The position numbers and the translations under genes are program-made. The notes under the pieces were generated by a model, which did no database searches, was not told the DNA's origin, and saw only the letters and a list, made by a program, of their open reading frames with translations. A stretch of DNA of 64,000 nt from Collinsella sp. An7 (lineage in GTDB: Bacteria; Actinomycetota; Coriobacteriia; Coriobacteriales; Coriobacteriaceae). Location: positions 62,001-126,000 of the forward strand of contig NZ_NFHP01000007.1 in the NCBI RefSeq assembly GCF_002159335.1. Direction: 5' to 3'. Shown piece by piece: positions 1 through 64,000 of the stretch. Every line of letters begins with the position of its first letter. Positions within the stretch are counted from its first letter, which is position 1.

Positions 1-479
1 GCGTTCATAAAGAAGGTCTCGGCCCGGTCGCTCGCCGTATGCGCCGTGAGGATGCGCGCGGCCGAGCGCGGACAGCCCGCCTCGCGGCAGAGCTCGTGCA
101 CGTAGCGGCGGGCGGCACGATAGCGCACCTCGCGCGCCGCCGCCTCGAGGTTCTGGCCGCCCAGCTCGGTAAAGCTCGCATGCTCCACGCAGAGCGGCAA
201 GCCATAGCGCTCGCATAGGCTGCGCACAAACGCCTCGTCGCCATCGGAGGCGTCGCCACGCAGGTGATGATTAACATGGAGCACGTGCAGACGTTCGCGG
301 GCGATTCGCGCCGGTCCGCGGCCGTCGGCAATGTCGAGAGTACCGGTGCAGGCCATAACGAGCAGCGCGGTTGAGTCCGCACCACCTGATACCATGAGGA
401 CCACCGGAGCCGAGCCAGCGCCGTCCACCTGCGTCGCGGCTCCCCCGCGCTTGCCAAAATGCTGTGATACCGTTGGCAC
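1..479 (-). CDS. tilS: tRNA(Ile)-lysidine synthase TilS, N-terminal part (cut by window edge)
   Basis: TilS uses ATP to attach lysine to C34 of tRNA-Ile(CAU), changing its decoding from AUG to AUA. Only about the first 160 residues are in the window; the 3' end lies beyond base 1. The N-type ATP-pyrophosphatase loop SGGADST is at residues 31-37, followed by HVNHHLRG and then AHTASDRAETF near the truncation, all in the expected order. I chose the GTG at 479 because GGAGGG sits a few bases upstream. In-frame ATGs at 503 and 506 are possible but have poorer ribosome sites. It is divergent from the metallo-hydrolase at 528, so the 48-bp gap must hold both starts. Confidence 0.9.
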   Translation of the reverse strand, partial: MPTVSQHFGKRGGAATQVDGAGSAPVVLMVSGGADSTALLVMACTGTLDIADGRGPARIARERLHVLHVNHHLRGDASDGDEAFVRSLCERYGLPLCVEHASFTELGGQNLEAAAREVRYRAARRYVHELCREAGCPRSAARILTAHTASDRAETFFMN

Positions 480-527
480 GTGCCCTCCTAACCCCGGCAC
501 CATCATACCCCTCGTCGGAAGGCCCAG

Positions 528-1433
528 ATGATACCCGATACTCTCGAGCCCCATACCCCGCTCGCCGCGTCAGGCGGTGTGGACGGCGCCGCCACCGGCG
601 GCGCCCCGAGTCAGCGGCTCCACCTGCACATCCTCGGCAGCGGCTCCAAGGGCAACTGCGCCCTCGTAGAGGGCCCCGAGGGGCTCATCATGATCGATGA
701 CGGCTTCTCACGGCGCGAGACCATCTCCCGCATGCACGAGCTCGACCTCGACGAGGGCCGCGTACGCGCGCTCATCCTCACCCACGAGCACTCCGACCAC
801 GTGAGCGGGGTCTCGGTGTGGTGCCGGCGCTTTGAGGGCGAGCTCTTTGCGAGCCGCGGCACCGCCGACGCGCGGCACTACCTCGCCTGCCTGCCGTTTG
901 AGGAGTTCATGCCCGGCGACACGCTGCATATCGCCGGCATCTGCGTTACGACCTTCCCCACTTCGCACGATGTGGTGAACCCGGTGGGCTTTCGCTTCTC
1001 GGTCGGCGGCGCACGGGAGGGTGACGCCATCGGCTACGCCACCGACACGGGCATCCTCACGCCCGGGGCGATGCGCGCGCTCGCGGGGGCGCGCATCCTC
1101 GCGCTCGAGAGCAACCACGACGTGCCGATGCTGCGCACCGGCTCCTATCCGCGCTACCTGCAGGATCGCATCTTGAGCGAGCGCGGCCACCTCTCCAACG
1201 CGCAGGCCGCCGAGGCCGTGCGCGAGCTGGTGACCGAGCGGACCGAGGAGCTCATTGCCATGCACATCTCGCAGGAGAACAACCGCCCGAGCCTCGCCGT
1301 GCGGGCACTCGCCGAGGCGCTCGGCGCCACGCTCGACAACGAGCTCGGCAGCTCCGCCACGCTTGAACGCCCGGACGGCCCGACGCTACATATCCGCTCC
1401 GCCGGCCAGAACCGACCCATCAGCATCTGGTAG
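528..1433 (+). CDS. MBL-fold metallo-hydrolase, WalJ/YycJ type
   Basis: This is a 301-residue metallo-beta-lactamase-fold protein. The metal-binding motif THEHSDH is at residues 85-91, with further candidate ligands in FPTSHD, ATDTG, ESNHD and a late MHISQENN. This motif order matches the WalJ/YycJ group of single-domain hydrolases, some of which are reported as 5'-to-3' exonucleases, so the nuclease role here is inferred. A Gly/Ala-rich N-terminal stretch of about 30 residues precedes the conserved LHILGSGS strand. The ATG at 528 follows GGAAGG. It is divergent from tilS and followed by a hairpin terminator. There is no walK/walR pair next to it. Confidence 0.85.
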   Translation: MIPDTLEPHTPLAASGGVDGAATGGAPSQRLHLHILGSGSKGNCALVEGPEGLIMIDDGFSRRETISRMHELDLDEGRVRALILTHEHSDHVSGVSVWCRRFEGELFASRGTADARHYLACLPFEEFMPGDTLHIAGICVTTFPTSHDVVNPVGFRFSVGGAREGDAIGYATDTGILTPGAMRALAGARILALESNHDVPMLRTGSYPRYLQDRILSERGHLSNAQAAEAVRELVTERTEELIAMHISQENNRPSLAVRALAEALGATLDNELGSSATLERPDGPTLHIRSAGQNRPISIW

Positions 1434-1610
1434 CAGCAGTCGACTCGTGATGACCGGACGTCGCGCGATCCAGCCCGCCGCGGGGCGCCCAACTCGCCGG
1501 CTGCGACACTCCGACGTGCACCTACCCGCTTTTCCCATCTCGACAACGTGCGCGCAGCTCAACACCGCACGGGATGGGCGCAGCGCTCCGCGCGCAGTTC
1601 CGCACACAAA

Positions 1611-1631
1611 GGAGGCCCCGGTGGGGCCTCC
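1611..1631. terminator. Hairpin terminator between metallo-hydrolase and hsp20
   Basis: A perfect 9-bp stem, GGAGGCCCC at 1611-1619 pairing with GGGGCCTCC at 1623-1631, has a three-base loop. The nearest T-rich run on the + strand is some distance on (1647-1653). It lies between the convergent metallo-hydrolase and hsp20 and could end transcription from either side. The rest of 1434-1772 shows no gene or other clear signal. Confidence 0.55.
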
Positions 1632-1772
1632 GTCTTGCACCATCTTTGTTTTTCCTCAGCTCGACGCCGTACGCGCAGGGGGAGGCCGACGGCTTCCCTA
1701 AGCGAACATTCCGCAGGCGCACAGCGCCGAGGACGTTCGCGTGGGAACCGCCGGCCTCCCCCGCCGGGAGCG

Positions 1773-2201
1773 TTAGTCGATCGCGATCTTGGTTACGTTC
1801 TTCTTCTCGACGATCTTGGGAACGGTGACGGTCAGCACGCCGTCGGCGTACTTGGCCGAGAGGCCCTCGCTCGCTGCGTCCTTGAGGTAGACGCCGCGGG
1901 TCGCGCTGTAGGCGCTGAACTCCTTCTGCAGGTAGTTCTTACCCTTGTCCTCCTCCTTCTCCTCAACGTTCACCGAGATGGAGAGGCGGCCCTCGTTAAG
2001 CTCAACGTCGATGTCGTCCTTGCTCACGCCAGTGAGGTACGCCTTGACCTCGTAGCCGTCGCCCGTGTCCTCAACGTCCATGGGGAACGCCTTGGAGAGC
2101 GGGGCCTGAGCGAAGTCCATCATGTCGTCAAACGCATCGAGCAACGAGTTGTTGAACGGACGGATACCAAAAACCGAACGATACGGAACCATGCTTGCCA
2201 T
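1773..2201 (-). CDS. Small heat shock protein, Hsp20/alpha-crystallin family
   Basis: This 142-residue protein is an ATP-independent holdase chaperone of the cytosol that keeps unfolding proteins soluble. The alpha-crystallin domain spans about residues 40-135, with the strand-rich core from YEVKAYLTGVSKDDIDVEL through GVLTVTVPKI. The C-terminal IAI fits the IXI motif that links dimers into oligomers. The length is typical. The ATG at 2201 follows a strong AAAGGAG. It is monocistronic, with a perfect inverted repeat about 135 bp upstream that resembles the HspR operator (see 2335-2361), suggesting heat-shock derepression. Confidence 0.93.
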   Translation of the reverse strand: MASMVPYRSVFGIRPFNNSLLDAFDDMMDFAQAPLSKAFPMDVEDTGDGYEVKAYLTGVSKDDIDVELNEGRLSISVNVEEKEEDKGKNYLQKEFSAYSATRGVYLKDAASEGLSAKYADGVLTVTVPKIVEKKNVTKIAID

Positions 2202-2334
2202 AATCGATCACTCCTTTGTGACGACCCTCCGCCGACTACTGTGGCGGTGGGATTTCTTTGACCGCTTCTGTTATGCCCGGCTTCGCAGGTTCTAATCGCT
2301 TTGATTCAGATTTCTTGAGCGTCACAGTATCATC

Positions 2335-2361
2335 AAATCTAAGTTTAGAAGACTTAGATTT
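2335..2361. promoter_or_regulatory. HAIR-like operator upstream of hsp20
   Basis: Perfect 10-bp arms, AAATCTAAGT at 2335-2344 and ACTTAGATTT at 2352-2361, are separated by 7 bp. The actinobacterial HspR site (HAIR) is CTTGAGT-N7-ACTCAAG. The arm polarity, the exact 7-bp spacer and the inner AGT-N7-ACT all match; the outer bases differ. A GATACT element follows on the minus strand toward hsp20. The hspR gene is not in the window, so the binding protein is inferred. Confidence 0.6.
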
Positions 2362-2514
2362 ATGCAGAAGAGCTTTGCGGGCACGCGGCCCTGCCTTAAC
2401 TCAGCGTGAAACCCGCGTGGAACTCGCTTACATTTTGGTGAAAACCCATCCAGCCCCGCACGGCCACCGTACAATAGGCCTGATGCAGGCCATCGCGCAG
2501 GAGGGCGAGCCACC

Positions 2515-3117
2515 ATGGAGAACCGGGTCAACACAGACGGCAGCGCGCCGCGCGACCAGGTAGAGGGCACTCCCGGCACCGCGCCCGTGCGCCCGCCGCG
2601 CCCCACACGCGGAAGCACCTCCCAGCCCAGCATGCCCACGGGGCCTGAAGACTCGCGCCAGACCGCCGCGCGGCCGGCGGCGAGCGCGAACGCCCCGATG
2701 CCCGGGCAGCCCGTAGACGCTATCCCCTACCAGCGCACGCGGCCGCATATCACCCAAGAGCCCATCGCCGACGACCCCACCCGCTACGTCACGCGCGAGC
2801 GTTATGCCACGCTTGAGCAAACGCGTCCGCGCCGGCATATGGGGGTCGCCACGTCTGACCCGCAGTACCTTCCTGTGACCGAACCTGGTCGCGGCGCCCA
2901 GCCCGGCGCCAACGGCGATGTGCCGGGGCCGGCGCACCCCGCCTCAGGCAAGCGAGCGCCGCTCCACTACGACCGTTATCTCCAGACGCCCAAACCAGGC
3001 AAGACGATCTTCTCGTCGCGCCACGAGCGCGTGCGGCGGCGCACCCGCGCCTTTATCATCGCGGTGCTGCTCGTTGCCATCGCGATCGCCCTGGTGTGGT
3101 TCTTTGTGCTGAGGTAG
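2515..3117 (+). CDS. Hypothetical protein with one C-terminal membrane anchor
   Basis: This 200-residue protein has no family I recognise. Residues 1 to about 165 are Pro/Ala/Arg-rich and probably disordered. One hydrophobic helix (AFIIAVLLVAIAIALVWFFV) lies at the extreme C-terminus after a very basic stretch, giving a tail-anchored or single-pass protein with the bulk predicted in the cytosol. The ATG at 2515 follows AGGAGGG. The cysteine desulfurase starts 8 bp after its stop, so the two are likely co-transcribed, but the shared function is unknown. Confidence 0.75.
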   Translation: MENRVNTDGSAPRDQVEGTPGTAPVRPPRPTRGSTSQPSMPTGPEDSRQTAARPAASANAPMPGQPVDAIPYQRTRPHITQEPIADDPTRYVTRERYATLEQTRPRRHMGVATSDPQYLPVTEPGRGAQPGANGDVPGPAHPASGKRAPLHYDRYLQTPKPGKTIFSSRHERVRRRTRAFIIAVLLVAIAIALVWFFVLR

Positions 3118-3125
3118 GACCCGCC

Positions 3126-4481
3126 ATGACCTGTCCGCTCTCCCCTTCTGCAGAAAACCCACCCGCGCCCGGCGCCTCCGCCGTCTCAAACGGCGGCGCG
3201 CCCGGCGCAGTCGGCGCGGCCTCCAACCCAGCCGGCCCCGGTGCTGCTGCGCCTGATGTGCATCGTTACCTCTACGCCGACAACGCTGCCACCACGCCGC
3301 TCTCGCCCCGGGCACTCGAAGCCATGATGCCCTATCTCACCAGCGCGTTTGGCAACCCGAGCGGCATCCACCGCATCGCGCGCGAGGCTGCGCTTGCCCT
3401 CGACGACGCGCGTGCCCGCGTGGCGCACGAGCTTGGCGCCGCCCATCCGAGCGAAACCTACTTCACCAGCGGCGGTTCAGAATCCGACACCTGGGTGCTC
3501 CGCGGCGCCGTCCAGCGCTTCCGCGACCTCCATGGTGCCGACACCCCCGCGCGCATCGTCACGAGCGCCATTGAGCACCACGCCATCCTGCATACCTGCG
3601 AGGCGCTTGAGCGCGAAGGGGTGCGCGTCACCTACCTTCCCGTCGACACGCTGGGGCACGTGCGGCCGAGCGACCTTGAGGACACGCTCTGCCGTGCCGC
3701 GGAGGAGAACCGTGCCCGCGGAATCGACGCACCGCCTGCAGCGCTCGTCTCCATCATGCTCGCCAACAACGAGGTCGGCACCATCCAAGATGTGTACGAG
3801 CTCGCACGCGTCGCGCATGCGCACCACGTGCCCTTCCACACTGACGCGGTGCAGGCCGTGGGGCATATTCCGGTCGACGTAGCCGAGCTTGGGGTCGACG
3901 CGCTCTCGCTCTCGGGCCACAAGTTCCATGGGCCCCGCGGCGTGGGGGCGCTCTACCTGCGCGAAGGCTTCTCTATCCCGCCGCTCATCCGCGGCGGGGC
4001 GCAGGAACGCGGCGAACGTGCCGGTACCGAGAACGTTGCTGGCATCGTGGGGCTCGCCGCCGCGCTCGAGGAGGCCTGTCGGGACCTCAGGACCAAGATG
4101 GAGCGCCTCGGCGCCCTCCGCGACGAGCTTGTGGGACGCATCCTCGGTGCCACAACTGACGTTAGGCTCACCGGCGACCCCGACCCCGCGCGCCGCCTGC
4201 CGGGCATCGCATCGTTTATCTGCCGTGATGTTGACGGCGAGCTCCTTGTGGTGCTTCTTGATCGCGCAGGCGTGGCTGCCGCCACGGGCTCGGCCTGCTC
4301 CACGGGCGAGACCGGACCCTCGCACGTTATCACCGCGCTCGGCATCTCCGGCCCGCGCTGGACGCACGGATCGTTGCGACTCTCGCTCGCCGATGACGCG
4401 ACCGAGGCCGACATCGCCGAGCTCGCCGAACGCGTGAGCGCGGCCATCGCCCGCACCCGCAGCCTCAGCGCCATGGTGTAG
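3126..4481 (+). CDS. Cysteine desulfurase, NifS/IscS family
   Basis: This PLP-dependent aminotransferase class V enzyme takes sulfur from cysteine for iron-sulfur clusters, thio-tRNA or other sulfur acceptors. From the ATG at 3126 it is 451 residues. The conserved fold begins at YADNAATTPLS, after a Pro/Ala/Gly-rich N-terminal extension of about 48 residues that NifS proteins usually lack. Key features are HTDAVQ, the PLP lysine in SGHKFHGPRG, the glycine-rich GTEN segment and the catalytic cysteine in GSACSTGE. An upstream in-frame ATG at 3096 overlaps the previous gene and lacks a good ribosome site. A NifU-like scaffold is encoded separately at 18243-18833; tilS nearby suggests a possible tRNA-thiolation link, which is inference. 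Confidence 0.9.
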   Translation: MTCPLSPSAENPPAPGASAVSNGGAPGAVGAASNPAGPGAAAPDVHRYLYADNAATTPLSPRALEAMMPYLTSAFGNPSGIHRIAREAALALDDARARVAHELGAAHPSETYFTSGGSESDTWVLRGAVQRFRDLHGADTPARIVTSAIEHHAILHTCEALEREGVRVTYLPVDTLGHVRPSDLEDTLCRAAEENRARGIDAPPAALVSIMLANNEVGTIQDVYELARVAHAHHVPFHTDAVQAVGHIPVDVAELGVDALSLSGHKFHGPRGVGALYLREGFSIPPLIRGGAQERGERAGTENVAGIVGLAAALEEACRDLRTKMERLGALRDELVGRILGATTDVRLTGDPDPARRLPGIASFICRDVDGELLVVLLDRAGVAAATGSACSTGETGPSHVITALGISGPRWTHGSLRLSLADDATEADIAELAERVSAAIARTRSLSAMV

Positions 4482-4531
4482 CCTGCCGGAGTCGACCTAC
4501 GCCCTTGCCGACCCTCCCCCGCCCGCGACGC

Positions 4532-4564
4532 AAAAAAGGCGGGCACCCCGCAGGATGCCCGCCT
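4532..4564 (-). terminator. Rho-independent terminator of pgcA
   Basis: On the minus strand a 9-bp stem (AGGCGGGCA, 4556-4564, pairing with TGCCCGCCT, 4537-4545) is followed by six Ts (4532-4537). It lies about 85 bp beyond the pgcA stop codon and is placed to stop that transcript before it reaches the convergent desulfurase gene. Confidence 0.85.
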
Positions 4565-4648
4565 GAGTCGCCAATACCGGCAGCGCCTATCCAGTCCGCC
4601 GCGTCAGCCTGGCCGTCGCGACGTCAGCAGCGCTCCACAAACCGCGCG

Positions 4649-6343
4649 CTACGAGAGCAGCTTGCGGCCATCTTCCTCGATCTTGTCCATGAGCGCGTCG
4701 GCCGCGGCGGCGTCCTCGCCCTTGGCAAAGATGTAGAGCTTGATCTTGGGCTCGGTGCCGGAGGGGCGCACGATGGCCTTGTTGCCACCCTCGAGGTCAA
4801 ACTCGATGACGTTGGCCTTGGGCAGGCCGTTTACGCCCGTCGCGTAGTCCACCACGACCTCCACCGGCGAGCCGGCAATCTCGGTCGGCGGATTCTCGCG
4901 AAGCCCCGCCATGATGCCGGCCATCTTGGCGGCACCGTCGGCACCCGGGTAGCTCAGCGAGATGGTCTTGTTGTGGTAGTAGCCGTATTTCTCGTAGAGG
5001 TCGCGCATGGCCTGGACGAGGTTCTTGCCCTCGCGCTTGTAGTACTGCGCCATCTGGCAGATGAGCAGGCTCGCGTTGACGGCGTCCTTGTCGCGCACGT
5101 GGTCGCCCGAGAGGTAGCCGTAGCTCTCCTCAAAGCCAAAGATAAAGCGGTCGACCTCGCCGGCGTCGGAAAGCCCGGTGATAATGTCGCCGATGTACTT
5201 AAAGCCGGTGAGGCAGCGGCGCAGCTCAAAGCCGTACTCCTCGGCGAGCGCGTCCACCATGGCGGAGGACACGATGGTCGTTACCGCAACCTTATTGGAG
5301 AGGTCCTCGCCGCGGGCGGCGCGCATCTTGCAGATGTAGTCGAGCAGCAGCACGCCCATCTCGTTGCCGGTGATGAGGGTGTAGTCGTCGCCGTCGGCGC
5401 AGGCAACGCCCACGCGGTCGGCGTCGGGGTCGGTCGCGAGCAGAAGGTCGGGCTGCACCTCGCGGCACAGGTCGATGCCCTTCTGCATGGCCTCGCGAAT
5501 CTCGGGGTTGGGATACGGGCAGGTGGGGAAGTCGCCGTTGGGGTCCTTCTGCTCGGGCACGATGGTGATGTCGGTGATACCGGCCTTGTTGAGAACGGTC
5601 GTCACCGGGATGAGGCCCGTGCCGTTGAGCGGGGTGTAGACGAGCTTGAGCGGCAGCTCGGCCTGCTCCTCGGGAGTGAGGTTGCAGACGGAGCACTTGA
5701 GGACGGCGTCGTAGTAGGCGTCGAGCACCTCGTCGTCGATCCACTTGATGAGCCCCTGCTCAACCGCCTCGTCAAAGTCCATGATCTTGACGTCGGTGAA
5801 GGGGTTGGTAGCCTCCATGGCTGCCGAGATGGCGTCCGCCGCCTCCGAGGTAATCTGGCAACCATCCGGGCCGTAGGCCTTGTAGCCGTTGTAGGGCGCG
5901 GGGTTGTGCGAGGCCGTCATGCAGATGCCGCCCGAGCAGTGCAGGTAGCGCGTGGCCCACGAGAGCGTCGGCACCGGCGAGATCTTGGGATACACGTAGG
6001 CCACAACGCCGTTGGCAGCCAGGATGGCCGCGGTGGTCTTAACGAAGAGCTCGCCCTTGTTGCGACTGTCGCGCGCGATGGCGACGGTGGGATTCTCGAA
6101 GTTCTTGTTGAGGTAGTCGGCAAAGCCCTGGGTGGCGCGCCCGACCGTGTAGATGTTCATGCGGTTGGTGCCGGCGCCGATGGTGCCGCGCAGGCCAGCC
6201 GTGCCAAATGCGAGGTCCTGGAAGAACGCGTCGGTGATGGCGTCCTCGTCGCCCGCCTCCTTCATAGCGGTGAGTTCCGCCAGAAGCTCTTCGTCCTTGA
6301 CGTTGGCGATCCATGTGTCAAGGAGCTCATGTACATCTGCCAT
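4649..6343 (-). CDS. pgcA: Phosphoglucomutase/phosphomannomutase
   Basis: This 564-residue alpha-D-phosphohexomutase interconverts glucose-1-phosphate and glucose-6-phosphate, and probably the mannose phosphates, for cell envelope sugar nucleotides and glycogen. All four family signatures are present in order: the phosphoserine loop TASHNPAPYNGYKAYG, the metal loop DPDADRVG, the sugar-binding loop FGFEESYGYLSGD and the phosphate-binding RPSGTEPKIKLY. Length and motifs fit the PgcA/PGM2-like branch of Gram-positive bacteria. The ATG at 6343 follows GAAAGGAAGG. It is monocistronic with its own terminator at 4532-4564. The 247 bp upstream shows no clear promoter to me. Confidence 0.93.
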   Translation of the reverse strand: MADVHELLDTWIANVKDEELLAELTAMKEAGDEDAITDAFFQDLAFGTAGLRGTIGAGTNRMNIYTVGRATQGFADYLNKNFENPTVAIARDSRNKGELFVKTTAAILAANGVVAYVYPKISPVPTLSWATRYLHCSGGICMTASHNPAPYNGYKAYGPDGCQITSEAADAISAAMEATNPFTDVKIMDFDEAVEQGLIKWIDDEVLDAYYDAVLKCSVCNLTPEEQAELPLKLVYTPLNGTGLIPVTTVLNKAGITDITIVPEQKDPNGDFPTCPYPNPEIREAMQKGIDLCREVQPDLLLATDPDADRVGVACADGDDYTLITGNEMGVLLLDYICKMRAARGEDLSNKVAVTTIVSSAMVDALAEEYGFELRRCLTGFKYIGDIITGLSDAGEVDRFIFGFEESYGYLSGDHVRDKDAVNASLLICQMAQYYKREGKNLVQAMRDLYEKYGYYHNKTISLSYPGADGAAKMAGIMAGLRENPPTEIAGSPVEVVVDYATGVNGLPKANVIEFDLEGGNKAIVRPSGTEPKIKLYIFAKGEDAAAADALMDKIEEDGRKLLS

Positions 6344-6572
6344 GGGGGTGCCTTCCTTTCAAGCCGTCAGAGTACCGCCCGTCGCGCGGCCGCGGCAGGC
6401 AGATACTTGCATCATAGAGCATGGGCGCGCGGGCGGCGGTGACGCTCCGGTAAGCGTGCGGTAATGCAAGGTGGACGAAATGCCACCCCGCGCGGGCGGG
6501 CGCACATGTGACGGGCATGTCCTATCCCGACAAGCACCACCGTGCGCCGTATGCCACCGCGCGGGCGGTACG

Positions 6573-6581
6573 TGTTACAAT
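6573..6581 (+). promoter_or_regulatory. Extended -10 promoter of tRNA-Lys
   Basis: TGTTACAAT is an extended -10 (TGN plus TACAAT at 6576-6581) about 10 bp before the mature tRNA 5' end. No convincing -35 is visible, which is common for extended -10 promoters. Confidence 0.55.
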
Positions 6582-6590
6582 GCCATCTGC

Positions 6591-6666
6591 GGGCCGTTAG
6601 CTCAGCTGGCAGAGCAGGGGACTTTTAATCCCAAGGTCTAGGGTTCGAACCCCTAACGGCCCACCA
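6591..6666 (+). tRNA. tRNA-Lys(TTT)
   Basis: A complete 76-nt cloverleaf with encoded CCA. The acceptor stem GGGCCGT pairs with ACGGCCC, the D stem is GCTC/GAGC, the anticodon loop CTTTTAA gives anticodon TTT, and the T arm TAGGG-TTCGAAC-CCCTA is standard. The first anticodon-stem pair (G27-A43) looks mismatched. It stands alone, followed within 11 bp by a terminator. Confidence 0.97.
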
Positions 6667-6676
6667 TCGGTAAAAC

Positions 6677-6708
6677 AACGCCTCCAACCGCGGAGGCGTT
6701 TCTTGTTT
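6677..6708 (+). terminator. Terminator of tRNA-Lys
   Basis: AACGCCTCC (6677-6685) pairs with GGAGGCGTT (6692-6700), followed by the T-rich TCTTGTTT. It ends the tRNA-Lys transcript and faces the convergent aminopeptidase gene. Confidence 0.85.
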
Positions 6709-6759
6709 GGGTCCAGCACCGGGGCGGGTCCTACCGCACGGCGGCCCCGCCGGCCCTCG

Positions 6760-8040
6760 CTACTCCCAGCTCCACTGGCCGTTGACAAAGACCGGGACCT
6801 CGGTGCCGTCGACCATGATGCCCGTGATGTCGAGGTCATCGGTCCCGATCATAAAGTCGACGTGCGTTGCCGAGGTGTTGACGCCGGCAGCACGCAGCGC
6901 CTCGGCATCCATGTCGTAGCCGCCCTCGTAGCACTCAGGGAAGCCAATTCCCAGCGCCAGATGGCAGCTCGCGTTCTCGTCGTAGAGCGTGTCAAAGAAG
7001 AGCGTCCCGCTCTCGCGGATGGGCGTGTTCTTGGAGATGAGCGCCACCTCGCCGAGCCGGCGCGCGCCCTCGTCGGTCTCGATGATCGAGCGGAGCGCGT
7101 CGTAGCCCTGCTCAGCGCCGTAATCCACCACCCGGCCGCCTTCAAACCGCAGCCAGAACCGATCGATCTTGGTGCCATGGTGGATGAGCGGCAGCGCAGA
7201 GTACACGATGCCGTCGGCGCGCATGCGATCGGGCGAGGTAAAGACCTCCTCGGTGGGGATATTGGGAAAGAACGGATGTCCCTCGGGCGTTTCGCTGCGG
7301 CCGCCCGCCCACACGTGGCGGTCGGTGAGCCCCACCGTGAAGTCGGTGCCGTTGTCGGCGTGATAGCGCAGCGCGTCAAAGTGGTGCTCGTTCAAGAAGC
7401 GCAGGTTCTTCTCAAAGGTCGCGTCGTGCAGCTCCCATGCGCTCTCGGGGTCCTCACCGTCTGCGCGCGCCGCCGAGAGGATGGCGCACCACAACTTGTA
7501 GACCGCGACCTCGTCCTCCAAGCCGGGGAAGACGTGGCGCGCCCACGCCGCCACCGGCGCGCCGGCGATGCACCACGGGTTGATGTTGAAGTCGAGCCCG
7601 CGGCGGAAGATCTTGCACTGGCTGTTCCGCGCGCGCGAAGCCGCAGCGGGCTTGGCCGGGTCGACGCCGCGCAGTGCCTCGGGGTCGGCGCCCTCTACAA
7701 AGATAAAGCACGCCCCGTCACGCGCGAGCGAGTCGAGCTGCTCGATCTGCCAAGCGGGCGTCTTCTCAAAATAGGCGGCGTCAACGTGCTCGTAGGTAAG
7801 GCGGGTAACCTCGTCGTCTCCCCAAATCACCGTCACGTGCCCCGCGCCCGCCGCGTAGGCCTCCGCAACGAGCACCCGCACATAGTCGCACGTCTCGACC
7901 GGCGCCTGTACCACGACCTCCTGACCGGGGGTAACGTTGACACCCTTGCGCACGATGAGCTTAGCATAGCGGCGAATCTTGGGCTCGAGCTGGCGCATGC
8001 CGGCACGGGCGTCGTCAATCGTGAGGGCGGCACGGATCAT
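6760..8040 (-). CDS. Aminopeptidase, peptidase family M29
   Basis: A 426-residue cytosolic metallo-aminopeptidase (AmpS/aminopeptidase T type) that removes N-terminal residues from short peptides. Family landmarks include FTVGL, the metal-ligand region NIPTEEVFTSPD, a ligand glutamate in LGEVALI, the histidine in ENASCHLALG and the C-terminal HVDFMIGTDDLDITG. I chose the ATG at 8040, which has AAGGGA upstream and starts right before the conserved N-terminus; the frame remains open to 8076 but the extra residues look non-coding. A palindromic repeat starts about 100 bp upstream. Confidence 0.92.
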   Translation of the reverse strand: MIRAALTIDDARAGMRQLEPKIRRYAKLIVRKGVNVTPGQEVVVQAPVETCDYVRVLVAEAYAAGAGHVTVIWGDDEVTRLTYEHVDAAYFEKTPAWQIEQLDSLARDGACFIFVEGADPEALRGVDPAKPAAASRARNSQCKIFRRGLDFNINPWCIAGAPVAAWARHVFPGLEDEVAVYKLWCAILSAARADGEDPESAWELHDATFEKNLRFLNEHHFDALRYHADNGTDFTVGLTDRHVWAGGRSETPEGHPFFPNIPTEEVFTSPDRMRADGIVYSALPLIHHGTKIDRFWLRFEGGRVVDYGAEQGYDALRSIIETDEGARRLGEVALISKNTPIRESGTLFFDTLYDENASCHLALGIGFPECYEGGYDMDAEALRAAGVNTSATHVDFMIGTDDLDITGIMVDGTEVPVFVNGQWSWE

Positions 8041-8143
8041 AGGAGGTCCCTTCAAATCGAGCCCGCTCCAGCACATGGAGCGGGGTCAAACCACAAACAG
8101 CTTCCTTCTACCCAACATGCCACAAGGCAACCCCGCCGTGCCA

Positions 8144-8199
8144 TGACAAAGGGGACAGGTTCGTTTGTCACGTGACAAACGAACCTGTCCCCCTTGGCA
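8144..8199. repeat. Palindromic repeat, GGGGAC family, copy R1
   Basis: Two head-to-head units, 8144-8170 and 8173-8199, are separated by CG. In the first unit TGACAAA and TTTGTCA form a 7-bp stem around the core GGGGACAGGTTCG; the second is its inverted copy with small changes at the outer end. It lies 16 bp after the stop of the membrane protein at 8215-8883, so it may also act as its terminator, though no long T-run follows. Confidence 0.85.
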
Positions 8200-8214
8200 T
8201 ATGCGCGCAAACGG

Positions 8215-8883
8215 TTAGTGACGCGAGCGCTGGTTCTTCTTGGGCTTCTTCTTAACCGGCTCGACCGTGGTGCCCGACGAGCCTGAGCCCTTAGCGACGC
8301 CCTTGGCGGACGAGGAGCCCTTGCCGTCCTTCTCGGCCGCAGCGGTCTCGAGCAGCTCCACGATCTTCTTCTCGGACATGCCCTCGGCAACCGAGCGGTA
8401 GTAGTTGCGGATCGGGCGGATCTTGACGAGGTCAAACACAAACGCGCCGATAATCGCGATGTAGCTCAGCACTACGAGGACGATCTGCAGCACGCTCGTC
8501 GTGCCAGCCTGCTCCGCTTGGGTCAGCATGAGCGAGACCCATGTGAGCACGATAAAGACCACACCCAGGCCTAGGATCACCCAAAAGACGCGACGGAGCT
8601 TCTTGTAGTCCTCATCGGCCTTGAGCATGACGTTGGAGGCGTCGTACATGCGGTCCTCGCGCGCGCGGGCCTCGCGCTTGCGCTCACGCTTCTCCTCCTT
8701 GGAAAGGCCCTCGAGCGACTCGCCGCGCTCGGCCTGCTTGCGGCGGGCCTTAGCCGACGCGGGGACCACGCGAACGGAGCTCGCGGCCGCGCGGGCCGGC
8801 TTGGCGGACGAAGCGCCCTTGCGGGTCGCGCCCGCGTACTCGCGGTTCTGCGTGCGCGGGTTGTTGGCGCTGCGCATGCTCAT
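8215..8883 (-). CDS. Hypothetical two-helix membrane protein
   Basis: This 222-residue protein is not from a family I recognise. It has a basic, Ala/Ser-rich N-terminus, a charged helical region of Lys/Glu/Arg around residues 50-85, two transmembrane helices at about 100-122 (VFWVILGLGVVFIVLTWVSL) and 132-152 (VLQIVLVVLSYIAIIGAFVF), then a helix and a Ser/Gly/Lys-rich tail ending in KKKPKKNQRSRH. Both ends are predicted in the cytosol. Its ATG directly follows the purC stop (TAAATG), which implies translational coupling. A second ATG two codons in is also possible. Confidence 0.8.
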   Translation of the reverse strand: MSMRSANNPRTQNREYAGATRKGASSAKPARAAASSVRVVPASAKARRKQAERGESLEGLSKEEKRERKREARAREDRMYDASNVMLKADEDYKKLRRVFWVILGLGVVFIVLTWVSLMLTQAEQAGTTSVLQIVLVVLSYIAIIGAFVFDLVKIRPIRNYYRSVAEGMSEKKIVELLETAAAEKDGKGSSSAKGVAKGSGSSGTTVEPVKKKPKKNQRSRH

Positions 8884-9771
8884 TTACTGGTTCTCCTTCA
8901 TGCTGACGAACTTCTGACCGGTGATGATCTCAAACGCCTCGGTGTAGCGCTTGGAGGTACCCTCGATGACCTCGGCGGGCAGGTGCGGCGGCTCGCCGGT
9001 CATATCCCAGTTGGCGCGCAGCCAGTCACGGACGTACTGCTTGTCGTAGCTCGGCTGAACGCTGCCCTCCTCGTAGCTGGCGGCAGGCCAGAAGCGGCTC
9101 GAGTCGGGGGTGAGGCACTCGTCGATGAGCGTCACGCGGCCGTCGATGATACCGAACTCAAACTTGGTGTCGGCGATGATGATCCCGCGCGTGGCGGCGT
9201 ACTCGGCCGCGGCGGAATAGATCTTGAGCGAGAGGTCGCGCAGCTGCTCGGCGATGTCGGCACCCACGATCTCGACCGTGCGATCAAACGAGATGTTCTC
9301 GTCGTGGTCGCCGATGGCGGCCTTGGTGGACGGGGTAAAGATCGGCTCGGGGAGCTGCGAGGCCTCGGTGAGACCAGCTGGCAGCTTGATGCCGCAGACG
9401 GTGCCGTCCTCGTCGTAGGTCTTCTTGCCCGACCCGGTGAGATAGCCGCGGACGATGCACTCAATGGGCAGGGTCTCGGCGCGGCGCACGAGCATGGAGC
9501 GGCCCGCCAGGTAGTCGCGGTACTCGGCAAACTCCGCCGGGAAGTCGTCCACGTTGATCGACACGAGGTGGTTGGGCACGAGCTCGGCAAACTTGTTAAA
9601 CCAGAAAGCCGAGATGCGGTTGAGGACCTCGCCCTTAAAGGGAATCTCGTCGGGCAGGATGAAGTCATAGGCCGAGATGCGGTCGGTCGCCACCATGAGC
9701 AGGTTGTCGCCCGCCTGGTAGATATCGCGGACCTTGCCGCGCGAATCGGGACGGCGCTCCAGAGACGTCAC
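8884..9771 (-). CDS. purC: Phosphoribosylaminoimidazole-succinocarboxamide synthase (SAICAR synthase)
   Basis: PurC catalyses an ATP-dependent step of de novo purine synthesis, joining CAIR and aspartate to make SAICAR. Recognisable motifs are RGKVRDIY at the start, DRISAYDFILPDEIPFKG, the substrate region LPIECIVRGYLTGSG and IIIADTKFEFG. From the GTG at 9771 it is 295 residues, a usual length. The frame is open further upstream, but TAAGGAG lies six bases before this GTG and the conserved N-terminus begins here. It lies 111 bp behind the histidine kinase gene on the same strand with no obvious terminator, so read-through from the two-component genes is possible. No other pur gene is nearby. 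Confidence 0.94.
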   Translation of the reverse strand: MTSLERRPDSRGKVRDIYQAGDNLLMVATDRISAYDFILPDEIPFKGEVLNRISAFWFNKFAELVPNHLVSINVDDFPAEFAEYRDYLAGRSMLVRRAETLPIECIVRGYLTGSGKKTYDEDGTVCGIKLPAGLTEASQLPEPIFTPSTKAAIGDHDENISFDRTVEIVGADIAEQLRDLSLKIYSAAAEYAATRGIIIADTKFEFGIIDGRVTLIDECLTPDSSRFWPAASYEEGSVQPSYDKQYVRDWLRANWDMTGEPPHLPAEVIEGTSKRYTEAFEIITGQKFVSMKENQ

Positions 9772-9882
9772 GTGAAACTCCTTACAGATCGGTACATACG
9801 GCAGACGGCGCGCCACAGGGCGCGCGGAGCGGCGCGGGCGCACCGGCAGGGCCGGAGCCAAGCGAGGTGCGACGACGCGGGG

Positions 9883-11397
9883 CTAACTCTCTATTGTAGT
9901 GGATGGCGTCTCGGGCGTGTGCTCGCGGGGCAGATGAATCGTAAAAGTCGTACCCTTTTCGAGCTCGGAGTCGACCGAGATGTAGCCGTGGTGGCGCTCC
10001 ACGATCTGCTGGGTGAGCGAGAGGCCCACGCCCAGACCGCCCGCCTCACGGGCACGGCTCGCGTCGGCGCGCCAGAACCGGCTGAAGATCCGCGGCAGGT
10101 CCTCCTTGGCAATGCCGATGCCCGTGTCGGACACAATGACCTGCACGCCGCGGCGCTCCGTCTTAACCGACACCACAACCCAGCCGCCCTCGGGCGTGTA
10201 GCGCATGGCGTTGCTCATGATGTTGATGATGGCCTGCGTGATGAGGTCGGGGTCGGCCTCGATGGAGGCGTCGCGCCCCTGGGTCTCGTCGTTAAAGCGC
10301 AGGCGCAGGTCATGGTCGCGGAAGAGCTGCTCCTGCCCCGTCACGATCTGACGCACAAAGGGCACCATCTCGACCTTCTCGATGTTGAGCGGGGTGGACT
10401 TGGCCTCCATGCGCGAGAGGTCAAGCATCTGCTGCACCAGGCGCGCGAGGCGGCGGGTCTCGGAGGCCACCGTCTCCAGATGCTCGTCGTCGGCCGGCAT
10501 AACGCCGTCTTGCATGGCCTCCACGGTGGCGAGCATGCCCATGAGCGGCGTGCGCAGCTCGTGCGCCACGTCGGAGGTGATGCGCCGCTCGTGCTTGAGG
10601 TCGCGCTCAAGCGAGGTGGCCATCTCGTCAAAGGTCTCGCCGAGACGGTCTATCTCGTCGTCGCCCCGCATGCCCGTACGGGCCGAGAGGTCGCCGTCAC
10701 GCACCTGCTTGGCTGTGGAGGTGATGCGCCTGAGCGGCGAGGTGAGCATGTGCGACACAAGGAAGCCGATGATGATGGAGATGCACACGGCGATGAGCGC
10801 CGCCAAGGCCATCGCGTTGAAGGTGCGGTCGCGGAAGGCGTTATCGGCCTTGCTGAGCAGCACATCGCTCCCCAGCACCCAGATGCGCACCTGCCCCACC
10901 GTGGCGCCGTCCGCCGTGACAATGGGCTCCGTTACCGAGGCGCTGTCCTCGGTGGGCGCTGTGGAGGTGAGGCTGTGGCCGCGCAACGCCGGGGTCGTTG
11001 GCCACGTGTCGTCGTAGACCACGGTGCCCGTGGCGTCCATCACCTGAATGCCGATGTCATCTGAGAGGGTGGTCTCGGCCACCGCCGAGAGATAGTCGCT
11101 CGACCAGTCGCCGCTCTGCTCGTAAGCGCTCGCAAGGCGCTGCGCCGTGGCGGTGGCGATATCCTCCATGTTGGTGCGCGTGTAGTCGCTAAAGACGCCG
11201 CTCCACACCACGCTCACCACGCCGACGAGAATCAGCACGGTGATGATGGACGCCGCCGCAAAGGCAAACGCCATGCGCGTGGCGTAGCTGATGCCGGGGC
11301 GAACATCCTTGCGCGGCGTGTTCCAGCTTGCGCGCGAGGAGCTCACCCCGGATGCGTTGCGATGCTTCTTGCCGGTCTCAAAGCGCTCGGAGGGCAT
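9883..11397 (-). CDS. Sensor histidine kinase with HAMP domain
   Basis: This 504-residue two-component kinase has a first membrane helix at about residues 43-68, an extracytoplasmic sensor of about 110 residues, a second helix at about 195-217, a HAMP linker, and a dimerization domain with the phosphorylated histidine in VAHELRTP (H279). The ATPase domain follows, with an N box (NIMSNAMRYTPEGG), DTGIGIAKEDLPRIFSRFWR and GLGVGLSLTQQIVERH. It is preceded by the response regulator gene with a 14-bp gap and an AAGGAGAGG site, so the two form an operon. The stimulus cannot be read from the sequence. Confidence 0.93.
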   Translation of the reverse strand: MPSERFETGKKHRNASGVSSSRASWNTPRKDVRPGISYATRMAFAFAAASIITVLILVGVVSVVWSGVFSDYTRTNMEDIATATAQRLASAYEQSGDWSSDYLSAVAETTLSDDIGIQVMDATGTVVYDDTWPTTPALRGHSLTSTAPTEDSASVTEPIVTADGATVGQVRIWVLGSDVLLSKADNAFRDRTFNAMALAALIAVCISIIIGFLVSHMLTSPLRRITSTAKQVRDGDLSARTGMRGDDEIDRLGETFDEMATSLERDLKHERRITSDVAHELRTPLMGMLATVEAMQDGVMPADDEHLETVASETRRLARLVQQMLDLSRMEAKSTPLNIEKVEMVPFVRQIVTGQEQLFRDHDLRLRFNDETQGRDASIEADPDLITQAIINIMSNAMRYTPEGGWVVVSVKTERRGVQVIVSDTGIGIAKEDLPRIFSRFWRADASRAREAGGLGVGLSLTQQIVERHHGYISVDSELEKGTTFTIHLPREHTPETPSTTIES

Positions 11398-11411
11398 GAG
11401 CGGGCCTCTCC

Positions 11412-12137
11412 TTACGCCTCGTCGGCCTTGTTCTCCTGGGTCTGCGCGGGTGCCTCAAAGCGATAGCCCACCCCGTGCACGGTGTAGAGCCACTTGGGAT
11501 GCTTGGGGTCATCGCCCAGCTTGGCGCGGAGGTTCTTTACATGCGAGTCGATGGTGCGCTCGTAGCCCTCAAAGTCGTAGCCGAGCACCTTCTCAACGAG
11601 CTCCATGCGGTTGTAGACGCGGCCCGGGTGCCGGGCGAGCGTGGCGAGAAGCTTAAACTCCGAGGCGGTGAGGTCGACGTCCTTGCCGTCCACCAGAATC
11701 TTGTGGCCCGAGATATCGATCACGAGCTCGCCAAAGTCGAGCACGTCGACCTCGGGCTCGGCATGGGCACGGCGGAAGATGGCGCGCACGCGGGCCACGA
11801 GTTCGCGCGGCGAGAACGGCTTGACGATGTAGTCGTCGGCACCGAGCTCGAGGCCGATGATGCGGTCCTCGACCTCGCCCTTGGCGGTTAGCATGATGAT
11901 GGGCACCGCCGAACCCTTGTCGCGGATAATCTTGCAGACGCGCTCGCCCGAGAGCTTGGGGAGCATAAGGTCGAGGATTACAAGATCGAACTTGTGCTTC
12001 TCGAACTCGTCAACGGCGGCCTTGCCGTCGCCCACGCCCACGACCCAATACCCCTCGCGGTCGAGATACGCCGCCACGGCGTCGCGGATAGCCTTCTCGT
12101 CTTCAACCAAAAGAATGCGCTTTGCATCTGAAGCCAT
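11412..12137 (-). CDS. Response regulator, OmpR/PhoB family
   Basis: A 241-residue DNA-binding partner of the kinase downstream. The receiver domain (residues 1 to about 120) has the acidic pocket VEDE, the phosphorylated aspartate in DLVILDLMLP (D56), the threonine in MLTAKG and the lysine in YIVKPFSP. The winged helix follows, with LTASEFKLLATLARHPGRVYNR and the recognition region YERTIDSHVKNLRAKLG. The C-terminus has a short extra tail. The ATG at 12137 has AGGAGG upstream. A TACAAT element at 12176-12181 (minus strand) is a candidate -10. Confidence 0.95.
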   Translation of the reverse strand: MASDAKRILLVEDEKAIRDAVAAYLDREGYWVVGVGDGKAAVDEFEKHKFDLVILDLMLPKLSGERVCKIIRDKGSAVPIIMLTAKGEVEDRIIGLELGADDYIVKPFSPRELVARVRAIFRRAHAEPEVDVLDFGELVIDISGHKILVDGKDVDLTASEFKLLATLARHPGRVYNRMELVEKVLGYDFEGYERTIDSHVKNLRAKLGDDPKHPKWLYTVHGVGYRFEAPAQTQENKADEA

Positions 12138-12314
12138 GGTCGGCCTCCTGTCCTACCGTCAAATGAGCCTCACACATTGTACCGCACGGAGCGATACACG
12201 GGCCGGCCGCTTGCCGGCCGGGAGCATTTGCGCCGCGTAGCGGCACTGTTGCCGCGCCGGGCGCGCTCCACTCGGCTTATTATGCCCACTCGTGCGCAAT
12301 TTGTTTCGGACGGG

Positions 12315-12415
12315 TGAGAATAGGGGGACGGGTGCGTTTTTCTCAGTTTTGGGAATATGGGGCCAGGCCCCATATTCCCAAAACTGAGAAAAACGCACCC
12401 GTCCCCCTATTCTCA
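12315..12415. repeat. Palindromic repeat, GGGGAC family, copy R2 (50-bp perfect arms)
   Basis: A 101-bp perfect palindrome with two 50-bp arms around a single A at 12365. Each arm starts with a 31-bp unit (12315-12345 and its inverse 12385-12415) in which TGAGAA and TTCTCA can pair around the core GGGGGACGGGTGCG. The inner 19 bp of each arm (GTTTTGGGAATATGGGGCC) is specific to this copy. It ends 1 bp before the stop codon of the Tat lipoprotein gene, so its transcript would form a very strong hairpin there. Confidence 0.92.
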
Positions 12416-12416
12416 C

Positions 12417-13733
12417 TTACAGGTCAAAGACGCGCGCTGTTACGCTCTCGGGGATGCCCTGGGCGTTGCGGATGGTCGCAAACGAGAGAAAGCGGTCGAC
12501 GATACCCTCGCTCGCGGGCCAGTCGCCGTAGTCGACGCTGCGGTCGGGCGCGCCCAGGGTCGCGTAGGTCTGGGCCTCGATATCGACCACAAAGTGTGAG
12601 GTCTGCGCCTTAACGAGGTAACGCGAGCCCTTCCCCGCCACGCAGGCGAGCGGCTCGCGGCGCACGTAGACGTACGGCCCGCCCTCGCGACCGATGAAAG
12701 TCCCCATGTTGCCGAGGCTGCCGCGGCCGTCGTAACTCGCCTCAATGGAGAAGGCAAACTGCTCGTTCATATAGACGGCCTCAAAGGGGGCCACACCGCT
12801 CGGCAGTACCAGTTGATCGCGCTTGGTGTTGTTGCCGTCGGTAAGGTCGAGCGCGGTAAGCCCGTAATAGGTGCCCTCGTCTTCTTTGACGCGCGGGGCG
12901 ATAGTGAGGATGCCGTCAGCCACCCGCGGGGCGGTGGCAAAGCGCCCATGCGAGACCATGAGCTCGGTGCCCTCCGTCTCGCCCACCGACCACTGGTAGC
13001 AGTGTGAATCCTCCGAGCTGGCGTTGCCCGTGGCAAGCGGCATCTTCTGCCAGATCACGCTCGTGTTCCACGTGGTAAAGCGCGGCGGCTCCCAGTCGAT
13101 GCTGCCCGAGTCGAGCTGTACAGGCTCGCCTGCAAGGTCACCACCCGAGAACGCCTGGCCCACGAGCACCCAATCACGCGTGGCGTAGTCGATCTCTACC
13201 CAAGCGTAAACGCTGTCGGTGCAGCGCACGTCATAAAACTGCCAGGTCTGCCCTTGCGTAGGCGCGTCGAGCACGGTGCTGAGGTTGCCGCTCGAGAGGC
13301 TCAGGGCGCCGAGGGTATTCACATGCTGCGACGATTCCGGCGTAAGCAGCGCCGCCGCCCAGGTGCCGCCCGTATGAAAGAGCAGCGTGCCGAGCGGCAG
13401 GGTAAAGGTCTGACTCGCGGTGTAGGGACAGTCGGCAGCCTCGTAGTCGCCGTCGAGCACGGCCACAACCTGCGAGTCGTCGACCACCTGCGGGTCGCCT
13501 GTGGTCTCTTTGACCTCGCCCGACGAGCACGACGAGAGCGAGATGACCGCCATGCCCGCGCCGATGGCGGCGGCGCTACCGAGCGCAAAGCTCCGGCGCG
13601 TCACCCCGCGGCCAAAGAGGCCGTGCCCGCCCGTGCCCTGACCGGCAGCACCCTGGGCAGCGACACGCTCCCCCTCCCGCCGCGGACGAGTTGACCCGCG
13701 GCCCGCGTTTCGTATGCGCGAGAAGAAGCCCAT
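12417..13733 (-). CDS. Tat-exported lipoprotein of unknown function
   Basis: A 438-residue secreted protein. The N-terminus is long and basic, then the twin-arginine motif TRRSFALG, a hydrophobic helix and the lipobox-like LSSCSSG, so it is probably exported folded by Tat and lipid-anchored outside. The mature part is rich in Trp, Tyr, Ser and Thr with repeating strand-like segments, which could be a beta-propeller; I see no catalytic motif and do not recognise a family. The ATG at 13733 starts right after the TSCPD gene stop, so the two are co-transcribed. Palindrome R2 abuts its stop codon. Confidence 0.8.
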   Translation of the reverse strand: MGFFSRIRNAGRGSTRPRREGERVAAQGAAGQGTGGHGLFGRGVTRRSFALGSAAAIGAGMAVISLSSCSSGEVKETTGDPQVVDDSQVVAVLDGDYEAADCPYTASQTFTLPLGTLLFHTGGTWAAALLTPESSQHVNTLGALSLSSGNLSTVLDAPTQGQTWQFYDVRCTDSVYAWVEIDYATRDWVLVGQAFSGGDLAGEPVQLDSGSIDWEPPRFTTWNTSVIWQKMPLATGNASSEDSHCYQWSVGETEGTELMVSHGRFATAPRVADGILTIAPRVKEDEGTYYGLTALDLTDGNNTKRDQLVLPSGVAPFEAVYMNEQFAFSIEASYDGRGSLGNMGTFIGREGGPYVYVRREPLACVAGKGSRYLVKAQTSHFVVDIEAQTYATLGAPDRSVDYGDWPASEGIVDRFLSFATIRNAQGIPESVTARVFDL

Positions 13734-13735
13734 GG

Positions 13736-14002
13736 TTAGGCGCGGGCCTCGGCCTGCGCGGCGTCGAGCGCGTGGCAGAGCTGGTCGGCGCAGGAGGTGG
13801 GCCGGACCCCGCAGGTGTTGCCGCGGAGGATGCCCGTCACCTCGCTCACGGTGCGACCGGTCACGAGCTTAGAGACGGCCTTGAGGTTGCCGTTGCAGCC
13901 GCCCACAAACGAGCAGCCCTCGATGGTCTGACCATCGTCCGACAGGTCGACGTGGATGTTGCGCGAGCAGACGCCCTGCGGCGTGTAATCGATCGAAATC
14001 AC
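13736..14002 (-). CDS. TSCPD domain protein
   Basis: An 88-residue protein of the small TSCPD family, a domain also found at the end of some B12-dependent ribonucleotide reductases. Typical segments are YTPQGVCSRNI, GGCNGNLKAVSKLVTGR and the cysteine-rich CGVRPTSCADQL; the conserved cysteines suggest metal or Fe-S binding, but the role is unknown. The start is a GTG at 14002 preceded by GGGGAGGA. It is the first gene of a two-gene unit with the Tat lipoprotein. Confidence 0.85.
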   Translation of the reverse strand: MISIDYTPQGVCSRNIHVDLSDDGQTIEGCSFVGGCNGNLKAVSKLVTGRTVSEVTGILRGNTCGVRPTSCADQLCHALDAAQAEARA

Positions 14003-14203
14003 GGTTGTTCCTCCCCGTTAGGTATGTTCGCCTGCCATTATCCCCGTTTGGCGAGGTGCCCACGCGCGCCGCACACGATATACACGCAAGGAGGGCGGCG
14101 CACGCCGTCTCCTGCCAACCGCTATCACCCCGCGCATCCTCACCGGTGCCGAGACAATCGTCGCCATCCTCTCCGACTCCGATGAAATCAGGTCTACACA
14201 CAA

Positions 14204-14237
14204 CGGCGCCCCGCCTCCCACAGGAGACGGGGCGCCG
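14204..14237 (-). terminator. Hairpin downstream of the AOR operon
   Basis: CGGCGCCCCG (14204-14213) pairs perfectly with CGGGGCGCCG (14228-14237), and CTCC/GGAG extends the stem inward. On the minus strand it follows the cytochrome stop by about 30 bp. The downstream T content is low, so termination strength is uncertain. Confidence 0.6.
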
Positions 14238-14268
14238 CTCTCACGCACACGCTAACGGGGCAGAGCCG

Positions 14269-14955
14269 TTAGTTCTGGGTCGTGGTGGCCTCAAACAGGT
14301 CGGGGGTGGTCCAACCGTCGGGCACCGCGCCGGTCTTTCCGTCGTAGCCGAGGTCCTGGACCGTCCAGCCCTCGGGCACGCCGCCCTCGCCCTCCCAGGC
14401 GCCTACCTGGTGGCAGGTCGCGCAGGTAAAGACGCTCTGGTCGTGCATACGGTGGCAGGAGTTGCACTGCTGCACGCCGTGGTAGGTGCTGTGCGGGTCG
14501 AAGCTGAGGTCGGCCGTGGAGCTCTCGGTAGCGCCGGGGAGCATGCCGCCACCGGCGTGGCAGCCGCTCTGCAGGCAGAACTCGTTGGAGAAGCTCTCCT
14601 TGGCCAGCGGGGTGCTGTAGCTACCCGAAAGCTGGGCCTGGATCTGCGACGCCATCTGGCCGAGCGTCTGCTCGTGGCAACCGAGGCACTGGTTGTCCAC
14701 CACGCCCTTGTGGGCGTAGGCGAGCGACGTGGTGTCGTTCTCAAACGAGTCGTAGTACTTGCCCATGGTGTTGTGGCAGAGGCTCGAGCAGAACTCCGGG
14801 GTGGCGCGCCACGCCCAGCCTGCGACGCCGAGCACCGTGACAACCACGACGGCGGCGATCACGATGGGCAGGCGCTTAGCCTTCCAGCTGCCCTTCTTCT
14901 TGGGAGCGGTTGCGGTGGCCTGGGCCTCCGTACCCTCCTTCTTCTCTTCAGCCAT
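14269..14955 (-). CDS. Membrane-anchored pentaheme cytochrome c, NapC/NrfH-like
   Basis: This 228-residue protein has one N-terminal membrane helix (about residues 28-48) after a Lys/Ala-rich cytosolic start, then an extracytoplasmic domain with five heme-attachment motifs: CSSLCH, CLGCH, CLQSGCH, CNSCH and CATCH. Two are unusual, the first CX3CH and the third CX4CH. Such cytochromes usually carry electrons between the quinone pool and an external oxidoreductase. It is the last gene of the AOR operon, 21 bp after the AOR gene on the same strand. I infer that it links the AOR/ferredoxin pair to membrane quinones; direction is not known. The last 40 residues lack cysteine and contain repeated DGWT/EGWT segments. 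Confidence 0.85.
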   Translation of the reverse strand: MAEEKKEGTEAQATATAPKKKGSWKAKRLPIVIAAVVVVTVLGVAGWAWRATPEFCSSLCHNTMGKYYDSFENDTTSLAYAHKGVVDNQCLGCHEQTLGQMASQIQAQLSGSYSTPLAKESFSNEFCLQSGCHAGGGMLPGATESSTADLSFDPHSTYHGVQQCNSCHRMHDQSVFTCATCHQVGAWEGEGGVPEGWTVQDLGYDGKTGAVPDGWTTPDLFEATTTQN

Positions 14956-14976
14956 TGGTCTCTCCTCTCAGGCGGC

Positions 14977-17220
14977 TTAGGCGAGCGCCGGGTTGTCGCC
15001 GCAGTACTCGGACAGGACACCGGCGTAGGTGCGGGTGCGCTCGTCGTAGGACTTCCCGCCCTCGGTAAGGAGCCCGAGCTCCTCGAGGTCGGCGGCAACG
15101 TCGTCGAGGCCGAGGTCGGTGAGGCACTCCTTGGTGGGGCAGCCGAGCTCGGAGTCCCAACCAAAGCGCTCGTACATCATGGTAAGAGCGGTCTGCCAGT
15201 CGTCGCGATCCATCTTGTCGGTGCCGGCGGTAAAGGCCTCGATCTCGGGGTCCTTGGTAAAGACCCACTCGGTGATGGTGTCGTGGACGTTGCGGAAGTC
15301 GTTGCAGCCCATCTCACCGTCGGCGTTCTTCATGCCGCGGGCGGTGTTGGCGCGCTGGAGCGTCATGATGCGCTCGGCGGCCTTGTAGAGGTCGTCGATG
15401 GTGACCTCCTGGCCGGTAACGGCGGTGTAGAACTGCGCCTCGAGGTCGAGGTCGCCGCGGTAGCTGCGCTCCTTAGCGGGCGCCATGGCCATCGGCCACA
15501 CCCAGTTGCAGAGCGTGAGCGAGTCGTGCAGGACGTCGGTGACGATGCTCCACCACGCGAACTCCGCCTTGTACTCGTTCATCGGCGTATAGTTCTTGTC
15601 GGCGTCGATGGCCTCCTCGGAACCCCACATCTCGGCAGCCATCTGCTTCTTGAGGTCGATGGGCAGGCCGCAGCCCTGGAAGTTCACCGCGGAGTGGATC
15701 ATGTCGTCGCGGTTGAAGACCATGTTGTAGAGGCCGCCGACCTGGCCGAAGCACTCGATGGCGTGGTGGACGGGCCAACCGCGGTAGTTGATGAGGCACG
15801 ACTTGGCGGTGTCGAACCACTCCATGTCGTTCCAGTCCTTGCACCACACGATGGGGCCGTGGCCGAGCTTGGAGATCTTCTTCTCGTTGGAGGAGATATC
15901 AACCAAGATGTGCACCCACTCAGCCGGGTTGGTGCCCGCAAGCAGGCCCTCCCAGTCGTAGGTGGCAAACTCGTCGCCGAGCTCGCGCTGGAGGATGCCC
16001 TCCTTATAGGTGTGGGCGAGGTCGCGGTAGAGCTGTGCGTAGTTGCACCACAGACCGAGGTCGTCAACCGTGGCGGACACGACCTGGTTGTAGATGACGG
16101 ACTGGTTGGTGAGCGTACCGTCCTCGGTCTTCATACCGTCGATGTCCTGGATGGTCAGGAAGTACGAGGTGACCGGGAAGTTGGGCACGCAGGTGTTGCC
16201 CGAGGACTGGTAGCCGGTGGCGTCGTAGACCTCCGGGACCTGGACCTGCGAGTAGCAGCGCACCGGGCAGCCGTGGCAACCGGCCATCTTGACGGTGTAC
16301 TTCTCGGCCGCGGGGCCCATGTCCTTGGTGGACTTCATGCAGCGGTAGCCCATGGTGTTGGGCTCGAAGGGCTTGGGCTCGCCGGTCTCGATGGGGCCGC
16401 CCTCGGCAGCCGCCCAGTAGAGGCCCTTGCGCGCCGTCCAGCGCGAGCCGGAGTCGTAGTACTCGGCCCAGGACTGCTGGGTGGAGGGAACCACGTGGTT
16501 GTTGTTGGAGCCGAGGACCTGGGCGATCATGTAATCGGAGAGGTCGGCGACCATCTGCGGGTCGGCCACGTTAACAGCCTTGGAGCCCTTGACCACAACG
16601 GCCTTGCACTTCTTGGAGCCGAGCACCGCACCGAGGCCAGCGCCCGCGGAGTGGCTGCGGGTGTTCATGACGCAGGCGTAGGGCAGCAGGTTCTCGCCCG
16701 CCGGGCCGATGGCGGCGACGCAGGCCTCAAGGCCGTGCTTCTCGCACAGGGCCTCGGTGACCTCGCGGGTGCCCTTGCCCCAGAGGGCGGAGGCGTCCTC
16801 GATCGAGATGTTGTCGTCGTCGATGAGGATGTAGACCGGCTTGTCAGAGGCGCCCTCGATGATGAGGCCGTCGTGACCGGAGTACTTAAGCATGGCGCCG
16901 AGCTGACCGCCGCAGTGCGCGTCGACCACGAGGTGATCCGTGGTGAACGTGGAGAGCGTGGCCCAGGTGGAGCGGCCGCCCAGCGGCACGCCCGAGCCCG
17001 TCAGCGGGCCGACGGCGAGAACGGCCTTGTTCTCGGGGTCGGACCACTCGGTGCCGGCCGGCACCTCGTCGTACATGATCTTGTTGGCAAAGCCCATGCC
17101 GCCGATGTAGTCGGCCTGCATGGCCTCGTCGGACTCGACGGAGATATCGCCCGTCGAAAGGTTGACGCGCGCGATGTAGCCCGCCCAACCGTAAGAACCG
17201 AAGATGGCAGTATCAGCCAT
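14977..17220 (-). CDS. Aldehyde:ferredoxin oxidoreductase family enzyme
   Basis: A 747-residue member of the tungsten- or molybdenum-pterin AOR family, which oxidises aldehydes to acids or runs the reverse reaction. The N-terminal domain starts with GWAGYIARVNLSTG and GGMGFANKIMYDEV. The [4Fe-4S] ligands are in CHGCPVRC plus a late cysteine in LTLCNWVWP. It is longer than classical archaeal AOR (about 600) and lacks a signal peptide. The neighbours are a Tat-exported four-cluster ferredoxin (17 bp upstream) and a pentaheme cytochrome (21 bp downstream), resembling the Escherichia coli ydh cluster more than a cytosolic AOR-ferredoxin couple. It may be carried through Tat by its partner; that is inference. 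Substrate unknown. Confidence 0.9.
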   Translation of the reverse strand: MADTAIFGSYGWAGYIARVNLSTGDISVESDEAMQADYIGGMGFANKIMYDEVPAGTEWSDPENKAVLAVGPLTGSGVPLGGRSTWATLSTFTTDHLVVDAHCGGQLGAMLKYSGHDGLIIEGASDKPVYILIDDDNISIEDASALWGKGTREVTEALCEKHGLEACVAAIGPAGENLLPYACVMNTRSHSAGAGLGAVLGSKKCKAVVVKGSKAVNVADPQMVADLSDYMIAQVLGSNNNHVVPSTQQSWAEYYDSGSRWTARKGLYWAAAEGGPIETGEPKPFEPNTMGYRCMKSTKDMGPAAEKYTVKMAGCHGCPVRCYSQVQVPEVYDATGYQSSGNTCVPNFPVTSYFLTIQDIDGMKTEDGTLTNQSVIYNQVVSATVDDLGLWCNYAQLYRDLAHTYKEGILQRELGDEFATYDWEGLLAGTNPAEWVHILVDISSNEKKISKLGHGPIVWCKDWNDMEWFDTAKSCLINYRGWPVHHAIECFGQVGGLYNMVFNRDDMIHSAVNFQGCGLPIDLKKQMAAEMWGSEEAIDADKNYTPMNEYKAEFAWWSIVTDVLHDSLTLCNWVWPMAMAPAKERSYRGDLDLEAQFYTAVTGQEVTIDDLYKAAERIMTLQRANTARGMKNADGEMGCNDFRNVHDTITEWVFTKDPEIEAFTAGTDKMDRDDWQTALTMMYERFGWDSELGCPTKECLTDLGLDDVAADLEELGLLTEGGKSYDERTRTYAGVLSEYCGDNPALA

Positions 17221-17236
17221 TGCGTATCTCCAATCT

Positions 17237-17959
17237 CTACGCGACGTGCCCGCCGCCGACGTAGTCCTGCTGCTCGCTCACGAGCGGGTACGGATTCTCC
17301 TGACGGGTGGGGCCAGACGAGTGGCTCACATCCTCCCACTCGATGAGCTCGATGGCGCCGTTGGGGCACTGCGCGGCGCAGCGACCGCAGGCGACGCACT
17401 TGGCGGACTTGCCGGTAACGGTGTTGACGCGCGGCATGTCGTAGGGGCAGGCCGTCACGCAGGCACCACAGCCGACGCACTTGTCGGTGTTGACGACGCG
17501 CACGCCGTTGTCGTTGGTCTCGATGGCGCCGTGCGGGCAGGCCGTCTGGCAAAGCGCGGTCTTGCACATGTAGCAGGTGCGGACGTTCCACTCCATGGAG
17601 TAGTAGATACCGTCGCCCGAGCCGAGCTCCTTGCCGTAGTTGTAGCCGTCGTGCACGTGGATGCGCGCTGCGGCCGGCTGGGACACGCCGTCGAGCGCGA
17701 GCGTGCAGGACATTTCGCAACGCTGGCAGCCCGTGCAGCGGGAGCGGTTGACCTTGAGCACGTGAGACGGCGTGGCGTAGTAGTCCACATCGCCCATCGA
17801 GCTCGTCGGCGTGGCCGCCGCCTCCTCCGGGAGCAGGCCGAGCGCCACCATGCTCGCCACGAACGCGCCGGAAACCTTCACGAACCCGCGACGGGTGAAG
17901 AAGGATTCGAGGCGGTCCGCGCCCGAGCCCACCAGCTCTGTGGTGGTGTTCTCTTTCAT
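17237..17959 (-). CDS. Tat-exported 4x[4Fe-4S] ferredoxin-like subunit
   Basis: A 240-residue electron-transfer subunit of the HybA/NrfC/YdhX type. The Tat signal is TRRGFVKVSGAF followed by a hydrophobic stretch ending near EEAAATP (about residue 50). Four cluster motifs follow: CTGCQRCEMSC, CYMCKTALCQTACP, CVGCGACVTACP and CVACGRCAAQCP. In related complexes this subunit wires the catalytic protein to a membrane quinone-reactive subunit, here probably the pentaheme cytochrome. The ATG at 17959 follows GGGAGGGAACT. The LuxR-type operator at 18132-18148 lies about 175 bp upstream. Confidence 0.92.
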   Translation of the reverse strand: MKENTTTELVGSGADRLESFFTRRGFVKVSGAFVASMVALGLLPEEAAATPTSSMGDVDYYATPSHVLKVNRSRCTGCQRCEMSCTLALDGVSQPAAARIHVHDGYNYGKELGSGDGIYYSMEWNVRTCYMCKTALCQTACPHGAIETNDNGVRVVNTDKCVGCGACVTACPYDMPRVNTVTGKSAKCVACGRCAAQCPNGAIELIEWEDVSHSSGPTRQENPYPLVSEQQDYVGGGHVA

Positions 17960-18131
17960 AGTTCCCTCCCCTACTGGTTACGGTGGCAGGCACCACCGTG
18001 TGATGATATGACGTGCGCACTGGCGAAAGCGCGCATTACGCCGCGTATCATTGTCGCCTCGCCGCGCGCGCAGACCTCACCTGCTTCCGGGTAATTTGCA
18101 CACTTTGTGGCGATTTGCCTAGACGCGTGTG

Positions 18132-18148
18132 TCACCTGTTTTGGGTGA
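18132..18148. promoter_or_regulatory. Candidate LuxR-type operator 1, upstream of the AOR operon
   Basis: TCACCTGTTTTGGGTGA matches, with one change, the reverse complement of the perfect palindrome at 19863-19879 beside the luxR gene. The arms TCACC/GGTGA surround a T-rich spacer. A weaker variant, TCACCTGCTTCCGGGTAA, lies at 18077-18094. The 17960-18242 gap holds no gene. Confidence 0.7.
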
Positions 18149-18242
18149 GGTGATGCCCTGACCTGCGGTGGAGGCAGTTGGTGACGACAGGGCCCGTCGA
18201 GCGCGCGCAAAAGCGGAGCAGCTCGCGGCCGCCGTCCGATTC

Positions 18243-18833
18243 CTAGATCTCGCCGGCCTCGCGGAGCTCTTGGTCCACGCGGCTGTCGCGCAGCGAGCAG
18301 TTCTCGGTGAGCATGCAGGGCACGCTCAGGCGCACGCACGGCAGCACCTCGTCGAGTTCGGCCAGCTTGAAGTTGCGCACCCGGAGGTAGTAATCGCCCA
18401 CCAGGGCGCGCACTGCCTCGAGCGCAAAGATGAGCGTATAGCAGCGGCTCGCAGGCAGCGGCCCGGTGAGGGCGGTGATGTCATCCTCGGTGATGGCGAG
18501 GGCCTCCTCTATGGTCTTACCGCGCAGAAGCGTTGCCACGGCCGTGGCGCAGGCGATGGCTGCAAGGCACCCGTGGCTGCGGAAGCCCACCTCGCCAAAG
18601 GCGCCCGTCTGGGGATCGGCAACGGCAAAGAGCTGCATTTGGACCGTGCCGCGCTTCTCCTTGCCCACGCTCGCAAACACGTTAGCGCCCTCGGGGATTC
18701 CGCCGTTGGCGGCGTCAGCAATGAGATCGATGGTGCGCTTGTCGTACTCCGAGATGGGGGCGTCGCGCTCGATCTGGTACATGTCGGGCGTACGGAGGAA
18801 GGGCGTGTCCTCGGTCAGGTGGTTTTTGGGCAT
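18243..18833 (-). CDS. NifU/IscU-like iron-sulfur scaffold protein
   Basis: A 196-residue protein related to the scaffold on which [Fe-S] clusters are built before transfer to apo-enzymes. The core resembles IscU/NifU-N: GFRSHGCLAAIACATAVATLL, where IscU has its second cysteine region, then KTIEEAL and a helix with ALEAVRALVGDYY. The expected first cysteine region reads GEVGFRSHG, and other cysteines are at SRCYTL, LPCVRL and VPCMLTENC, so ligands may differ from canonical IscU. It is about 50 residues longer than usual. It lies between the AOR operon and the unknown gene 18909-19805, same strand, and may mature their many clusters. Confidence 0.75.
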   Translation of the reverse strand: MPKNHLTEDTPFLRTPDMYQIERDAPISEYDKRTIDLIADAANGGIPEGANVFASVGKEKRGTVQMQLFAVADPQTGAFGEVGFRSHGCLAAIACATAVATLLRGKTIEEALAITEDDITALTGPLPASRCYTLIFALEAVRALVGDYYLRVRNFKLAELDEVLPCVRLSVPCMLTENCSLRDSRVDQELREAGEI

Positions 18834-18908
18834 GGTTCTCCTTGGTCTGCTGATGGGCGGCGTTCTCTATTCTAAACGTACGGCTGGACCTCGGGTCCCC
18901 GCGGCTTG

Positions 18909-19805
18909 CTAGGGGTTGCGTTGGCGCTCTACGGCGGCCCATTCTGCCAGCGATTTTGCCTGCGCTTCGCTTAGGTAGAGATCGGAGTAGTAGAAGGCGA
19001 CCCCGTTGCTTGCATGGACCTCGTGGATGTCGTTGAACGAGCCCGCCTCCTGCACTTTGCCAAAGACCTCGCGCGTGTGGGCGCGCGACCAGAGATACGG
19101 CGGGTTCATGAGGCTGTCGATGCCCACGGGGCGCGGGTAGGTGCTCGACTCGGTGCGGATCACGTCCACAAAGGTCGCGACGTCGTTATCCTCGGCGGTG
19201 TGATAGAGCGCCTTGGCAAAGCTGTGCGAGAGCAGGGCCACCGAGTAGAGATAGGTGGCCTTTTTGCCCTGTATGAGGGCAATGTCGGTAACCACAGGCT
19301 CAGGAAGCGGATCGTCCTCGGTAAGCTCCTGCCCCTCGAGCTCCACGTCGAGTGGCTTGGGCGCTGCCACACGGCCCATCACGGGCTTGGCCTCGGCGTG
19401 CTCGTGCGCGGCGAGGTACTCAAGGAGCACCGCCTCAAACTCCTTGGCCGTCATGCCCTCGGGTGCCACGGGGCGCTTGCGCCACCGCGCCGTAGTGGTG
19501 AGCTTGCCCTCGTACGAGCGCTGACGCACGTCGGTGAAGGCTGCGTCGAGCGCCCGGATCAAAGCGTTGCGGGCGTGGATAGCCTCTCGTTCCTCGGGCG
19601 TGAGCTCGGACTCGGCGGCTTCTTCTGCCGCCCCTTCGGGGGCACCGGGCTCCCCTTCTGTGTCAGCCGGCACCGTTTGGCCCGCTGTCTCGACCGTCCC
19701 TGCAACACCCGCCGCTGCCGCCCGGGCACCGACTGACGCACCCGGCGCTGCGGGCGGATCGGGCGCGATGTCCTCCACAGGCGCGTTCTTGTCTTGCTGC
19801 TGCAT
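18909..19805 (-). CDS. Conserved-looking protein of unknown function in the AOR cluster
   Basis: A 298-residue protein without signal peptide or membrane helix. The first 70 residues are Ala/Pro/Glu-rich and probably disordered. After a charged segment with TARWRKRPV and EAVLLEYLAAHEHAEAK, the C-terminal half (about 165-298) looks folded: KKATYLYSVALLSHSFAKAL, SSTYPRPVGIDSLMNPPYLW, NDIHEVHASNGVAFYYSDLY, then SLAEWAAVERQRNP. No cofactor motif is visible. Its place beside an AOR and a Tat ferredoxin recalls the uncharacterised YdhW of the E. coli ydh cluster; I cannot verify homology. It is divergent from luxR with an operator between them. Confidence 0.7.
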   Translation of the reverse strand: MQQQDKNAPVEDIAPDPPAAPGASVGARAAAAGVAGTVETAGQTVPADTEGEPGAPEGAAEEAAESELTPEEREAIHARNALIRALDAAFTDVRQRSYEGKLTTTARWRKRPVAPEGMTAKEFEAVLLEYLAAHEHAEAKPVMGRVAAPKPLDVELEGQELTEDDPLPEPVVTDIALIQGKKATYLYSVALLSHSFAKALYHTAEDNDVATFVDVIRTESSTYPRPVGIDSLMNPPYLWSRAHTREVFGKVQEAGSFNDIHEVHASNGVAFYYSDLYLSEAQAKSLAEWAAVERQRNP

Positions 19806-19862
19806 GGCCCCTCCTCTGCGCGAGTTTGCTGCGAACCAGTGTAATACAAGGTATACTCGGTA

Positions 19863-19879
19863 TCACCTAAAACAGGTGA
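19863..19879. promoter_or_regulatory. Candidate LuxR-type operator 2, between luxR and the AOR-cluster gene
   Basis: TCACCTAAAACAGGTGA is a perfect inverted repeat (6-bp arms, 5-bp spacer). A TATACT box at 19852-19857 lies just before it on the + strand, so the site would overlap the luxR transcription start. For the minus-strand gene the site lies 58-74 bp before the ATG, near where LuxR-type activators bind. Its one-mismatch copy is at 18132-18148. Confidence 0.75.
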
Positions 19880-19919
19880 CTGGTTGGTTTACCAGCTGCT
19901 AGAGGAAGGGGCGACCAGG

Positions 19920-21566
19920 TTGAACGTACCGAGTGAGGAGCCGCGCGGCACCGACCGCACGCTCGTCCCCGTGATTGCGGGCCTGGCCTGCTCCGCCGTA
20001 TCGTTTGCCCTCGTGGTGCAGCAGGGGCGCCTTACCGGGGCCTCGCCCGCAGCCAATGGCCTTGTTACCCTTGTGGTGTGCCTTGCCGCTGCTGCTCTGG
20101 CCCTCATCAGCATGCGCGTCGGCCGCCTTGCCAAGCGGGCCGTGTTTCTCATCACGTTTATCGCCATCCACATCGCGGGCATCGGGGCGCTCGGACTCAC
20201 CTTTCTTGATGTTGCCGGGGGCGACGCCCCCGCTTTTCTTACCGGCGCGCTCGAGGCGCTGAGCGGCACGGGAAGCGTCCTTCTTGCGTTCTACTGGCTA
20301 CGCAAGCTGCGCGCCGCCACGGCAGACGCCACCGCACTCGTGGCGTTCTCTGCCCTTATGGTGAGCGCCGTGCTCGTTGCCGTGCTCGGCATCTTGGGGC
20401 CCGCCGTGCGACACCTCGCTGCCTTTGCGCTCTCGTTTGCCCAGTTTGCGATCACACGCGCCTCGCGCCGGCACGACGCCCCCGGCGAGGTGCGGCCCGC
20501 GCAGCCCGGCGCCTACTTTGGCACCGGCGAGGCCCGCTACTCCGACCGCGGCTATCTCGCCACCGCGCTCATCGGCGTGTGCGGCATGGCGCTTGCCGCC
20601 GGCGTGGCCGAGGCGCTCACCCCGCCCACCGCGGGGGACCCGCTTGCAGAGGTGCTGCGCCGCCTCGTTTCGCTCGTCTGCGCCGGCGCGGCCGCCTTCT
20701 GCGCCCTCCGGCACGCCCGCTCACACTCCGAGCGGCCGCTCGCCCCCGAGCTCTGGATCGCCCTCGGGCTCTTTGTGGGGGTCGGAACCGTGCTGCTCTC
20801 GCTTGGCGGCGAGGCGGCGTTTGCGGGCGGCTCGGTCGCCACCGCGGCTGCGCTTTTGCTGCAGGCGATGGTCTCGTACCTCTCGGTTGCCTTTGCGAGC
20901 TTTGGCGCGCGCGACCCCTACGTCTACGCTGCGGTTTCGTGGGTCGCCCTCAATGCCTGCCAGGTGGTGGGTACCGACCTCGGCTATCTGGTGGCGGCTG
21001 CCGCGCCGGGCAACCTCGCGCCCGCCATCGCCGTAATGGGCCTCTGCGCCCTTGCGTCCACCCAGGTCGTCTTCTCGCAGCTCATGCGCGACCCTGAGCG
21101 CACCGTGGTGCTCTCCGACCTCGAGGAGGGCAATCTGCCCGAGCGCATCACCCCGAGCACCATCGTGATCGCCGCCTCGATTGAGCAGGCGCTGCTCGAG
21201 GCGGACGGGTCGGCAGGCGACGCGTCCTCCGAGGCTGTGGGCGCTGAGCCTTCGGCTTCCCCCACCCCCGTCGATATCGCCACGGACGGCAGCAATACCT
21301 CCGCAGCCCCCACGCCGGCCCCTGTCGCCAGCCCGGAGGTGCATATCGCCACCTCCGTCATTTCCATGGGCCAGCGCTTCGGCCTCACAGGGCGCGAGAT
21401 CGAGGTCCTCACGCTCTATGCGCTCGGCCACACCCAGGCCCGCGTGAGCGAGGAACTCCACCTCTCGCAGAACACCGTGCACACGCATATCAAGCGCATC
21501 TACGACAAGACCGATCTGCACTCCCGCCAAGAGATTCTGGACTATCTCGCCGAGTACGAGGGTTAG
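19920..21566 (+). CDS. LuxR-family regulator with polytopic membrane domain
   Basis: A transcription factor of about 548 residues. The first roughly 390 residues form about 10-12 hydrophobic helices, a layout typical of Coriobacteriia membrane-tethered regulators. A Ser/Ala/Pro-rich linker follows, and the C-terminal LuxR/GerE helix-turn-helix is GLTGREIEVLTLYALGHTQARVSEELHLSQNTVHTHIKRIYDK in sequence segments (last 65 residues). The start is uncertain: TTG at 19920 has AGAGGAAGGGG upstream and TTG at 19884 is the alternative. It is divergent from the AOR-cluster gene and flanked by an operator that recurs before the AOR operon, so it is the likely regulator of that cluster. Confidence 0.85.
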   Translation: MNVPSEEPRGTDRTLVPVIAGLACSAVSFALVVQQGRLTGASPAANGLVTLVVCLAAAALALISMRVGRLAKRAVFLITFIAIHIAGIGALGLTFLDVAGGDAPAFLTGALEALSGTGSVLLAFYWLRKLRAATADATALVAFSALMVSAVLVAVLGILGPAVRHLAAFALSFAQFAITRASRRHDAPGEVRPAQPGAYFGTGEARYSDRGYLATALIGVCGMALAAGVAEALTPPTAGDPLAEVLRRLVSLVCAGAAAFCALRHARSHSERPLAPELWIALGLFVGVGTVLLSLGGEAAFAGGSVATAAALLLQAMVSYLSVAFASFGARDPYVYAAVSWVALNACQVVGTDLGYLVAAAAPGNLAPAIAVMGLCALASTQVVFSQLMRDPERTVVLSDLEEGNLPERITPSTIVIAASIEQALLEADGSAGDASSEAVGAEPSASPTPVDIATDGSNTSAAPTPAPVASPEVHIATSVISMGQRFGLTGREIEVLTLYALGHTQARVSEELHLSQNTVHTHIKRIYDKTDLHSRQEILDYLAEYEG

Positions 21567-21575
21567 GGCAGCAAA

Positions 21576-21651
21576 TGGCTCATTTGGGGACGGGGTTGTT
21601 TTGCACCATTTTTGAAAATGGTGCAAAACAACCCCGTCCCCAAATGAGCCA
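21576..21651. repeat. Palindromic repeat, GGGGAC family, copy R3
   Basis: A 76-bp palindrome with perfect 37-bp arms and a two-base centre. The outer part reads TGGCTCATTT, then the family core GGGGACGGGGTTG. It fills the gap between the convergent luxR (stop 10 bp away) and asnB (stop 22 bp away), where it could serve as a bidirectional terminator. Confidence 0.92.
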
Positions 21652-21672
21652 CGCCTTGGCGCGCAGTGCAGC

Positions 21673-23538
21673 CTACTCGTCGATGAAGTAGCGCTTGTAC
21701 CAGACAAGGAACGTCAGCGACGTGTAGATCTTGCGCTGGTTGAGCGCCTTGCCGGCAAAGTGGTCGTTGAGCATCTGCATGAGCTGCTTGGTGTCAAAGA
21801 ACTCCTCGGCCCACGGCGCGGTGAAGTATTCCTTAACGTAGTCGTAGTACTTCTGCTCGCGCAGCCAGAACTTGAGCGGCACGGGGAAGCCCTTCTTGGG
21901 GCGCGTGGCCCACTCGTCGGGCAGGCAGCGGTTGGCCGCGTGACGGAGCACCTGCTTGTTGCCGTTCTCGTTGATGCGGAAGCGCGCCGGCACGTGCTCG
22001 GCGAACTCCATGACCTTCTTGTCGAGGAAGGGCACGCGCAGCTCCAGCGAGTGTGCCATGCACATCTTGTCGGCCTTGAGCAGGATGTCGCCCGGCAGCC
22101 ACATGTTCATATCGAGGTACTGCTTTTTGGACAGCTCGCAGAAGCCCGGCACGCGTGCGTAGACCGGCGCGCAGAGCTCAAAGGCGTCCGGACCCTTGTC
22201 GTAGGCCGGCTTGAGTACCGCGTCGGCCTCGTCCGGGCGGAATACCGACGCCTGGCCCACGTACCAGGTCTCGGGCTTCTCGGCGCACTTGAGCAGGAAG
22301 TTGCGCCCCTTGATGAACGGCATGTGCTCGGCGATGCGCCCGAGAACGCGGCGCACCGGACGAGGCACCCAGCGCTTGAACGTCTTCATCTCGCGCGTGT
22401 CCTCGTACCAAGAGTAGCCCGCAAAGAGCTCGTCGGCGCCCTCTCCCGAGAGCACCACCGTTACGTGCTCGGCCGCGAGCTTGGCGAGGTACCAGAGCGG
22501 CACGCTCGAGAGGTTGGACTGCGGCTCGTCCATGTGGTACTGGATGTCGGGCAGCGCGTTGAAGAAATCGTCGGCCGTGATCATCTTGCGGATGTTCTCG
22601 ACCCCAAGCTTCTCGGACAGCTCAGCCGCGTAGTTAGTCTCGTTAAAGTCCTTGTAGTCAAAGCCCACCGAGAAGGTCTCGTCGGGCATGAGGCATGCGG
22701 CGATGTAGCTCGAATCAACACCGCCCGAGAGGAACGATCCTACCTTGACGTCGGCGATGCGGTGCGCATCGACGCTCTCGTGCACCACGCGGTCGCACTC
22801 GTCCACGTACTGGTCGAAGGTCTTGGAGTTGTCGTCCGAGAAGTCGCACTCCCAGTAGCGACGGATGTTGAGCGCGCCCGTGGCGATGTCGTAGGTAAAG
22901 CAGTGCGCGGGCGGCAGCTTGTAGACACCGGCAAAGAAGGTCTCGTCCGTAGCCGGGAACTGCATGGTGAGGTATGGGCGAAGCGCCTGGTGGTTGACCG
23001 CCTTAACAAAGCTCGGGTGCTCGAGGAAGCTCTTGATCTCGCTGCCAAAGAGGAAGTCCCCGGTTGCCGGGCGGCCATCGCAGCCGTCGGCCCGATAGTA
23101 GTAGAACGGCTTGATGCCAAAGATGTCACGCGCGCCGAAGAGCCGGTGGTTGCGCGCGTCGTAGACCACGAAGGCGTACATGCCGCGCAGGCGGTCGACC
23201 AGCCGCTCCCCCCACGCCTCGTAGCCGTGGACGAGAACCTCGGTGTCGGCGTTGCAGTGGAAGGTGTAGCCGGCCTGCTCGAGCTCGGAGCGAAGCTCCA
23301 TGAAGTTGTAGATCTCGCCGTTGAAGACCACGAAGACGCTGCCGTCCTCGTTGCCCATGGGCTGGGCGCCCGCCTCGGTGAGGTCGAGGATGGACAGGCG
23401 GCGGAAGCCGAGCGCCACCTCGTCGGTGAGGTGCGAGCCGCCCATGTCGGGGCCGCGGTGGACGATACGGTCCATCATGGCGTCGAGCGCCTGCTGCCTG
23501 TTATCGATCTGGCCGGTAAAACCGACGAATCCGCACAT
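21673..23538 (-). CDS. asnB: Asparagine synthase (glutamine-hydrolysing)
   Basis: A 621-residue cytosolic enzyme making asparagine from aspartate, ATP and glutamine. The N-terminal class II glutaminase domain needs cysteine 2, and the protein starts MCGFVGF when read from the ATG at 23538, which has GGAGGG six bases upstream; the open frame continues to 23766 but a longer start would bury the catalytic cysteine. The synthetase domain has the PP-loop LSGGVDSSYIA and LSGEGADELFAGYSWY. Length is normal. It is monocistronic, with palindrome R3 after its stop and a repeat-rich gap before it. Confidence 0.95.
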   Translation of the reverse strand: MCGFVGFTGQIDNRQQALDAMMDRIVHRGPDMGGSHLTDEVALGFRRLSILDLTEAGAQPMGNEDGSVFVVFNGEIYNFMELRSELEQAGYTFHCNADTEVLVHGYEAWGERLVDRLRGMYAFVVYDARNHRLFGARDIFGIKPFYYYRADGCDGRPATGDFLFGSEIKSFLEHPSFVKAVNHQALRPYLTMQFPATDETFFAGVYKLPPAHCFTYDIATGALNIRRYWECDFSDDNSKTFDQYVDECDRVVHESVDAHRIADVKVGSFLSGGVDSSYIAACLMPDETFSVGFDYKDFNETNYAAELSEKLGVENIRKMITADDFFNALPDIQYHMDEPQSNLSSVPLWYLAKLAAEHVTVVLSGEGADELFAGYSWYEDTREMKTFKRWVPRPVRRVLGRIAEHMPFIKGRNFLLKCAEKPETWYVGQASVFRPDEADAVLKPAYDKGPDAFELCAPVYARVPGFCELSKKQYLDMNMWLPGDILLKADKMCMAHSLELRVPFLDKKVMEFAEHVPARFRINENGNKQVLRHAANRCLPDEWATRPKKGFPVPLKFWLREQKYYDYVKEYFTAPWAEEFFDTKQLMQMLNDHFAGKALNQRKIYTSLTFLVWYKRYFIDE

Positions 23539-23790
23539 AGACATCCCTCCAGGGGGCTTACGGCCCATCCGGCGCCGCGCCCGCGTCTCGTATACCCGTG
23601 AAAGGGTACCACGCCCGCCTGGAGCTGCCCAAAGGTGCATGCAATCTCCGTGGCGCGGAAACGGGCCGGCCCCGGTTTGGCAACGGTTTGGCAACGCGGG
23701 TTGAGGCCGACTGACTGCTTGTCGCCCGTTTCTTCGCAGCCGTCCTCCTGACAGGCGGTTGCGCAACGGCCCTGCTTGGGGGTTCCGCTT

Positions 23791-23963
23791 GGCGGACCCG
23801 TCTGGCGCCCCTGCTTTGCAAAATGCCGTTCACCCACTGGCGGTCCCGCTTGACGCCCCTTTTGCAAATCGCGGTTCACTCACGTAAACGGCGTTATTTG
23901 GCCTGAAAATGCTCAAAGCATGAGTGAACCACGTTTTGTGGAGGGCGCTGGAGTGCGGGCGGG
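23791..23963. repeat. Second dispersed-type repeat: two direct units and one inverted unit
   Basis: Unit A (23791-23837) and unit B (23839-23883) are about 80% identical, sharing GGCGG-CCCG, CGCCCC, TTTGCAAA and GTTCAC-CAC. Unit C (23919-23963) is a more diverged copy in inverse orientation, with TGAGTGAACC facing unit B's GGTTCACTCA. They occupy the middle of the 543-bp asnB/Ech gap; the rest of that gap (23539-23790, 23964-24007) shows no gene. Confidence 0.65.
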
Positions 23964-24007
23964 GTGCCGGACCGCGGGGGAGGTGCCTCCGCCGTACTAC
24001 CGCGATA

Positions 24008-24050
24008 AACAAAAAGGGTACCGCCGGCTCGCTTGGAGCTGGCGGTACCC
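24008..24050 (-). terminator. Rho-independent terminator of the Ech operon
   Basis: On the minus strand GGGTACCGCC (24041-24050) pairs perfectly with GGCGGTACCC (24016-24025), followed by TTTTTGTTT (24007-24015). It lies 32 bp after the last Ech gene. Confidence 0.9.
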
Positions 24051-24081
24051 TGTTGCGATGCGAATTGCGTACCCAAAGGGC

Positions 24082-24774
24082 TTACTCGGCGGCCTTCTTG
24101 GCCTCGCGGGCCTCGAGGGCGGCGCGCACCTTGGCGGCCTTCTCGGGGTCCATGGCGGCGAGCTTGGCCTCCATCTTGGCCTTGCGCTCGGCCTCGGCCG
24201 GGTCCTCCGCCGGAGCGGCGTCCGCACCCTTGGACGCGGTGGCCTCAGCCGCAGCCGGCTTGGCGGCCTCCCCCTCAGCGCCCTCAGCCGCCTTGGCGGC
24301 CTTCTTGGCGGCGGCAGCCTTCTTGGCCGCCTCCACGCGGGCCTGTTGCTCGGGCGTCAGCTCGCGCTTGGGTTTGGCAGCACTTGCGGCGGCACCGGCC
24401 TTGGCGCCCGCAGCGGGCTTGGCCGGCACGTCCTTGTGCAGGGTGATGGTGGTCAGAGTCTCCGTGGGCTCGGTGGGCAGCACGCCCATCGAGAGGCAGT
24501 TCTTGGGGCACTCGTGGGTGCAGCTCGCGCACGAGATGCACATGTACGGGTCGAGCTTCCAGTCGCCCGCCTTGCGGTCGACCGTAATGGCGCCCACCGG
24601 GCAGGCGCGCTGGCACATGCCGCAGAGGATGCAGGTGTCGATATCGCACTCAAGATGCCCGCGCATCTGCGGGAAGAGGTGCTCGATGTCACGCTTCTCG
24701 TACGGATACCGCACGGTCGCCGGCTTAGAGAACAGCGAGCGCAGCGTCATCTTTGCCAGTTTGAAAGTTCCCAT
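24082..24774 (-). CDS. echF: Ech-type hydrogenase ferredoxin subunit (EchF/NuoI-like)
   Basis: A 230-residue peripheral subunit that passes electrons from ferredoxin toward the [NiFe] subunit. Two [4Fe-4S] motifs are present: CILCGMCQRACPVGAI and CISCASCTHECPKNCL. The conserved domain ends near residue 115. The remaining half is an Ala/Lys/Glu-rich helical tail ending in a segment (KMEAKLAAMDPEKAAKVRAAL) almost identical to one at the end of EchD in this operon. EchF proteins are usually about 120-130 residues, so the tail is extra. It is the last gene of the operon, 6 bp after EchE. Confidence 0.9.
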   Translation of the reverse strand: MGTFKLAKMTLRSLFSKPATVRYPYEKRDIEHLFPQMRGHLECDIDTCILCGMCQRACPVGAITVDRKAGDWKLDPYMCISCASCTHECPKNCLSMGVLPTEPTETLTTITLHKDVPAKPAAGAKAGAAASAAKPKRELTPEQQARVEAAKKAAAAKKAAKAAEGAEGEAAKPAAAEATASKGADAAPAEDPAEAERKAKMEAKLAAMDPEKAAKVRAALEAREAKKAAE

Positions 24775-24780
24775 GCCGGC

Positions 24781-25881
24781 CTACCTTTCCGTGCAGGAGA
24801 TGCACGGGTCGATCGTAAGGATGATCATCGGGACATCCGCAAGGTCCACGCCCTGGAGCGCCTTGACAAGGCCGCCCAGGTTCTGCGAGGTGGGCGTGCG
24901 CAGGCGGAAGCGGTCGAGGTACTTGGTGCCGTTGCCGCGCACGTAGTAGAACGCCTCGCCGCGGGGCTGCTCGATGAGCACGTGGCTCTGACCCTCGGGC
25001 ACGACCTTGGCCTTGGGCTTGCCGCCGATGCCGTCGTGCGGAATCTTGGCGACGAGCTCCTTGATGATGTCCATCGACTGCAGGACCTCCTCCGCACGCA
25101 CCTTGCAGCGCGCGTAGCAGTCGCACTCGGTGGAGATGATCGGCGCAAAGTGGTCGAGATCGCCGTAGGCGCCGTAGCCGGTGGAGCGCATGTCGTGCTC
25201 CACGCCCGAACCCTTTGCAAACGGGCCGACCATCGAGAGCTCCGTGGCGTCCTCGTAGGAGATGGTGCCCACGCCGCACAGGCGGCTCTTGACGGAGAGG
25301 TCGTTCATCATGGTGTCGAGGATCACCTGGTACTCGGCGCGCATGCTGTCGAGCTTCTCGCAGATGGCGTGCAGCTCGGAGTCCTCGATGTCGTGCGCGA
25401 GACCGCCCACGATGAGGATGGAGAGGATGATGCGGCCGCCGCAGGTGCGCTGGAAGATGTCGAGGATGTTCTCGCGCAGGCGCCAGCAATGGTTGAAGAG
25501 GGCCTCAAAGCCAAAGGCGTCGGCCAGAAGGCCCAGCCACAGCAGGTGCGAGTGGATACGCGAGAGCTCCTCGAGGATGTCGCGCAGGTAGACCACGCGG
25601 CGAGGCACCTCGATGTTGAGGAGCTTCTCGGTGGCGCTCACGTAGCCGTAGCCGTGGCCGTGGCTGCAGATGCCGCAGGTGCGCTCGGCGATGTAGACAA
25701 ACTGGTTGAAGTCGCGCTTCTGGGTGAGCTTCTCCAGGCCGCGGTGCACGTAGCCGATCTGCGGGATGGCCTCGATGACCTTCTCGTCCTCGACGACGAG
25801 GTCGAGGTGGATGGGCTCCGGCAGCACCGGGTGCTGCGGCCCGAACGGAATGACGGAACGGGTTGCCAATCTACTCACCAT
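24781..25881 (-). CDS. echE: Ech-type [NiFe]-hydrogenase large subunit (EchE)
   Basis: The catalytic subunit of a group 4 energy-converting hydrogenase, about 366 residues. Nickel-iron ligands are in RTCGICSHGHG near the N-terminus and DPCISCTER at the very end. The protein ends right there, so no maturation peptide follows the second ligand pair. The fold is shared with complex I NuoD. The start is uncertain: ATG 25881 and GTG 25878 overlap the EchD end, and a TTG a few codons on (reading LATRSVIPFG) has AAAGGA better placed. Operon order on the minus strand is EchAB-EchC-EchD-EchE-EchF. Confidence 0.93.
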   Translation of the reverse strand: MVSRLATRSVIPFGPQHPVLPEPIHLDLVVEDEKVIEAIPQIGYVHRGLEKLTQKRDFNQFVYIAERTCGICSHGHGYGYVSATEKLLNIEVPRRVVYLRDILEELSRIHSHLLWLGLLADAFGFEALFNHCWRLRENILDIFQRTCGGRIILSILIVGGLAHDIEDSELHAICEKLDSMRAEYQVILDTMMNDLSVKSRLCGVGTISYEDATELSMVGPFAKGSGVEHDMRSTGYGAYGDLDHFAPIISTECDCYARCKVRAEEVLQSMDIIKELVAKIPHDGIGGKPKAKVVPEGQSHVLIEQPRGEAFYYVRGNGTKYLDRFRLRTPTSQNLGGLVKALQGVDLADVPMIILTIDPCISCTER

Positions 25882-26572
25882 CCTTTGCGGCGGCCTTGGC
25901 AGCCTTGGCGGCAAGCGCGGCGCGCACCTTTGCGGCTTTCTCGGGGTCCATGGCGGCGAGCTTGGCCTCCATCTTGGCGGCGCGCTCTGCCTCCTTGGCG
26001 GCGGCGTCCTCAGCGGGCGCGGCCTTGGGAGCGGCAGCGGCAGCCGGGTCGGGCTCATCGCCCACGGAGCCTGCGCTCTTGCCGGCGGCAACGGCAGCCT
26101 CCTTGGCGTCGGCCGCAGCCTCGGCCTTGGCGGCCTGTGCGGCCTCGGCGGCCTTGCGCGCCTTGGCGGCCGCGGCGGCCTTCTGCTTGGCGAGCTTCTC
26201 GCGCTCGGCCTTCATCTCGGGGGTGATAACCGTCATGGGCGCTTCCTCGGCCACGTTGAAGAAGTGACCGCCAAAGTCGAGCACCATGTTGACGAAGTGC
26301 ACGCCAAACAGGTCGTGGGTCTCGTTCTCGTAGCTAAACGCGGCAAAGTAGAGTCCCTGGATCGAGGGCACCTCGCTCGTCTCGTCGATACCGTAGACCA
26401 CGAGGTTGAGGGCGTTGTCGCAGGTCTCGTCGTAGAAGGTGTAGACGAGGTCCATACCCGCGGCCGTGGTCTCGGCAAACATCTGGATAAAGCGGAAGCC
26501 TTCGTGCTTGAGCGTCTGGACGCGCGTGAGCAGCTCGCCCAGCGGCACGTCGACGAATTCGGTGGTGTACAT
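25871..26572 (-). CDS. echD: Ech-type hydrogenase subunit EchD (NuoC-like) with Ala/Lys-rich tail
   Basis: A 233-residue peripheral-arm subunit. Residues 1 to about 115 match the NuoC/30-kDa fold: VYTFYDETCDNALNLVVYG, YENETHDLFGVHF and GHFF. The rest is a long Ala/Lys/Glu-rich coiled tail ending with KMEAKLAAMDPEKAAKVRAAL, nearly the same as the tail of EchF. EchD proteins are normally about 120-150 residues. The ATG at 26572 follows AAGGAGG, just after the EchC stop, and its 3' end overlaps the EchE start by about 11 bp. Confidence 0.9.
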   Translation of the reverse strand: MYTTEFVDVPLGELLTRVQTLKHEGFRFIQMFAETTAAGMDLVYTFYDETCDNALNLVVYGIDETSEVPSIQGLYFAAFSYENETHDLFGVHFVNMVLDFGGHFFNVAEEAPMTVITPEMKAEREKLAKQKAAAAAKARKAAEAAQAAKAEAAADAKEAAVAAGKSAGSVGDEPDPAAAAAPKAAPAEDAAAKEAERAAKMEAKLAAMDPEKAAKVRAALAAKAAKAAAKDGE

Positions 26573-26582
26573 CCGCGCCTCC

Positions 26583-27026
26583 TTAGCGGGTCTTCTCGGC
26601 GGCCTGGAGCTTGGCGGCCTTCTCGTCCAAGATCTTCACGGCTTTGAGCACGGCGTCGATGATCGTCTCGGGGCGCACCGCGCAACCGGGGGCGTACACG
26701 TCGACGGGGATGGCCTTGTCGGCGCCGCCGATGACGTTGTAGGCATCCTTAAAGACGCCGCCCGTGCAGGCACAGATACCGCACGCCACCACGACCTTAG
26801 GCTCGAGCATCTGCTCGTAGATATGCTTGACCACGTTGACGTTCTGGTGGTTGATGGCGCCGGTGATGAGGAAGATGTCGGCGTGCTTGGGGTTGCCCGT
26901 GTTGATGATGCCAAAGCGCTCGATGTCGTAGAGCGGCATCATCGAGTCGAGAACCTCGATGTCGCACCCGTTGCAGCTCGAGCCATCGTAATGGATGAGC
27001 CAGGGTGACTTAGAAGAGTAGCTCAT
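26583..27026 (-). CDS. echC: Ech-type hydrogenase small subunit (EchC/NuoB-like)
   Basis: A 147-residue subunit holding the proximal [4Fe-4S] cluster next to the [NiFe] site. Ligand cysteines are in SSCNGCDIE, in CGICACTGGVF and in APGCAVRPE, the NuoB pattern. Length is typical, with a short Lys/Ala-rich end. The ATG at 27026 has AAGGGAG upstream and starts 14 bp after the fused membrane subunit. Confidence 0.93.
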   Translation of the reverse strand: MSYSSKSPWLIHYDGSSCNGCDIEVLDSMMPLYDIERFGIINTGNPKHADIFLITGAINHQNVNVVKHIYEQMLEPKVVVACGICACTGGVFKDAYNVIGGADKAIPVDVYAPGCAVRPETIIDAVLKAVKILDEKAAKLQAAEKTR

Positions 27027-27039
27027 AGCGTATGCTCCC

Positions 27040-29904
27040 TTAGATGAACGGGGTGATGAGGACGTAGAAGAGGTTCACGACGCCCATCACGAGCGCCACG
27101 AGCCAGGCACCGGAGAGGCAATTCTGCCACTTCATGCGCGCGAAGTTGTTGTCGATCACAACCTCGAAGAACCACGCCGCCAGCGCCACGACCACGGCGA
27201 GCACGATCGAGGCCGGATTGTCCCAGATAAAGAACATGCCCACCCACATGAGGAAGAGGATGCTCTCGCACCAGTGCATGATCTCGACCTTGGCGAGCGT
27301 GCGGCCGCTCATCTCGGTGGTGATGCCCTTGACGATCTCCTGGTGCGCATGGTGGCTGTAGGAGAGATCGAACGGGCTCTTGCGGAGCTTGATGGTGAGC
27401 ACAAAGAGCAGGCCCAGGAAGATCGGGACGAGCGACACGATGATCGGTGCGTTGAGGTTGAAGAGCTGCGCCACGTCGAAGGACTGGGTGGCGGTGAAGA
27501 ACCCGACCGTCATGATGAGGAGCATGGGCTCATAGCTCATGACCTGCAGGCACTCGCGGTCGGCGCCGGTATCGGCGTAGGGGCTGCGCGCGGAGTAGGC
27601 TGCGATGATCATGAAGAGCGTGGCGAGCGTAACCAGGAACACGCACATGAGCAGGTTGGAGCCCGAGATGAACATGCCACCGGCGAGCAGCGCAAAGATG
27701 AGCGCGCAGGTGACGTAGGCCTCGTCCACAGCGTTGACGCTCGCGTCCTCCTTAGAGAGGAGCTTGCGGACGTCGTAGTAGGGCTGGAGCAGGCGAGGAC
27801 CAACGCGCCCCTGCATGTGGGCCGAGATCTTGCGGTCGAGGCCGTCGAGCAGGCATCCCAGGATAGGCGCCGCAATGGCAAAGACCACGATGCCCACGAG
27901 CACGCCGCCGAGGCCCGGACCAACCAGGAGCACCTGACGGTCGACAAAGAACGAGCCGCCCACGAGCGCGGGGATGGCAAAGATGAAGCACGCTGCAAAG
28001 GCCATGAGGATGATGCAGGTGCCCAGGATGACGCCCACAAGGGTGAGCTTGTCCTCGGGGAAGACGCCCGTCATGTACCAGTTGCGCTTGACACTCGTCA
28101 TGGTGCGACCCATCGAGCCGTGATACTGACGGCCGTCGGGGTCGGTGCACTGGCCGCCGAGGTACACGGCAACGCGGCGCTTATCGGTGGCGCGGCCCCA
28201 CGGCGTGAGGAGCACGATGGCGATAAAGACCACGATGGCGGCCATGATGAGCATGTTGTCGACGCCGATGAGCTGCGGCATGACGTGGTAGACGCCCTCG
28301 AGATAGGGGCCGACGACCGCCTGCGAGATCACCGGCAGGAGCACGCAGCAGGCGATGAGCAGGCACGAGATGAACCCGATGGCCGCCCACTCGCTCTTGT
28401 GCACGCCGCCCTCGACGTTCTCGGCCTTCTGCGCCACGCCGGCGAGCTTGCCGAGCCACTTGGCCCAGAAGAAGAAGGTCGCGGCCGAGCCAAAGGCGAG
28501 CAGGATGAGGAAGACCACGTTGCCGGTCTCGGCAAACGAGACGAGCGTGGCCCACTTGGAGATGAGCATGCCGAAGGGCGCTACGAACATACCCATGATG
28601 CCGAGCATCATGAAGCGGGTGAGGCGCGGCAGACGGCTGAAGAGGCCGTCCATGTCCTCGATGTTGCGCGAGCCGATGCGGTGCTCGACCGTGCCCACGC
28701 ACAGGAAGAGCGTGGACTTGGACACGGTGTGGAAGATGATGAGGAAGATCGCCGCCCAGACGGCCTCGGCGGTGCCCACGCCCGCGCAGGCGGAGATGAG
28801 GCCGAGGTTGGCGATGGTGGAGTACGCGAGCACGCGCTTGGCGTTGCTCTGGGTGATGGCCATGAACGAGCAGAGCACGAAGGTCACGCCACCAATACCC
28901 ACGACCATGGCCGAGGCGGCCGGGTAGATGAGGTAGAGCGGCGCGAGCTTAACGAGCAAAAAGACGCCGGCCTTGACCATCGTGGAGGAGTGGAGCAGGG
29001 CGCTCGTGGGGGTCGGGGCCACCATGGCGCCGAGCAGCCAGCTGTGGAACGGCATCTGCGCGGCCTTGGTGAGGCCGGCGACCGAGAGCAGCATGATGGG
29101 CAGGATGAGCGTCGGGGCAAAGACGGAGTTGGCCACGACGGTGAGCGAGGCGAGCGAAAGCGGCAGGCCCCACAGATGGATGATAAAGAGCGCCGCCAAG
29201 AAGGCAATGCCGCCGATCATGTTGAGGATAATCTGGCGGAAGGAGTTCTTGATGGCCTCGGGCGTGCGGGTGTAGCCGATCATGAGGAACGAGCACACGG
29301 TGGTGATCTCCCAGCCGGTGAACATCCACTCGAGATTGTCCGAAAGCACGATCACGAACATCGCCGAGAGGAACAGGAACATGAGCGCCGCGAAGAAGTG
29401 GCGGCGGTCGGGCGCGCCGGCGGGCTCATGATGCTGGAAGTCCTTCATGTAGCCCAGGGCGTACACGCAGATGGCGCTGCCTACGAGGCCCACGATGAGC
29501 ACCATGATGACCGAGAGCTGGTCGAGGTAGACCGGCTCGGTGAGCATGTGCTCGGCACCCTCGGGCAGCGTGAGGTTGGCGAAGTAGATGACGCCGACCG
29601 TCTGCACGAGCCCAAGCACGAGCGCGAGCTTATTCTTGTAGCGAATCGCGAACCAGAGGATCACCGCGCAGAGCACGATGTCGACGATCGTCATCACCCA
29701 GGTGATGACGTAGCTCGCCTCCTGCGGCAGGGCGAATGTGGTGTATCCGCCGAGCAGGTGCTGGACCGCGAAGATCACGGACGCGACGCCCGTGACGCCC
29801 GCTGCCGCGATGGTGATGACGCCACGCTGACTCTCACTCCTAAAGAGCATCAGCGCGACGGCTGCCACCAAGGGCGCGACGACGAGAAATGCGATGAGAC
29901 CCAT
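27040..29904 (-). CDS. Fused Ech membrane subunits EchA-EchB (NuoL-like plus NuoH-like)
   Basis: One continuous 954-residue reading frame. Residues 1 to about 610 are a NuoL/MrpA-type ion-translocating subunit with many helices, LEWMFTGWEITT, the loop with HSWLLGAMVAPTPTSALLHS and the conserved lysine region LVKLAPL. From about residue 615 the sequence is a NuoH/EchB subunit, with MQGRVGPRLLQPYYD, SKEDAS, RSPYADTGADREC and AHQEIVKGI facing the peripheral arm. In characterised Ech hydrogenases these are separate proteins. The start at 29904 follows GAGGGG; the frame is open to 29988 but that part is not hydrophobic. Expected role: ferredoxin-driven H2 evolution coupled to H+ or Na+ export, or the reverse. 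Confidence 0.9.
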   Translation of the reverse strand: MGLIAFLVVAPLVAAVALMLFRSESQRGVITIAAAGVTGVASVIFAVQHLLGGYTTFALPQEASYVITWVMTIVDIVLCAVILWFAIRYKNKLALVLGLVQTVGVIYFANLTLPEGAEHMLTEPVYLDQLSVIMVLIVGLVGSAICVYALGYMKDFQHHEPAGAPDRRHFFAALMFLFLSAMFVIVLSDNLEWMFTGWEITTVCSFLMIGYTRTPEAIKNSFRQIILNMIGGIAFLAALFIIHLWGLPLSLASLTVVANSVFAPTLILPIMLLSVAGLTKAAQMPFHSWLLGAMVAPTPTSALLHSSTMVKAGVFLLVKLAPLYLIYPAASAMVVGIGGVTFVLCSFMAITQSNAKRVLAYSTIANLGLISACAGVGTAEAVWAAIFLIIFHTVSKSTLFLCVGTVEHRIGSRNIEDMDGLFSRLPRLTRFMMLGIMGMFVAPFGMLISKWATLVSFAETGNVVFLILLAFGSAATFFFWAKWLGKLAGVAQKAENVEGGVHKSEWAAIGFISCLLIACCVLLPVISQAVVGPYLEGVYHVMPQLIGVDNMLIMAAIVVFIAIVLLTPWGRATDKRRVAVYLGGQCTDPDGRQYHGSMGRTMTSVKRNWYMTGVFPEDKLTLVGVILGTCIILMAFAACFIFAIPALVGGSFFVDRQVLLVGPGLGGVLVGIVVFAIAAPILGCLLDGLDRKISAHMQGRVGPRLLQPYYDVRKLLSKEDASVNAVDEAYVTCALIFALLAGGMFISGSNLLMCVFLVTLATLFMIIAAYSARSPYADTGADRECLQVMSYEPMLLIMTVGFFTATQSFDVAQLFNLNAPIIVSLVPIFLGLLFVLTIKLRKSPFDLSYSHHAHQEIVKGITTEMSGRTLAKVEIMHWCESILFLMWVGMFFIWDNPASIVLAVVVALAAWFFEVVIDNNFARMKWQNCLSGAWLVALVMGVVNLFYVLITPFI

Positions 29905-30136
29905 AGCTTTTCCCCTCTTGACCTGAGATTCGGACGCATACAGGCGCCCGAGCCAATATCTTCCGTATTGTACCTGAACGGCGCACACACTTCGCGCACA
30001 AATGGGGCTGGTGAGAGCGTCCTCGCGGATGCAGCGCGATGACCCCTACGCTGGGATAATGGCAACCGGGGGGTATTTGCAGCAGTTGGCCCTACTTGGC
30101 GGCTACGTGTCCCGGACGTCGGAGCGCTCCCCAGCT

Positions 30137-30190
30137 CCCCTCTGGGCTCGACGGCCTTCGGCCTCGCTTCGCGACTCGCCCTGAGAGGGG
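30137..30190. repeat. Multi-hairpin structured element in the Ech upstream gap
   Basis: CCCCTCT (30137-30143) pairs with AGAGGGG (30184-30190), GGGC with GCCC inside it, and two small hairpins (GGCC-TTC-GGCC, CGC-TTC-GCG) fill the middle, giving a cloverleaf-like fold. It resembles dispersed hairpin repeats of gut bacteria but could be a small RNA or chance in GC-rich DNA. The rest of 29905-30387 shows no gene; an ATTGTA at 29967-29972 (TACAAT on the minus strand) is a possible Ech -10. Confidence 0.35.
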
Positions 30191-30387
30191 TCAAGTCCGC
30201 CCCGACGCGCCAATCTTGCGACGTAGACGTGCGCGTTCGATTCGGGAGGCATGCTGACATGTCATGTCGCACGTGAGACATGGGCCATGGGAAGGCTGAG
30301 CCCCGACTTTACCCCTGGGTTCTCAAGAGATGTCAAGCGACTCAGGAGACGTCGAGTGAACCTTCAACCGCACGCAGAGCACTATAC

Positions 30388-30436
30388 AAAAAGCAGGCGG
30401 ACCGGACGCGTCTCTTACGTCCGGCCCGCCTGTTTT
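30388..30436 (-). terminator. Terminator of the fatty acid synthesis operon
   Basis: A long interrupted stem, CAGGCGG and CCGGACG pairing across a loop at about 30408-30417, is followed on the minus strand by TTTTT (30388-30392). It lies 11 bp beyond the marR stop and ends the acpP-to-marR transcript. Confidence 0.88.
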
Positions 30437-30447
30437 GGTTGCGCCCG

Positions 30448-30900
30448 TTATGCGCTTGCCGGTACTTCCGGCATGAGCTCCTCAGACATCACTTGGAGCA
30501 TCTCCTCGAGCTTGGCGAGGTCTTCGGGCGAGAAGCGCTGCTTGATGCGCTCGATCACCTCGTGCACGTACGACGCGCTCACGTTGTAGTAATCGAGGTA
30601 CTTCTGCGTAGGGCGCAGATGATACTCGCGCCCGTCGCTCTCCGACTGCACCTTCTCAACGTAGCCCTTCTTGATGAGGCTGCCGATCTTGTAAGCGGCG
30701 TTGGACGACGAGATGCGCATAAAGGTGGCAAACTCATGCACCGTGGGCGAGCCGAGCGCCGCGATGGCCTCCATGGCAAAGGACTCCACCGTGGTGAGGC
30801 TCGCCTCGCGATCTTGGAAGCGGGCGAACGTCTCCATATAAAAGTGCAGTTTGAACTTGCGGTACACGTCGTTGAACCGTTCCTCGAGCAACTCTTTCAC
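30448..30900 (-). CDS. MarR-family regulator closing the fatty acid operon (FabT-like)
   Basis: A 150-residue winged-helix regulator. The HTH reads SPTVHEFATFMRISSSNAAYKIGSLIKKGYVEKVQSESDGREYHLRPT, given here in shorter segments: SPTVHEFATFMRISSS, then NAAYKIGSLIKKGYVEKV, with wing residues DGREYHLRPT. It is the last gene of the fab operon, 12 bp after fabZ. Streptococcal FabT, also MarR-like and fab-linked, represses with acyl-ACP as corepressor; a similar role is inferred from context only. Candidate operators lie before acpP (41313-41335). Confidence 0.85.
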   Translation of the reverse strand: MKELLEERFNDVYRKFKLHFYMETFARFQDREASLTTVESFAMEAIAALGSPTVHEFATFMRISSSNAAYKIGSLIKKGYVEKVQSESDGREYHLRPTQKYLDYYNVSASYVHEVIERIKQRFSPEDLAKLEEMLQVMSEELMPEVPASA

Positions 30901-30912
30901 CTCGCCGGGCCC

Positions 30913-31374
30913 TTACTGGCCGTTCTCTCCCGAGCCGAGCGCAAGCGTGAGCTCGGCCGTGGTGGCAACCTTGCCGTCCACGCGCGCCGTGCCCTCCACA
31001 AAGGCAAAGGAGCCGCGCGTGCGCACGATGCGCGCCTCGAGCTCGAGCACGTCGCCGGGGCGGACCTGGCGTTTAAAGCGCGCGTCCTTGATCTGGGCGA
31101 AGAAGCCGAGCTTGCCGCGGTTCTCGGGCGCGGCGAGCACCGCCACGGCGGCCGTCTGGGCGAGGGCCTCGACGGTGAGCACGCCGGGGAGCACGTGGTA
31201 CTGGGGGAAGTGCCCGCAGAACACGGGGCTCATCACGCTCACGCAGAGCTGGCCGCGCGCCCACGAGCCCACCTCGCCATCGGTGATGCGGTCGACGAGC
31301 GCAAAGGGATAGCGGTGCGGCAGGATCTGCGCGATCTGGTTGGAGTCGAGCACTAGGCGCTCGGAATCAGCCAT
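30913..31374 (-). CDS. fabZ: 3-hydroxyacyl-ACP dehydratase
   Basis: A 153-residue hotdog-fold enzyme removing water from 3-hydroxyacyl-ACP in each elongation cycle. The signature LPHRYPFALVDRI, the catalytic histidine in GHFPQYHVLPGVL and the glutamate in VEALAQ are present. The ATG at 31374 follows AAAGGAAGG; an open frame to 31614 upstream overlaps fabF and is not coding. It follows fabF by 125 bp, which contains a hairpin. Confidence 0.93.
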   Translation of the reverse strand: MADSERLVLDSNQIAQILPHRYPFALVDRITDGEVGSWARGQLCVSVMSPVFCGHFPQYHVLPGVLTVEALAQTAAVAVLAAPENRGKLGFFAQIKDARFKRQVRPGDVLELEARIVRTRGSFAFVEGTARVDGKVATTAELTLALGSGENGQ

Positions 31375-31474
31375 GAGAACCTTCCTTTCGTGAGAGGAGT
31401 CGGGGTGGAGCGCTGGCAGGGGCGACCAGCAGGTTAAGCCCGCGTCAGCGAGGGCGTCCGCAGCGTCGGCCCGG

Positions 31475-31497
31475 TCCGCGGTTCGTAGAACCGCGGA
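31475..31497 (-). other. Perfect hairpin directly after the fabF stop
   Basis: TCCGCGGTTC and GAACCGCGGA form a perfect 10-bp stem with a three-base loop, 2 bp after the fabF stop codon. There is no T-run, so it is more likely an mRNA 3'-end stabiliser or processing site inside the operon than a full terminator. Confidence 0.65.
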
Positions 31498-31499
31498 AC

Positions 31500-32747
31500 T
31501 TAGTACTTCTTCATGAGCAGGCACGCGTTGTGCCCGCCAAAGCCGAGCGAGTTGGAGAGCGCGTAGGTGACGCTCGCCTCGCGGCCCTCGTTGGGCACGC
31601 AGTCGAGGTCGCACTCGGGGTCGGGCTCCACATAGCCGATGGTCGCCGGCAGGTAGCCGTCGCGCACCGCGAGCGCGGTAAAGATGGCCTCGACGGCACC
31701 GGCGGCGCCGAGCATGTGGCCGGTCATGGACTTGGTGGACGAGACCGCGAGCTCGTAGGCGTGATTGCCAAAGACGGCCTTGATGGCCTGAGTCTCGCAG
31801 CGGTCGTTGAGCTGGGTGGAGGTGCCGTGCGCGTTGATGTAGTCAACGGCCTCGGGCGCCACGCCGCCGGCATCGTCGAGCGCCTGCTGCATGGCGCGGG
31901 CGCCGCCCTCGCCGTTCGGCGCGGGTGCGGTGATGTGGTGCGCGTCGCAGGTGACGCCGTAGCCCACGACCTCGGCGATAATCTGAGCGCCGCGCGCCTT
32001 GGCGTGCTCGAGCTCCTCGAGGAGCAGCATGCCGGCGCCCTCGCCCATCACGAAGCCCGAGCGGCGGGCGTCGAAGGGAATGGACGCAGCCGCGGGGTCG
32101 TCACCCGTGTGGAGCGCGCGCATGGTGGTAAAGCCGCCGATGGAGAGCGGGGTGATGGCCGCCTCGGTGCCGCCGGCGAGCATGACCTCGGCATAGCCGT
32201 CGCGGATGTGGCGGAAGGCGTCGCCCACGGCGTTGGAGCCGCCGGCGCACGCGGTGACGGGGCAGGTGCACATGCCCTTGAAGCCCATCTCGATGGCCAC
32301 CTCGCCGGCCGCCATATTGGAGATGCCCGAGGGGATATAGAACGGCGAGCAGCGGTCGAAGCCGCGCTTGAGGCAGCTCTCGGTCTGCTTCTCGGTCTCC
32401 TCCACGCCGCCGATGCCGGAGGAGACGATCACGCCGGCGCGCGTGGCGTCGATGGCGGTGGTGTCGAGCCCGGCCTGCTCAACGGCCTCGCGGGCGGCGA
32501 TGAGCGCAAACTGGGCGAAGCGCGCGAGGTGTTTGGCGCGCTGACGGCCGAGCAGCTCGGCGGCATCCCAGTCCTTGACCTCGGCGGCCAGGGTGACCTT
32601 GCGGCCGGTGGCATCGTAGCGCGTGATGGGCCCGATGCCGCAGGTTCCGGCGCGAACGGCGTCCCAGCTCTGGGCAACGGTGTTGCCGAGCGGGGTCACG
32701 GCGCCCATGCCCGTGATGACGACACGGCGCTTTGTTGAGGTTTCCAT
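31500..32747 (-). CDS. fabF: Beta-ketoacyl-ACP synthase II
   Basis: A 415-residue condensing enzyme that extends acyl-ACP with malonyl-ACP. The Cys-His-His triad is seen in TACAGGSNAVG, NAHGTSTQLND and SMTGHMLGAAGAVE, with GFGGHNACL at the end. The start MTGMG region is ITGMGAVTPLGN. The ATG at 32747 follows AAAGGAG; a longer frame to 32795 lacks support. A 310-bp non-coding spacer separates it from fabG, unusual within a compact operon. Confidence 0.95.
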   Translation of the reverse strand: METSTKRRVVITGMGAVTPLGNTVAQSWDAVRAGTCGIGPITRYDATGRKVTLAAEVKDWDAAELLGRQRAKHLARFAQFALIAAREAVEQAGLDTTAIDATRAGVIVSSGIGGVEETEKQTESCLKRGFDRCSPFYIPSGISNMAAGEVAIEMGFKGMCTCPVTACAGGSNAVGDAFRHIRDGYAEVMLAGGTEAAITPLSIGGFTTMRALHTGDDPAAASIPFDARRSGFVMGEGAGMLLLEELEHAKARGAQIIAEVVGYGVTCDAHHITAPAPNGEGGARAMQQALDDAGGVAPEAVDYINAHGTSTQLNDRCETQAIKAVFGNHAYELAVSSTKSMTGHMLGAAGAVEAIFTALAVRDGYLPATIGYVEPDPECDLDCVPNEGREASVTYALSNSLGFGGHNACLLMKKY

Positions 32748-32998
32748 GCGTTGCTCCTTTCGGACGTCCCCCGCCGGGGACGGGTTCATAACCAAGCGTG
32801 GTAGAGGTGAGAACGAGAAGGACGCCTTTTCCTAGGGCCCGGACTTAGGAGCTAACCCAAGTCTGCCACCCACCAGGTTTGGCGCATGACGGCGAGCGGC
32901 CAGTTGGTGAGCCGAGGTGCCCCGAAAGGGGAGCGCCGCGTGCTTAAGGCACGCAAGCGACGGCTTGAGGGGCTAGATGCAGTACCTCAGCAGGCCGA

Positions 32999-33058
32999 GC
33001 GGGCTTCCCAGGTGCGCCGGATCACCCCGAAGCGAGGCGGCGTGCCTGGGGAGCCCGC
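32999..33058 (-). other. Large hairpin at the fabG stop, in a 310-bp non-coding spacer
   Basis: GCGGGCT, CCCAGG and CGCCG on one side pair with AGCCCGC, CCTGGG and CGGCG on the other, interrupted by small mismatches, making an approximately 20-bp stem that begins at the fabG stop codon. Further small hairpins occur in the spacer up to fabF (for example GCGTGC/GCACGC near 32938-32954). No T-run and no reading frame with coding character is visible in 32748-33057. Confidence 0.6.
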
Positions 33059-33819
33059 TACATGCCCATGCCGCCGTCTACGCCGAGCACCTGCCCTGTG
33101 ATGTAGCGGGCGTCGTCGGAGACGAGGAAGGCGACGGCGTGGGCCACGTCCTCGGGCTCGCCGAGGGCGCGCGCCGGAATCTGGGCGAGCGTGGCCTCGC
33201 GGGCGGCCTCGGGCATGGCGTCGGTCATATCGGTGGCGATAAAACCGGGGGCCACGGCGTTAACGCGGATGCCGGCACCGGCCACCTCGCGCGCGAGCGA
33301 CTTAGTGAGGCCGATGAGCCCCGCCTTGCTCGCAGCGTAGTTGACCTGCCCGGCGTTGCCGTGAATGCCCACGACGGAGCTCATATTGACGATGGCACCC
33401 GAGCGAGCGCGCATCATGGGGCGAAGCACCGCCTTGGCCATATAGAACGCGCCGGTGAGGTTGGTGGCGATGACCGCCTCAAAGTCCTCGGCGCTCATGC
33501 GCGCGGCGAGCTTGTCGCGCGTGATGCCGGCGTTGTTGACGAGGATGTCCACCCCGCCGAGCTCCTTGGCGGCGTCCACGAGGGTGGCTGCGGCGTCGGC
33601 GCTCGCCACATCGGCCTGGATGGCGCGGGCCGCAACACCAAGCGCCTCGGCGGCGGCACGGGTCTCCTCGGCGGCCGCGGCGTTGCCCGCATACGAGAAG
33701 ACGACGTTGGCACCGCGGGCGGCGAGCTCGAGCACGATGGCCCGGCCGATCCCGCGGCTGCCGCCGGTGACGATGGCCACCTTACCGGCGAGGTTCTGTT
33801 GCATAGCTGGGGTTTCCAT
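33058..33819 (-). CDS. fabG: 3-oxoacyl-ACP reductase
   Basis: A 253-residue NADPH-dependent short-chain dehydrogenase reducing 3-oxoacyl-ACP. It has the cofactor motif TGGSRGIG, NNAGITRD, the catalytic serine in NMSSVVG and the YAASK motif, and ends GQVLGVDGGMGM like other FabG proteins. The ATG at 33819 follows AGAAGGAG; MQQNLAGK five codons on is an alternative start. It lies 90 bp after fabD. Confidence 0.95.
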   Translation of the reverse strand: METPAMQQNLAGKVAIVTGGSRGIGRAIVLELAARGANVVFSYAGNAAAAEETRAAAEALGVAARAIQADVASADAAATLVDAAKELGGVDILVNNAGITRDKLAARMSAEDFEAVIATNLTGAFYMAKAVLRPMMRARSGAIVNMSSVVGIHGNAGQVNYAASKAGLIGLTKSLAREVAGAGIRVNAVAPGFIATDMTDAMPEAAREATLAQIPARALGEPEDVAHAVAFLVSDDARYITGQVLGVDGGMGM

Positions 33820-33909
33820 GGTTCTCCTTCTTGGGTTCCTGGCTCATGTCAGGCAATGGACGGGCGACGCCTGCGCGCCGACCCGGGGCGGGCGCCGCGC
33901 GACGCTCGC

Positions 33910-34884
33910 CTAGCAGGCGGCGAGCTTCTCGGCGAGACCCTCCACGTCGGCGACCGTCTCCACCGGCACGCAGGTGATACCGGGCTCCGTCTTGCGCACG
34001 AGGCCCGAGAGCACCTTGCCGGGCCCGATCTCTACCACGCGGGTCACACCGAGCTCGGCTAGACGGTGGATGGTCTCCTCCATGCGCACCGAGCTCTGCA
34101 CCTGGCGCTCGAGCAGGCCGGGGATGCGGTCGTCCTCGCCGGCCTCGCGGCCGAGCGTGTTAAAGAGCACGGGCACCTCCATGGCGCCGAACGTCTCGGT
34201 CGCAAAGCGCTCGCGCAGGGCATCGCCCGCCGGGGCGAGCAGCGAGGTGTGGAAGGGGCCGCTCACCTTGAGGGGGATGCAGCGGCGCGCGCCGGCCTCC
34301 TTGGCAAGCGCCGCGGCGCGCTCGACGGCCGGGGCGTCGCCCGCGATAACCGTCTGACCGGGGCAGTTGTAGTTGGAGACCTCGACGGTGCCGAGGTCCT
34401 CGGCCATGGCGGCGGCCACGGCCTCCTCAACGCCCGTGTGGTCGAGCCCGAGGATAGAGATCATGGCGGTGTCGCGCCCAGCAGCGGCCTCGGTCATGGC
34501 CTGCCCGCGGAAGCGCGCGAGGCGCACAGCCTGCACCGGCTCAAACACTCCCGCGCAAGCGAGGGCGGAGTACTCGCCGAGGGAGAGGCCCGCCGCGTAG
34601 GACGGTACGATGCCGCGCTCGGCCAGCACCGCGGCAAGGCCGGCCGCAAAGGCCACCATCGCCGGCTGGGTGTTGGCGGTGAGCGAGAGTTCGGCGTCCG
34701 GGCCCTCGAACATAAGGGCCTTAAGATCAAAATCGACGGCGTCGTCCGCCGCGTCGATCACGCGGGCAAAGGTGGGAAACGCCTCGTAGAGGTCGGCGCC
34801 CATGCCGGCGTGCTGCGAGCCCTGTCCCGCAAAGAGAAAGGCGGGCGCCAGCTGCTCGGTGGTACTCGGGGTGTTCTCGGTCAT
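33910..34884 (-). CDS. fabD: Malonyl-CoA:ACP transacylase
   Basis: A 324-residue enzyme loading malonyl groups onto ACP. The N-terminal LFAGQGSQHAGMG, the nucleophilic serine in GLSLGEYSALACAG and the catalytic histidine in SGPFHTSLL are all present. Its ATG lies 5 bp from the fabK stop with GGAGG inside the fabK end, indicating coupled translation. Confidence 0.95.
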   Translation of the reverse strand: MTENTPSTTEQLAPAFLFAGQGSQHAGMGADLYEAFPTFARVIDAADDAVDFDLKALMFEGPDAELSLTANTQPAMVAFAAGLAAVLAERGIVPSYAAGLSLGEYSALACAGVFEPVQAVRLARFRGQAMTEAAAGRDTAMISILGLDHTGVEEAVAAAMAEDLGTVEVSNYNCPGQTVIAGDAPAVERAAALAKEAGARRCIPLKVSGPFHTSLLAPAGDALRERFATETFGAMEVPVLFNTLGREAGEDDRIPGLLERQVQSSVRMEETIHRLAELGVTRVVEIGPGKVLSGLVRKTEPGITCVPVETVADVEGLAEKLAAC

Positions 34885-34889
34885 GGCTG

Positions 34890-35819
34890 TTACGCCTCCA
34901 GGCTCTCAATTGTGGCCTTGCAGCCGCTCATCAGGTCCTCAAAGATCGCGCGGACGGGGCGCACCTCGGTTACGAGGCCGGCCACCTGGCCGCACATAAA
35001 GCTGCCGGTGTCGACGTCGCCGTCAAACACGGCGCGGCGGAGCGACCCGAGCGTGAGCGCCTCGAGCTCGTCGCGCTTGGTGTCGGTGCGCTCGAGCTCC
35101 AGGTACTTCTTGGTCATCTTGTTCTTGAGGCAGCGGACGGGCGCGCCAGCCGGGCGGCCGGTCACCACGGTGTCGTTGACGCCCGCCTTGACGACCTTCT
35201 CCTTGTAGTTGGCGTGGATGGGGCACTCCTCGCTCGCGAGCAGGCAGGTGCCCACCTGCACACCGCATGCGCCGAGCGCAAAGGCGGCGGCCATGCCGCG
35301 ACCGTCGGCAATGCCGCCGGCGGCAATCACGGGCAGGTCGACGGTATCCACCACGGCCGGTACGAGCGCCATCGTGGTGGCCTCGCCCACGTGCCCGCCA
35401 GACTCGGTGCCCTCGGCGATAATGCCATCGATGTCGAGGCGCGCAAGGCGCTTGGCAAGGATCGGCGCGGCCACCACGGGGAAGATCTTGATGCCGGCGG
35501 CCTTCCAGTCGGCCACGTACTTGGCCGGGTTACCGGCGCCGGTGGTCACGACCTTGACGCCCTCCTCCGCAACCACGCGCGCGCAGTCGTCGATGTGCGG
35601 GTTCATGAGCATGAGGTTCACGCCGAAAGGTTTGTCGGTGAGCTCCTTGGCGCGACGGATCTGGGCGCGCAGCGACTCGCCGTCGAGGCCGCCGCCCGCC
35701 ACGAGGCCGAGCGCACCGGCGTTGGAGCAGGCCGCCGCAAACTCGCCGGTGGCGATATTTGCCATGCCGCCCTGGATGATGGGGAACTCCGTCCCAAGGA
35801 TCTCGTTCAGCTTCTTCAT
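34890..35819 (-). CDS. fabK: Enoyl-ACP reductase II (FMN-dependent)
   Basis: A 309-residue TIM-barrel flavoprotein of the FabK/nitronate-monooxygenase family, performing the last reduction of the elongation cycle. Motifs include PIIQGGMANIATGEFAAA, the FMN-binding AEGTESGGHVGEATTM and VIAAGGIADGRGMAAAFALGA. Operon context favours FabK over nitronate monooxygenase. No fabI is present in the operon. It lies after palindrome R4, 99 bp from fabH. Confidence 0.93.
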   Translation of the reverse strand: MKKLNEILGTEFPIIQGGMANIATGEFAAACSNAGALGLVAGGGLDGESLRAQIRRAKELTDKPFGVNLMLMNPHIDDCARVVAEEGVKVVTTGAGNPAKYVADWKAAGIKIFPVVAAPILAKRLARLDIDGIIAEGTESGGHVGEATTMALVPAVVDTVDLPVIAAGGIADGRGMAAAFALGACGVQVGTCLLASEECPIHANYKEKVVKAGVNDTVVTGRPAGAPVRCLKNKMTKKYLELERTDTKRDELEALTLGSLRRAVFDGDVDTGSFMCGQVAGLVTEVRPVRAIFEDLMSGCKATIESLEA

Positions 35820-35840
35820 CTGGCTATCGGTTCCTTTCTG

Positions 35841-35917
35841 TGACTCATTTTGGGACGGGGTTGTTTTGAGTCATGTGCGTCGGGTGACTCACAATAACCC
35901 CGTCCCAAAATGACGCA
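35841..35917. repeat. Palindromic repeat, GGGGAC family, copy R4, inside the fab operon
   Basis: Two inverted 33-bp units, 35841-35873 and 35885-35917, flank an 11-bp centre. In unit 1 TGACTCA pairs perfectly with TGAGTCA around the core TTTTGGGACGGGGTTG; unit 2 has one stem mismatch and small core changes. It starts 1 bp after the fabH stop and lies 21 bp before the fabK start, so its hairpin could tune the transcript downstream of fabH. Confidence 0.88.
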
Positions 35918-35918
35918 T

Positions 35919-36968
35919 TTACGACGAGGCGACCTCGACCAGGCAGCTTGCCCAGGTGAGGCCAGCGCCAAAGCCCGCCATGACCACGCGCGCCGGCGTG
36001 ACGAGCGCGCCCGTGCGCACGAGCTCGTCGAGGAGGATCGGCACGCTTGCCGCACTCGTGTTGCCCGTGTGGTCGATGTTGCCGGCGCAGCGCGCCGGGT
36101 CGAGCCCCAGCTTGCGCACCGCCACGTCGACGATGCGCTTGTTGGCCTGGTGAAAGACAAAGCGGTCGACGTCGGACGCGTCCACGCCCGCCGCCTGGAG
36201 CACCTCGGAGGTGCACTTGGGCAGAACCTCCGTGGCAAAGCGAAAGACCGCGCGCCCGTCCATGGTGAGGTAGCTCGGGCGCGGCTCGCCGGCCTCGTCC
36301 ACGCTACCCACGCCCGGGGCAAAGAGCGCCTCGTCGTTGCCGCGCGAACCCCAGGTTGCCGTGAGCGCCGGTGCGTCGGCGGCGCGCTCGAGCACCGCGG
36401 CGCCCGCGCCATCGCCAAAGAGCACGCAGGTGGAGCGGTCGGAGAAGTCCATCACGCGGCTGAGCTCCTCGGCGCCCACCACGAGGGCAAGCGGCTGGGG
36501 CGTGTGCTCGAGCAGGCTCGCCGCCACGTAGAGCGCGTAGACAAAGCCCGCGCACGCGGCGTTGACGTCGAGGCAGAGCGTGTCCTCGGCAAGGCCGAGC
36601 TCGCGCTGGAGCAGGCACGCCGTGGAGGGCGTGGCCGCCGCGGGGGTAAAGCTCGCCACGAGGCAGATGCCCACCTCGTCGGCTGTGTGCCCGCTCGCCT
36701 CGAGGGCGCGGCGGGCGGCGTCGCGGGCGAGCGTGAGCTCGGACTCGCCCTGCTCGCGGTCGCAATAGCGCCGCGAGCGGATGCCCGTGCGCGTAGAGAT
36801 CCACTCGTCGGAGGTGTCGACGATCTGCGCGAGGTCGTCGTTGGTGACGGTGCGGCTCGGGAGCGCCGAGCCCGTGCCCACGATGCGCACGCCCGGCACG
36901 CGGCCGACCTGCGGTGTGGACTCGGGCGCGGCCGCGGCGTTGGTGTTCATGGCCTCAGTCGCACTCAT
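35919..36968 (-). CDS. fabH: Beta-ketoacyl-ACP synthase III
   Basis: A 349-residue enzyme starting fatty acid synthesis by condensing acyl-CoA with malonyl-ACP. The catalytic residues are the cysteine in NAACAGFVYAL, the histidine in FHQANKRI and the asparagine in GNTSAAS. About 25 extra Ala/Thr-rich residues precede VRIVGTGSALPSR. Its ATG overlaps the accA stop by 4 bp (ATGA). Confidence 0.94.
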   Translation of the reverse strand: MSATEAMNTNAAAAPESTPQVGRVPGVRIVGTGSALPSRTVTNDDLAQIVDTSDEWISTRTGIRSRRYCDREQGESELTLARDAARRALEASGHTADEVGICLVASFTPAAATPSTACLLQRELGLAEDTLCLDVNAACAGFVYALYVAASLLEHTPQPLALVVGAEELSRVMDFSDRSTCVLFGDGAGAAVLERAADAPALTATWGSRGNDEALFAPGVGSVDEAGEPRPSYLTMDGRAVFRFATEVLPKCTSEVLQAAGVDASDVDRFVFHQANKRIVDVAVRKLGLDPARCAGNIDHTGNTSAASVPILLDELVRTGALVTPARVVMAGFGAGLTWASCLVEVASS

Positions 36969-37915
36969 ACGCGCCCTCGCCTCACGGCCGTCGCGCCCAT
37001 GGCGCGGAACTTGCGGTAGCGGTCCTCGAGGAGCGCCGGCCGGCTCATCTTCTCCAGCTCGGCGAGCTCGCGCGAGATGGCAGTGTCTACCACCTGGAAG
37101 AGCGCCTGCGAGTTCTCGTGCGCGCCGCCGGCGGGCTCGGGGATGATCCCGTCGATCACGCCAAGCTCGAGCAGGTCATCGGCGGTGAGCTTCATAACCT
37201 CGCAGGCCTCGTCGGCGCGGCTCGCGTCCTTCCACAGAATCGAGGCAAAGCCCTCGGGCGAGAGCACCGAGTACACGGCGTTCTCGAGCATAAGCACGCG
37301 GTTGCCCACGGCGAGCGCAAGCGCACCGCCCGAGCCTCCCTCGCCGGTGATGACCGAGACCACGGGCACGGTGAGCGAGCTCATGAGCTCGATCGAGCGG
37401 GCGATGGCCTCGCCCTGCCCGTGCTCCTCGGCCTCGAGGCCCGGATAGGCGCCCGACGTGTCCACGAAGGTGATGATGGGGCGGCCGAACTTCTCAGCGG
37501 CGCGCATGATACGCTGCGCCTTGCGGTACCCCTCGGGCGAGGCCATGCCAAAGTTGCAGGCGATGCGCTCCTCGATCGTGGCGCCCTTGCGGTTGCCGAT
37601 CACAGTGACGGGACGCCCGTGGAAGCGGGCGATACCGCCCATGATGCTCGGGTCGTCGGTCTGGGAGCGGTCGCCGCGCTGCTCAAAGAAGTCGCCGAAG
37701 AGCGCCTTGATGAACTCGGCCACGCCCGGTCGGCCCGGCTGCCGGGCGAGGGCCACGCGCTGGGCCGCGGTGAGCACGTCCGTCGGGGCGGCATCCGCCG
37801 CGGGGCGGGCGACCTCGGCCGGCGCGCCGTCGGTGGCCGTCATGCCGGCCGCCGCCGTGACGCGCTCGGCGAGTGCCTCGGTGTTGGCGAGCTTATCGGT
37901 CGTGGGTTCGGTCAC
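36965..37915 (-). CDS. accA: Acetyl-CoA carboxylase carboxyltransferase alpha subunit
   Basis: A subunit of about 316 residues that, with AccD, moves the carboxyl group from biotin to acetyl-CoA. Features include [54 protein letters not shown] and [16 protein letters not shown] chose the GTG at 37915, which follows GGGAGGTG and overlaps the end of accD by 23 bp; the frame extends to 38011 inside accD. The N-terminus has about 45 low-complexity residues. Confidence 0.92.
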
Positions 37916-38777
37916 GGTTGACACCTCCCTTTCCATGCAGGGCGAGCACGCGGATGAGCATCGAGCGCATCCGCGCGCGCGGAACGACGGCGTCGAGGAA
38001 GCCGTGCTCAAGCTGGAACTCGGCGCTCTGGAAGCCCTCGGGGAGCTTCTCGCCGATAGTCTGCTCGATCACGCGCGGGCCGGCAAAGCCGATGAGCGCG
38101 CCCGGCTCGGCGAGCATGATGTCGCCCAGGCTCGCAAAGCTCGCGGTGACGCCGCCCGTGGTGGGGTGCGTGAGCACCGAGATGTAGAGGCCACCCTTGT
38201 CGGAGAAGCGCTGGATGGCCGCGGAGGTCTTGGCCATCTGCATGAGCGAGACGATGCCCTCCTGCATGCGTGCGCCGCCCGAGGCGGAGAAGATGATGAG
38301 CGGCAGGTGGCTCTTGCCCGCACGCTCGATGAGCCGTGCGAGCTTCTCGCCCACCACGGCACCCATGCTCGCCATGAGGAAGCCCGTATCGAGCGCCGCC
38401 ACGGCCACGCGCACGCCGCCGATCTTGCCGAGACCCGTTACCACAGCGTCGCCGAGATGGGTCTTGGCGTTGAGACCCTTGAGCTTCTCGGGGTAGCCCG
38501 GAAAGTCGAGCGGGTCGCGCGAGACGAGGTTGGGGTCGAGTTCCTTAAAGGAGCCCTCGTCGAGGATGATGTGCAGACGCTCGCGCGCCGGCAGCGGGAA
38601 GTGGTGCCCGCAATAGGGGCACACGCGCTGGTTGGCGTCGAGCTCCTCCTCGGGGAGGTCGCGCCCGCACGAGGGGCACGTCGTCGCCGCGGTGCGCCGG
38701 CTCTCGGTGGCGGCCCCGCCGCGGAGCTTCTTGAGGGCGAGCAGCCGTTGCCGGCGCTCAGCCAGAATTCCGGCCAT
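37893..38777 (-). CDS. accD: Acetyl-CoA carboxylase carboxyltransferase beta subunit
   Basis: A 294-residue zinc-ribbon subunit. The four zinc cysteines are in CPSCGRDL and CPYCGHHF near residues 34-58, followed by the carboxyltransferase core with [34 protein letters not shown] and [21 protein letters not shown] segments. The ATG immediately follows the accC stop, with GGAGG inside accC. Confidence 0.95.
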
Positions 38778-40295
<1,518 letters not shown>

Positions 40296-40306
40296 GGCAG
40301 CCCCGC

Positions 40307-40816
40307 CTAGTCCGCGCGATAGCGGATGATGGGCGCGCCGAACTCCACGAGCTCGCCGTCGGCCACGAGGACCTCCTCGATGATGCAGTCGCAGGGGGCC
40401 GGCACCTCGCTCATCATCTTCATGGCCTCGAGCAGGCAGACGGTATCGCCCTTCTTAACGTGGTCGCCGGGCTGCACGTACGGGTCCTTGTCGGGCGCCG
40501 GGGCGGCGTAGAAGACGCCCACGAGCGGCGCGGTGATGCAGGTGCCCTCGTCTGCGGCGGCTGCGGGCGCGTCGGCGGTCGCCGGAGCCTCGGCGGGCAC
40601 GGCGGGCGCGGCTACCGGTGCGAGCGGCGCCGGGGCGGCCACCGGGGCGGCGGGGCCGGCGAGCTGCACGACCACGGGCGCCGGTGCGGCTGATGCGGCA
40701 GCCTCACCGCGCTCGAGCTCGAGCTCGAGGCCTTCCCACGAAACCTTGAGGCGCGTGGCGCTCCCCGCTTCGAATCGATCCATCAGGTCGTAGATGTCTT
40801 GAACCTTTACGCCCAC
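40307..40816 (-). CDS. accB: Biotin carboxyl carrier protein
   Basis: A 169-residue carrier of the carboxyl group. The biotinylated lysine is in LLEAMKMMSEVPAP; the biotinyl domain occupies about the last 80 residues, with the family thumb around APAPDKDPYVQPGDHVKKG. The middle is an Ala/Pro linker. The start is a GTG at 40816 after AAAGGGGG. It lies 190 bp after acpP on the same strand. Confidence 0.94.
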   Translation of the reverse strand: MGVKVQDIYDLMDRFEAGSATRLKVSWEGLELELERGEAAASAAPAPVVVQLAGPAAPVAAPAPLAPVAAPAVPAEAPATADAPAAAADEGTCITAPLVGVFYAAPAPDKDPYVQPGDHVKKGDTVCLLEAMKMMSEVPAPCDCIIEEVLVADGELVEFGAPIIRYRAD

Positions 40817-41006
40817 GGGAATCCCCCTTTGGTCTCTCTTCCCCTTCTTCCGGGCCCCTCGGCCCTGCCGCCCGCGACTCTGCGTTTGGCGCCGGGGCAG
40901 ACGCTCTGCCCCCTGTTAGACGACGGGCGCCGGCGATGGCCCTTGTGGCCATGCCCGCGCCCGTGCGTAGCTGCGCCGCTTAGACGTGCGGCGCGGCAAA
41001 GCTCAA

Positions 41007-41237
41007 TTAGGCGAGCTTGTTCTCGATGTAGTCGGCGAGGTCGCCCACAGTCTTGAACTGGTCGAGCTCGGTGTCGTCGATCTCGACCTCAAAGGCCTCC
41101 TCGAGGGCCATGACGAGCTCCATGGCGGCCAGCGAATCGGCGCCGAGATCCTCCTCGAGCTTGGCCTCGCGGGTGACCTTCTCAAGGTCGCAACCGACGG
41201 TCTCGGAGATAACCTCGCACATCTTCTCGAAATCCAT
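41007..41237 (-). CDS. acpP: Acyl carrier protein
   Basis: A 76-residue acidic four-helix protein that carries acyl chains on phosphopantetheine attached to the serine of GADSLAAMELVMALEEAF. The ATG at 41237 follows GAAAGGA; the frame upstream to 41309 is not coding. It is the first gene of the fatty acid operon. Paired TTAGTTAAA repeats 76-98 bp upstream probably mark its regulated promoter. Confidence 0.95.
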   Translation of the reverse strand: MDFEKMCEVISETVGCDLEKVTREAKLEEDLGADSLAAMELVMALEEAFEVEIDDTELDQFKTVGDLADYIENKLA

Positions 41238-41312
41238 GATCAGTCCTTTCCGGGCGCGCCGGGCACCCCTTTGTCGCGTGCGGCGCCTCGCGACGACACA
41301 CCCTCCCAAAAC

Positions 41313-41335
41313 TTAGTTAAAGTATTTTAGTTAAA
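41313..41335. promoter_or_regulatory. Direct repeat TTAGTTAAA x2 upstream of acpP (candidate MarR/FabT operator)
   Basis: TTAGTTAAA occurs at 41313-41321 and again at 41327-41335, each embedded in a short quasi-palindrome (ACTTAGTTAAAGT; TTTTAGTTAAAA). This is a rare AT-rich island in GC-rich DNA and is at promoter distance from acpP. The fab operon ends in a MarR-type regulator, so autogenous control is the simplest reading. The 41238-41524 gap holds no gene. Confidence 0.55.
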
Positions 41336-41524
41336 AGATTTGAGATAATGGCGGCGCGGGCAAGGTTGCCGCATCTCCTCGCGGCCTACATAACTCCGCG
41401 TTAACTGGCACTTTGTCAACGGCGCACGGCAGAGGGAGGCTGTTTATGGCCGTGGGGGCAGATTGATTTGTCACGCAGCGGATAAACCTGTCACTATGGT
41501 CACATCGCGTTTAAGGAGGTACCC

Positions 41525-42289
41525 ATGAAGCAGCTGCTCATCCGCGCCGACGATATCGGCTATTCCTACGCCGTCAACGTCGGCATCGCCCGCACCGTGC
41601 ACGAGGGTCTCGTGCGGTCGGTGGGCGTTATGCCCAACATGCCCGAGACGGCCCGGGGCGTCGAGTGGGTGCGCGACTCCGATATTGCCATCGGCCAGCA
41701 CACCAACGTCTGCCTGGGGCGCCCATGCGCCGACCCTGCCAAGATTCCCAGCCTGCTCGGGCCGGATGGCTGCTTTAAGAGCAGCCGCGAGTACCGCGCC
41801 AAGTACCAGGAGGGCGAGGACTTCGTAGACTTTGACGAGGCCGTGACCGAGATCGAGGCGCAACTTGCGCGCTTCCTCGAGGTCGTGGGGCGCGACCCCG
41901 ACTACTTTGAGGCGCACGCCGTGATGAGCGACAACCTCAACCGTGCCATCGCCTACGTGGCCGAGCGGCACGGCTACAAGAACCAGCCCGCCTCGTTTGA
42001 CCCCACCGCCACGGTTGTTTGCGGGTCGACTCCTGTGCGGATGGTCCTGCGTTCCATGACCCCCGGCTACGACCCGGCCGCTTGCATCAAGGAGACCGTC
42101 GAGACCATGGCGGACGGCGAGACCGTCGTCTTTGTGGCGCATCCCGGCTATCTCGACCAGTTCATTCTCGAGAACTCGTCGCTCACCACCGACCGTACCA
42201 AGGAGGTCGATGCGCTTATCTCGCCCGAGCTCCGCACCTGGCTCGAGGCACAGCCCGACCTCAAGCTCATCGACTACCGCGACCTGTAG
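41525..42289 (+). CDS. ChbG/HpnK-family (YdjC) carbohydrate deacetylase
   Basis: A 254-residue metal-dependent deacetylase family member; ChbG removes acetyl from chitobiose-type oligosaccharides. The metal motif ADDIGYS is near the start, IAIGQHTNVCLG holds the HxN-type ligand, and VAHPGYLDQ is near the end. Substrate is not predictable. The ATG at 41525 has AAGGAGG upstream. It is monocistronic with a strong terminator; no sugar transport genes adjoin it. Confidence 0.85.
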   Translation: MKQLLIRADDIGYSYAVNVGIARTVHEGLVRSVGVMPNMPETARGVEWVRDSDIAIGQHTNVCLGRPCADPAKIPSLLGPDGCFKSSREYRAKYQEGEDFVDFDEAVTEIEAQLARFLEVVGRDPDYFEAHAVMSDNLNRAIAYVAERHGYKNQPASFDPTATVVCGSTPVRMVLRSMTPGYDPAACIKETVETMADGETVVFVAHPGYLDQFILENSSLTTDRTKEVDALISPELRTWLEAQPDLKLIDYRDL

Positions 42290-42325
42290 GCGACGCAAAC
42301 AGCTTTCCTAGCGCCGCCTTAGAGC

Positions 42326-42377
42326 AAAACGTCGAGAACTCGACAGCAGTTTTGTCGAGTTCTCGACGTTTTTGTTT
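42326..42377 (+). terminator. Strong terminator after the ChbG-like gene
   Basis: A perfect 20-bp stem (42326-42345 with 42353-42372; core ACGTCGAGAACTCGAC) has a seven-base loop and is followed by TTTTTGTTT. More GTCGAG copies follow up to about 42403. It separates the deacetylase from the convergent ABC transporter gene. Confidence 0.88.
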
Positions 42378-42536
42378 GTCGAGTTGTCGAGCTCGTCGAG
42401 TCGACGCAGCCCCCACCCTGGTTGGGCCGAGTTTTCCAGGTACCGCAGGTTGGCCCGAAAAAGGAGGAAGCGCGCCTTAGGGCGGCGACCGACGATTGAA
42501 CGGCAAGATCGGGTTCCTGAGGAAGCCGGCCGCGGG

Positions 42537-45194
42537 CTACTCCGTGCGCAGGGCCGTAACCGGATCCTTCTTCGCCGCCATGCGGCTCGGCGCCAAGCCG
42601 GCCACCCACGAGAGCACGACCGAAATCACCACGAGCGCCACGCCGGCAACCGGCGGCACCGCCGCCAGGTTCTCCACGCCGGCAACCGCGTAGATGATGG
42701 CGTTGGCGGGAATGTCGAGCAGCACCGTCACCCCAATTCCCAGCAGGCCGCTCACCAGGCCGATGATGAACGTCTCGGCCGTGAAGATCCGACTCACGTC
42801 GCGCTTGCTCGCGCCGATGGCGCGCAGGATGCCGATCTCTTTGGTGCGTTCGAGCACCGAGATGTAGGTGATGATGCCGATCATGATCGAGCTCACCACG
42901 AGCGAGATGGCCACAAACGCGATGAGGATGTAGGTGATCGCGTTCACGATGTCAGTCACGCTCGACATGAGCATGCCCACGATATCGGTGTACTGGATCT
43001 CGGTCCCCTCGCCGTCGGCCGCAACCTGGTCGTTATAGTCGTCGATGAGCTGGTCGATCTTCTCCTTGGCCTCAAAGTCGACGGGGTAGATGCTGATGGT
43101 CGAGGGGTCGGAGAGACTATCTTTGCCCAAGATCTCGAGGTTGCCCTCGTAGGTGGCGTTGTCGGTCTGCTCGCTCATCCGCTCAGAGAACGCCTCGGCG
43201 ATATCCTCGTCGCTCAGGCCCTCGTCGCGCAGGCCGTCGATATAGCTCTGCAGCTGATCGGCCTGGTCGCTCGGCATCTGACCGATCATGGCCTCGATTT
43301 CGTCCATGGTGAGCGAGACCCCCACGTCGTCCGAGAAGGGCAGGCCCGTAAAGATGTCCGTCGTGGGGTCGGCCTCCTGTGCCTCCACCGCCGGGCTCAC
43401 GTCGACTTCCTCGATCACGTGCTCGGTGAGCGCCGGGGTGTAGAGCACCATGCCCCAGTTGGACAGGCTCGAGTCCTCGGTCTGCCGCGCGATGCCGACG
43501 ATCTTGACCTCCTCGGCACCGTCGATCACGTTGGTCATGTAGGCGTCGTCGTCGCTCATGTCGGCCCACGTTCCATCCGCCCGCTCGGCGTACTTGGCGC
43601 TCTCGGGCACGAGCTTAAAGGTGAGGCCCAGAAGATCGTCGTAGCTGTAGCTCGTCTGCGGGCTCGACTCCACCGTCTCGCCAGCCAGCACGTCGGCCAT
43701 CATGCCGCGCAGCTCGCTTTGGTCCATAAGGCCGAGCGCGTAGAGCGTGTAGTCCGAGATGCGCCCGTTCTCGTCGGTCAGTATCAGCATCTCGTTCCAG
43801 GCGCGCGGCAGCTCGCCCGCCTCGAGGGTAAAGTCGCGCGACCACGCGTCCTCGTTGGGCATGAGCTCGTTAAAGACGTCGTACGAGGACCCCATGCTCG
43901 AGACCATCTCGGTCTGGGTCTCGCCCATCGAGATGCCGAGCGCGTCCATCACGGTGGCAGGGTTGACCTGCACCGGGCCGTCAGAAGTATCGGAGGCATA
44001 GAGGTTGATGGGCGTAGAGTAGCTGTACTTGATGGAGGTGGTGAGCTCGTCGATGTCGCCGGGGTTGGAGTCGAGCCACTCCTTGATGGCCACCATGTCG
44101 TTCTCGTTGGCGCCGGCCGCCGCGCTCGAGATCATGTTGGTCACCAGGTCGCGCGAGAGCACCTCGCCGTCGGCCGCCTCGGTGGCGGCGTTCGCGGCGG
44201 TGCCCATCATCGAGCTCATCATGCTCGCCATGTCCATGCTTGTGGCGTTGATGGTGAGCGGGTAGCTGCCCATGGTGGACTGCTCGGTCTCGGCGATGTA
44301 GTTCTGCGCGCCGTCGGAGAGCGAGAGAATCAGCGCGATGCCGATGATGCCGATCGATCCGGCAAAGGCCGTGAGGAAGGTCCGTCCCTTCTTGGTCATG
44401 AGGTTGGTGAACGAGAGACTGAGCGCCTGGCGAAAGCTCATCGAGCGCTTGCCCTTGCGCGCGTCGGCCACGGCGTGGGCCTGCACCTGCTCGGGCGTGA
44501 GGCGCTCGCGCGCGGCGTCGACCGGTGCGGTGTCGCTCGTGATGAGGCCGTCCTGGATGCGCACGATGCGGTCGGAGTAGCGCTCGGCCAGCTCGGGGTT
44601 GTGCGTGACCATGATCACCAGGCGGTCGCGCGAGAGCTCCTTCAAGATCTCCATAACCTCCACGGAGGTGTCGGTGTCGAGCGCGCCGGTGGGCTCGTCA
44701 GCAAGGATGATCTCGGGGTCGTTGACGATGGCACGGGCGATGGCGACGCGCTGCATCTGTCCGCCCGAGAGCTGGTTGGGTTTCTTTTTGAGGTGGTCGC
44801 CCAGGCCCACGCGGCGCAGCGCCTCCTCCGCACGGCGGTGGCGCTCGGCGGCGGGCGTGCCCGAGAGCACGAGCGCCATCTCCACGTTGGCGATCACCGT
44901 CTGGTGCGGGATGAGGTTGTAGCTCTGAAAGACGAAGCCCACGCTGTGGTTGCGGTAGGTGTCCCAGTCGCGGTCGAGGTAGCTTTTGGTCGAGCGGCCG
45001 TTGATGACGAGATCGCCCTTGGTGTACTGGTCGAGCCCGCCGATGATGTTGAGGAGCGTGGTCTTGCCGCAGCCGGACTGACCGAGGATGCTCACGAACT
45101 CGCGGCCGCGGAAGGCGACCGAGATGCCCTTGAGCGCGTGGACGACGGTGTCGCCGGAGGGATAGTCCTTGGTGATGCCTTTGAGTTCGAGCAC
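42537..45194 (-). CDS. ABC transporter with fused ATPase and FtsX-type permease (MacB-like)
   Basis: An 885-residue single-chain transporter. The ATPase domain (residues 1 to about 230) has GQSGCGKTT, a signature [14 protein letters not shown] and [11 protein letters not shown]. One membrane helix follows at about 285-305, then a large extracytoplasmic domain of about 420 residues, and three C-terminal helices, the FtsX/MacB layout. Such proteins export peptides or lipoproteins, or transmit mechanical signals; the substrate is unknown and no partner is nearby. The start is a GTG at 45194. The large Met-rich stretch around [12 protein letters not shown] lies in the outer domain. Confidence 0.9.
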
Positions 45195-45274
45195 GGAAGT
45201 GCCTTTCTATGCACGGCGGGCGGCACTGCGTCCGTAACGCGCCCCGTAGAGTCAGATGTGCATCATGGTACCCA

Positions 45275-45379
45275 TTTTTGAGAATAGGGGGACGGGTGCG
45301 TTTTTCTCACTCTGGGCCGTGGCGTCTGCCGCCACGGCCCAGAGTGAGAAAAACGCACCCGTCCCCCTATTCTCAAAAA
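45275..45379. repeat. Palindromic repeat, GGGGAC family, copy R5 (50-bp perfect arms)
   Basis: Perfect 50-bp arms (45275-45324 and 45330-45379) with a five-base centre. The outer unit is identical over 31 bp to that of R2 (12315-12345), but the inner arm here is CTCTGGGCCGTGGCG. It lies between rplI (minus) and the ABC transporter (minus), about 60 bp after the rplI stop. Confidence 0.92.
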
Positions 45380-45439
45380 CGGGGCCGCGGCGCACGGCCA
45401 CGACCCCGTCTGATGCACGATGTGCTGAGCGCCTCCAGG

Positions 45440-45979
45440 CTACTCGGCGACCTCCTCGGTCACCTCAGCCTCGACGACCTCGACAGCCTCGGCGTCGGCC
45501 TCAGCGGCCTCCTCCTCAGCCTCGGCCTCGGCGGCGTCAACGCCGACGAGGACCGTCACCGTGGCGCGAATCTCGCGGTAGAGCGAGATGTCGACCTGGT
45601 GGACACCGGCAACCTTGATGGGCTTGCCGAGCTCGACGCGCTTGCGGTCGACCTCAACGCCCAGCTGGTCCTTGATCGCGTCGGCGATCATGGCAGCGGT
45701 CACCGAGCCAAACAGGATGCCCTCGTCGCCAACCTTGGCGTCGACGGTAACCTGCTTGCCCTCGAGGGTCTCCTTGAGCGCGTTGGCGTCCGCCAGACGG
45801 ACGGCCTCGCGCTTGGCGATGTTGTTGCGGCGCTCATCGAGCTGCTTGAGATTGCCCTTGGTAGCCGCAACGGCGAGCTTCTTGGGGAAGAGGTAGTTCT
45901 CGGCGTAACCCTGGGCCACGTCCACGACGTCGCCTTCGCCACCCTTGCCCTTGATCTCACCAAGAAGAATGACTTTCAT
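45440..45979 (-). CDS. rplI: Ribosomal protein bL9 with acidic tail
   Basis: A 179-residue large-subunit protein. The N-terminal KVILLGEIKGKGGEGDVVDVAQGYAENYLFPK segment is canonical in shorter parts: GKGGEGDVVDVAQGYAENY and NYLFPKKLA. bL9 is usually about 149 residues; the last 30 here are almost only Ala, Glu, Asp and Val. The ATG follows AAAGGAG. It is last in the rpsF-ssb-rpsR-rplI operon, 24 bp after rpsR. Confidence 0.95.
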   Translation of the reverse strand: MKVILLGEIKGKGGEGDVVDVAQGYAENYLFPKKLAVAATKGNLKQLDERRNNIAKREAVRLADANALKETLEGKQVTVDAKVGDEGILFGSVTAAMIADAIKDQLGVEVDRKRVELGKPIKVAGVHQVDISLYREIRATVTVLVGVDAAEAEAEEEAAEADAEAVEVVEAEVTEEVAE

Positions 45980-46003
45980 GAGATCTCCTTTACGTGTGCG
46001 CTA

Positions 46004-46276
46004 CTAGCCGCGACGACGCTCACCGCGGGAGGAAACCACGGGAACGGTGTACGGCAGCAGGGCCATCTCGCGGGCGCGCTTGATGGCGTTCGCGATGTCA
46101 TGCTGATGCTGCGTGCAAGCGCCGGTGACGCGACGCGGCTTGATCTTGCCGCGGTCGGTCATGTACTTACGGAGGAGCTGAGTATCCTTGTAGTCGATGT
46201 ACTCAGTGCCCTCCTTGCAGAACTGGCAGTACTTACGACGCGGCTGACGTGCTGCAAAATCATTAGCCTTAGCCAT
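46004..46276 (-). CDS. rpsR: Ribosomal protein bS18
   Basis: A 90-residue small-subunit protein binding beside bS6. It contains [11 protein letters not shown], with a two-cysteine metal-type motif, then [30 protein letters not shown] regions and [14 protein letters not shown]. From the ATG at 46276 (AGAAAGG upstream). It lies between ssb and rplI. Confidence 0.96.
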
Positions 46277-46415
46277 GTCAAAATACCTTTCTTCTGGCAG
46301 GGGGCCGGAGCCCTCCACCCGCGGCGTGGCGTGTGGCCAGCCGCTCTACCTTAAACATCCGCACGGGCGGGGTGCGCTAGCGCCCCTGTCCGGCTCTATC
46401 GTGCGCAAGCGCTCG

Positions 46416-46883
46416 CTAGAACGGGATGTCCTCATCGTAGACATCCGCCGCAGGCGGAACCTGCACGGGTGCCTGGGGCTGCGGCGCCTGGGCCTGCGGG
46501 GCCGCATAGCCGCCGGACTGCGCGGGAGCCGGGGCGTACCCGCCCTGACCCTGCTGGCCGCGGCTCATGAACTCGATCTCATCGACGATGACCTCGAGCT
46601 TGCTGCGGCGCTGGCCGTCGCGCTCCCAGCTGCTGTAGCGGAGCTTGCCCTCGATGGCGACCTTGGAGCCCTTGGAGAGATAGCGGCTCACGGCCTCCGC
46701 GCGGGAGCCAAACATGGTGCAGTCGACGAAGTTGGGGTAGTCCTCCCACTCGCCGGTCTGCGGGTTGCGCCTCCGGTCGTTGACCGCAACGCCGAACGAC
46801 AGCACCTGCGTGCCACCGGCCGTCATGCGGAGCTCGGGGTCACGGGTCAGGTTGCCGGAGATGTTAACTCGGTTGATGCTCAT
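46416..46883 (-). CDS. ssb: Single-stranded DNA-binding protein
   Basis: A 155-residue SSB. The OB-fold N-terminus starts SINRVNISGNLTRDPELR, a Gly/Gln/Ala-rich linker of about 45 residues follows, and the acidic tip is DEDIPF, the partner-binding end. It is second in the operon after rpsF, in the usual rpsF-ssb-rpsR order. Confidence 0.96.
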   Translation of the reverse strand: MSINRVNISGNLTRDPELRMTAGGTQVLSFGVAVNDRRRNPQTGEWEDYPNFVDCTMFGSRAEAVSRYLSKGSKVAIEGKLRYSSWERDGQRRSKLEVIVDEIEFMSRGQQGQGGYAPAPAQSGGYAAPQAQAPQPQAPVQVPPAADVYDEDIPF

Positions 46884-46973
46884 GCGTGCTCACTACCTCT
46901 CAGTGTCGGGCCGCACGCGTGGTGCCAGCCCATGGCCGCACCGGCAGCGCCGGACGGCCCTTCTCGCGCAGAC

Positions 46974-47267
46974 TTACTCCATGTCGTCGCGGCGGACGAT
47001 CATGTGACGCTCCACCGCATCGGTGATGCGGAGAACGCGGTCGAGCTCAGCGATCTGAGTCGGGTCTGCATGGAAGTTGATGAGGGTGTAATCACCTTCG
47101 GTGAGGTTGTTGATCTCGTAGGCGAGCTTGCGCTTGCCCCACTCGTCAACCTTGTCAACCGTGCCGTTGCCCTCAGCGATCGTGGTGTCGATACGCTTCA
47201 TCACCGCGAGACGGGTCTCGGGGTCGAGTGCGGGATTGACAAAAAACAGCAGTTCATAAGCCTTCAT
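46974..47267 (-). CDS. rpsF: Ribosomal protein bS6
   Basis: A 97-residue protein starting MKAYELLFFVNPALDP. From the ATG at 47267, with AGAGGAGG upstream; the open frame to 47462 is not coding. It heads the rpsF-ssb-rpsR-rplI operon. The 62-nt leader between the promoter and this ATG may hold the S6:S18 binding motif known in many bacteria. Confidence 0.96.
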   Translation of the reverse strand: MKAYELLFFVNPALDPETRLAVMKRIDTTIAEGNGTVDKVDEWGKRKLAYEINNLTEGDYTLINFHADPTQIAELDRVLRITDAVERHMIVRRDDME

Positions 47268-47336
47268 GTGGTCACCTCCTCTGGGCATAAGGCTCCGGGT
47301 CGTGAAGGTGCGCCCGAAGCAGGAAAGGACTTCGCT

Positions 47337-47365
47337 ACTATAGCCGCTTGCTGCCGTTTTCTCAA
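47337..47365 (-). promoter_or_regulatory. Sigma-70 type promoter of the rpsF operon
   Basis: On the minus strand TTGAGA (47360-47365), a 17-bp spacer and TATAGT (47337-47342) form a near-consensus promoter. Transcription would start near 47330, giving a leader of about 62 nt. Confidence 0.8.
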
Positions 47366-47452
47366 GGATGCGCTTCACTGCCCCCATGACCTCCACATCT
47401 TGTTGTGCCGCTCGCTGCGCCGTCCGCCGCGTGTTCTTAGGGTCCCCTGCGC

Positions 47453-47526
47453 ATCTAACCACTTTCTGACCAGAATCCTGCGGAATCTAACCACGGTCTG
47501 ACCATGTTCCAGCCGTTTTCTGACCG
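47453..47526. repeat. Short tandem repeat, about 2.5 units
   Basis: On the minus strand GGTCAGA-N2-GTGGTTAGAT-N-C-N-GCAGG style units of about 33 bp occur in tandem, with a further partial GGTCAGA. On the + strand this reads as repeated CTAACCAC and TCTGACC. It fills part of the gap between the rpsF promoter and tRNA-Gly; I see no gene there. Confidence 0.55.
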
Positions 47527-47652
47527 CCGCAGGTCGCAGGGCACGTGAACTGGTCTAGGCCAGTGGCTCTACCAGCTGCGAGGCCCGCGCAAAGCGCCAC
47601 GCAATCTTCACATGGCCGTGTACCGGGCGGGCATTGTCCGGCACTCGACAGC

Positions 47653-47683
47653 AAAAAGCCCGGCACCGCAGGGGTGCCGGGCT
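47653..47683 (-). terminator. Terminator of tRNA-Gly
   Basis: AGCCCGGCACC (47657-47667 region) pairs with GGTGCCGGGCT (47673-47683), followed on the minus strand by TTTTT (47653-47657), 12 bp past the tRNA 3' end. Confidence 0.9.
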
Positions 47684-47694
47684 TGCAACTCAAA

Positions 47695-47769
47695 TGGAGC
47701 GGGTGACGGGATTCGAACCCGCGGATACCAGCTTGGGAAGCTGGGGCCTTACCACTTGGCGACACCCGC
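47695..47769 (-). tRNA. tRNA-Gly(CCC)
   Basis: A 75-nt cloverleaf with encoded CCA. The acceptor stem is GCGGGTG/CACCCGC, the anticodon stem CCAGC/GCTGG with loop TTCCCAA (anticodon CCC), and the T arm is GCGGG-TTCGAAT-CCCGT. It has its own promoter and terminator. Confidence 0.97.
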
Positions 47770-47803
47770 ATATGTCTTTGCCGGGCAAACCGGCGCAGGC
47801 GAT

Positions 47804-47832
47804 AGTATACCGTGCCCGTTTTTTCCGGGCAA
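47804..47832 (-). promoter_or_regulatory. Promoter of tRNA-Gly
   Basis: On the minus strand TTGCCC (47827-47832), a 17-bp spacer and TATACT (47804-47809) lie about 35 bp before the mature tRNA 5' end. Confidence 0.75.
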
Positions 47833-47839
47833 GGTGCAC

Positions 47840-47867
47840 TTGGGGACGTGTTCCATTTGACCCATTC
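47840..47867 (+). repeat. Solitary GGGGAC family unit, copy R6
   Basis: TTGGGGACGTGTTCCATTTG and the following GACCCATTC match, base for base over 28 bp, the left unit of R9 (from 60382). The outer left arm and any inverted partner are missing, so it is a half element. The rest of 47868-48015 shows no gene. Confidence 0.8.
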
Positions 47868-48015
47868 CGGCGCCCCCCTAGTTACAGAAATCTAGCAATT
47901 TCCAATCACCCGAGTTGAGCCTGAATTGAACTCAACGCCGATTGATCGGTCGGGGGCTTCCGACCAGGCCGCATTCCCCAAAAAGGACAAGTGCCTCTGG
48001 CAAGACCAATGCCCG

Positions 48016-48537
48016 CTAGATGCGCATAACATAACCGTCCTTGCGCGGAGCGGCCGAGCCCTCGGGTCCCGCGGCGTATCCCAAGGCGATGGCGCCCACG
48101 CCGCGCAGCGTCTCGGGCAGGCCCCACTCCCTGAGGAGCGCCTTGCCCTCAGCGCCGTCGAAGATCTCGCGCTCGCGGTGGATCCAGCAGCTGGAGAGCC
48201 CCAGGGCGTGCGCCGCGAGCATGAGGTTCTCCAGCACGCAGGAACCGTCCTCCACGAAGGTGCCGCGCCCGCCGTCGGCGAGCACGACCACGATGACCGG
48301 GGCGCCATAGTACGGGTCGGTGTCCTTTCCCATGACGGCAGCGTTGAGCCGACGCAGGCGCTCGCGGGCACCGGGGTCGGCCACCGCCACGATCACCGGA
48401 GACTGGTGGCCGCCGCCGGTGGGCGCGAAGGTGCCCGCCTCGAGCACCTGATCGAGCAGTTCCTCCGGCACAGGCTCCGCCGTGTACGAGCGCACGCTGC
48501 GACGCGTTTTGATGAGGTCGATGAGGTTATTTGCCAT
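48016..48537 (-). CDS. Nitroreductase-family flavoprotein
   Basis: A 173-residue FMN-dependent oxidoreductase of the NfsB/FRP fold, which reduces nitro groups, quinones or flavins with NAD(P)H. FMN-binding residues are in KTRRSVRSYT at the start; FAPTGGGHQSPVIVAV, GSCVLENLMLAAHALGLSSCWIH and a Gly-Tyr C-terminal segment follow. The start is the ATG at 48537 with GAAAGGG; the frame to 48738 upstream is not coding. Physiological substrate unknown. Confidence 0.88.
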   Translation of the reverse strand: MANNLIDLIKTRRSVRSYTAEPVPEELLDQVLEAGTFAPTGGGHQSPVIVAVADPGARERLRRLNAAVMGKDTDPYYGAPVIVVVLADGGRGTFVEDGSCVLENLMLAAHALGLSSCWIHREREIFDGAEGKALLREWGLPETLRGVGAIALGYAAGPEGSAAPRKDGYVMRI

Positions 48538-48714
48538 GATGTCGTGCCCTTTCTCCCACCGGTACCGTCTATACAGAAAAGCCGCCCGTCTGCCAATGGC
48601 AGGCGAGCGGCGAAAAGATGACGGTATCCGGAAAAATCCGCTGTGATTTTCGAGACCCATTATGGCCTCGAAGCCAACGCTGTCAAGAGCCGGTGACGAT
48701 CTGGCCCTCCTTGC

Positions 48715-48743
48715 TTGACATTCCCAAAGAGACTCCATACAGT
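48715..48743 (+). promoter_or_regulatory. Promoter of the EamA transporter leader
   Basis: TTGACA (48715-48720), a 17-bp spacer and TACAGT (48738-48743) form a strong sigma-70 type promoter. The start near 48750 gives a leader of about 170 nt containing the terminator at 48795-48826. Confidence 0.8.
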
Positions 48744-48794
48744 TAAACGGTTTAAAAATCGTGTGGACTTTTCTGGGCGCAAGTCACCTTTTTG

Positions 48795-48826
48795 CCACGC
48801 AACCGAGCTTCGGTTGCGTGGTTTTT
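48795..48826 (+). terminator. Intrinsic terminator inside the EamA leader (possible attenuator)
   Basis: A perfect 12-bp stem (CCACGCAACCGA, 48795-48806, with TCGGTTGCGTGG, 48810-48821) has a three-base loop and is followed by TTTTT. It lies downstream of the promoter at 48715-48743 and 96 bp before the transporter ATG. A smaller hairpin (ACTT/AAGT, about 48767-48789) precedes it. This is the layout of a riboswitch or attenuator, but I cannot assign a class. Confidence 0.7.
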
Positions 48827-48921
48827 GTTTGCCGGCAATATCCGACAGCATGACCTCCTTTCCGACGGCTCGAACCGTGTGAAACCGATCCCGCGCAAAG
48901 CGGGCAGAGGAAGGAGAGGAT

Positions 48922-49884
48922 ATGAGAAACGCGATTGACCCACAGGCTCCCCTCACGAGCGCCCCGTCCTCGGGACAGCGGCAAATGATTGCGGCGCTGC
49001 AGGTCTTCGCCGGCGGCGCCTGCTATGGCGCGATGGCCACCACGTACAAGCTCGCCTACGCGGCGGGCTTTACCTCTGCGCAGGTGGTGGCAAGCCAAGC
49101 GTGGTTCGGCTGCCTGTTCTTTGTGCTTGCAACGGCCGTAAAGCTGACACGCGGCGGACGTTTGGTCCGTCTTACGGGCACGCAGGTGCTCAAGCTCATG
49201 GGGCTCGGCGCCCTCACCTGCACCACCTCGATCCTGTACTGCTACGCCATGAGCGTGCTTCCCGCGCCCGTGGCGCTCACGCTGCTGTTCCAGTTCACCT
49301 GGATGGGGCTCGTCTGGCAGACCATCATGACGCGCCGCGCACCCAAGCCCCTCGAGATCGCCTCGGCGGCGGTCATCGTGTTTGGCACCGTGTTCGCAAG
49401 CGGCGTCTACAAGACAGGACTCGCCGGCTACGACCCCGTTGCCCTTGCTTGCGCCCTCGGCGCAGCCGTGACCTGCTCGCTGTTCGTCACGTTTTCCGGC
49501 AAGGTCGAGGTGGGCTGCTCCAACGAGCAGCGAGGCGTCATCGTGTGCCTCGGCGCGGGCATCATGTCGCTCACCGTGTGTCCCGACTACCTCGTCTCCG
49601 GCGTCGTCTTCCAGGGCATTCTGCCCTTCGCCGCCGTAGCGGGATTCTTCGGCCTCATGTGCCCGGTGCTGCTCTTCGGCCTGGGCTCCCCGCACCTGCC
49701 CGCCGGCCTCTCCACCGTCATGGCGGCCGCCGAGCTCCCCGCCGGTCTCTTTATCGCCATGATCGTGCTCGGCGAGCCCCTCGGCGTCATCGAATGGCTG
49801 GGCGTGGTCGTTATCCTCGCCGGCGTGTGCCTTGCGCAAGTGCCCACGCTGAGAGGGGTCCGCTCACAGAGACCGACGGTATAG
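48922..49884 (+). CDS. EamA/DMT-family transporter
   Basis: A 320-residue polytopic protein with about ten transmembrane helices in two EamA-type halves, a family of metabolite exporters and importers. Hydrophobic segments run from GACYGAMATTYKLAYAAG to VIEWLGVVVILAGVCLAQ. The substrate is not predictable. The ATG at 48922 has GAAGGAGAGG upstream. Expression may depend on antitermination at the leader terminator. Confidence 0.85.
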   Translation: MRNAIDPQAPLTSAPSSGQRQMIAALQVFAGGACYGAMATTYKLAYAAGFTSAQVVASQAWFGCLFFVLATAVKLTRGGRLVRLTGTQVLKLMGLGALTCTTSILYCYAMSVLPAPVALTLLFQFTWMGLVWQTIMTRRAPKPLEIASAAVIVFGTVFASGVYKTGLAGYDPVALACALGAAVTCSLFVTFSGKVEVGCSNEQRGVIVCLGAGIMSLTVCPDYLVSGVVFQGILPFAAVAGFFGLMCPVLLFGLGSPHLPAGLSTVMAAAELPAGLFIAMIVLGEPLGVIEWLGVVVILAGVCLAQVPTLRGVRSQRPTV

Positions 49885-49988
49885 CCGGCAAGGCCGAGCC
49901 CGAAGCCCCCTCATGGCTATAGGGTCGTCTCGCACCGTGCCGTCCGCCACATGTCCAAGCGCCATCCATCAGGGGCGGTGCCCGATAA

Positions 49989-51431
<1,443 letters not shown>

Positions 51432-51435
51432 GGCT

Positions 51436-51471
51436 GCCGCGGCCTCCGGACGTCCGGCCGGAGGCCGCGGC
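51436..51471. terminator. Hairpin after the 6-phospho-beta-glucosidase gene
   Basis: GCCGCGGCCTCCGG (51436-51449) pairs perfectly with CCGGAGGCCGCGGC (51458-51471). There is no T-run on the + strand, so termination may be partial. Confidence 0.6.
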
Positions 51472-51492
51472 CGACAGGGATAATGCGGTTAT

Positions 51493-51759
51493 CTAAGAAA
51501 AATGAACGAGATCGGAATGCAGGGGGGCGAACATCATGGAACTGAAGAAGATGAGGGGACGCAGGCGGCGCTTGGCCGCGCGGGAGGCGCGGTGGCTCGC
51601 CCATGCCGCGCCGCTTGCGCACAGCGCGCGCACGGCAACGGCCACGAGCGCGACGGCAGCCGTGACGAGAAGGCTTTCGTGCGTCACCTCGTGCGCAAAG
51701 ACGAGGCCGAGCAGGCGGCAGATCACGAGCGCCGTTTGCGCGCTGGATGTCGGCGAGGG
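51493..51759 (-). pseudogene. Fragment resembling an ABC exporter N-terminal membrane domain
   Basis: An open stretch of about 88 codons without a start, ending in TAG at 51493-51495. Its sequence has two hydrophobic segments (LVICRLLGLVFAH; LLVTAAVALVAVAVRALC) followed by ASHRASRAAKRRLR, which recalls the first helices and coupling region of exporter-type ABC proteins such as CydD/CydC. Homology is weak and not checked. It seems to be a decayed remnant. Confidence 0.35.
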
Positions 51760-51801
51760 TCACGTGCTCGTTGCGGAACCGCGCCGCAGGGTTCTCGTCG
51801 G

Positions 51802-51879
51802 TTACCGGCTCGATCCAGCGGCGGCGAGCTCGCAGGCCGCGTAGAGGCAGTTGCCCGTCCCGGTAAAATACAGCAGCAT
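51802..51879 (-). pseudogene. Fragment resembling a flavodoxin/EFR1 N-terminus
   Basis: A 25-codon frame with an excellent ribosome site (AAAAGGAC) starts MLLYFTGTGNCLYAACELAA, the hallmark FMN-phosphate loop (TGTGN) of flavodoxin-like proteins, then hits a stop. A -1 frame continues as WIEPVTDENPAARF and HVTLADIQRANG. This looks like a frameshifted and truncated gene divergent from the LysR regulator. Confidence 0.55.
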
Positions 51880-51928
51880 ACTGGTCCTTTCCGGTAGCAC
51901 GTTACCATGCAGTTCTAACGCTATCATC

Positions 51929-51947
51929 GGGTGAGGACGACTCACCC
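51929..51947. promoter_or_regulatory. Inverted repeat in the LysR upstream gap
   Basis: GGGTGAG and CTCACCC (5-bp spacer) form a perfect 7-bp inverted repeat 38 bp before the LysR gene ATG. It may be an operator or a small hairpin in the 5' leader. Confidence 0.4.
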
Positions 51948-51985
51948 CGGACCGTCTCGGGGCGCATCAAGCAAAGGAGGCAGCC

Positions 51986-52840
51986 ATGGAATTCGAGCAG
52001 CTGCGTCAGCTCGACGCCATCGCCCGCACCGGCTCGTTCTCCGCTGCGGCAGCGGAGCTCCACACCTCGCAGCCCGCCGTGAGCCGCTCCATGCGCGCCC
52101 TCGAGCACGAGCTGGAGTGCGAGCTCTTTTCCCGGTCGCGCAACAAAGCCGAGCTCAACGAGGCGGGCACGCTCGCGGTGCGCCACGCGCGCGCCATCCT
52201 CGCCGAGGAGCGACACATGCGCGACGCCTTTGCCGAGCTCGCCCGCACCAGCCGCACCCTCACCGTGGTCTCGGTCGCACCGGCGCCCGTGTGGCGGCTC
52301 ACTGAGCGCGTTGTGGCCCTCTTGCCCGGCACCATTCTCACCTCGGAGGTCGAGCAGCACGAGGAGGAGGTGGAGCGCCGCCTCCTCGATCGCTCTGCCG
52401 ACCTCGTGATCACCCGCCGACCCATCACCCTGCCCACCGTGCGCTGCGTGCCCTTTATGACGGAGAGCCTCTCCGTCTACGCGCCGCGCACAAGTCCCCT
52501 CGCCGGGCGCCACAGCGTGAGCTTCTCCGAGCTCGACGGCAGCACCTTTTTAATGAACGCCGCCGTGGGGTTTTGGGGCGAGGTGGTGCGCGCCGCCATG
52601 CCAAACGCACGCTTCATCGAGCAGCGCGACGGACGTGTGCTGGGCGACCTCGTCCGCACCACCGATATCCTCGGCTTTGTGACCGACATCACGCAGGCCG
52701 AGCGCAGCGGCGCGGAGGACGCGGCGCGCGTGAGCATCCCCATCGAAGACGCAGAGGCACACGCGACCTTCTACGCGGTTGCCTTGAGTGATGCCCCGCG
52801 CACCGCTCTCGACATCATCGACATCATGGGTACCCGATAG
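51986..52840 (+). CDS. LysR-family transcriptional regulator
   Basis: A 284-residue regulator. The N-terminal HTH is EQLRQLDAIARTGSFSAAAAELHTSQPAVSRSMRALEHEL in parts (first 60 residues), with the LysR effector-binding domain after residue 90. LysR genes usually control a divergent gene; the divergent flavodoxin-like gene here is broken, so the regulator may be an orphan. The ATG follows AAAGGAGG. Confidence 0.92.
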   Translation: MEFEQLRQLDAIARTGSFSAAAAELHTSQPAVSRSMRALEHELECELFSRSRNKAELNEAGTLAVRHARAILAEERHMRDAFAELARTSRTLTVVSVAPAPVWRLTERVVALLPGTILTSEVEQHEEEVERRLLDRSADLVITRRPITLPTVRCVPFMTESLSVYAPRTSPLAGRHSVSFSELDGSTFLMNAAVGFWGEVVRAAMPNARFIEQRDGRVLGDLVRTTDILGFVTDITQAERSGAEDAARVSIPIEDAEAHATFYAVALSDAPRTALDIIDIMGTR

Positions 52841-52890
52841 GAGCGCTCGGATAGAGCCGGGCCGCCGGGGCGGGCGGCATGCTGCGGTTT

Positions 52891-52923
52891 TGACTCATTT
52901 TGGGACGGGGTCAAAATGAGTCA
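52891..52923. repeat. Single GGGGAC family unit, copy R7
   Basis: TGACTCATTTT and AAAATGAGTCA form a perfect 11-bp stem around the 11-base core GGGACGGGGTC. This single-unit copy shows the unit structure most clearly. It lies between the convergent LysR gene and the NTF2-like gene. Confidence 0.88.
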
Positions 52924-52962
52924 CTCGGAACGGGCGCGCGAACGCCTTTAATCAGTGCTTCC

Positions 52963-53358
52963 CTAGTACACGAGCGCACAGAAGCTGAACTGCACGAGCT
53001 TCCAAGCTTCGCCGTCGCCCGGCACATAGACCTCCGTCACGGCGAAGTGATGGGTGGTCTCCTCGCCGTTGAGGAGCAGGGTGTAGTTGCAGTCGGTGAT
53101 GATGACCACCGTGGAATCCGCCGGTCCGCACAGACGCGCCTCCTGGTTGTTGATGGTGATATCCGTGGGCCGAAAGACGCCGTCCGCAAATGCCGCTGCC
53201 TCCTCCTCGAGCCCGCACGTCACCCCGATGTGCACAAAGCGGCACGCTGGATCGGCGATGGCGTGCATCGCGGACACATCGGACCGACGCATGGCGTCCC
53301 AGAAACGCCCGGATGTCTCCCGCACGGCGCTCAGACGGTTGTTCTCGCTCTCGTTCAT
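52963..53358 (-). CDS. NTF2-like (DUF4440/SnoaL-type) protein
   Basis: A 131-residue alpha+beta barrel protein, a fold used by small enzymes and ligand-binding proteins. The pattern of an N-terminal helix with SGRFWDAMRRSDVSAMHAIAD, then strands such as CRFVHIG, ARLCGPADSTVVIITDCNYTLLL and EAWKLVQFSFC, is typical. No catalytic residue is evident. The ATG has GAAAGGAAG upstream. It lies 54 bp after the aldo/keto reductase gene on the same strand. Confidence 0.8.
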   Translation of the reverse strand: MNESENNRLSAVRETSGRFWDAMRRSDVSAMHAIADPACRFVHIGVTCGLEEEAAAFADGVFRPTDITINNQEARLCGPADSTVVIITDCNYTLLLNGEETTHHFAVTEVYVPGDGEAWKLVQFSFCALVY

Positions 53359-53412
53359 GCTGGCTTCCTTTCTCTTGATGCGTCCCAGTTTCGCTATCGG
53401 TCGCGGTTCTCC

Positions 53413-54261
53413 CTACTCCTGCGCATCAAAGTCGGGGCGCATGGCCAGGTAGCCCGCAAGCGCCTCCTCGGTGGCGGTGTAGTAGGTCTTAGTGCCGTCG
53501 AGGCGGGCGATCTGAGTCATCTCGTCGTCAGTGAGCGCGAAGTCGAAGATGTCCGCGTTGTCGGCGATGTGCGCCGGGTTCTTGGAGCCCGGGATGATGG
53601 AGGTGCCCATCTGCACATGCCAGCGCAGGATCACCTGGGCCGGGGTCTTGCCGTACTTCTCGGCGAGAGCGGCGAAGACGGGCTCCTCCTGAAGGCCCCT
53701 GTCGCCGTGGCCGAGCGGGTACCACGCCTCGATGACCGTGCCGTACGGCGTGAGGTAGGCGCGCAGGTCGCGCTGGGCGTGGTAGGGGTGGCACTCCACG
53801 GTCACGAGCTGCGGCTTGATGTCGGCGGCCTCGATGATCTCGGCGATCTTGTCCTGCGGGAAGTTGGAAAGGCCGAGGGCGCGCACCTTGCCCGCGCGGT
53901 ACGCTTCCTCCATCGTGCGCCATGCGGCAAGGTAGTCGCCCACCGGCTGGTGCAGGATGAGCATGTCGACGTAGTCGAGCCCCAAACGTTGGAGCGTGGC
54001 GTCCACCGCCGGCATGCCCGCGTCGTAGATGCTCGGCCAGAGCTTGGTGGAGACAAAGATCTTGTCGCGCGCGATGCCGCTCTTGGCGATGGCGCGGCCC
54101 ACCGCTCGCTCGTTCATGTAGGCGTTGGCGGTGTCGATGTGCTCGTAGCCCGCCGCGAGCGCCGCTGTCGCGGCGGCCTCCGCCTCGGCCGGGGTCATGA
54201 GGAAGGTGCCCAAACCCTCGATGGGCATCTCTACGTCGTTGTTGAGCTTTAGATACTCCAT
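53413..54261 (-). CDS. Aldo/keto reductase
   Basis: A 282-residue NADPH-dependent TIM-barrel enzyme reducing aldehydes and ketones. The catalytic tetrad is visible as Asp and Tyr in HIDTANAYMNE, Lys in FVSTKLW and His in LILHQPVGDY; the IIPGSKNPAHIADN segment binds the cofactor phosphate. It resembles 2,5-diketo-gluconate reductase-type members. It heads a likely two-gene unit with the NTF2-like gene. Substrate unknown. Confidence 0.92.
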   Translation of the reverse strand: MEYLKLNNDVEMPIEGLGTFLMTPAEAEAAATAALAAGYEHIDTANAYMNERAVGRAIAKSGIARDKIFVSTKLWPSIYDAGMPAVDATLQRLGLDYVDMLILHQPVGDYLAAWRTMEEAYRAGKVRALGLSNFPQDKIAEIIEAADIKPQLVTVECHPYHAQRDLRAYLTPYGTVIEAWYPLGHGDRGLQEEPVFAALAEKYGKTPAQVILRWHVQMGTSIIPGSKNPAHIADNADIFDFALTDDEMTQIARLDGTKTYYTATEEALAGYLAMRPDFDAQE

Positions 54262-54525
54262 GGTCTCCTCGCTTTCTGACTTGGCGGAGCGCGGCGCCCC
54301 TCCCGTTTGCCAAGACCATGGTCCCGCCAGGCGCGGACCCCGTACAGACAGCGATTCGACATGCCACTATGCACTCAGCGCATAGTCGATCCGGGGTGCT
54401 GCGTGTCACCTGACGCGCCCATGGATGGGAACGAGCATTGGTCCACACAGCAGGCCACTTGAGCCCCGCTCGACGCGCCAAACAAGTGAGCAAATGGGGG
54501 CGCGCTCCCCTCAACACACGCAAAA

Positions 54526-54569
54526 TGGGTCAGACGGAACACGTCCCCAAGTGGCCCCCAACTGACCCA
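54526..54569. repeat. Palindromic repeat, GGGGAC family, copy R8
   Basis: TGGGTCAG at the left and CTGACCCA at the right form an 8-bp stem around a minus-strand-oriented core (GGAACACGTCCCC). Relative to R9 it has an extra GTGGCCCCC. It lies 4 bp after the stop of the membrane protein at 54574. Confidence 0.82.
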
Positions 54570-54573
54570 TGGC

Positions 54574-55074
54574 CTAGTCGTCGTCTTTGAACAGCACCTT
54601 GTAGAGCGCCGCGGCGTCATAGATGTCGCGCGCCGTGAGGCCGAGCAGGATTATCGGCAGGATGATCAACATGAATATAAAGGTCGCAATCTCGACGACA
54701 AAGGTCCTGACCGCCGGCGCGATCACGTTGAGGACGAACATGACCACCAGATAGCCAACACCGGCGAGCACCGCAGCGAGCACCAGCGCCCCCAGCTGCA
54801 CGCCCAGCGCGCGCAACGACTCGGGGGCAAACTTGATCCGGTTTCCCACCAGCCATACCGCCGCATGGATGCCCAGCAAGATGAGCATGACGTAGATGCC
54901 CGGCATCTGGTAGCTCCGCACAACCTCGGAATACGGGTCGAGCTTGCTCAGCTCCTCATACAGCATCGCAACAAGTATCAGCATCCAGCCCACGCAGAAC
55001 ACGTAGAACTTGTTGCGCACAAACTCACTGTTCTCAAACCTCCTGCGGCTGCGCTTGCGCATCTTTTTCTCCAT
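54574..55074 (-). CDS. Hypothetical four-helix membrane protein
   Basis: A 166-residue protein with a very basic start (MRKRSRRRF) and about four membrane helices, at about residues 25-42, 62-80, 95-118 and 128-150. It ends in an acidic FKDDD. I do not recognise the family. The ATG follows AAGGGGGG. It is between the HTH regulator and the aldo/keto reductase, both minus strand. Confidence 0.75.
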   Translation of the reverse strand: MEKKMRKRSRRRFENSEFVRNKFYVFCVGWMLILVAMLYEELSKLDPYSEVVRSYQMPGIYVMLILLGIHAAVWLVGNRIKFAPESLRALGVQLGALVLAAVLAGVGYLVVMFVLNVIAPAVRTFVVEIATFIFMLIILPIILLGLTARDIYDAAALYKVLFKDDD

Positions 55075-55152
55075 GACAATCCCCCCTTGTCTCTGGGCGC
55101 GCCCCGCCGTCGGCAGCTGCAGGCCCCGCTGGCCGTGCGCCGCCCCGCCCTG

Positions 55153-56679
55153 CTACTGCGATGCGGCGCCGCCCGCTGCAAGCTCGGCTATCAACTCGTC
55201 AAACATCGCGAGCGTCCGCTCCTTGGCATATACGCAGCGACTCATGGGCAGCAGCTGGATAAAGTCGCGGAACGCCCGACCGATCCCCGGCTCCGCGATG
55301 TGCACGTTGCAGACGTAGGCACCGCCCTCAAACCACTGCGTCGCGTACACGTGTAGGCCGTACGCCGCATCTGCGGTAAAGGTGAGATACGGCGGAATGG
55401 AGAGCTCGCCGGGATCTGCCATGCAACCCGTCACAACGTCGGCCGCAATATCTGCGCGCAGAGCCGAGAGAAAGGCGAGCCGGGTATCCACATCGATGGG
55501 CGGCACCATATCGGCAGGCAGGTCGGCCAGCACGCCGGTATGCGCCAACGCACGCAGCCCCTCCTCGGTAAAGATCGTGCAGTAGGGCCCCGAGAGCTCG
55601 CGCAATCGCCCAAAGCGCCGGTCGCAGAGCTCAACAAGCTCGGCGCGATGCGGCGCATCGGGCACGAGGTAGCGTTCCACCAGCTCGCGCGTGTAATACC
55701 GACCGGGGCACGGCTGCGACATGATGGTGAAGTACCCGTCGGTGCCGGTGCCGTCCATGTAGGAGTCCAAGACGGCGGCGGGCTCGCTGGTATAGGAGTT
55801 GAGCGGCGGGCAGAGCGCCGCCGTGGCCTCAACGCGATCGCGGTACACGCGCGCGAGAGCCTCGTCGGCAACCACATGCGCCAAGGTGCCCCGCTGGTCG
55901 AGCCGCAGCACCGCGCGCGGCGTCGCCAAAAAGAACGGCAGCGGGTCTACGCCAACAGACCCCGGCTCGCCCTCAAAGAAGCCGTGCGCAAAATAGCGCC
56001 CGCGCGATGCGAGCGACAGGGGCAGCAGCCACTTGAGCAGCCCGAGGTTTCGGCGGCGCGCCTCGGACCCTTGGCGATCGGGGACAAAGGCAACGAGTTG
56101 GTGCAGCGTAAAGTCACGCCGCTCGTCGCCCCACAGCGCCATGACCTCGTCGACCAGAGTATCGTCGAGCGGGGCGTAGAGGTAGAGCACCGTCCCGGGC
56201 TGGGCAGTCTCGGCGCGCAACATCGCGCGCAGCGCCTCGTGCACTGCCGGGGCGCCCGAAACCACGCCGCTTGCCGGCAGCGGCGCGGGCTCCTGAGGAC
56301 GTGCGCCCGGGCCGGCGGCACCCGACGCGGTGGCCGCACTGCCAGCAGCGCGCGCCGCGGCGCTTGGCGTCGCGCCGCGGCCCGCCATAGACTCCAAGCG
56401 TGAAAGGTTAAGCAGCAAATCGAGGATGACCCGCTGCTCGCCATAGGCGTCGTCGCCGTAGAGGAGCATCTCGTAGCAGCGGTTGAGCTCGCGCGTCTGC
56501 ACAAGATCGAGCTGCAGGTAGCGCGCCAAGCTCCGAACCGCGGTATACGGCAGCGTCCGCTCGTCTTTGAGCGCCTTGTGGATCGAGGTGCGCTCCACGC
56601 CCGCCCCGCGCGCGACCCGCGCGACGGGCTCGCCACATTCGTCGAGCAACAGCTTGAGATAGGTCGAGAACTGGGACAC
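55153..56679 (-). CDS. Large HTH regulator of unknown ligand
   Basis: A protein of about 508 residues. Near the N-terminus EPVARVARGAGVERTSIHKALKD and ARYLQLDLVQ suggest a lambda/XRE-type helix-turn-helix. An Ala/Gly/Pro-rich linker follows, and the last 340 residues form an uncharacterised domain that may sense a ligand. I chose the GTG at 56679 because GGAGGAGGG precedes it; an ATG at 56715 is the alternative. It is divergent from the subtilase gene, with tandem repeats between, so it may control that protease. Confidence 0.75.
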   Translation of the reverse strand: MSQFSTYLKLLLDECGEPVARVARGAGVERTSIHKALKDERTLPYTAVRSLARYLQLDLVQTRELNRCYEMLLYGDDAYGEQRVILDLLLNLSRLESMAGRGATPSAAARAAGSAATASGAAGPGARPQEPAPLPASGVVSGAPAVHEALRAMLRAETAQPGTVLYLYAPLDDTLVDEVMALWGDERRDFTLHQLVAFVPDRQGSEARRRNLGLLKWLLPLSLASRGRYFAHGFFEGEPGSVGVDPLPFFLATPRAVLRLDQRGTLAHVVADEALARVYRDRVEATAALCPPLNSYTSEPAAVLDSYMDGTGTDGYFTIMSQPCPGRYYTRELVERYLVPDAPHRAELVELCDRRFGRLRELSGPYCTIFTEEGLRALAHTGVLADLPADMVPPIDVDTRLAFLSALRADIAADVVTGCMADPGELSIPPYLTFTADAAYGLHVYATQWFEGGAYVCNVHIAEPGIGRAFRDFIQLLPMSRCVYAKERTLAMFDELIAELAAGGAASQ

Positions 56680-56793
56680 CGCGCCCTCCTCCGCCGTCGA
56701 TACCGCACTGCCCATGGACTCATTACACCATGTCGAACCCCCTGCAGCGACGCTCGGCGTGGGCCAAGCCGTGCGGCACCTCGCGCCAAACCC

Positions 56794-56817
56794 GTCACAC
56801 CTTCTGTCACGCCTTGT
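56794..56817. promoter_or_regulatory. Tandem 12-bp repeats in the divergent regulator/protease gap
   Basis: GTCACACCTTCT and GTCACGCCTTGT sit side by side with ten of twelve bases identical. They lie between the regulator at 56679 and the protease at 56882, a likely place for an operator. A possible + strand promoter (TTGTGG, 18 bp, TAGGGT) follows directly. Confidence 0.45.
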
Positions 56818-56881
56818 GGAGGACGCAGGTTCTCTCGTAGGGTGGAGCCGTATGACCCACCCTCTAACCAAAGGATGCCCC

Positions 56882-59797
56882 ATGGCCAAGCGCACCCCTC
56901 TGCTCGCCCTCATCGGATGCCTTGCGGTAGGCGCCGTCCTTGTGCTGACAGGCGTGCTCCCCCACTCCTGCGGCACCACCCAAAACGCGACCATCGAGGT
57001 ACCCGAGGCGTACGCCGACCGCATCACCGTGCACGAGGAGGGCGAATTTACCTACACCTATCCCGCCAGCTCGCTTGCGTTCGATGCGGACACGGAGATG
57101 CTCTATGCGAGCGACACCCTGCTCGCCATACTCGACCCCACCGTGGACAACGCCGAGCGCCGCACGCTCGCGCAAGAGGTGCACGGCACCATCGTGGGCA
57201 ACCTCACCAAAGGCGCGAACATCGTCCAGATCATCCTCGACGCCCCCGCCGACCTGCCCAGCCTGCAGGCGCTTGCCGACACGCTGATGGAACGCGAGGG
57301 CGTGTTCTTTGCGAGCCCGGAGGTGCCGGTGCTCTCGGGGGCAACCGAGAGCGGCGATGGGGGCGCTAGCGCCCAAAGCACCGTCACCAAGGACGCCAAC
57401 GGCTGGGGAGACGGCGGCACCGTGGACGAGAGCCCGTCGGGCAACAACTGGTGGGCCGAGACCATCGGTGCCTATACCGCATGGGAGCTCGCCGATATCA
57501 GCTACCCCGTAACCGTGGGCGTGCTCGACAGCGGCGTGAACTTTGGCCACGAAGACCTTGAGGACGCAGGCGAGCAGCTGAGCGACTACACGACCTCCTC
57601 CCCGGACACGCACGGAACGGCGGTGGCCTCGCTCATCGCCGCGCGCGACAACGACAGCGGCCTGCGCGGCGTGGCGGGCTCGTCGGACGACGGAGGTGCG
57701 CACATCCTCGCCGTGGACTACACGGCTAACAACGGCGTGTTCTCGAGCACGGGAGACCTCCTCGGCCTGCTCAACGCCTTTGTGCTCTCAGACCAGCTCT
57801 TTAGCGGCGGCGCAAAGGTCATCAACTGCTCGTTTGGCATCAACTCGGTATCGTGGCTCCAGGCCCTGGAGGAGCTCGTCCAAAACCCCTTTGACGGTGC
57901 CGACGCCCTCGCAGACCTCATCATGCACAAGTACTCGGTTGCGATGCAGAATCGCATGGCGCGCGCCACCTCCGACATGTGCCTCAGCGCGCTTGCGAGC
58001 ATGCTCAACGATGACGATACGGCGGAGCTGGAGTTTTTGATCGTGCAGTCGGCTGGCAACGATTTGGTTGACGGAGAGCCCACCGAGGCATGGCGCAACG
58101 GATACTTTGCCGGCATTGGCGAGAAGCGGTTTCTCGAGCGTTTTCCCGAGGGGAGCTGCGGGAGCGTTACCTATGAGGATGTGGAAGAGCGCCTGCTCAC
58201 AGTAGGCGCCGCCGGGCGCCCCGTCTACGGCAGCCTGGACCGCGTCCCCCTGAGCGAAGACTCGTGCTATGGCACGGAATGGGTGGACATCTGCGCACCG
58301 GGTCCGCACAAAGACATCTACGCCGCCGACGCGGGCGGTGGTTACGCGCCGTTTGGCGACACCTCCGCGGCAGCGCCCATCGTCTCCGGGGCGGCGGCGC
58401 TGCTCTGGAGCATCAACCCCGATCTGAGCGCCGCCGAGGTGCGCGAGCTGCTCTGCACGAGCACCGACCACGTGGCGGAGCGCACGACCGGCTCCGGCCC
58501 GTATGACGTTGAGACCTACCCCCTGCTCGACGTGGGGCAGGCGGTGCGCGACTTGCTGCTGTACCACGCGGACGCGTATCGTCTGCAAGTGCAGGTGGTT
58601 GACAGCGACACCAACGAGCCCGTCGCCGATGCAGAGGTTACCTTTACGCCGGCGGATGACGACACGGACGAGAGCGATCCAACCACGCTCACCACAGACA
58701 GCGACGGGATCGTGAGCCTGGACGACACCGAGAAGCACTTGTACGACCTGGTGGTTGTCGCCGAGGGCTACGAGACCAACGACCTCTACCGCTTTGACAC
58801 GGACGCGCTCGACGACGCGAGCGACGAGGCGCACACCAACGTCGTGCGCCTGCACCCGAGCGCCGGGACGGACGCACAGGGTGTATTTGCCGAAACCATT
58901 GACCGGCTCGCCGATACCTACGGCGTGGTAGCCACCGGGACCGAGCAGTACGCTGTGCACAACAGCCGGGGCACGCCCGTGAGCGCCGAGCGTCTCAGCG
59001 GCCTGCTCTGTGCCGATGTGTTTGACTACGACGACGACGGCTCCGACGAGTTGCTTGCCCTGTGTCTGGACCCCGCCAGCGGCTGGGAGGTGTCGGGCAC
59101 CGGCGAGTGGACACCCGTGTCGCTCGTTATCGAGATGTACGAGGAAGAGGATGGCGAGGCCAAGCTTGCCGCCACCGAAACGGCGACGGTTGAGGGCCTG
59201 CCCGACTACTACCCCCTGGCCTCGCTCCACGTTTTTCGCGGCGAGCACGATGGGGCGCCGATGCTGTACGTGGACATGGCCTGCGACTTTAACCACCTGT
59301 GGTTTAGCACCGTCGGCCTGAGCTACGATGACGGCGAGATTGCGTGCCAGGGTGGCGCAGCGATGTCCGAGCACTACAACTCGACACTCTGTTGCGAGGC
59401 AGCCGATGGGCAGGCCCTGCGCACGCTGCTTGAGCTTTCGAGCTCTGGAAGCTCTGCGACTGTAGATGGCTGGCGAGAGCTCTCGCGCGTTACGTGGGAC
59501 GACAGCGACCCGGCACCCGAGGACGCGCGCTTTACGAACCATCGCGAGAGCTACGCCGAGGCGCTTGCGCGCATTGGCCTGACAGATGAGGCGCCGCGCG
59601 GCTACTACGTGGGCTACGGCCCTGCGGACGACGACCCCTTCTACACCTGCAAGGCGCTCCCGCTCGAGCACCTCGCGAGCACCGACGGTAGTGAGCTCAC
59701 CGCGCTGTGCGGCGTTTCCTCGGTCTCGGCCTCGAGCTCCAGCACCCTGGAGCTCACCGTGTACGACGAGAGCGCGGCGCGGGACGCGTATCGGTAG
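56882..59797 (+). CDS. Exported subtilisin-like serine protease (S8)
   Basis: A 971-residue secreted or membrane-anchored protease. The N-terminal hydrophobic segment (about residues 8-26) is a signal peptide or anchor; no proper lipobox. A prodomain-like region to about 180 precedes the catalytic domain: Asp in GVLDSGVNF, His in DTHGTAVASL, the oxyanion Asn in SAGNDL and Ser in GDTSAAAPIVSG. After about residue 560 a carboxypeptidase-regulatory-like fold (LQVQVVDSDTNEPVADAEVTF) and an acidic C-terminal region follow. The ATG at 56882 has AAAGGA upstream. Likely role: cleavage of external proteins; target unknown. Confidence 0.9.
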   Translation: MAKRTPLLALIGCLAVGAVLVLTGVLPHSCGTTQNATIEVPEAYADRITVHEEGEFTYTYPASSLAFDADTEMLYASDTLLAILDPTVDNAERRTLAQEVHGTIVGNLTKGANIVQIILDAPADLPSLQALADTLMEREGVFFASPEVPVLSGATESGDGGASAQSTVTKDANGWGDGGTVDESPSGNNWWAETIGAYTAWELADISYPVTVGVLDSGVNFGHEDLEDAGEQLSDYTTSSPDTHGTAVASLIAARDNDSGLRGVAGSSDDGGAHILAVDYTANNGVFSSTGDLLGLLNAFVLSDQLFSGGAKVINCSFGINSVSWLQALEELVQNPFDGADALADLIMHKYSVAMQNRMARATSDMCLSALASMLNDDDTAELEFLIVQSAGNDLVDGEPTEAWRNGYFAGIGEKRFLERFPEGSCGSVTYEDVEERLLTVGAAGRPVYGSLDRVPLSEDSCYGTEWVDICAPGPHKDIYAADAGGGYAPFGDTSAAAPIVSGAAALLWSINPDLSAAEVRELLCTSTDHVAERTTGSGPYDVETYPLLDVGQAVRDLLLYHADAYRLQVQVVDSDTNEPVADAEVTFTPADDDTDESDPTTLTTDSDGIVSLDDTEKHLYDLVVVAEGYETNDLYRFDTDALDDASDEAHTNVVRLHPSAGTDAQGVFAETIDRLADTYGVVATGTEQYAVHNSRGTPVSAERLSGLLCADVFDYDDDGSDELLALCLDPASGWEVSGTGEWTPVSLVIEMYEEEDGEAKLAATETATVEGLPDYYPLASLHVFRGEHDGAPMLYVDMACDFNHLWFSTVGLSYDDGEIACQGGAAMSEHYNSTLCCEAADGQALRTLLELSSSGSSATVDGWRELSRVTWDDSDPAPEDARFTNHRESYAEALARIGLTDEAPRGYYVGYGPADDDPFYTCKALPLEHLASTDGSELTALCGVSSVSASSSSTLELTVYDESAARDAYR

Positions 59798-60040
59798 CAT
59801 CGCAAGTCGCAATGGTGCCCGGCGGGGAGAGGCCCCTTCCAGCCTGTAGGTTTGGGCGGGCCCTCGCCCGCTCCGCGGCCCGAGTCGCCCGCTGGGCGCT
59901 CCTGACCAGGTTATCCTGCCGGACCGCACTTGGCCCGCGGCCAGAATCGCCCCCCCGTCGGGCCCCGCCGAGCCACGCCAGGCCACATCTGAACCGTGGC
60001 CCGATGTGCCCCCGCCAGCCCACGCCCGCTCCGTTTGGCC

Positions 60041-60181
60041 AAAATCCGGAGAAATCAACGATTTCACTCAGGCGCATGGCCGTGCGCAAGGAAAATCCTG
60101 CGCATCTGTTGCGGCGGGAAGGCCTTGGTGCCCGCTGCAGGCTCTCACGGGCTTGAGGAATCGTTGATTTCTCCGGATTTT
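60041..60181. mobile_element. MITE-like element, 141 bp with 23-bp terminal inverted repeats
   Basis: Perfect 23-bp inverted repeats (60041-60063, 60159-60181; core ATCCGGAGAAATCAACGATT) bound a 95-bp non-coding centre. No coding sequence fits inside. No clear target duplication is seen. This is the shape of a non-autonomous element or a long attenuating hairpin. The flanks 59798-60040 and 60182-60373 show no gene. Confidence 0.55.
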
Positions 60182-60373
60182 GTCCACCGCGGCGCAGCCG
60201 TTTGATCCGCCGTGTGAAGGGTATCCATAATTACGCATATGTCATAGAGACTATGCATATTAATTGGATATGGCTGCATAGCAGAGCCTTTGGGCCCCAC
60301 GCCCCACCGCAATCGGACGGATCAGCCCGCCAAATGGACCCTTTCGGCCCCGCACGGCACTCCCAAGGACGCG

Positions 60374-60512
60374 TGGGTCAGTTGGGGACGTGTTCCATTT
60401 GACCCATTCGGCAGTGCGGCCTCGCCTGCCCGTGCGGCGGTGGTCGTGTGGGGACGAGGCTGCTTCGCCTCACACAAAACGGATCAAATGGAACACGTCC
60501 CCAACTGACCCA
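60374..60512. repeat. Palindromic repeat, GGGGAC family, copy R9
   Basis: The left unit 60374-60406 (stem TGGGTCA/TGACCCA around GTTGGGGACGTGTTCC) and the inverted right unit 60480-60512 (two changes at its inner end) flank a 73-bp centre that also contains a hairpin (GAGGC-TGCTTC-GCCTC). It is the largest copy. It lies upstream of cysE. Confidence 0.85.
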
Positions 60513-60616
60513 TCTTAATCCTAGTAATTCTATAGACATTTGTCTGCCGGCGGCCTACCATACATAGCACCCGCTGGCGCCCGGCGCCGCGCAAACGCAC
60601 CCGAGTAGGAGCCGCC

Positions 60617-61327
60617 ATGAGCTTCATCACCACCATCCGCGAGGACATCGCCAACGTTAAGGCCAACGACCCCGCCGCGCAGAGCGCCTTTACCATCTTT
60701 ATCTCCTACCCCGGCCTCCACGCTAAGTGGATGCACACCCCCGAGCACTGGCTCTGGACGCACGGCCTGCGCGGACCCGCGCGCGTGCTCAGCCAGATCA
60801 CGCGGTTCTTTACCGGGGTCGAGATTCACCCCGGCGCGCAGCTCGGCCGCCGGCTCTTTATCGACCATGCCATGGGCGTCGTTATTGGCGAGACCACCGT
60901 CGTGGGCGACGACTGCACCCTCTACCAGGGAGTTACCCTGGGCGGCACGGGCAACGAGGACGGCAAGCGCCACCCCACGCTCGGCAACCACGTGGTCGTG
61001 GGCACGGGGGCCAAAGTGCTCGGCAACATCCGAGTGGGCGACAACGTGCGCATCGGCGGCAACTCTGTGGTGGTTAAGGACGTGCCCTCCAACTCCACGG
61101 TGGTGGGCATTCCAGGACGCGTGGTGCGGCGCAATGGCTGCCGCGTGATGGAGGAGCGCTACGACGCGCGCAGCCACCGCGAGAGCCTGCCCGACCCGGT
61201 GCGCGAGGCGCACGCGTGGAACCGCGAGAAGATCAACGAGAACGTCTGCCGTATCCGCCAGCTCGAGGAGCAGGTGGAGCAGCTCAACGAGCTCATCGCC
61301 AAGCTCACCGAGGTCAAGGTGAGTTAG
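60617..61327 (+). CDS. cysE: Serine O-acetyltransferase
   Basis: A 236-residue left-handed beta-helix enzyme making O-acetylserine, the precursor of cysteine. Hallmarks are [31 protein letters not shown] in parts ([27 protein letters not shown]), [18 protein letters not shown] and [15 protein letters not shown]. The C-terminus is a helical segment. The ATG follows TAGGAG. No cysK is adjacent. Confidence 0.94.
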
Positions 61328-61510
61328 TCGAGCTTGCGCCCCCAGGCAGGCCTGCGCCCCAGACGGCTTTGCGCCCCGGGCGCGCCTTCGCCCCCAGACG
61401 GACCCGTGCCCGCGCCGCATTACAACTCCACCGCACCCGCGCGCCGGCCGCGCCGCGCCCCGCCGGCGCGTATACTTATGCGGTACCGTTCCCGCAACCA
61501 AAGGAGCCGT

Positions 61511-62347
61511 ATGGCACGCCTCTCCGTTGATTACTTCTCTGCCGCGCTCATGCGCACCACCACCCTCGACGTCATCCTCCCGGTCGATAACCCCGGCGAG
61601 GCCATGGGCGTCGACCATACGCGCCGTCAGGATCCGAGCACCTGGGACCGCCGCGACTATCCCAGCCCCAAGCCGCCGTTTAAGACGCTCTACCTGCTGC
61701 ACGGCATCACGGGCAACCACACCGACCTCATCTCTGAGACGCGCATCCGTGCCTGGGCCGAGGACCGGCAGATCGCCGTGGTCATGCCGTCGGGCTACAA
61801 CGCCTTCTACCTCGACCACCCCGAGACGCACAACTACTACGGCCACTTTGTGGGCGAGGAGCTGCTCGACGTGACGCGTCGGATGTTCCCGCTCTCCAAC
61901 CGCCGCGAGGACACGTTTATCGGCGGCGTCTCGATGGGTGCCTACGGCGCGCTCCGCAACGGCCTCAAGTACTGCGAGAACTTTGGATCGATCATCGCGC
62001 TCTCGAGCGCCATGGTCATCGACGGGTTTGAGCAGATCATCTCCGACGGGCTCTTCTTCTTGAGCCGTCCGTTTTTGGAATCCACCTTTGGCGACCTCGA
62101 CAAGGTCGCCAACTCCGACAAGGACCCGGCGCGCCTTGCCGCCGACCTCGTCTACTGCGACCGCCCGCGCCCGCGAATCTTTATGGCGTGCGGCACCGAC
62201 GACCCGCTGACCCCGGCCAACCGCGTACTCGCCGATAGGATGCGCGGCACCGGGCTCGATGTGACCTATCATGAGCTACAGGGTGGGCACGACTGGAACC
62301 TCTGGAACCAAGCGCTCCCCATGGCGATGGACTGGCTGCCCCGCTAA
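61511..62347 (+). CDS. Putative esterase (alpha/beta hydrolase), copy 1
   Basis: A 278-residue esterase-D/tributyrin-esterase-like hydrolase. The oxyanion region is YLLHGITGNHTD, the nucleophilic serine is in GGVSMGAYGALRNG, an acid is likely in CGTDDPL and the histidine in GGHDWNLWNQ. The ATG at 61511 has AAAGGAG. It is followed by a paralog 69 bp on. Such enzymes can release acyl groups (acetyl, feruloyl) from sugars or glycans; substrate not known. Confidence 0.88.
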   Translation: MARLSVDYFSAALMRTTTLDVILPVDNPGEAMGVDHTRRQDPSTWDRRDYPSPKPPFKTLYLLHGITGNHTDLISETRIRAWAEDRQIAVVMPSGYNAFYLDHPETHNYYGHFVGEELLDVTRRMFPLSNRREDTFIGGVSMGAYGALRNGLKYCENFGSIIALSSAMVIDGFEQIISDGLFFLSRPFLESTFGDLDKVANSDKDPARLAADLVYCDRPRPRIFMACGTDDPLTPANRVLADRMRGTGLDVTYHELQGGHDWNLWNQALPMAMDWLPR

Positions 62348-62416
62348 CCCCGCCGGCGCCTCGCGGCGCGAGCGTCGCCCGCGCGGGATCACACTGCAAC
62401 CGATGGGAGGATCCGC

Positions 62417-63277
62417 ATGGCCCTTCTCAGAGTTGACTTCTACTCACGCTATCTCGAGCGCAACGTGGTGCTGACTGCCGTCATCCCGGTTGACAAGATG
62501 GATGGCGATAAGCTCGCCAAGCGTCGCCAGGGGCCGTACCGCACGATGTACCTCTTGCACGGCCTCTTTGGCCGCGATTACGACTGGATCGACAAGACCC
62601 ATGTGGTCGAGACGGCCGAGGCGCGCGACGTCGCGGTCATCATGCCCTCGGGCGAGGACGGCCTGTACCTCAACAAGCCCGAGATCAACGAGTGGCATGG
62701 TAAGTTCATCTCGGAGGAGCTGGTGGAGGTAACCCGCCGGCTCTTCCCGCTTTCACGGAAGCGCGAGGACACCGCGCTCGCCGGCATCTCCATCGGCGCG
62801 TACACCGCGCTCATCAACGGGCTGCTGCGGCCGGAGCGCTTTGGCTCGATCATCATGCTCTCGGGCGCGTTCATGCGCGACCGCGTGCTTGACGCCGTCG
62901 AATCGCACTCGCCGCGCAAACGCAAGTACTACGAGCGGTTCTTTGGTGACCTCGATACGGTCATCGGTTCCGAGAAGGACTACGTGGCGCTGGTCGACCG
63001 GTTCCGTAATGACCCGAGCCTGCCCAAACCCCGCTTCTACGGCGCCTGCGGCAAGTCGGACAACCTGTGCGGCGCCAACCGCGAGGTCATGAACCTTCTG
63101 GGCGACGCCGGCTTTGACGTGACATACTGGGAGCCGGGCATTGGCGGGCACGAATGGCCGTTCTGGAACGCGTGGATCGACTGCGCGCTTGACTGGTACG
63201 CGCCCGGCGAGATGCGCCCCTCTTCGGCGGGCGGCGACTACACGGCGCTCACGAGCCTTCGGCCACCGCAGCAGTAA
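62417..63277 (+). CDS. Putative esterase (alpha/beta hydrolase), copy 2
   Basis: A 286-residue paralog of the upstream gene. It shares the start style (LLRVDFYSRYLERNVVL), YLLHGLFGRDYDWID, the nucleophile in AGISIGAYTALINGL, and the histidine in IGGHEWPFWN. The two differ enough to have separate substrates. The ATG has GGGAGGAT upstream. It ends in an extra Ser/Gly/Pro-rich 20-residue tail. A terminator follows. Confidence 0.88.
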   Translation: MALLRVDFYSRYLERNVVLTAVIPVDKMDGDKLAKRRQGPYRTMYLLHGLFGRDYDWIDKTHVVETAEARDVAVIMPSGEDGLYLNKPEINEWHGKFISEELVEVTRRLFPLSRKREDTALAGISIGAYTALINGLLRPERFGSIIMLSGAFMRDRVLDAVESHSPRKRKYYERFFGDLDTVIGSEKDYVALVDRFRNDPSLPKPRFYGACGKSDNLCGANREVMNLLGDAGFDVTYWEPGIGGHEWPFWNAWIDCALDWYAPGEMRPSSAGGDYTALTSLRPPQQ

Positions 63278-63311
63278 GGGCGCGCGCGGCGCGTGTCTGT
63301 GGCGATGGACG

Positions 63312-63344
63312 GCCCCGGCTTCTCCGCGAGAGGCCGGGGCTGTT
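63312..63344 (+). terminator. Terminator after the tandem esterases
   Basis: GCCCCGGC (63312-63319) pairs with GCCGGGGC (63333-63340), with CTC/GAG extending the stem inside, followed by TGTTTT. It ends the esterase transcript. Confidence 0.8.
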
Positions 63345-63356
63345 TTGGTGACGGGC

Positions 63357-63428
63357 GGGGACGGGGCCTGGTGCCAATGGCTCAAAACAGCCCCGCTCCA
63401 AAACCGATGGGCTGCTCCAATCAGCCCA
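63357..63428. repeat. Degenerate GGGGAC family copy R10
   Basis: GGGGACGGGG (63357-63366) is followed by an inverted, diverged unit whose minus strand reads TTTTGGAGCGGGGCTG then TTTTGAGCCA, clearly related to R4. A TGGGCTG/CAGCCCA hairpin closes the region (63408-63428). Confidence 0.6.
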
Positions 63429-63488
63429 TGCTCCTTTTTATACGGATACCCTTCTCGCAGCTCACGGCACCAGTCGGCACTCGGTCGA

Positions 63489-63494
63489 TATAAT
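63489..63494 (+). promoter_or_regulatory. Candidate -10 box (TATAAT)
   Basis: A consensus TATAAT lies 32 bp before the start codon of the last gene. No convincing -35 is seen. Confidence 0.5.
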
Positions 63495-63525
63495 GAGAAC
63501 ACACCCCCGACGAGCTGGAGACGCC

Positions 63526-64000
63526 ATGGCACACGTGCAGGCAGCAGAGACCCTCACCATCCTCGACGACACCGAGGCGCGACGTGCGGCGCGGGTCTAC
63601 CGCAAAAGGGACGACGTTCGCGAAAGCCCCGTTCCCGAGCGCCATTGGCCCCTGCCGACCGTCGACGACTTTGTGCAGACCGCGGCCTACGCGCGGCGCC
63701 AAGCCCGTGGCAAGCGCAACGCGGGCGAGCCGCCCGTCTATTACTGGTCGGCGGTGAAGTCGTTTCGCACCATAACCGGCCTGTTGGTCGACGCCGCCGC
63801 CGGCATAGAGACAGAGGAGCTGCTCGAGGAGGTCGCGCGCAGCTGGCGCATCGCGTCCGACCCCGACCTGGACTCCGACCCCGCCGCTCCGCGCGGCATG
63901 GGCGATCCGCCCCTCTGGGCCCTGCGCTCGACCAGCGATTGGAAGACGTCATCGCTGCGCATCGCCTTCCCGCTCTGCACCGTCCGCCGCGAGATCGCGG
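63526..64000 (+). CDS. Hypothetical protein, N-terminal part (runs off the window)
   Basis: At least 158 codons are open from the ATG at 63526, which has GGAG eight bases upstream, to the window end with no stop. The product starts MAHVQAAETLTILDD and contains RHWPLPTVDDFVQTAAYARRQ and a repeated acidic stretch DPDLDSDPAAP. No family, signal or membrane segment is recognised. It appears to be a single gene with its own promoter. Confidence 0.75.
   Translation, partial: MAHVQAAETLTILDDTEARRAARVYRKRDDVRESPVPERHWPLPTVDDFVQTAAYARRQARGKRNAGEPPVYYWSAVKSFRTITGLLVDAAAGIETEELLEEVARSWRIASDPDLDSDPAAPRGMGDPPLWALRSTSDWKTSSLRIAFPLCTVRREIA

Follow-up and report, generated by a model that had tools for sequence, protein, structure and literature searches.

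Candidate operators shared by a membrane LuxR regulator gene and a YdhV-family oxidoreductase operon in Collinsella

Genes and palindromes of the luxR/AOR locus

We analysed a 64,000-nt stretch of the Collinsella sp. An7 genome (the window), in which a luxR gene lies near an operon that begins with the gene for a putative Tat-signal ferredoxin (tatFd) and encodes an aldehyde ferredoxin oxidoreductase (AOR) homolog (Table 1). The AOR scored 978 bits against the YdhV family NF007354, exceeding the cut-off of 868. The product of the gene divergent from luxR reached 113.7 bits against NF007411, below the curated cut-off of 203, and is therefore called only YdhW-like. The tatFd product matched 4Fe-4S families, carried an N-terminal RR motif seen by eye, and resembled PRK09898 distantly, below the cut-off. 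With the AOR above the YdhV cut-off and the YdhW and PRK09898 relatives distant, the locus was classed as a Coriobacterial locus related to the E. coli ydh operon, and the enzyme as a class V WOR.

Table 1. Genes and sequence elements of the luxR/AOR locus, in window coordinates
Feature	Coordinates	Strand	Description
438-aa protein	12417..13733	-	No family match; syntenic, possibly in the same operon as AOR
TSCPD-domain protein	13736..14002	-	Syntenic, possibly in the same operon as AOR
Multihaem cytochrome c, Cgr1-like	14269..14955	-	Family matches
AOR, YdhV-family aldehyde ferredoxin oxidoreductase homolog	14977..17220	-	PF02730, PF01314
tatFd, putative Tat-signal 4Fe-4S ferredoxin	17237..17959	-	Fer4 families; first gene of the AOR operon
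Candidate −10 GACAAT of the tatFd/AOR promoter	18050..18055	-	xAxAAT after site B in 26/26 luxR+ genomes
Site B	18077..18093	-	TACCCGGAAGCAGGTGA in operon sense; putative promoter-proximal operator of the Tat-ferredoxin/AOR operon
Site A	18132..18148	-	TCACCCAAAACAGGTGA in operon sense (TCACCTGTTTTGGGTGA on +); putative upstream operator of the Tat-ferredoxin/AOR operon
NifU_N-domain protein	18243..18833	-	PF01592; downstream of the YdhW-like gene
YdhW-like protein, 298 aa	18909..19805	-	Divergent from luxR; conserved beside luxR
Near-invariant 20-mer	19838..19857	.	AGTGTAATACAAGGTATACT on +; candidate overlapping divergent −10s: TATACT (luxR), TACACT (ydhW-like operon)
Gap operator (putative)	19863..19879	.	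TCACCTAAAACAGGTGA on +, TCACCTGTTTTAGGTGA on -; between luxR and the divergent ydhW-like gene
luxR	19920..21566	+	N-terminal domain modelled as 12 TM helices with an MFS fold, followed by a linker and a GerE HTH; PF00196, AlphaFold2 model, fold matches

For luxR we chose the TTG at 19920 as the start codon, an upstream TTG at 19884 being possible. The product scored 48.1 bits against the LuxR-type HTH family PF00196 (cut-off 23.5); besides GerE, Pfam returned only a weak match to sigma-70 region 4, and the N-terminal autoinducer-binding domain of canonical LuxR proteins was not among its matches. An AlphaFold2 model built from 23 orthologs (mean pLDDT 81.8) consisted of twelve long helices (residues 12–389), a low-confidence linker (~390–470) and a C-terminal HTH, the GerE domain covering about residues 470–548, so that 10–12 N-terminal transmembrane (TM) helices are predicted. 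The helical part matched MFS transporters by Foldseek (E 1.7e-5) and by VIA-align (Z up to 27.6, rmsd 3.7 over 339 residues), a likeness that in itself demonstrates neither transport nor sensing, and a ligand pocket would be a presumption from the model. These features are fitting for the Coriobacterial 10–12-TM LuxR family to which DadR, HcdR and CadR belong. The first-pass annotation suggested that the membrane domain may respond to a compound akin to the AOR substrate, which is plausible judging from the transporter-like fold and the precedents of DadR, HcdR and CadR. Elsewhere in this genome (G000:C12, ~11.1–13.9 kb; L140), an 888-aa open frame encodes two tandem TM-GerE modules in one protein.

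Two 17-bp palindromes differing by one mismatch had been noted in the first-pass annotation, one in the luxR gap and one upstream of tatFd, and both were found where it had placed them, at 19863–19879 and 18132–18148. The pattern TCACCTGTTTT(A/G)GGTGA occurred exactly twice in the 2.37-Mb genome, both times at the luxR/AOR locus. Apart from these two copies, a genome scan for the 17-mer, which had been proposed as a check, gave no match with fewer than three mismatches, and the three genome matches with three mismatches were at about the level of the reversed-pattern control. In the window, three matches with up to three mismatches were found versus 0.02 expected in shuffles. The copy previously described as a weaker third version, site B, proved to be real: its distal half differs from the other two copies, and on a profile of orthologous sites it scored 24.1, similar to the others (24.6 and 26.1), the next window match scoring 11.3. 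The training set of this profile included the three sites of the window itself, so the stronger evidence is the conservation at fixed spacing in other genomes. The idea of a shared operator was supported and refined to three sites, of which the one called weak is promoter-proximal and is the best-placed copy for the AOR operon promoter.

A broader pattern, TMMCC-N6-AGGKGA, was found at eight places in this genome, namely the three sites of the locus and five scattered ones. The scattered matches were close to the control (four), hence no further regulon member is claimed; one of the five fell within the coding sequence of the double TM-GerE protein.

The window also contains two perfect intergenic inverted repeats, at 12314–12416 and 21576–21651, with arms of 51 nt and 37 nt and loops of 1–2 nt. 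Both carry a similar GGGGACGGG-type sequence, of which a further partial copy lies at 35851–35868. A CCCCGTCCCC-like sequence, resembling these long inverted repeats, was seen upstream of tatFd in three orthologous loci (L006–L008).

Conservation of the sites and promoter geometry

In 14 orthologous loci, from GTDB genomes whose titles name Collinsella or another member of the Coriobacteriaceae, the operator was recognisable at the tatFd promoter in all and at the gap in most. Among 65 Coriobacteriaceae genomes, luxR was present in 26 and YdhV in 30, all luxR genomes having YdhV. Of the 26 luxR+ genomes, 12 of which had no part in building the profile, all have site B at the tatFd promoter and 25 have site A, versus no site above the profile threshold in any of the four YdhV+ luxR− genomes. 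Fisher's test of this contrast gave P 3.6e-5, a value that overstates the evidence because the four luxR− genomes are one clade and the contrast is one event. Matches with at most one mismatch numbered 15 in Coriobacteriaceae, all at the luxR/AOR locus. This genome specificity and the presence/absence pattern both argue for a locus-specific form of the simple regulon that had been anticipated.

Linkage to luxR was not needed for the sites to be kept. In genus g5, luxR and the AOR operon are on different contigs and the sites are retained, strongly in G166 and G180. In two further g5 genomes with the same unlinked arrangement (G201 and G086) the half-sites are altered, and both share the changes A507Q, N518S and R526H (window luxR numbering) in the DNA-binding domain; altered sites together with an altered domain are suggestive as a single case of co-variation. 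Across luxR orthologs, the GerE domain is nearly invariant and the membrane domain diverges. In the L006–L008 loci, TCACCTGTTTGAGGTGA occurs twice, which means that the 17-mer at separate promoters shifts in step within a genome.

The spacing at the tatFd/AOR promoter is likewise conserved. The end of site B lies 21 nt from the xAxAAT element in 22 of the luxR+ genomes and 22 nt in four, and site A is 54–57 bp upstream of site B in 24. Because of this 21–22-nt distance, site B would be centred near −42, which is the position of a class II activator, if xAxAAT is the −10 element. In the luxR− clade, another conserved sequence stands at the tatFd promoter. It includes CATAAT, which is nearer to a consensus −10, and in these four genomes (L115–L118) the alternative region reads TTTATTCAGGCATAATTGAAC or close variants.

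In the gap between luxR and the ydhW-like gene, the near-invariant 20-mer is better conserved than the operator itself, with at least 19 of 20 bases matched in 22 of the 26 luxR+ genomes and a distance of 5–6 nt from the operator in most. TACACT, the candidate −10 of the ydhW-like operon, is a weak match, and overlapping divergent −10 elements do not fully explain the middle bases of the 20-mer. We considered the 20-mer as a second operator, presumably for a GntR/YtrA-like protein, and dropped this, since it is single-copy in the four genomes scanned that have it and no GntR gene was found among the shared neighbours compared; we therefore keep to overlapping promoter elements as its reading.

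With the −10 elements so placed, the gap operator would stand at about −40 for the ydhW-like operon and at the luxR start site. The divergent ydhW-like/nifU operon fits as a further target, sharing the gap site. In four luxR+ genomes (G036, G046, G070 and G183) the gap operator is degenerate or undetected, which indicates that the conserved core is the control of tatFd/AOR and does not include autoregulation. Autoregulation is thus the weakest part of what the first-pass annotation put forward, and the position of the gap site would suit a role in activating the divergent operon and perhaps in repressing luxR.

Dyads at other membrane LuxR genes

Outside Coriobacteriaceae, motif matches were found only in G111 and G277, of one Eggerthellaceae genus, near a GerE gene, and this led us to test the upstream regions of TM-LuxR genes for dyads. 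The test covered 120 such genes from two Eggerthellaceae genomes (80 of G111 and 40 of G059). It counted dyads of the form TCA-N3-N5-N3'-TGA that broke no more than one of nine constraints and lay between −150 and +30 of the gene start, gene starts being first-start-codon guesses. The outer TCA was fixed beforehand by the Collinsella motif, and the position window and mismatch limit were chosen on the G111 discovery half, which gave 11 dyads versus ~0.7 expected from base shares. The held-out half of G111 gave 4 versus 0.29 expected (P 2.4e-4), and G059 gave 6 versus 0.39 (P 3.4e-6). In each of these three sets, TCA was the top or joint top among the 64 outer triplets. Altogether 20 of the 120 genes had a dyad, versus six matches at 252 other ORFs, some of them other TM-LuxR promoters; under this strict rule no dyad was found at 100 of the 120. 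CCTN5AGG was not enriched upstream of the Eggerthellaceae TM-LuxRs, the common part being the outer TCA/TGA, and a GTTTY spacer was dropped from the general operator as most held-out sites were without it.

Individual loci gave further observations. At L167 (G111:C1:988000-998000), TCACCTGTTTTAGATGA at 992191–992207 lies 51 bp upstream of another TM-LuxR, which is divergent from a gene for a Tat-signal FAD-type reductase. A palindrome with a shorter spacer is shared by TTCACCCCGTGGGGTGA at L180 (−113) and TTCACCCCGAGGGGTGA at L236 (−61), upstream of TM-LuxRs of two genomes that both have K-T-H-V-R helices.

The inner bases of the dyads appeared to be linked to the recognition helix. TCACAT-N5-ATGTGA with at most one mismatch was present at 5 of 11 genes with R-x-H-[SA]-K helices versus 0 of 103 with other helices (post hoc P 3e-6). 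A search for this palindrome across 60 Eggerthellaceae genomes served as an independent check and found it at 25 places, versus two for the reversed control pattern. Fifteen of the 25 belong to genera that include neither G111 nor G059, and nine of these adjoin a GerE gene. In six of the nine the site lies −13 to −170 bp from the called start, and the other three fall within ORFs, where the start has probably been called too far upstream; five of the 15 have no nearby GerE gene and one (L281) is ambiguous. At the first helix position all nine adjacent regulators carry R (P 1e-4), and R-x-H-[SA]-K is complete in six of them (P 5e-5; both values on background frequencies). We lean towards the view that one operator architecture is common to the Coriobacterial 10–12-TM LuxRs: a 17-bp dyad, TCA...TGA at its ends, in which residues of the recognition helix determine the inner bases. 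On this view, R-x-H-[SA]-K would read TCACAT and the H-x-H-I-K helix of the window LuxR would read TCACCT/TACCCT.

Proposed control, alternatives and known systems

As a whole, the sequence data are best explained if the adjacent 12-TM LuxR uses the three dyads (19863, 18132 and 18077) as its operators and activates the tatFd/AOR operon, and we consider this very probable. The case for binding by LuxR is built on presence/absence, unlinked retention and the family-wide pattern: that the membrane LuxR is the binder, as had been proposed, is likely, with sites that track luxR across genomes, persist when unlinked, and have family-wide counterparts linked to the recognition helix. We infer binding, activation, a ligand and the direction of autoregulation in the following scheme. 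The N-terminal transporter-like domain would bind a small ligand connected with the YdhV-family enzyme's substrate, and the GerE domain, probably as a dimer, would bind DNA at half-sites that read AGGTGA or vary from it, for example AGGGTA and AGGGGA. LuxR would occupy site B (~−42) of the tatFd/AOR promoter, where the −10 is poor and the site overlaps the −35 region, and would recruit RNA polymerase in class II fashion with help from site A, which lies 55 bp further upstream. Relative to the ydhW-like/nifU operon, the gap site is similarly placed. It would probably switch on this operon together with the enzyme, and at the likely luxR start site it may dampen luxR.

LuxR could bind the same sites and mainly repress, with relief by the ligand, since on the luxR strand the conserved TATACT has the gap site just downstream, and luxR would be blocked by a protein bound there. 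We judge this improbable, because site B is upstream of the candidate −10 and start and not over them, an activator position, because luxR+ promoters have a poor −10 and the luxR− clade a better one, and because characterised family members are activators (PMC9734109). A still different protein could use the sites with luxR as a bystander, such as the OmpR-type response regulator at 11412–12137, which is syntenic with the operon in many genomes, or a global regulator. This seems very unlikely: the response regulator is retained in luxR− genomes, which are without the sites, a global regulator is at odds with only two exact copies in the genome, and dyads of the same build stand at unrelated TM-LuxR genes. 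Small hairpins could form from the 17-bp dyads, yet it is barely credible that RNA or DNA hairpins serving as leader structures or terminators, and not protein operators, account for the palindromes, given the 17-mer at separate promoters changing in step within a genome, the fixed spacing to the −10, and the lack of a T run after the sites as read by eye.

If the sites are operators of LuxR, the defined operator and promoter would provide a reporter for the regulator's ligand, which should point to the substrate of the YdhV family; class V WORs have no assigned physiological function and no known substrate (PMC13328260). With family-wide dyads, the regulons of further TM-LuxRs could be approached in gut bacteria that metabolise drugs and polyphenols, and if the shared-operator reading is true, scores of one-component regulators with a transporter-like sensor could be matched to promoters and enzymes from sequence. 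In E. lenta, 83 TM LuxRs have been counted (Dong et al. 2022, PMC9734109), and over 98% of 10–12-TM LuxR clusters are without assignable function (PMC9734109). A term search of the text of PMC9734109 returned no operator and no MFS or fold assignment for TM LuxRs, and neither was found for the 10–12-TM family in the open-access papers searched.

The E. coli ydhYVWXUT operon is regulated by FNR, NarL and NarP, as cited in PMC3688515, which places an FNR site at −42.5 in the ydh promoter. The window locus resembles it in encoding a homologous enzyme and in having a putative activator site at about −42, close to the −42.5 of FNR. The two systems differ in gene content and in using FNR with a two-component system versus a one-component membrane LuxR. 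NarL has a GerE-type HTH as well. Canonical quorum-sensing LuxR combines a GerE HTH with a palindromic 20-bp lux box overlapping the −35; the window system resembles it in the HTH and in a palindromic site overlapping the −35, but has a 12-TM transporter-like predicted sensor, no matched autoinducer-binding domain, and a 17-bp dyad. Also among the closest parallels are DadR, HcdR and CadR of E. lenta, which activate catechol dehydroxylases (PMC9734109): like the window LuxR, they combine an N-terminal 12-TM domain with a C-terminal GerE HTH, occur in Coriobacteriia and are encoded beside a metal-dependent redox enzyme. An operator and an MFS fold, neither found for them in the text of PMC9734109, are proposed here for the window LuxR, whose putative target is a YdhV-family (class V WOR) operon in place of a catechol dehydroxylase.
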